Origin: Sedimenticola sp.
GTDB lineage: Bacteria; Pseudomonadota; Gammaproteobacteria; Chromatiales; Chromatiaceae
DNA length: 14,477 bases
Direction of reading: 5' to 3'
NCBI GenBank assembly: GCA_027041035.1
Contig: JALULB010000309.1
Span: 6,872 to 21,348, forward strand
Part shown: positions 1 through 14,477 of the stretch, in pieces
Layout: each line of letters begins with the position of its first letter
Position numbering within the stretch: the stretch's first letter is position 1
Made by a program: the position numbers and the translations under genes
Notes under the pieces: model-generated
Database searches by the model: none
What the model was told of the DNA's origin: nothing
What the model saw: only the letters and a program-made list of their open reading frames with translations

Positions 1-914
1 AAACGCGGACAATCCTTGCGCCACGGTGTATAGCGGGGAAGCTGGAAAACATCGTCGCTGGCGCTGGCAACGCCCCAGTTTGTCGCGACCGCAGCGCGAA
101 ATCCGGCCTGTTTCACCAGGCCGACATCGCGGGGCAGATAGTCCTCGTTCAGCTTGCCGTTGGGGTAGGCGAACAGATCGACCGGCGCGCCGGTGATCGC
201 CTCGACATCGGCCTTGCCCTGGGCAATCTCGCGCCGCGCATCCGCTTCGTTCAAGCGCGCCAGGATCGGATGATCGACGGTATGCGCGCCGAATTGGATA
301 CCCAGGCCACCCGCCCCGGCCATCTGCGACTCGCTCAGCATCAGATCATCGGGCAAACCGTCAACCATCGATTCCAGTCGATCCGTTACCTGCCTGCGTC
401 GATCGGCATCGGCGTATTTTATCCGCGAGATGATCTTGGCGGCCGCCTGGTACCGCTGTTGCTCTCCACCGAGTTCGTAACGCTCCAGATCGATGTCGGT
501 CAGGTCGAGCGGTGCGTCGGGCAGGCGCCGCACGGCTTCGAGAACGGTATCGTTCCACATCCGGCCGCCATCGAGGAAACCGCTGGCGATGAACACCGTC
601 GCCGGCAGGCCGTGGCGCTGGAGCAACGGCCCGGCCAGGGTGATATTGTCGGCATAGCCATCGTCGAAGGTCAGCACCGCCGCGCGCGCCGGCAGTGTAT
701 TCGTGGCCAGACGATCCAGCGCCTCACCGAGCGGCAATACGTTCCACAGCCGCCCGATGCAGTCCAACTGCCTGTCGAAGGTGTGTACGTCCGGTTCGCC
801 CGGTCGCATGCTATCCGTTGCCGTCAGTACGCGATGGAAGATGAAGATGTTTAGCCGGCCTCTCTTGCCCCCGGGGGACATCGCGCTAAGCACGGATCTG
901 GCAATGGAATGCAT
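1..914 (-). CDS. polysaccharide deacetylase (CE4), 3' end beyond the window
   Basis: A carbohydrate esterase 4 family deacetylase, expected to remove N- or O-acetyl groups from a polysaccharide. 304 codons are present and the frame stays open to the left edge, so the C-terminus is missing. Visible motifs are TFDDGYADN (residues 82-90, with the metal/catalytic Asp pair D84-D85), HTVDH (211-215, the two metal-binding His) and FAYPNG (248-253). The ATG at 914 is preferred: its A is also the last base of the TGA stop of the upstream ligase gene (TGATG), and GAGG lies five bases upstream. An internal ATG at residue 12 is a weaker alternative. No signal peptide is obvious, so it may act in the cytoplasm or need a different start. 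It has the classic TFDD form and is clearly distinct from the XrtA-type deacetylase at 13367-14287. Family assignment is firm; the substrate is unknown. Confidence 0.9.
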   Translation of the reverse strand, partial: MHSIARSVLSAMSPGGKRGRLNIFIFHRVLTATDSMRPGEPDVHTFDRQLDCIGRLWNVLPLGEALDRLATNTLPARAAVLTFDDGYADNITLAGPLLQRHGLPATVFIASGFLDGGRMWNDTVLEAVRRLPDAPLDLTDIDLERYELGGEQQRYQAAAKIISRIKYADADRRRQVTDRLESMVDGLPDDLMLSESQMAGAGGLGIQFGAHTVDHPILARLNEADARREIAQGKADVEAITGAPVDLFAYPNGKLNEDYLPRDVGLVKQAGFRAAVATNWGVASASDDVFQLPRYTPWRKDCPR

Positions 915-2245
915 CACCACCTCGGAGCCGGCCCGCCGATCGACGGCTTCGGACGCTTCTCCCGGCTGCCGTTCATTTCCGGCTCTTTCTCCAGGGACAC
1001 CGCTACATCAGCTTCCTGTTCCCGCGTCAGATAATCGCGCAATACCACGGTGATCGCGATCAGATGCCACGGCAGATCGAAATAAGACAGACTGAGAAAA
1101 GCACCACCCACCATGTAGGCAATCAGTGAGACCTGTATCATGCTCGCGAGCTGCATCGCCCACACGTAACCTTCGTGCTCTCGGGAAAAAAGCACCACCC
1201 AGCGAGCATTGCGCCAAGCCAGCCAGAGTATCGCCAGAAACAGGATCAGACCGATCCAGCCATGCTCACCAAGCACCGAAAAATAGATGCTGTGAGCCAC
1301 GTGGATGTCGTCCGGATCGGGCGCCCAGGCTTCGAATGCCTGTGGCGTCCAGATGTTGAATCCGCCACCGCTGGGCCGCGCGTTCGCCACGTTGATCGAG
1401 AAATGCCAGGCATTGATGCGCCCCAGCGCCGACCGGTCCTGATCATAGGTCTTAATGGTCGACATGCGTTCATCCCATTTCTTCGGCATGAACAAGATCA
1501 TCAACGGCACGAGCAGCACAACGATCGACGCCACCAGCGCTTTCTTCTTCGAGTTGCGAAACAGAAACACCATCATCGCGCCGGTCGCCAGGAAGGCGCC
1601 TCGGGAATAGGAACCGATGACCGACACAAGGCAGAGCAGTACTGCCGCCAACAAACCGTACTTGACCCATTTCTTGTCATACTGCTGGAACAGAAAATAG
1701 ATCAGCGGGACGATCATCAACAAGGCCAGCGCGAGTTCATTATTATCCTCGATAAACGAGCCAGGAGGACCCCAGACACGAAAGCTACCCCCGGTAAGCA
1801 AGGTGAATATGCCCCCCTTCACTCCGAAGAAACCTATCGACATGACGATGACCCAGATCAGGCCGATGAGCTTTTCACGATCGTTGATCAACAACATCGT
1901 CAAGATCGTGACGAATTGGATCTTCAGCACCTTGATGAACTGCTCCATCGCCGCTTCTGGATAGACTGCCGCGAATGTGGTTACCGCCATCCAGAGCAAG
2001 AACACGAACCAGATGATGGTCAGCGAGGTTATTGGAAAGCGCTTCTTCTCCTTCGACATGAAGATGCTGATAAGTGTCACGATCGCAACGATCTGCGCGA
2101 ACGGCATATTGTAGGCAAACCCCCATCCGAGCCGGTGGGGGTTCATGTAACTGAGCCACGACCAGACATAGATGCCGATGTAAGGCCGGCTCAGGATGTA
2201 TGGCAGCGAACCAAACACCAGCAGGGTAACAAGGATATCGCGCAT
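914..2245 (-). CDS. exosortase A-associated O-glycosylation ligase / Wzy-like polymerase
   Basis: A polytopic inner-membrane protein of 443 residues matching the exosortase A-associated O-glycosylation ligase family (TIGR03097 type: an N-terminal DUF5935-like region followed by a Wzy_C/O-antigen ligase domain). I count about ten to twelve hydrophobic segments. The N-terminus (residues 1-35) contains PYIGIYVWSWLSYMNPHR, typical of the family. Candidate ligase-domain residues are in GSYSRGAF (211-218) and in HSIYFSVLGEHGWIG (318-332, H318, E327, H328). The last 40 residues are a charged tail. The start is ATG with GGAGA eight bases upstream (2254-2258). It begins 36 bases after the adenylating-enzyme gene ends and its stop overlaps the next start by one base. 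Known families of this type either polymerise a lipid-linked repeat unit or transfer glycan to protein or lipid; sequence alone does not tell which. Confidence 0.9.
   Translation of the reverse strand: MRDILVTLLVFGSLPYILSRPYIGIYVWSWLSYMNPHRLGWGFAYNMPFAQIVAIVTLISIFMSKEKKRFPITSLTIIWFVFLLWMAVTTFAAVYPEAAMEQFIKVLKIQFVTILTMLLINDREKLIGLIWVIVMSIGFFGVKGGIFTLLTGGSFRVWGPPGSFIEDNNELALALLMIVPLIYFLFQQYDKKWVKYGLLAAVLLCLVSVIGSYSRGAFLATGAMMVFLFRNSKKKALVASIVVLLVPLMILFMPKKWDERMSTIKTYDQDRSALGRINAWHFSINVANARPSGGGFNIWTPQAFEAWAPDPDDIHVAHSIYFSVLGEHGWIGLILFLAILWLAWRNARWVVLFSREHEGYVWAMQLASMIQVSLIAYMVGGAFLSLSYFDLPWHLIAITVVLRDYLTREQEADVAVSLEKEPEMNGSREKRPKPSIGGPAPRW
920..923 (-). promoter_or_regulatory. ribosome binding site GAGG for the left deacetylase
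   Basis: Reading the minus strand, GAGG is followed by five bases and then ATG at 914. It lies inside the last codons of the ligase gene, so translation of the two genes is probably coupled. This site decides the start at 914. Confidence 0.6.
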
Positions 2246-2281
2246 AGCTTGTTTCTCCAGTACGCTCCAGACGCGGTGCGA

Positions 2282-3628
2282 TCAGACCGCGTGACTGACG
2301 ATATAGCGAAATTTCCCGGATTTCTCCGCCAGTATCTCGTCGACGGCCTGTATGTCGATCTCCACCGATTCACCCAGGCGCTGCTTCAGCCCCGCCTCGA
2401 TACGATTCCGGACATCCGCGTCGAAGTCCGCGTCGGTCACCAGATAGACGCGGGTTCTGTCGACCGATTCCTGCACGATCTTGAAACGCTGCACGCCGGG
2501 CTCGTCGCGAATCACATAGATCAGCGCCAGTCCATGCATCAGCGTGCCGTCCTTGGCGATGACGAAATCGGTCGAACGGCCCTCGATCTTCTCCAGTATC
2601 GGCAGGCCACGCCCACAGGCGCACTGGCCTTCACCCAATGCACCGATATCGCCGGTGCGATAGCGGATGAACGGGTAGTCGCCGGTCGCCAGATGGGTCA
2701 CGACGATCTCGCCCGATTCACCCGGCGCGACCGCTTGCCCGTCCCGATCGAGTATCTCCACGATGATATCTTCCGCGGTGATATGCATATTGCCTTGCGG
2801 GCAGGCATGCGCGATAAAGCCGGCGTCACGGCCACCATATCCATTCGCCACCGGGCACCCGAAGGCACGTTCTATCACGGCCTTCTGTTCGTCGTACAGA
2901 CGTTCCGAGGTAACGAAGGCAACGCGAATCCCGCGCTGACTCAGATCGACGCCCTGGTCCAGCGCGTGCTGGCCGATACGCGACAGCGACGACGGATAGC
3001 CAAACAGCATCGCCGGGCGGAACGCGTGAATCTCCTCGACGAAGCGATCCAGGTTCCGGGGTGACATGTCGAAGGCCGGAATCAGGCGGCTGCGAAACAG
3101 ACGGTCGCGCAGCGCTCTTACCCTGTCCTGCGAACCCAGCTCGACCGGAGAACCCCAGACGACGATCTCGCGATCGCCGATGTCCACGTCCCACCAGCGC
3201 GTCGCGCGCCATTTCGCCGCGACATCGTGCGACACGCGCTCGTTGCCGATGTGGAACACCAGCGGCTCGCCGGACGATCCTCCGGTATTGAAGCGTGCCA
3301 GTCCGACCGCGTCGCTGGCCTTCATGTCGTCGGCATTCTGGCGAATGATCTCCTTGGTCAACAGCGGCAGGCGACGCAGATCGTCCAGCGAACGCAGATC
3401 CCCGGCATGGAAGTCCAGTTCGGAGAACACCCTTCGATAGTAGGGTACTTTTTCAGCGGCGCGTTTCAGCAGCGTCCGCAGACGCTCCAACTGATACGCC
3501 CGCAGACGCTCCGCGTCCCACCACTGGCTCTGTTCCATGTGGCGACGCACCGCTACGCTGGAATGGTGCTTCAAGCGTTCGTGCAACGGAAAAAGCACGC
3601 CGGAAACCAGTTTTGTATAGAAATCCAT
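2282..3628 (-). CDS. PaaK/CapK-like adenylate-forming enzyme (phenylacetate-CoA ligase family)
   Basis: A 448-residue member of the phenylacetate-CoA ligase/CapK branch of adenylate-forming enzymes, which activate a carboxylic acid with ATP. The phosphate-binding loop is NTGGSSGEPL (114-123), the aromatic/adenine motif is YGGRDAG (264-270), and YRTGDIG (323-329) carries the ribose-binding Asp. The C-terminal lid ends with KSGKFRYIV (436-444), where K436 or K439 could be catalytic. C276 (CPQGNMH) and C336/C338 (CACGRGLP) are positioned like the cysteine pairs of this subfamily. The start chosen is ATG at 3628 with AGGA seven bases upstream; a TTG one codon earlier is less likely. Such enzymes recur in capsule and exosortase loci, where their acyl substrate is not defined. 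The gene heads the second block and lies just downstream of the IS66-type mini-element. Confidence 0.88.
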   Translation of the reverse strand: MDFYTKLVSGVLFPLHERLKHHSSVAVRRHMEQSQWWDAERLRAYQLERLRTLLKRAAEKVPYYRRVFSELDFHAGDLRSLDDLRRLPLLTKEIIRQNADDMKASDAVGLARFNTGGSSGEPLVFHIGNERVSHDVAAKWRATRWWDVDIGDREIVVWGSPVELGSQDRVRALRDRLFRSRLIPAFDMSPRNLDRFVEEIHAFRPAMLFGYPSSLSRIGQHALDQGVDLSQRGIRVAFVTSERLYDEQKAVIERAFGCPVANGYGGRDAGFIAHACPQGNMHITAEDIIVEILDRDGQAVAPGESGEIVVTHLATGDYPFIRYRTGDIGALGEGQCACGRGLPILEKIEGRSTDFVIAKDGTLMHGLALIYVIRDEPGVQRFKIVQESVDRTRVYLVTDADFDADVRNRIEAGLKQRLGESVEIDIQAVDEILAEKSGKFRYIVSHAV

Positions 3629-3635
3629 CAAGACA

Positions 3636-3639
3636 TCCT
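3636..3639 (-). promoter_or_regulatory. ribosome binding site AGGA for the PaaK-like gene
   Basis: On the minus strand AGGA is followed by seven bases and then ATG at 3628. It supports the ATG over the adjacent upstream TTG. It lies outside the mobile element, so the insertion did not remove it. Confidence 0.55.
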
Positions 3640-3658
3640 GCTGTCGACGACAATGCCG

Positions 3659-3666
3659 ACTTTCAT
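3659..3666. repeat. left target-site duplication (ACTTTCAT)
   Basis: ACTTTCAT directly abuts the GTAA end of the element and is repeated exactly at the other border. The bases flanking the two copies differ, so the repeat is exactly 8 bp. Confidence 0.85.
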
Positions 3667-3835
3667 GTAACTACTCAGCTAACCGCTGAAATGCGCCAGC
3701 TCTGCGTTCAAAAATGGTCATTTACACTTGTAACTCGGCAATTGCTCCTGCATTGCCCTAAGTAAGTTACATCCCTGTAACGATCACATTTTTTGCCTTG
3801 ATCTGACGCATTTCAGCGGCGATCTGAGCAGTTAC
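3667..3835. repeat. imperfect 29-bp inverted repeat pair nested in the mini-element
   Basis: Positions 3667-3695 and 3807-3835 are inverted repeats of each other at 25 of 29 positions with no gaps, including 13 perfect pairs (CCGCTGAAATGCG at 3683-3695). The right arm ends GAGCAGTTAC, one base different from the true right end GAGTAGTTAC. It therefore looks like a second transposase end located 30 bp inside the outer one. Confidence 0.75.
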
Positions 3836-3845
3836 CCTTTATTTG

Positions 3846-3862
3846 ACTACTCGCTGAGTAGT
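3846..3862. repeat. short palindrome in the right end of the mini-element
   Basis: ACTACTC (3846-3852) and GAGTAGT (3856-3862) form a 7-bp stem with a 3-base GCT loop. The right half is part of the terminal repeat. It has no run of T on either side, so it is not a convincing terminator. It is better read as end structure of the element. Confidence 0.55.
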
Positions 3863-3865
3863 TAC

Positions 3866-3873
3866 ACTTTCAT
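3866..3873. repeat. right target-site duplication (ACTTTCAT)
   Basis: This is the second copy of ACTTTCAT, immediately after the GTTAC end of the element. The intact duplication implies insertion rather than rearrangement, with little decay since. Confidence 0.85.
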
Positions 3874-4045
3874 TGACTCTGACAATTATATCGCCTCCGC
3901 CAGCCAAACGCCGGACTCTCGCGTGCGTGCCATTGCGCGCTTGGCAAGGCGCGAGGAGGCCATGGGGCCATTCCCCACAACGACGGACAACGCCACCAAG
4001 GGCGGAAGACTGCATGCGGGAGTCCCGAAGCTTGGCGGATGGAGG
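3874..4045. other. non-coding remainder of the gap between the two gene blocks
   Basis: Between the mini-element and the stop of the upstream glycosyltransferase there are about 170 bases without a recognisable gene. They hold the TATAAT box and two small hairpins: TGGGG/CCCCA at 3963-3977 and CGGG/CCCG at 4017-4027. Neither hairpin is followed by a T-run in the transcribed direction, so I do not call an intrinsic terminator. Confidence 0.5.
3885..3890 (-). promoter_or_regulatory. possible -10 box (TATAAT) for the second gene block
   Basis: On the minus strand a perfect TATAAT lies upstream of the PaaK-like gene, beyond the mini-element. I see no good -35 hexamer 16-18 bases before it (TTGGCT is only 11 bases away), so the call is weak. 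If real, its distance to the ATG would have been about 50 bases before the element inserted and is now about 256. Confidence 0.3.
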
Positions 4046-5182
4046 CTATAATCCAGCCCTACCCGCCAGCTCATGATAGAGCGACAGCCACTGCCCGCGC
4101 ACCGTCTCCCAGTCGAAAGCCTCCACGCTTTCCCGGCCGTTTTCGACCAGGTGACGATACAATTCGCGATCATGCAGCAGGCGACGCAATGCCTGTCTCA
4201 GGCAGGCATCATCGTCCACCGCGCACAGCAGCGCGTTATGCCCATCCTCGACAAGAAACGGGATGCCGCCGGCACGCGTCGAGACGATGGCGACGCCCAC
4301 CGCCATCGCCTCGATCAGCGAGTTCGGCGTATTGTCCACGCGACTGGTATTCAATAGGATGTCCGCCCGCTGGTAGAGCGCGATCATCGCATCGCGATCC
4401 AGACGACCAAGAAACTCGGTATGCGCCGAGATGCCCAGTTCCTCGGCCTGCTCGCGCAGCGCCTCGGCCCGCGGGCCTTCCCCGGCAATCAGCAGACACG
4501 CACCCGGCGCCTCGGAGAGCAGGCCGGCAAAGGCCCGCAACGCCACGTCCACGCCATAGATGGATTCCAGATTTCGCGTCACCGCGATCACTGGTGAACG
4601 TGGGTCCGCGATCGCCGCTTCCGGTTTGAAACGAAAACGCTCCAGCATCACGACATTCGGAATCACCCGGCTATCGAGCCGCCATTCGGCAAATACCTCG
4701 CGCAGGAAACCCGAAGGCACGACCATCGCTTGAGCCCGACGCATCACCGGCATCACCCAGCGTGCCTGGGAGCGCAGAAAGACGCGCGCCTGTCCGCCCC
4801 GATAGTTGATCACCACCGGCTTGCCACGCAAGCGCGCAATCAGGATGGCGGGCGTGGCGAACAGATGCCACGACCACCCGGAGTTCGCCATCAGATGCAC
4901 GACATCCACCGCGCCCAGCTCGCGCCACAGGGAGGTCAGATAGGGCAGCAGGCGCGCGCCGGCGCGGACGCCGCGAATCCGTCCCATCCAACGCGGCCAA
5001 TAAGCTGGATTGACAGCGACGAAACGGACATCGCAGCCCTCTTCCCGGAGCAGATCCACGAGTTGCGCGGTCTGCATCGCCATACCACCATTCGGCGGCG
5101 GCGCCGGACCGATGACGGCCAGCTTCAGCGGCGCGTCGACCGCGACAGTCTCAACCACCACGGCGCTGGAGCAGACGCTCAT
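4046..5182 (-). CDS. glycosyltransferase family 4, exosortase locus
   Basis: A GT-B fold retaining glycosyltransferase of 378 residues from the ATG at 5182. The N-terminal domain starts at LKLAVIGPAPPPNGGM (19-34), the usual acceptor-side glycine loop. The donor-sugar side is in the C-terminal half: AVTRNLESIYGVDVAL (200-215), AGEGPRAEAL (233-242), and the E-x7-E-like region SRVDNTPNSLIEAMAVG (280-296, E291). No membrane segment stands out, so it is probably a cytoplasmic or membrane-surface enzyme acting on a lipid-linked sugar. The start is uncertain: the ATG at 5182 overlaps the preceding gene by 32 bases and lacks a ribosome binding site, while GTG codons at 5161 and 5158 are also possible. 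The frame is open upstream to 5356, but that part is a shadow of the neighbour. It is the last gene before the gap at 3629-4045. The sugar specificity is unknown. Confidence 0.88.
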   Translation of the reverse strand: MSVCSSAVVVETVAVDAPLKLAVIGPAPPPNGGMAMQTAQLVDLLREEGCDVRFVAVNPAYWPRWMGRIRGVRAGARLLPYLTSLWRELGAVDVVHLMANSGWSWHLFATPAILIARLRGKPVVINYRGGQARVFLRSQARWVMPVMRRAQAMVVPSGFLREVFAEWRLDSRVIPNVVMLERFRFKPEAAIADPRSPVIAVTRNLESIYGVDVALRAFAGLLSEAPGACLLIAGEGPRAEALREQAEELGISAHTEFLGRLDRDAMIALYQRADILLNTSRVDNTPNSLIEAMAVGVAIVSTRAGGIPFLVEDGHNALLCAVDDDACLRQALRRLLHDRELYRHLVENGRESVEAFDWETVRGQWLSLYHELAGRAGL

Positions 5183-6365
5183 ATATCGGAGGATAACGCG
5201 ACACACTGTTATTCCAGGTGCGTTCCTCATGCACGTAACGCAGTGCGTTATCGAGTATTGCCGCCCAGCTTTCTGGTGCGGCAAACAGCGCGTTCGCCCG
5301 TTTCGCCAGATCGTCGGCCGAATCGGCCTGGAACAGAAAACCGTTCTCTCCGTCACGGATCAACTCATGATGCCCACCGACATCGGAGGCCAGCACCAGC
5401 TTGCGCTGCGCCATTGCCTCCAACGGCTTCAGCGGCGTGACCAGATCGGTCAGGCGCATCGAGATACGCGGATAGACGAACAGATCGACCAGTCCGTAGT
5501 AACGCTTCACCTCATCGTGCGGTACGCGGCCGGTAAAGATGACCTTGTCCGTCAATCCGAGACGCTGGCATTGCGCCTTCAGTTGTTCCTCCCGAGGCCC
5601 GCCACCAACCAGCAGCAAGCGGCAATCCGGCGTCTGGCTCAGAATTTTGGGCAGCGCGTCGACCAGCAGATTCAGTCCTTCATAGGCATAGAACGATCCG
5701 ATGAAACCGATCACTCGCTTGTCTTGCAGGCCCAGGGATTCCGCCAACGCCTCGTCGCGCGGGTGCTCGGCGGAGAATTTTTCCGCGTTCACCGCATTTG
5801 GAATGACGGTGATCTTGTCGGCCGGGATGCCACGTCCGGCGATATCCTTGCGCAGGCCTTCGCAGATCACCGTGACCGCATCGGCGCGGCGGAATACGCT
5901 GGTCTCCAGCGCGCGGGTCACGCGATAGCGCAGATCACCTTCCCGGATGGTGCCGTGATCGACGGCGGCATCCTCCCAGAATGCCCGGCATTCATAGACC
6001 ACAGGTATCGACTGTTTCGCGCCGACCGCCAGCGCCGCCGAACCATTGAGGCTGGGGGAGTGCGCATGCAGTATATCCGGCTTTTCGATGGCGACCACCT
6101 CGGCCAGACGCTTGCGCAACGAACGGATCACCTCCCATTGGTTCAGCACCGGCAGACGCGAGAGTAGCGGGTTGACCCGGTGGGTACGGTAGAAACGCAG
6201 GCCGTCCACCTCTTCGACGGGCGGGCCTTCGGCATAGTGCTTGCAACTCGTCAATTGCACGGTGTCGATGCCGAGCGCGCGCTGCTGCTCAAGAATCGAA
6301 CGCGTGCGAAAGGTATAGCCGCTATGCAGTGGAATCGAATGATCGAGTATGTGTAGAACCTTCAT
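5151..6365 (-). CDS. TIGR04063-type PEP-CTERM/exosortase A-associated glycosyltransferase
   Basis: A GT4 glycosyltransferase of 404 residues. The N-terminus MKVLHILDHSIPLHSGYTFR is characteristic of the exosortase A-associated TIGR04063 family. Other landmarks are the acceptor-domain AHSPSLNG (101-108), the hinge IPNAVNAEKF (188-197), GFIGSFYAYEGLNLLVDALP (220-239) opening the donor domain, LLVGGGPREE (251-260), and PLKPLEAMA (311-319, E316). I start it at the ATG at 6365; a GTG two codons upstream (6371) is the alternative, but the family normally begins with M-[KR]-[IV]-L-H. It lies 24 bases after the amidotransferase stop and its 3' end overlaps the next gene. The role is one sugar transfer in building the locus glycan; donor and acceptor are unknown. 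Confidence 0.92.
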   Translation of the reverse strand: MKVLHILDHSIPLHSGYTFRTRSILEQQRALGIDTVQLTSCKHYAEGPPVEEVDGLRFYRTHRVNPLLSRLPVLNQWEVIRSLRKRLAEVVAIEKPDILHAHSPSLNGSAALAVGAKQSIPVVYECRAFWEDAAVDHGTIREGDLRYRVTRALETSVFRRADAVTVICEGLRKDIAGRGIPADKITVIPNAVNAEKFSAEHPRDEALAESLGLQDKRVIGFIGSFYAYEGLNLLVDALPKILSQTPDCRLLLVGGGPREEQLKAQCQRLGLTDKVIFTGRVPHDEVKRYYGLVDLFVYPRISMRLTDLVTPLKPLEAMAQRKLVLASDVGGHHELIRDGENGFLFQADSADDLAKRANALFAAPESWAAILDNALRYVHEERTWNNSVSRYPPIYERLLQRRGG

Positions 6366-6389
6366 AGTCACAACCAGGAAAATCGATAG

Positions 6390-8282
6390 TCAAGCGTTGG
6401 CGATCTGACGCTGGAAGGATTCGAACATCAGCAGACTCCACAATGGCGCGCTGTAGTCACGTACTCCAGACTGATGGGCATCCACCAGGTGCTGGAGATA
6501 CTTGCGATCGAACAAGCCGGTATCCGCCAGGGTGTCGCCGAGAACCGATTCCCTGAGCCTAGCCTTCAACGGCCCGCGAAACCAGGACGCCAGCGGTACG
6601 GCGAACCCCATCTTGTGACGATACAACACATCGTTCGGCAGATAGGGTTCCAACGCTTTCTTGAAGATGTACTTCCCTTCCCTGCCGCGCAACTTCAGCT
6701 CCGGACTCAGGCCGGACATCCACTCCACCAGTTTATGGTCCAGCAGGGGTACTCGCACCTCCAGCGCGTGCGCCATGCTGGCGCGATCCACCTTGGTCAG
6801 GATGTCACCGACCAGATAGGTTTTCATATCCAGATACTGTACCTGCGACAAGGGATGATCGGGCGCGTTCCTGGCATGCCGACGCATGACCTCGACAGCC
6901 TGATAGCCCTGCAATTCCGATTTAAAGCGATCGCTGAACAGCCGGGCACGCATCTCGTCGGAAAGCAACGAGACGCTGTGGAAATATCCAGCCACGTTGT
7001 CACGCGCGAGCGCCTGAAAGGTCGTCTTGGCGCGCAGCACCTTGGGTGCCCAGTCGGCTTTCGGATAGATACGGCCGAGTCCACCGAACAAGGGCTGGCG
7101 CAACATGCCGGGAATCATACCGCGCATCCTGGCTTCGTACATATGCCAGCGATAGCGCCGATAGCCCGCCAGGTTCTCGTCCCCGCCGTCACCGGAGAGC
7201 ACCACGGTGACCTTCTGCTTGGCCAACTGACAGACCCGATAGGTCGGAATCGCCGAGCTGTCGGCGTAAGGTTCGTCATAGAAGAAAGCGAGTTTATCGA
7301 CCAGGTCGAAATCATCGGTGTCGACGTTGCCGACAAAGTGATTGGTCTGATAGCGGTCAGCCACCTGCTGGGCAAACTCGGTTTCATTGAACCGTGGGTC
7401 GCTGAATGAGATCGAGCAGGTGTTCACCGGCTCCTTCATCAGACCGGCCATCATCGCGACGATCGCGCTGGAATCCACGCCACCGGACAGGAACGCGCCC
7501 AGCGGCACCTCCGACACCAAACGCAGATCGGTGGCATCGCGCAAGCGCTCCATCAGCGCTTCGCCGGCCGCCTGTTCGTCACCCACGGAGACCGGCCCGA
7601 ACGGAACGTCCCAGTATTGCCGAGGCTCAGGTACCGCTTCACCCTGACGGAGCAGCATGAAATGACCCGGCTCCAGCTTGTGCAGACTCTTGTATATGGT
7701 GCGCGGCTCGGGGATATAGCCGTAAGCAAAGTATTCCTCTACCGCCAACGGGTCGATATCGCGATCCAGGCCGGGGTATTTGTACAGCGTCTTCAGCTCG
7801 GAGCCGAAGATGAACCGACCGTCCGGCATCAGGCCGTAGTGCAGCGGCTTGATGCCCAGTCGGTCACGTGCCAGAAACAGCGTTTTCTTGTTTCTGTCCC
7901 AGACGGCGAATGCAAACATGCCACGAAAATGCTTCAGGCAATCGACTCCCCACTCTTCCCAGGCATGCACGATGACCTCGGTGTCCGAATGGGTGTGAAA
8001 GCGATGGCCCAGGGATTTCAGCTCCTCTGCCGTGGTGGCGAAGTTGTAGATCTCTCCGTTGAAAACCACGACGACACTGTCGTCCTCGTTGAACATCGGT
8101 TGCTGCCCGGAGGACAGATCGATGATCGACAAGCGCCTGTGCCCGAGTCCCACGCCGGGTTCGACGTGCAGCCCACCTTCGTCCGGACCACGGTGAAACT
8201 GCGCCTCGTTCATGTCATGCAACAACTGGCGCGGAATCTCCCCCGGCCCGCGTGTATCGAAAATGCCAACTAAACCACACAT
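6390..8282 (-). CDS. XrtA/PEP-CTERM-associated amidotransferase (asparagine synthase-like)
   Basis: A 630-residue asparagine synthase B-like enzyme of the type attached to exosortase A loci (TIGR03108). The N-terminal class II glutaminase domain is intact: nucleophile C2 after Met removal (MCGLVGIF), LGHRRLSIID (46-55), FNGEIYN (74-80) and HSDTEV (98-103). The synthetase domain has the PP-loop SGGVDSS (266-272), EPYADSSAIPTY (337-348) and SGDGGDENLAGY (363-374). It would take ammonia from glutamine and transfer it to an ATP-activated carboxylate. In these loci the target is thought to be a sugar acid or amino-acid substituent rather than free aspartate, but that is inference. The start is ATG with GGGA eight bases upstream (8291-8294). 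It begins 14 bases after the glycosyltransferase upstream. Confidence 0.93.
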   Translation of the reverse strand: MCGLVGIFDTRGPGEIPRQLLHDMNEAQFHRGPDEGGLHVEPGVGLGHRRLSIIDLSSGQQPMFNEDDSVVVVFNGEIYNFATTAEELKSLGHRFHTHSDTEVIVHAWEEWGVDCLKHFRGMFAFAVWDRNKKTLFLARDRLGIKPLHYGLMPDGRFIFGSELKTLYKYPGLDRDIDPLAVEEYFAYGYIPEPRTIYKSLHKLEPGHFMLLRQGEAVPEPRQYWDVPFGPVSVGDEQAAGEALMERLRDATDLRLVSEVPLGAFLSGGVDSSAIVAMMAGLMKEPVNTCSISFSDPRFNETEFAQQVADRYQTNHFVGNVDTDDFDLVDKLAFFYDEPYADSSAIPTYRVCQLAKQKVTVVLSGDGGDENLAGYRRYRWHMYEARMRGMIPGMLRQPLFGGLGRIYPKADWAPKVLRAKTTFQALARDNVAGYFHSVSLLSDEMRARLFSDRFKSELQGYQAVEVMRRHARNAPDHPLSQVQYLDMKTYLVGDILTKVDRASMAHALEVRVPLLDHKLVEWMSGLSPELKLRGREGKYIFKKALEPYLPNDVLYRHKMGFAVPLASWFRGPLKARLRESVLGDTLADTGLFDRKYLQHLVDAHQSGVRDYSAPLWSLLMFESFQRQIANA

Positions 8283-8296
8283 ATTATTTATCCCGC

Positions 8297-9481
8297 CTAT
8301 CGGGCATCCGCCGGGCCACGCCCGGTGGATGCCTGACGCTGTACCTCGATAAGTGCTTCATACACCGCCGTATATTCACGCACGGTATTACCCCAATTGA
8401 ATCGATCTTCTATTTTCTGTCGCGCGACACGGCCCATCTCCAACCTCAATTCCCGGTCATCGAGTAACTCGGCCAATCGCCGCGTCAGCGCCGTCCCGTC
8501 GCCAACATCGATCAGGAAACCGCTACGCCCGTCCTCGACCAGTTCGGGATTGCCACCGACCCGGGTCGCGATGACTGGCAAGCCGCACGCCATCGCTTCG
8601 AGAATGGTGTTGGATATGCCTTCGTTGAGCGATGGCAGCACAAAGACATCCAACTGGCATAGCAGCGCGCCGACATCCGATCGGTCACCGGCAAACCAGC
8701 ATCGATCCGCTACCCCGAGCTCGCGGGAAAGCGCTTCCAGCATTTCACGTTGGGGACCGTCACCCACGACAATCAAGCCGAGTTGTTCAGGCTGTCGCGA
8801 CCGCTGTTCGCACAACGCGGCGAAGGCGCGTATCAGCGTATCCTGCGATTTCACCGCCGCCAGTCTCCCCACGGTTCCGACCAGCAACACCCCGGGACGG
8901 GCGAACGCGGGAGGAAACCCGGCACGCTCCTTATCGTCCACCGGGCGGAAACGGGACTGATCCACGCCGTTATAGATCTGCGTCACCTTCGAGCGCGGAA
9001 TCCCCACGGTATCGCTCAACCAGCGTTGCAGATCCTGGCTCACCGCGATGTAGCGATGAATGAAACGCCCCATGAAACGACGGAAACGGTTATAGCCCTT
9101 GTGCCGCCCGTCCAGGTCGAACATATCCCGTCCATGCTCGCCATGTACCCGCCCCGCGCGCCAACGACGCAGGCCCAAGAGCTGCATCTCCAGCGTACCG
9201 AAATTACGCGTGTGAATGATGTCCGGTCGCAGCTGTCCGAGCAGCCGCCAGAAGCGCCAGTACAAGCGAAAATCATGCCCCTCGCGCTTATGCAGTTCAT
9301 GCACGCTGACCGAGGGATTCGTTACCCGGGCGGCAAAATCATCGGCGCGCGTAAGACAGACGATATGCTGGTCGAAATCCTCCGCGGGCATCCGGTTGAT
9401 GATATTCACCAAGCCATTCTCCAGGCCACCGGTACTCAGGGCATGGATAACGTGCATGATGACAGGCTTTGCTTTTGACAT
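8297..9481 (-). CDS. TIGR03088-type PEP-CTERM/XrtA glycosyltransferase
   Basis: A GT4 glycosyltransferase of 394 residues matching the XrtA-associated TIGR03088 family. HVIHALSTGGLENGLVNII (10-28) is the glycine-rich N-terminal loop, GEHGRD (114-119) and IYNGVDQSRF (169-178) follow, GTVGRLAAVKSQDTLI (202-217) opens the donor domain, and NEGISNTILEAMACGLPVIA (286-305) carries the E-x7-E pair (E287, E295). I chose the ATG at 9481, 14 bases after the exosortase stop. A TTG at 9517 would give 12 extra residues and overlap the exosortase gene, but those residues do not look like the family N-terminus. Ribosome binding site support is weak (AAGG 12 bases upstream). Most likely cytoplasmic. Confidence 0.92.
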   Translation of the reverse strand: MSKAKPVIMHVIHALSTGGLENGLVNIINRMPAEDFDQHIVCLTRADDFAARVTNPSVSVHELHKREGHDFRLYWRFWRLLGQLRPDIIHTRNFGTLEMQLLGLRRWRAGRVHGEHGRDMFDLDGRHKGYNRFRRFMGRFIHRYIAVSQDLQRWLSDTVGIPRSKVTQIYNGVDQSRFRPVDDKERAGFPPAFARPGVLLVGTVGRLAAVKSQDTLIRAFAALCEQRSRQPEQLGLIVVGDGPQREMLEALSRELGVADRCWFAGDRSDVGALLCQLDVFVLPSLNEGISNTILEAMACGLPVIATRVGGNPELVEDGRSGFLIDVGDGTALTRRLAELLDDRELRLEMGRVARQKIEDRFNWGNTVREYTAVYEALIEVQRQASTGRGPADAR

Positions 9482-9495
9482 CCGCTGATGCCGCC

Positions 9496-11040
9496 TTACT
9501 TGGCGACCCTCAGCCAATCACGCGAGAAACGTTCGAGACGCTCGCGCGCCGACTGATACTTTTCCCTTGGCGCCGGAGTGAACAGTATGACCTGTAACTC
9601 AGCGCCGGTATCGCCGGAGAGGCGCTTGCGTGTCTGCAATAGCTTGGTCAGATAGGGATTGGCGGTATTCGTCGCGCCGACCTGATACCACTTGAATATG
9701 ACGAGATCACGATCGAAGCCGCGCAACACGACCTCGTCCGCGTCGACCGATTGGCCCGGCGACAGATCGAAATCCACCTTTCCCCGTGAGACGACGCGCC
9801 AGCGCTTGTCACCCGGCGCAATCAGCAGGTGCTCCGAGTTTACCAGCTCGGCGCCCTGGGTTTCGTTACCAAAACTGGCCAGATACAGGCCGACGACATG
9901 GCCGCCATCGCGGAAGTACGTGATCGACTCCGTCGCCGCGTCCTTGATCGCGGGTTTCCAGCGCCAGCCGGGATCCGGGTTGGTGCGCCACGCACCCGAG
10001 ATACTCCCGGCAAGCGAGGTCAGCGTCGGCACCTCGGCCAGCGTCTGACCGCGCAACCAGGTTGCCGAAACCGGCCATGCGACGTAGCTCAGCGCGAGCA
10101 CAAGAAAGAAGATCGGCAGATTCGAACGCTGGCACTCCTTGATATCCGGCAGCGCGGCGCTAGCGTCGACCTTCGGGTGCACCGCGTCCGGGTCCTTCCA
10201 GAAGGAGCCGATATAGAAGAGTATCGCCATCACGATACCGAAGAAGATCCAGCCGTAGATCAGATGATCCACGCCGACCGCGATCTTCATGTCGCTCAGA
10301 TGCCCGAGCATGACGATCATGTAGGCGCGCAAGCCATTGGCGATGATTGGAACGATGAACGACAGCAGGATAAACAGCGCCCGCTTCCATAGTTTGGAAT
10401 AGGTCAGATAGGCATACAGGAAACCCAGGGTCACCGAAGCGATCAGGTAGCGCACGCCGCTGCATGCTTCCACCACCGACCAACTACCGCTGGGCAGCGT
10501 AAAATACATGCCTTCCCGATATACCGGAATACCGGTATAGCGCAGCATATCCACGGTGAAACTCGCGGTGAATTCCATCATCGGCGGCACCAGCGCCTTG
10601 CCGACCGGCACCATGAAGAACAGAAAGCCGAGTGGAAACATCAGGCGCTTCGCGACATCATGGCCGAGCACCGCCCAGACACCCGCGATCAGCATGGCGA
10701 CGACAGCGTACTCCTGCACCACCAGCACGTTGGCGAGATTCCCCAGCAACCAGATGAAACCGGCGATCAGCACACCGAGTAACGGCCACCAATCAAAGCG
10801 TGGCGCCAACGCACGATAGCTGCCCCAACGGTCCCAGATCAGCCAGGCGCTGATCGGCACGACCAGAAACCCGTGGGTAAAGGTCGCCGAACTCATCCAT
10901 GTGTGTACCATGGCGGCCCAAGTATCGAAAAACACCGCTACCACCAACACGACAAGCAGAAGCAGGTGCCCGGCCGCCTTTTTCCAGCACGCAGAAATTT
11001 TCATGTCCAGTTTTCCGTGGATCGGGCCGTCGAAAAACAT
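9496..11040 (-). CDS. xrtA: exosortase A with C-terminal EpsI domain
   Basis: Exosortase A, the inner-membrane cysteine protease/transpeptidase that recognises C-terminal PEP-CTERM sorting signals. At 514 residues it contains two parts. Residues about 22-280 are the multi-span exosortase core. Its conserved triad is C193 in VVEACSGVRYL (189-199), R238 in NGLRAYMIV (235-243) and H259 in GVDHLIYGW (256-264). Residues about 305-514 form an EpsI-like periplasmic domain after one further membrane segment (309-322), fused here rather than encoded separately. The ATG at 11040 is used. An ATG at 11004 (MKISACWKK, directly before the first membrane segment, with GGA nine bases upstream) is a real alternative. 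Sixty-one bases separate it from the upstream glycosyltransferase, the largest gap within the first block. No PEP-CTERM substrate is encoded in the window. Confidence 0.95.
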   Translation of the reverse strand: MFFDGPIHGKLDMKISACWKKAAGHLLLLVVLVVAVFFDTWAAMVHTWMSSATFTHGFLVVPISAWLIWDRWGSYRALAPRFDWWPLLGVLIAGFIWLLGNLANVLVVQEYAVVAMLIAGVWAVLGHDVAKRLMFPLGFLFFMVPVGKALVPPMMEFTASFTVDMLRYTGIPVYREGMYFTLPSGSWSVVEACSGVRYLIASVTLGFLYAYLTYSKLWKRALFILLSFIVPIIANGLRAYMIVMLGHLSDMKIAVGVDHLIYGWIFFGIVMAILFYIGSFWKDPDAVHPKVDASAALPDIKECQRSNLPIFFLVLALSYVAWPVSATWLRGQTLAEVPTLTSLAGSISGAWRTNPDPGWRWKPAIKDAATESITYFRDGGHVVGLYLASFGNETQGAELVNSEHLLIAPGDKRWRVVSRGKVDFDLSPGQSVDADEVVLRGFDRDLVIFKWYQVGATNTANPYLTKLLQTRKRLSGDTGAELQVILFTPAPREKYQSARERLERFSRDWLRVAK

Positions 11041-11101
11041 GCATCAGGCACTGTTTTCCGCTCCCCCCGGTCGTTGAAGTGTGAGTAATTCGTCGCGACC
11101 A

Positions 11102-12301
11102 TCATCTCAACCCCGACAGCACGGGCTTCAGGCTGCTCTGCCAAGCGTATCCGTCGATGACCCGCTGCCGCGCCGCCTGTCCGATAGCCTCGGCGCGTTG
11201 CCTGTCTTCCAGGAACTCCAGACAGCGCAGAAAGTCCCGGGCATCGTTCGCGACGAGCAAGTCCCGACCATCCTCGGCGACGATGCCTTCCAGCGCCGCG
11301 TCGGTGGCCAGTACCGGTCGCCCCATGGCCATGCCTTCCAATACCTTGTTCTGTATGCCGCGCGCGATACGCAGCGGTGCAACGACGGCCCAGGCATCGC
11401 GCACATAGGGGCGCACGTCGGGCACGCGTCCGGTAACGCTGACACCGTCTTTCCGAGCAAGTTGCTTCACTGCTTCCGCTGGTTTGGATCCGACGATGAC
11501 AAAGCGCAGATCGCTCCATCGACGACGCAGTACCGGCATCACCTCTTCCACGAACCAGACGACCGCTTCGATGTTCGGCCAGTAATCCATCGCGCCGGTG
11601 AACACCAGGCGCGGCGCATCGTCCGAATAGACAGCCGGCAGTTCGGTATCCGCCGAGAAATAATCGGTATCCACGCCGTTATTGAAGTAAGCGGCAGGAT
11701 GCGCCAGATCCGGAACCAAACGGCTGAATAGATCGGCCTCGGCCCTGGAAACGAAGAAACTCTGGTCGAACGCGGACGCGACCTGCTTTTCGTAGGCCAG
11801 CAGACGGTCGGCTTCGCGGTTATAGATCCAACTCGTCGGCCAGGATTTCGTCGCCGCGTACTGGCGCCATTTGTCTGAATCCACGTCGACGAAATCCATC
11901 ACGCGGTTGATGTCCCGGTAGGCGTCCGACATGACGAATTGCGCCATCGCGGAGGAGTAGACAAGGATATTCTCCGGTCGATACTTTTCGATACTCCGCC
12001 CGACCCAGGAGGAGAAGGCCGCCGACTGGTAATACGGCAGGCTCAACGGCTGCCCGTGGAGCAGGCCTTTCAGGCTCTTCAGCTTGGCGCCGCGTGGCGA
12101 CAGCGGATGCAGATAGACCTCTTCGCACATATCCTCCAATGCCTGCCGATACTGCCAATCGTTGTCGTCGTCGACAAAGGCACCGAGCACCACGGCATGC
12201 TCCTGGCTCACCTCGCGCAACAGGTGAAAGGAACGAATCTTGTCACCCTTGTCGGGAGGAAAGGGAATCCGATGGCAAAGCATCAGCAGGGCAGGTTTCA
12301 T
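11102..12301 (-). CDS. TIGR03087-type PEP-CTERM/XrtA glycosyltransferase
   Basis: A 399-residue GT4-like glycosyltransferase matching the XrtA-associated TIGR03087 family. The N-terminus has LLMLCHRIPFPPDKGDKIR (5-23), the hallmark of that family. The donor domain begins at LVFTGAMDYWPNIEAV (232-247), with FVIVGSKP (267-274) and APLRIARGIQNKVLEGMAMG (308-327, E322 in the position of the second glutamate of the E-x7-E region). The first glutamate of that motif is not evident, as is common in this subgroup. The ATG at 12301 leaves 22 bases after the FemAB gene; its ribosome binding site is weak. The role is sugar transfer in assembly of the locus glycan; sugar and linkage are unknown. Confidence 0.93.
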   Translation of the reverse strand: MKPALLMLCHRIPFPPDKGDKIRSFHLLREVSQEHAVVLGAFVDDDNDWQYRQALEDMCEEVYLHPLSPRGAKLKSLKGLLHGQPLSLPYYQSAAFSSWVGRSIEKYRPENILVYSSAMAQFVMSDAYRDINRVMDFVDVDSDKWRQYAATKSWPTSWIYNREADRLLAYEKQVASAFDQSFFVSRAEADLFSRLVPDLAHPAAYFNNGVDTDYFSADTELPAVYSDDAPRLVFTGAMDYWPNIEAVVWFVEEVMPVLRRRWSDLRFVIVGSKPAEAVKQLARKDGVSVTGRVPDVRPYVRDAWAVVAPLRIARGIQNKVLEGMAMGRPVLATDAALEGIVAEDGRDLLVANDARDFLRCLEFLEDRQRAEAIGQAARQRVIDGYAWQSSLKPVLSGLR

Positions 12302-12323
12302 CGTTTCGACGCCACGCCGGAAG

Positions 12324-13370
12324 CTAACCCAGATGCCGGGAGATCATCGGACCCAAGCGGTTGGCCAACGGCAACGGCAGCTTCTTCCAGGTATCGATGA
12401 CAAGGCGGTACTTCGGATTGGACGGATTCAGTTCGGGCAAGGATTCGCCGGGCTTCAGCCAGTATTCATAGTGCAGTGGCTGGGGTTCGAAGCCCCAGTT
12501 CTTCTTGAACGAGAACGGGCCGGTGCCGACCTTGCTGCGACCGAAGTCGAAGCGCTTCGCGCCCCGGGCGCGGGCATGACACATCAGCTTCCAGTACATG
12601 AAGTCATGCGCCTTCAATGCCCGCGCCTGGGGTATGCTGCCAGCGTAATACGGCAATACCTGATCGCGAAAATAGAAGCTCAGCACGCCGGCCACCGGTC
12701 GTCCTTCATGCTTCACCACGGCCATTTCGCAAGCATCGCCAAACACCTCGGCGAGCGCCGGAAACAGCTTGCGACTGAATACCGGTGTACCCAGATTCCT
12801 GACGCTTTCCGCATATAGTGCATAGACCAGCGCGGCATCGTCGCTGATTTCGAGTTCAAGGCCGGCCTTGATGCCCTTGCGCACCATCGCGCGCTGCTTA
12901 CGCGGAATAGCCTGCAGGATGGCATCATCATCCTCGGCCATCTCTTTCCTGAAGGTGAAATACAGGTCGTCCTTTACCGGCCAACCGGTATGTTGGCGCC
13001 GCTCATGCTTGAATTCGATCGAAGCCACGCCAAGCTTTTCCGCCAGGCTTTCCGCCTCGCCGAACAACGCCTGGCGCGCCGCGTCGGTGTTCGCCGCCAC
13101 GCCACCATAGACACAGAACGGCAATGCGCTGAGACGATTGCCAAACAGCAGGCTCTTCATATGTGCCAGTGGCAACACGCCTTCGATCATGCCGTCGCGT
13201 TCGACATACAGGAAATAGGCGGTATGGCCAAATACCTGTTCCATGATCGTCCGCCAGCCGGCGCGATGGAAGAAGCTTGCATCGGGACAGGATGCCACGA
13301 AATCGTCCCAACGCTGGACATCGCCGCTATTGAGCGTACGGAGAGTCAAACCACCCAGTGCTGCATTCAC
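12324..13370 (-). CDS. FemAB family XrtA/PEP-CTERM-associated protein
   Basis: A 348-residue FemAB/GNAT-fold protein of the exosortase-associated type (TIGR03019). FemAB relatives transfer amino acids from aminoacyl-tRNA, or other acyl groups, to an amine. Two GNAT-like halves are visible, joined around the basic segment PRKQRAMVRKGIKAGLELE (156-174). The most family-like stretches are RNLGTPVFSRKLF (191-203), the AGVLSFYF strand (227-234), HDFMYWKLMCHA (255-266) and FDFGRSKVGTGPFSFKKNWG (274-293). The start is GTG, overlapping the deacetylase stop in a GTGA arrangement, with GGGA eight bases upstream, so translation is probably coupled. No signal or membrane segment is seen, so it is likely cytoplasmic. 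The acceptor is not known; an amino group exposed by the deacetylase encoded just upstream is a reasonable guess. Confidence 0.92.
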   Translation of the reverse strand: MNAALGGLTLRTLNSGDVQRWDDFVASCPDASFFHRAGWRTIMEQVFGHTAYFLYVERDGMIEGVLPLAHMKSLLFGNRLSALPFCVYGGVAANTDAARQALFGEAESLAEKLGVASIEFKHERRQHTGWPVKDDLYFTFRKEMAEDDDAILQAIPRKQRAMVRKGIKAGLELEISDDAALVYALYAESVRNLGTPVFSRKLFPALAEVFGDACEMAVVKHEGRPVAGVLSFYFRDQVLPYYAGSIPQARALKAHDFMYWKLMCHARARGAKRFDFGRSKVGTGPFSFKKNWGFEPQPLHYEYWLKPGESLPELNPSNPKYRLVIDTWKKLPLPLANRLGPMISRHLG

Positions 13371-14287
13371 GCTGTTTTTCCCGATTCAGATAAAGTTATC
13401 GACGCCTCGTCCCGGGGCAGAAATATCCTGTCCATGCGATCCCACTTCAAATCTCCAAGCAAACGCTTCAGCCTGGACTCCATCTGCTCCAGATGCAGAT
13501 AATGTCTGAACTTCGCCTTACGACTGATACCCTCGATACGCGGCTGCCGGGGGTCGATCTCCCAAGGGTGGAAATAGAAGACCCCGGGCATGCCTTCCTG
13601 CTGGTTCACGCGCCGGATCGCCCAGCGGCTCAAGGCATAGGGAAAGAAGCGAAACCAACCGCCGCCGCCCGCCGGCCACTGCTTACCCAGGGCATTGACC
13701 GTGGTGACCGGAATCTCGACGAAATCATCGGCCGGCAACGGATGGAAGGGAAAGCGCGGCGCTTCCGACATGCCGTACAGATCATGATTGATTGGAAAGA
13801 TACTCGAGCTGTAACGATAGCCGGCATCACGCAGCTCATCGAGCGCCCAGAGATTGTCCCGACCGATCGAGTAGCTGGCGGCGCGATAGCCACGTACCGG
13901 CACACCGCCCAGGTCTTCCAGAAGATCCTTGGTACGACGGATATCGTCGCGAAACTCCTCGGGCCGTTGGCCGGTTACGCGAATGTGTTCCCAACCATGA
14001 CTGGCCAGTTCGTGACCGGCATCGACGATGCGCCCGACCATCCGGGGGTAACGCTTCGCGACCCAGCCCAAGGTGAAGAAGGTCGCCTTCACATCGGCCT
14101 GCTCGAACAACGCCAGAATGCGTTCCACATTCCGTTCCACCCGGCATTCGTAACGATCCCAGGCGGCATGCTCGACATGCTTCTCGAACGCGGATACCTG
14201 GAAATAATCCTCGACATCGACGGACATACCATTGGTGATCGGCTGCGTGCGCAGCACTGGCGCGGGCAAAGTGGATTTCAGTGTCAT
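13367..14287 (-). CDS. XrtA-type polysaccharide deacetylase (TIGR03006 type)
   Basis: A 306-residue CE4-fold deacetylase with the C-terminal DUF3473-like extension found in exosortase A loci. SVDVEDYF (22-29) replaces the usual TFDD motif and supplies the catalytic/metal acidic residues. HELASHGWEH (92-101) gives metal ligands H97 and H101. RGYRAASYS (132-140) and FYFHPWEID (238-246, H240) complete the active-site set, and the tail after residue 250 is the helical extension. It would deacetylate a GlcNAc-type sugar in the glycan. The ATG overlaps the wecB stop (ATGA) and GGAG lies nine bases upstream. Its own stop overlaps the FemAB start, so wecB, this gene and FemAB form a tightly coupled trio. 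Confidence 0.94.
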   Translation of the reverse strand: MTLKSTLPAPVLRTQPITNGMSVDVEDYFQVSAFEKHVEHAAWDRYECRVERNVERILALFEQADVKATFFTLGWVAKRYPRMVGRIVDAGHELASHGWEHIRVTGQRPEEFRDDIRRTKDLLEDLGGVPVRGYRAASYSIGRDNLWALDELRDAGYRYSSSIFPINHDLYGMSEAPRFPFHPLPADDFVEIPVTTVNALGKQWPAGGGGWFRFFPYALSRWAIRRVNQQEGMPGVFYFHPWEIDPRQPRIEGISRKAKFRHYLHLEQMESRLKRLLGDLKWDRMDRIFLPRDEASITLSESGKTA

Positions 14288-14477
14288 GCCTCCGCACTCC
14301 CGACGCGGTACTTTTCAACCAGCCACGCTTCCACCACCTCGGCTATCCGGTCAGCCGCCCGACCATCCCAGAACTCGGGAACACGCCCCGACTTGCCTCC
14401 GGTCTCCAGAATATCCTCGACAACCGCTCGAATCCGGGTCGACGAGGTGCCGACGATCTCGTTGGTGCCTTCCGTCA
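14284..14477 (-). CDS. wecB: UDP-N-acetylglucosamine 2-epimerase (non-hydrolysing), C-terminal end only
   Basis: The last 63 residues of an open frame entering from the right edge. The stretch TEGTNEIVGTSSTRIRAVVE matches the end of non-hydrolysing UDP-GlcNAc 2-epimerases, where the segment around T-x-G-T-N-x-x-V-G closes the UDP-binding site. The remainder (GRVPEFWDGRAADRIAEVVE) is the usual C-terminal helix. The enzyme interconverts UDP-GlcNAc and UDP-ManNAc, supplying an amino-sugar donor. The stop overlaps the next start in an ATGA arrangement. Only a short part is visible, so the family is likely rather than certain, but a wecB-like gene beside the XrtA deacetylase is the common arrangement. 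Confidence 0.8.
   Translation of the reverse strand, partial: TEGTNEIVGTSSTRIRAVVEDILETGGKSGRVPEFWDGRAADRIAEVVEAWLVEKYRVGSAEA

Follow-up and report, generated by a model that had tools for sequence, protein, structure and literature searches.

The 199-bp sequence at positions 3667–3865 of the window (the whole stretch of 14,477 nucleotides analysed here) is a MITE: it is short and non-coding, has inverted ends within direct repeats, and occurs in many copies. Very probably it is a MITE with IS66-type (ISBst12-group) ends, moved in trans by TnpC, and a member of a family built on a 121-bp hairpin. The gene-less element would be mobilised by an IS66-family TnpC that recognises roughly the last 13 bp, and its insertion duplicates 8 bp of target; the action of TnpC and its chemistry are proposed.

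Re-measurement reproduced exactly the coordinates, the perfect 13-bp inverted ends and the 8-bp duplication given by a first-pass annotation of this DNA. The direct repeat ACTTTCAT was found at 3659–3666 and 3866–3873, enclosing 199 bp. The inverted arms spanned 14 nt (3666–3679 and 3853–3866, 100% complementary) and contained the 13 nt of the earlier description (3667–3679 and 3853–3865). A longer inverted repeat, I1, paired 3667–3702 with 3800–3835. A second right end (CTGAGCAGTTAC, 3824–3835) was present in addition to the one first described. No ORF of 60 aa or more occurred within 3667–3865, in agreement with the stated lack of coding capacity. Two minus-strand ORFs flank the element. It stands upstream of a gene for an AMP-binding enzyme, 36 bp from the first start codon possible there; exosortase and O-antigen-ligase-type genes belong to the same cluster. 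The parts of the element are as follows.

3659–3666, no strand: left target duplication copy ACTTTCAT; 26 of the 31 complete copies, among them this one, have private perfect duplications
3667–3865, plus strand: complete element, 199 bp, non-coding; at least 40 strong matches in its own genome
3667–3679, plus strand: terminal inverted repeat on the left, GTAACTACTCAGC; without mismatch in 28 of the 31 complete copies
3667–3835, plus strand: irregular foldback core of the 121-bp family, enlarged here at the tip; covariance-model match of 113 bits over model positions 1–121
3734–3780, plus strand: tip insert of ~47 bp, missing from the 152-bp sister form; forms compared by eye, borders approximate
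3824–3835, plus strand: inner right end CTGAGCAGTTAC; alternative border in some copies (in the own genome, at L179 of genome G409, and at three places outside the class)
3836–3852, plus strand: variable spacer between inner and outer right ends; substitution rate of 22.5%, compared with 1.3% for the core stem
3853–3865, plus strand: terminal inverted repeat at the outer right end, GCTGAGTAGTTAC; border of the 26 copies with perfect duplications, and exact in 18 of the 31
3866–3873, no strand: right target duplication copy ACTTTCAT, a direct repeat

Copies and target duplications

The genome that contains the window (G000) is a 2.26-Mb draft in 404 contigs, 62.7% complete. It held at least 40 strong copies of the element (DNA search, E below 1e-50; 40 of 125 first-look candidates scored), some of them cut by contig ends; the absence of any second copy had been named beforehand as a sign of ordinary intergenic sequence. 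The fetched loci contained 41 matches; 10 of these were truncated or at an edge and were set aside, and the other 31, one of them a sister form of 153 bp, were complete and had both flanks. Perfect 8-bp duplications were found at 26 of the 31 and were all different, as the first-pass annotation had anticipated; three copies had duplications with one mismatch, and two had none. When the register was shifted by 1–3 bases, 0 perfect duplications remained, and 0.8 were expected after shuffling of right flanks among copies. The exact 13-mer occurred 65 + 74 times in this genome, against 0 + 0 for a backwards control. Divergence from the consensus ranged from 1.0 to 6.6%; at 1.0%, the window element shared the lowest value with L002, consistent with the earlier view that it is undecayed. 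One of the set-aside copies (L050) had the duplication CTTGCGTC, and a 168-bp copy in L043 had the inner right end as its border and was flanked on either side by CCGCCATT. The two copies lacking a duplication (the first copy in L013, and L015) had a variant right end in common, GCGGAGTAGTTAC.

For an ordinary intergenic or REP-like sequence, rather than a transposed unit, the high copy number would be the sole support. REP and REPIN sequences (IS200/IS605-like) are not known to make a target duplication, whereas this element makes duplications of 8 bp, which in 26 of 31 copies were private, perfect and exactly at the ends, with none in shifted registers. These data refute such an origin, which we consider extremely improbable. 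Neighbours could be called for 30 copies, a further 11 being at edges, and none of the 30 was spanned by a predicted ORF, although this does not prove intergenic targeting, as insertion would itself break an ORF. The 199-bp element had no match among plasmids and phages, and viral contigs searched with one core pattern gave nothing.

The first-pass annotation had also predicted an empty site in related strains, with a single ACTTTCAT. In two congeners the orthologous gap lacked the element, and its aligned flanks were 42 bp (G002) and 46 bp (G001) apart. The rest of the intergenic sequence was absent too, including the repeat at 3886–4053 and any ACTTTCAT, and the gap was therefore rejected as a clean empty site. 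That repeat is a second dispersed sequence, with ends like ATTATATCGCCTCCGCCA and TGGCGGATGGAGGCTATAAT, and it makes up most of the remaining intergenic gap of the window. Queried with 3866–4060, G000 gave at least 44 matches and G002 at least 40 (40 candidates scored in each), and G001 gave no match.

A further 40 places were fetched from G000, G001, G002 and G042, and an element could be delimited in 37. Duplications were perfect in 24 of these, had one mismatch in 7 and were worse in 6, with the reservation that the choice of border, among a few candidates each, partly used the duplication itself and so favours good ones. The size was 151–153 bp in 25 of the 37; compared by eye, the window type has ~47 bp more than these sister forms, at the foldback tip. 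Elements with the same ends and other insides were also observed. One in G001 (L150, 158 bp) had CTCTAAAT on both sides and matched the window element only in the 13-mers. Another in G134 (L241, 188 bp) had the same 13-bp ends and TCGGCAGG on both sides, with a non-significant core match (14.8 bits, E 0.12). Two same-ended elements of ~140 bp in G078 (L243 and L244) were rejected as examples with unrelated insides: both matched the core model on the minus strand, with 44.6 and 48.5 bits, and are distant members of the hairpin family.

IS66-type ends and the probable partner transposase

The assignment to IS66 is drawn from the private 8-bp duplications, the 13-bp end on tnpC fragments, the similar ends of complete IS66 elements, and the same-ended elements with other insides. 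The ends begin with the GTAA of IS66, as does the second end of ISDge4, in the parts of the two papers available (PMC12898284, PMC12888890). ISDge4, an ISBst12-group member of the IS66 family whose transposition has been observed, is bounded by GTGACTACTCAGCA and GTAACTGCTCAGCA and has an 8-bp repeat, according to the available part of its description (PMC12898284). The left end GTAACTACTCAGC matches GTGACTACTCAGCA at all but one of 13 letters, and GTAACTGCTCAG, the reverse-strand reading of the inner right end, is identical to GTAACTGCTCAGCA over 12 of 12 letters, as the latter appear in that text (PMC12898284). These near-identical ends, together with the exact 13-bp end on two tnpC fragments, bear out the IS66-type reading of the first-pass annotation. 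ISDge4 carries a gene for a 449-aa transposase in the same account; the window element, in contrast, has no gene and has a foldback core (PMC12898284). Classic IS66 elements (ISPa75 and relatives) have three genes, for TnpA, TnpB and a DDE transposase, and ends beginning with GTAA, GTAAGCGTCCGG and GTAACCGTCCGG; from the portion of the source available, they share GTAA with the window element and differ from it beyond these letters (PMC12888890).

Searches with PF03050 (IS66 transposase) gave 0 matches in G000, a draft that is 62.7% complete and in 404 contigs, and 0 matches in G042, which is 98% complete, despite 119 exact ends there. Fragments were found in G001, G002 and G032. The G032 fragment (L058), truncated where the contig stops, retained the final 117 residues of an IS66 transposase, and its stop codon TGA was inside the end GGCTGAGTAGTTAC. 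A tnpC fragment in G110 (L062) likewise had its stop, TAG, inside GCTGAGTAGTTAC; G110 had three further ends, all of one type and with the exact 13-mer, at which no link to tnpC was seen. Among the 55 loci checked, the exact 13-mer was at tnpC only in L058/L061, which are one place, and L062. Thus, the earlier expectation of a full IS66 with the same ends held in part: exact 13-bp ends bounded tnpC sequence in G032 and G110, as fragments and at one end, but no complete tnpC element with exact GTAACTACTCAGC at both ends was found, and the ends of complete elements were similar rather than identical.

When the L058 tail was searched against 210 genomes of the order, relatives were found in 66. 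Thirty loci were fetched; in ten of them, paired GTAACT-type ends enclosed a long tnpC frame. Perfect 8-bp duplications bordered four of the ten (L070, L072, L078 and L083; frames of 484–501 codons, stop to stop), and a matching duplication was absent at the other six (L064, L069, L073, L079, L086 and L087). L064, L067, L070 and L078 scored above the NCBIfam cut-off for IS66 transposase, and the fragment L058 below it. Of the other copy-bearing genomes, 11 of 18 had PF03050 matches. Twenty-two loci fetched from these gave a GTAACTAYTCA-type end in six (L192, L193, L201, L202, L203 and L205) and no paired ends around tnpC; one tnpC, in G420 (L193/L242), was apparently interrupted. A transposase tail was repeated in G018 as numerous short copies (14 matches); in L082 these sit between GTAACTATTCA-type ends and may represent a deletion derivative of an IS66 from a different lineage.

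Complete IS66-family elements from the same bacterial family were ~1.5–1.7 kb long, with a transposase and GTAACT-type ends, and those searched had no hairpin core. The left end of L064 resembles the MITE beyond the end itself (GTAACTATTCAGCTAAAAGCTGAAA, by eye). Insides derived from the partner by deletion are true of some MITEs and not required of them. Here they were not found: the core cannot be called IS66-derived because 0 of 43 tnpC-bearing loci searched (L108 repeats L064) held it inside the IS; the model used can overlook a core that is interrupted, such as that of L106. The elements with other insides share little beyond the 13-bp end, which makes the requirements of an IS66/ISBst12 transposase directly testable.

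Spread and borders of the hairpin core

With the 152-bp form as query, at least 21 of 369 sampled genomes of the class gave matches, in 13 families (two candidates scored per genome). The matches covered 100 positions or more in 10 families and were short in three (f67, f76 and f89), and many of them stopped at position 121 or 122, that is, at the inner right end. Twenty of these places were fetched and 18 delimited, with 8 perfect, 3 one-mismatch and 7 worse duplications, the borders again being chosen partly by the duplication. One of them (L179, in G409) was an element of 121 bp with GAATTACT on both sides.

A covariance model built on the core was run against 398 genomes sampled from the phylum, with nine candidates scored in each, and matched at least 71: G000, 20 genomes of the same class, and 50 outside it, in families f207, f226 and f227. 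The 20 same-class matches were weak (best E 2e-10, model scores only) and may be chance hairpins. Twenty listed places outside the class were fetched, and 8 had perfect 8-bp duplications, against 0.025 expected from swapped flanks. Of these 8 elements, five, of 142–155 bp, were bordered by an outer right end, and the other three, of 122 bp, stopped directly at the inner one. Another 11 loci, returned with the model search, gave three perfect duplications. Duplications at inner and outer right ends indicate that both borders are used. The 121-bp family has a left end GTAACTAYTCAG and an inner right end CTGARCAGTTAC; beyond the latter there is often a tail of ~20–34 bp that includes a second right end.

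The fold and its possible roles

RNA folding of the whole element gave z-scores of −9.0 and −9.6 for the two strands. A core alignment of 29 sequences (A2) folded as one irregular hairpin, in which RNAalifold placed 35 pairs, 16 of them compensated. For the main pair count, sequences were taken by BLAST, end pattern or place and aligned without structure, and the structure came from folds of the same sequences. In this 45-pair structure, 92.3% of cells were paired, 21 pairs had changes on both sides and the covariation was 0.188; shuffles gave 85.5%, 10.0 and 0.081, respectively, with the reservation that kinship alone can push related sequences above shuffles. Slid structures reached at most 15 pairs and a covariation of at most 0.099; a slide of +1 gave 15 pairs and 0.077. 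Outside the class, the pair count was 28 of 36, a result that leans toward structure because the sequences were found with a structure-containing model. These counts show that the hairpin shape has been kept by compensating changes.

The irregularities were also conserved. Opposed columns A7–C118 and A16–C109 were each mismatched in 26 of the 29 sequences, C41–C86 in 28 and C32–A95 in 25. Among copies of one genome, letters had changed at 2/360 in the inner right end, 17/780 in the outer ends, 38/2878 (1.3%) in the core stem, 32/1408 (2.3%) in the unpaired core and 121/538 (22.5%) in the spacer. These copies, which are very similar, had 0 compensated pairs and 73 broken pair cells. Since close copies show broken pairs and none compensated, with a conserved stem and inner end, the fold appears to be under constraint in the mobile lineage and not in each copy once inserted, though the copies are too similar to settle this.

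Several accounts of the fold were weighed. One, somewhat less likely than not, is a single family of mobile hairpins moved by IS66-type ends, in which the irregular 121-bp fold is kept across many families of the class and beyond it and, as single-stranded DNA or RNA, would be a functional part required for mobility or host tolerance. The most likely reason for such conservation would be that the hairpin helps the element to move or makes its insertions harmless. Alternatively, the hairpin could act as RNA, either structured or regulatory, and be carried along by IS66-type ends; host or element would then use its transcript, for example as a stabiliser, terminator or RNase target. The strong folding on both strands, the compensation of 21 of the 45 pairs, the fixed mismatches and the lower substitution rate in the stem than in the unpaired core would suit this role, as would the single terminator-like site at 3844–3864 (0.4 expected). 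No compensated pair and 73 broken cells were seen within one genome, however, similar as those copies are. Moreover, no Rfam family matched at the gathering score (up to E = 1, the one match was a human lncRNA region far below the cut-off), and no promoter-like site was found in 3560–4100 (0.5 expected). On this evidence, a structured RNA is a doubtful explanation.

Near-palindromes are known to mutate toward symmetry by template switching, and the compensating changes could have arisen through such correction during replication instead of selection on the fold. Pure correction should erase mismatches like those retained here and is disfavoured on that ground: 10 of 16 examined off-structure opposed positions were paired in no more than 2 of 29 sequences (one through gaps), while their neighbours changed together. 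The remaining 6 were paired more often, in 4 to 28 of 29. We regard this explanation as quite unlikely.

MITEs are usually regarded as decayed leftovers of one IS. The near-constant length and folded shape of the core over large distances, with changing stem letters, suggest that a MITE family can be long-lived and have a constrained structure of its own. A MITE as such is a known kind of element. MITEPye1, linked to IS1182, has direct repeats and can be folded into a long stem-loop (PMC11578231), and MITECca01, with 169 copies, is linked to IS982 (PMC9769881), in the parts of these papers available. Like the window element, both are short and non-coding with inverted ends, but their partner is not an IS66, and conservation of a hairpin across families is not described for either in those parts (PMC11578231, PMC9769881). 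No IS66-linked MITE was found in the available text of the literature searched, mostly papers open without subscription; a term search of a review of prokaryotic MITEs did not return the word IS66 (PMC10969869). As far as could be checked, a conserved irregular hairpin with two possible right ends, present inside and outside one class, is new.

Two minor observations concern other repeats. The tip insert at 3734–3780 resembles short repeats of the GGCAATTGCTCCTGCATTGCC type that stand alone in G007, G027, G031, G034, G054 and other genomes. In a Sedimenticola draft, two MITE copies (L106, positions 61–374, and L109, from 4233) are seemingly interrupted or cut off by a repeat of the TATACTCGTCGCCCATG type.
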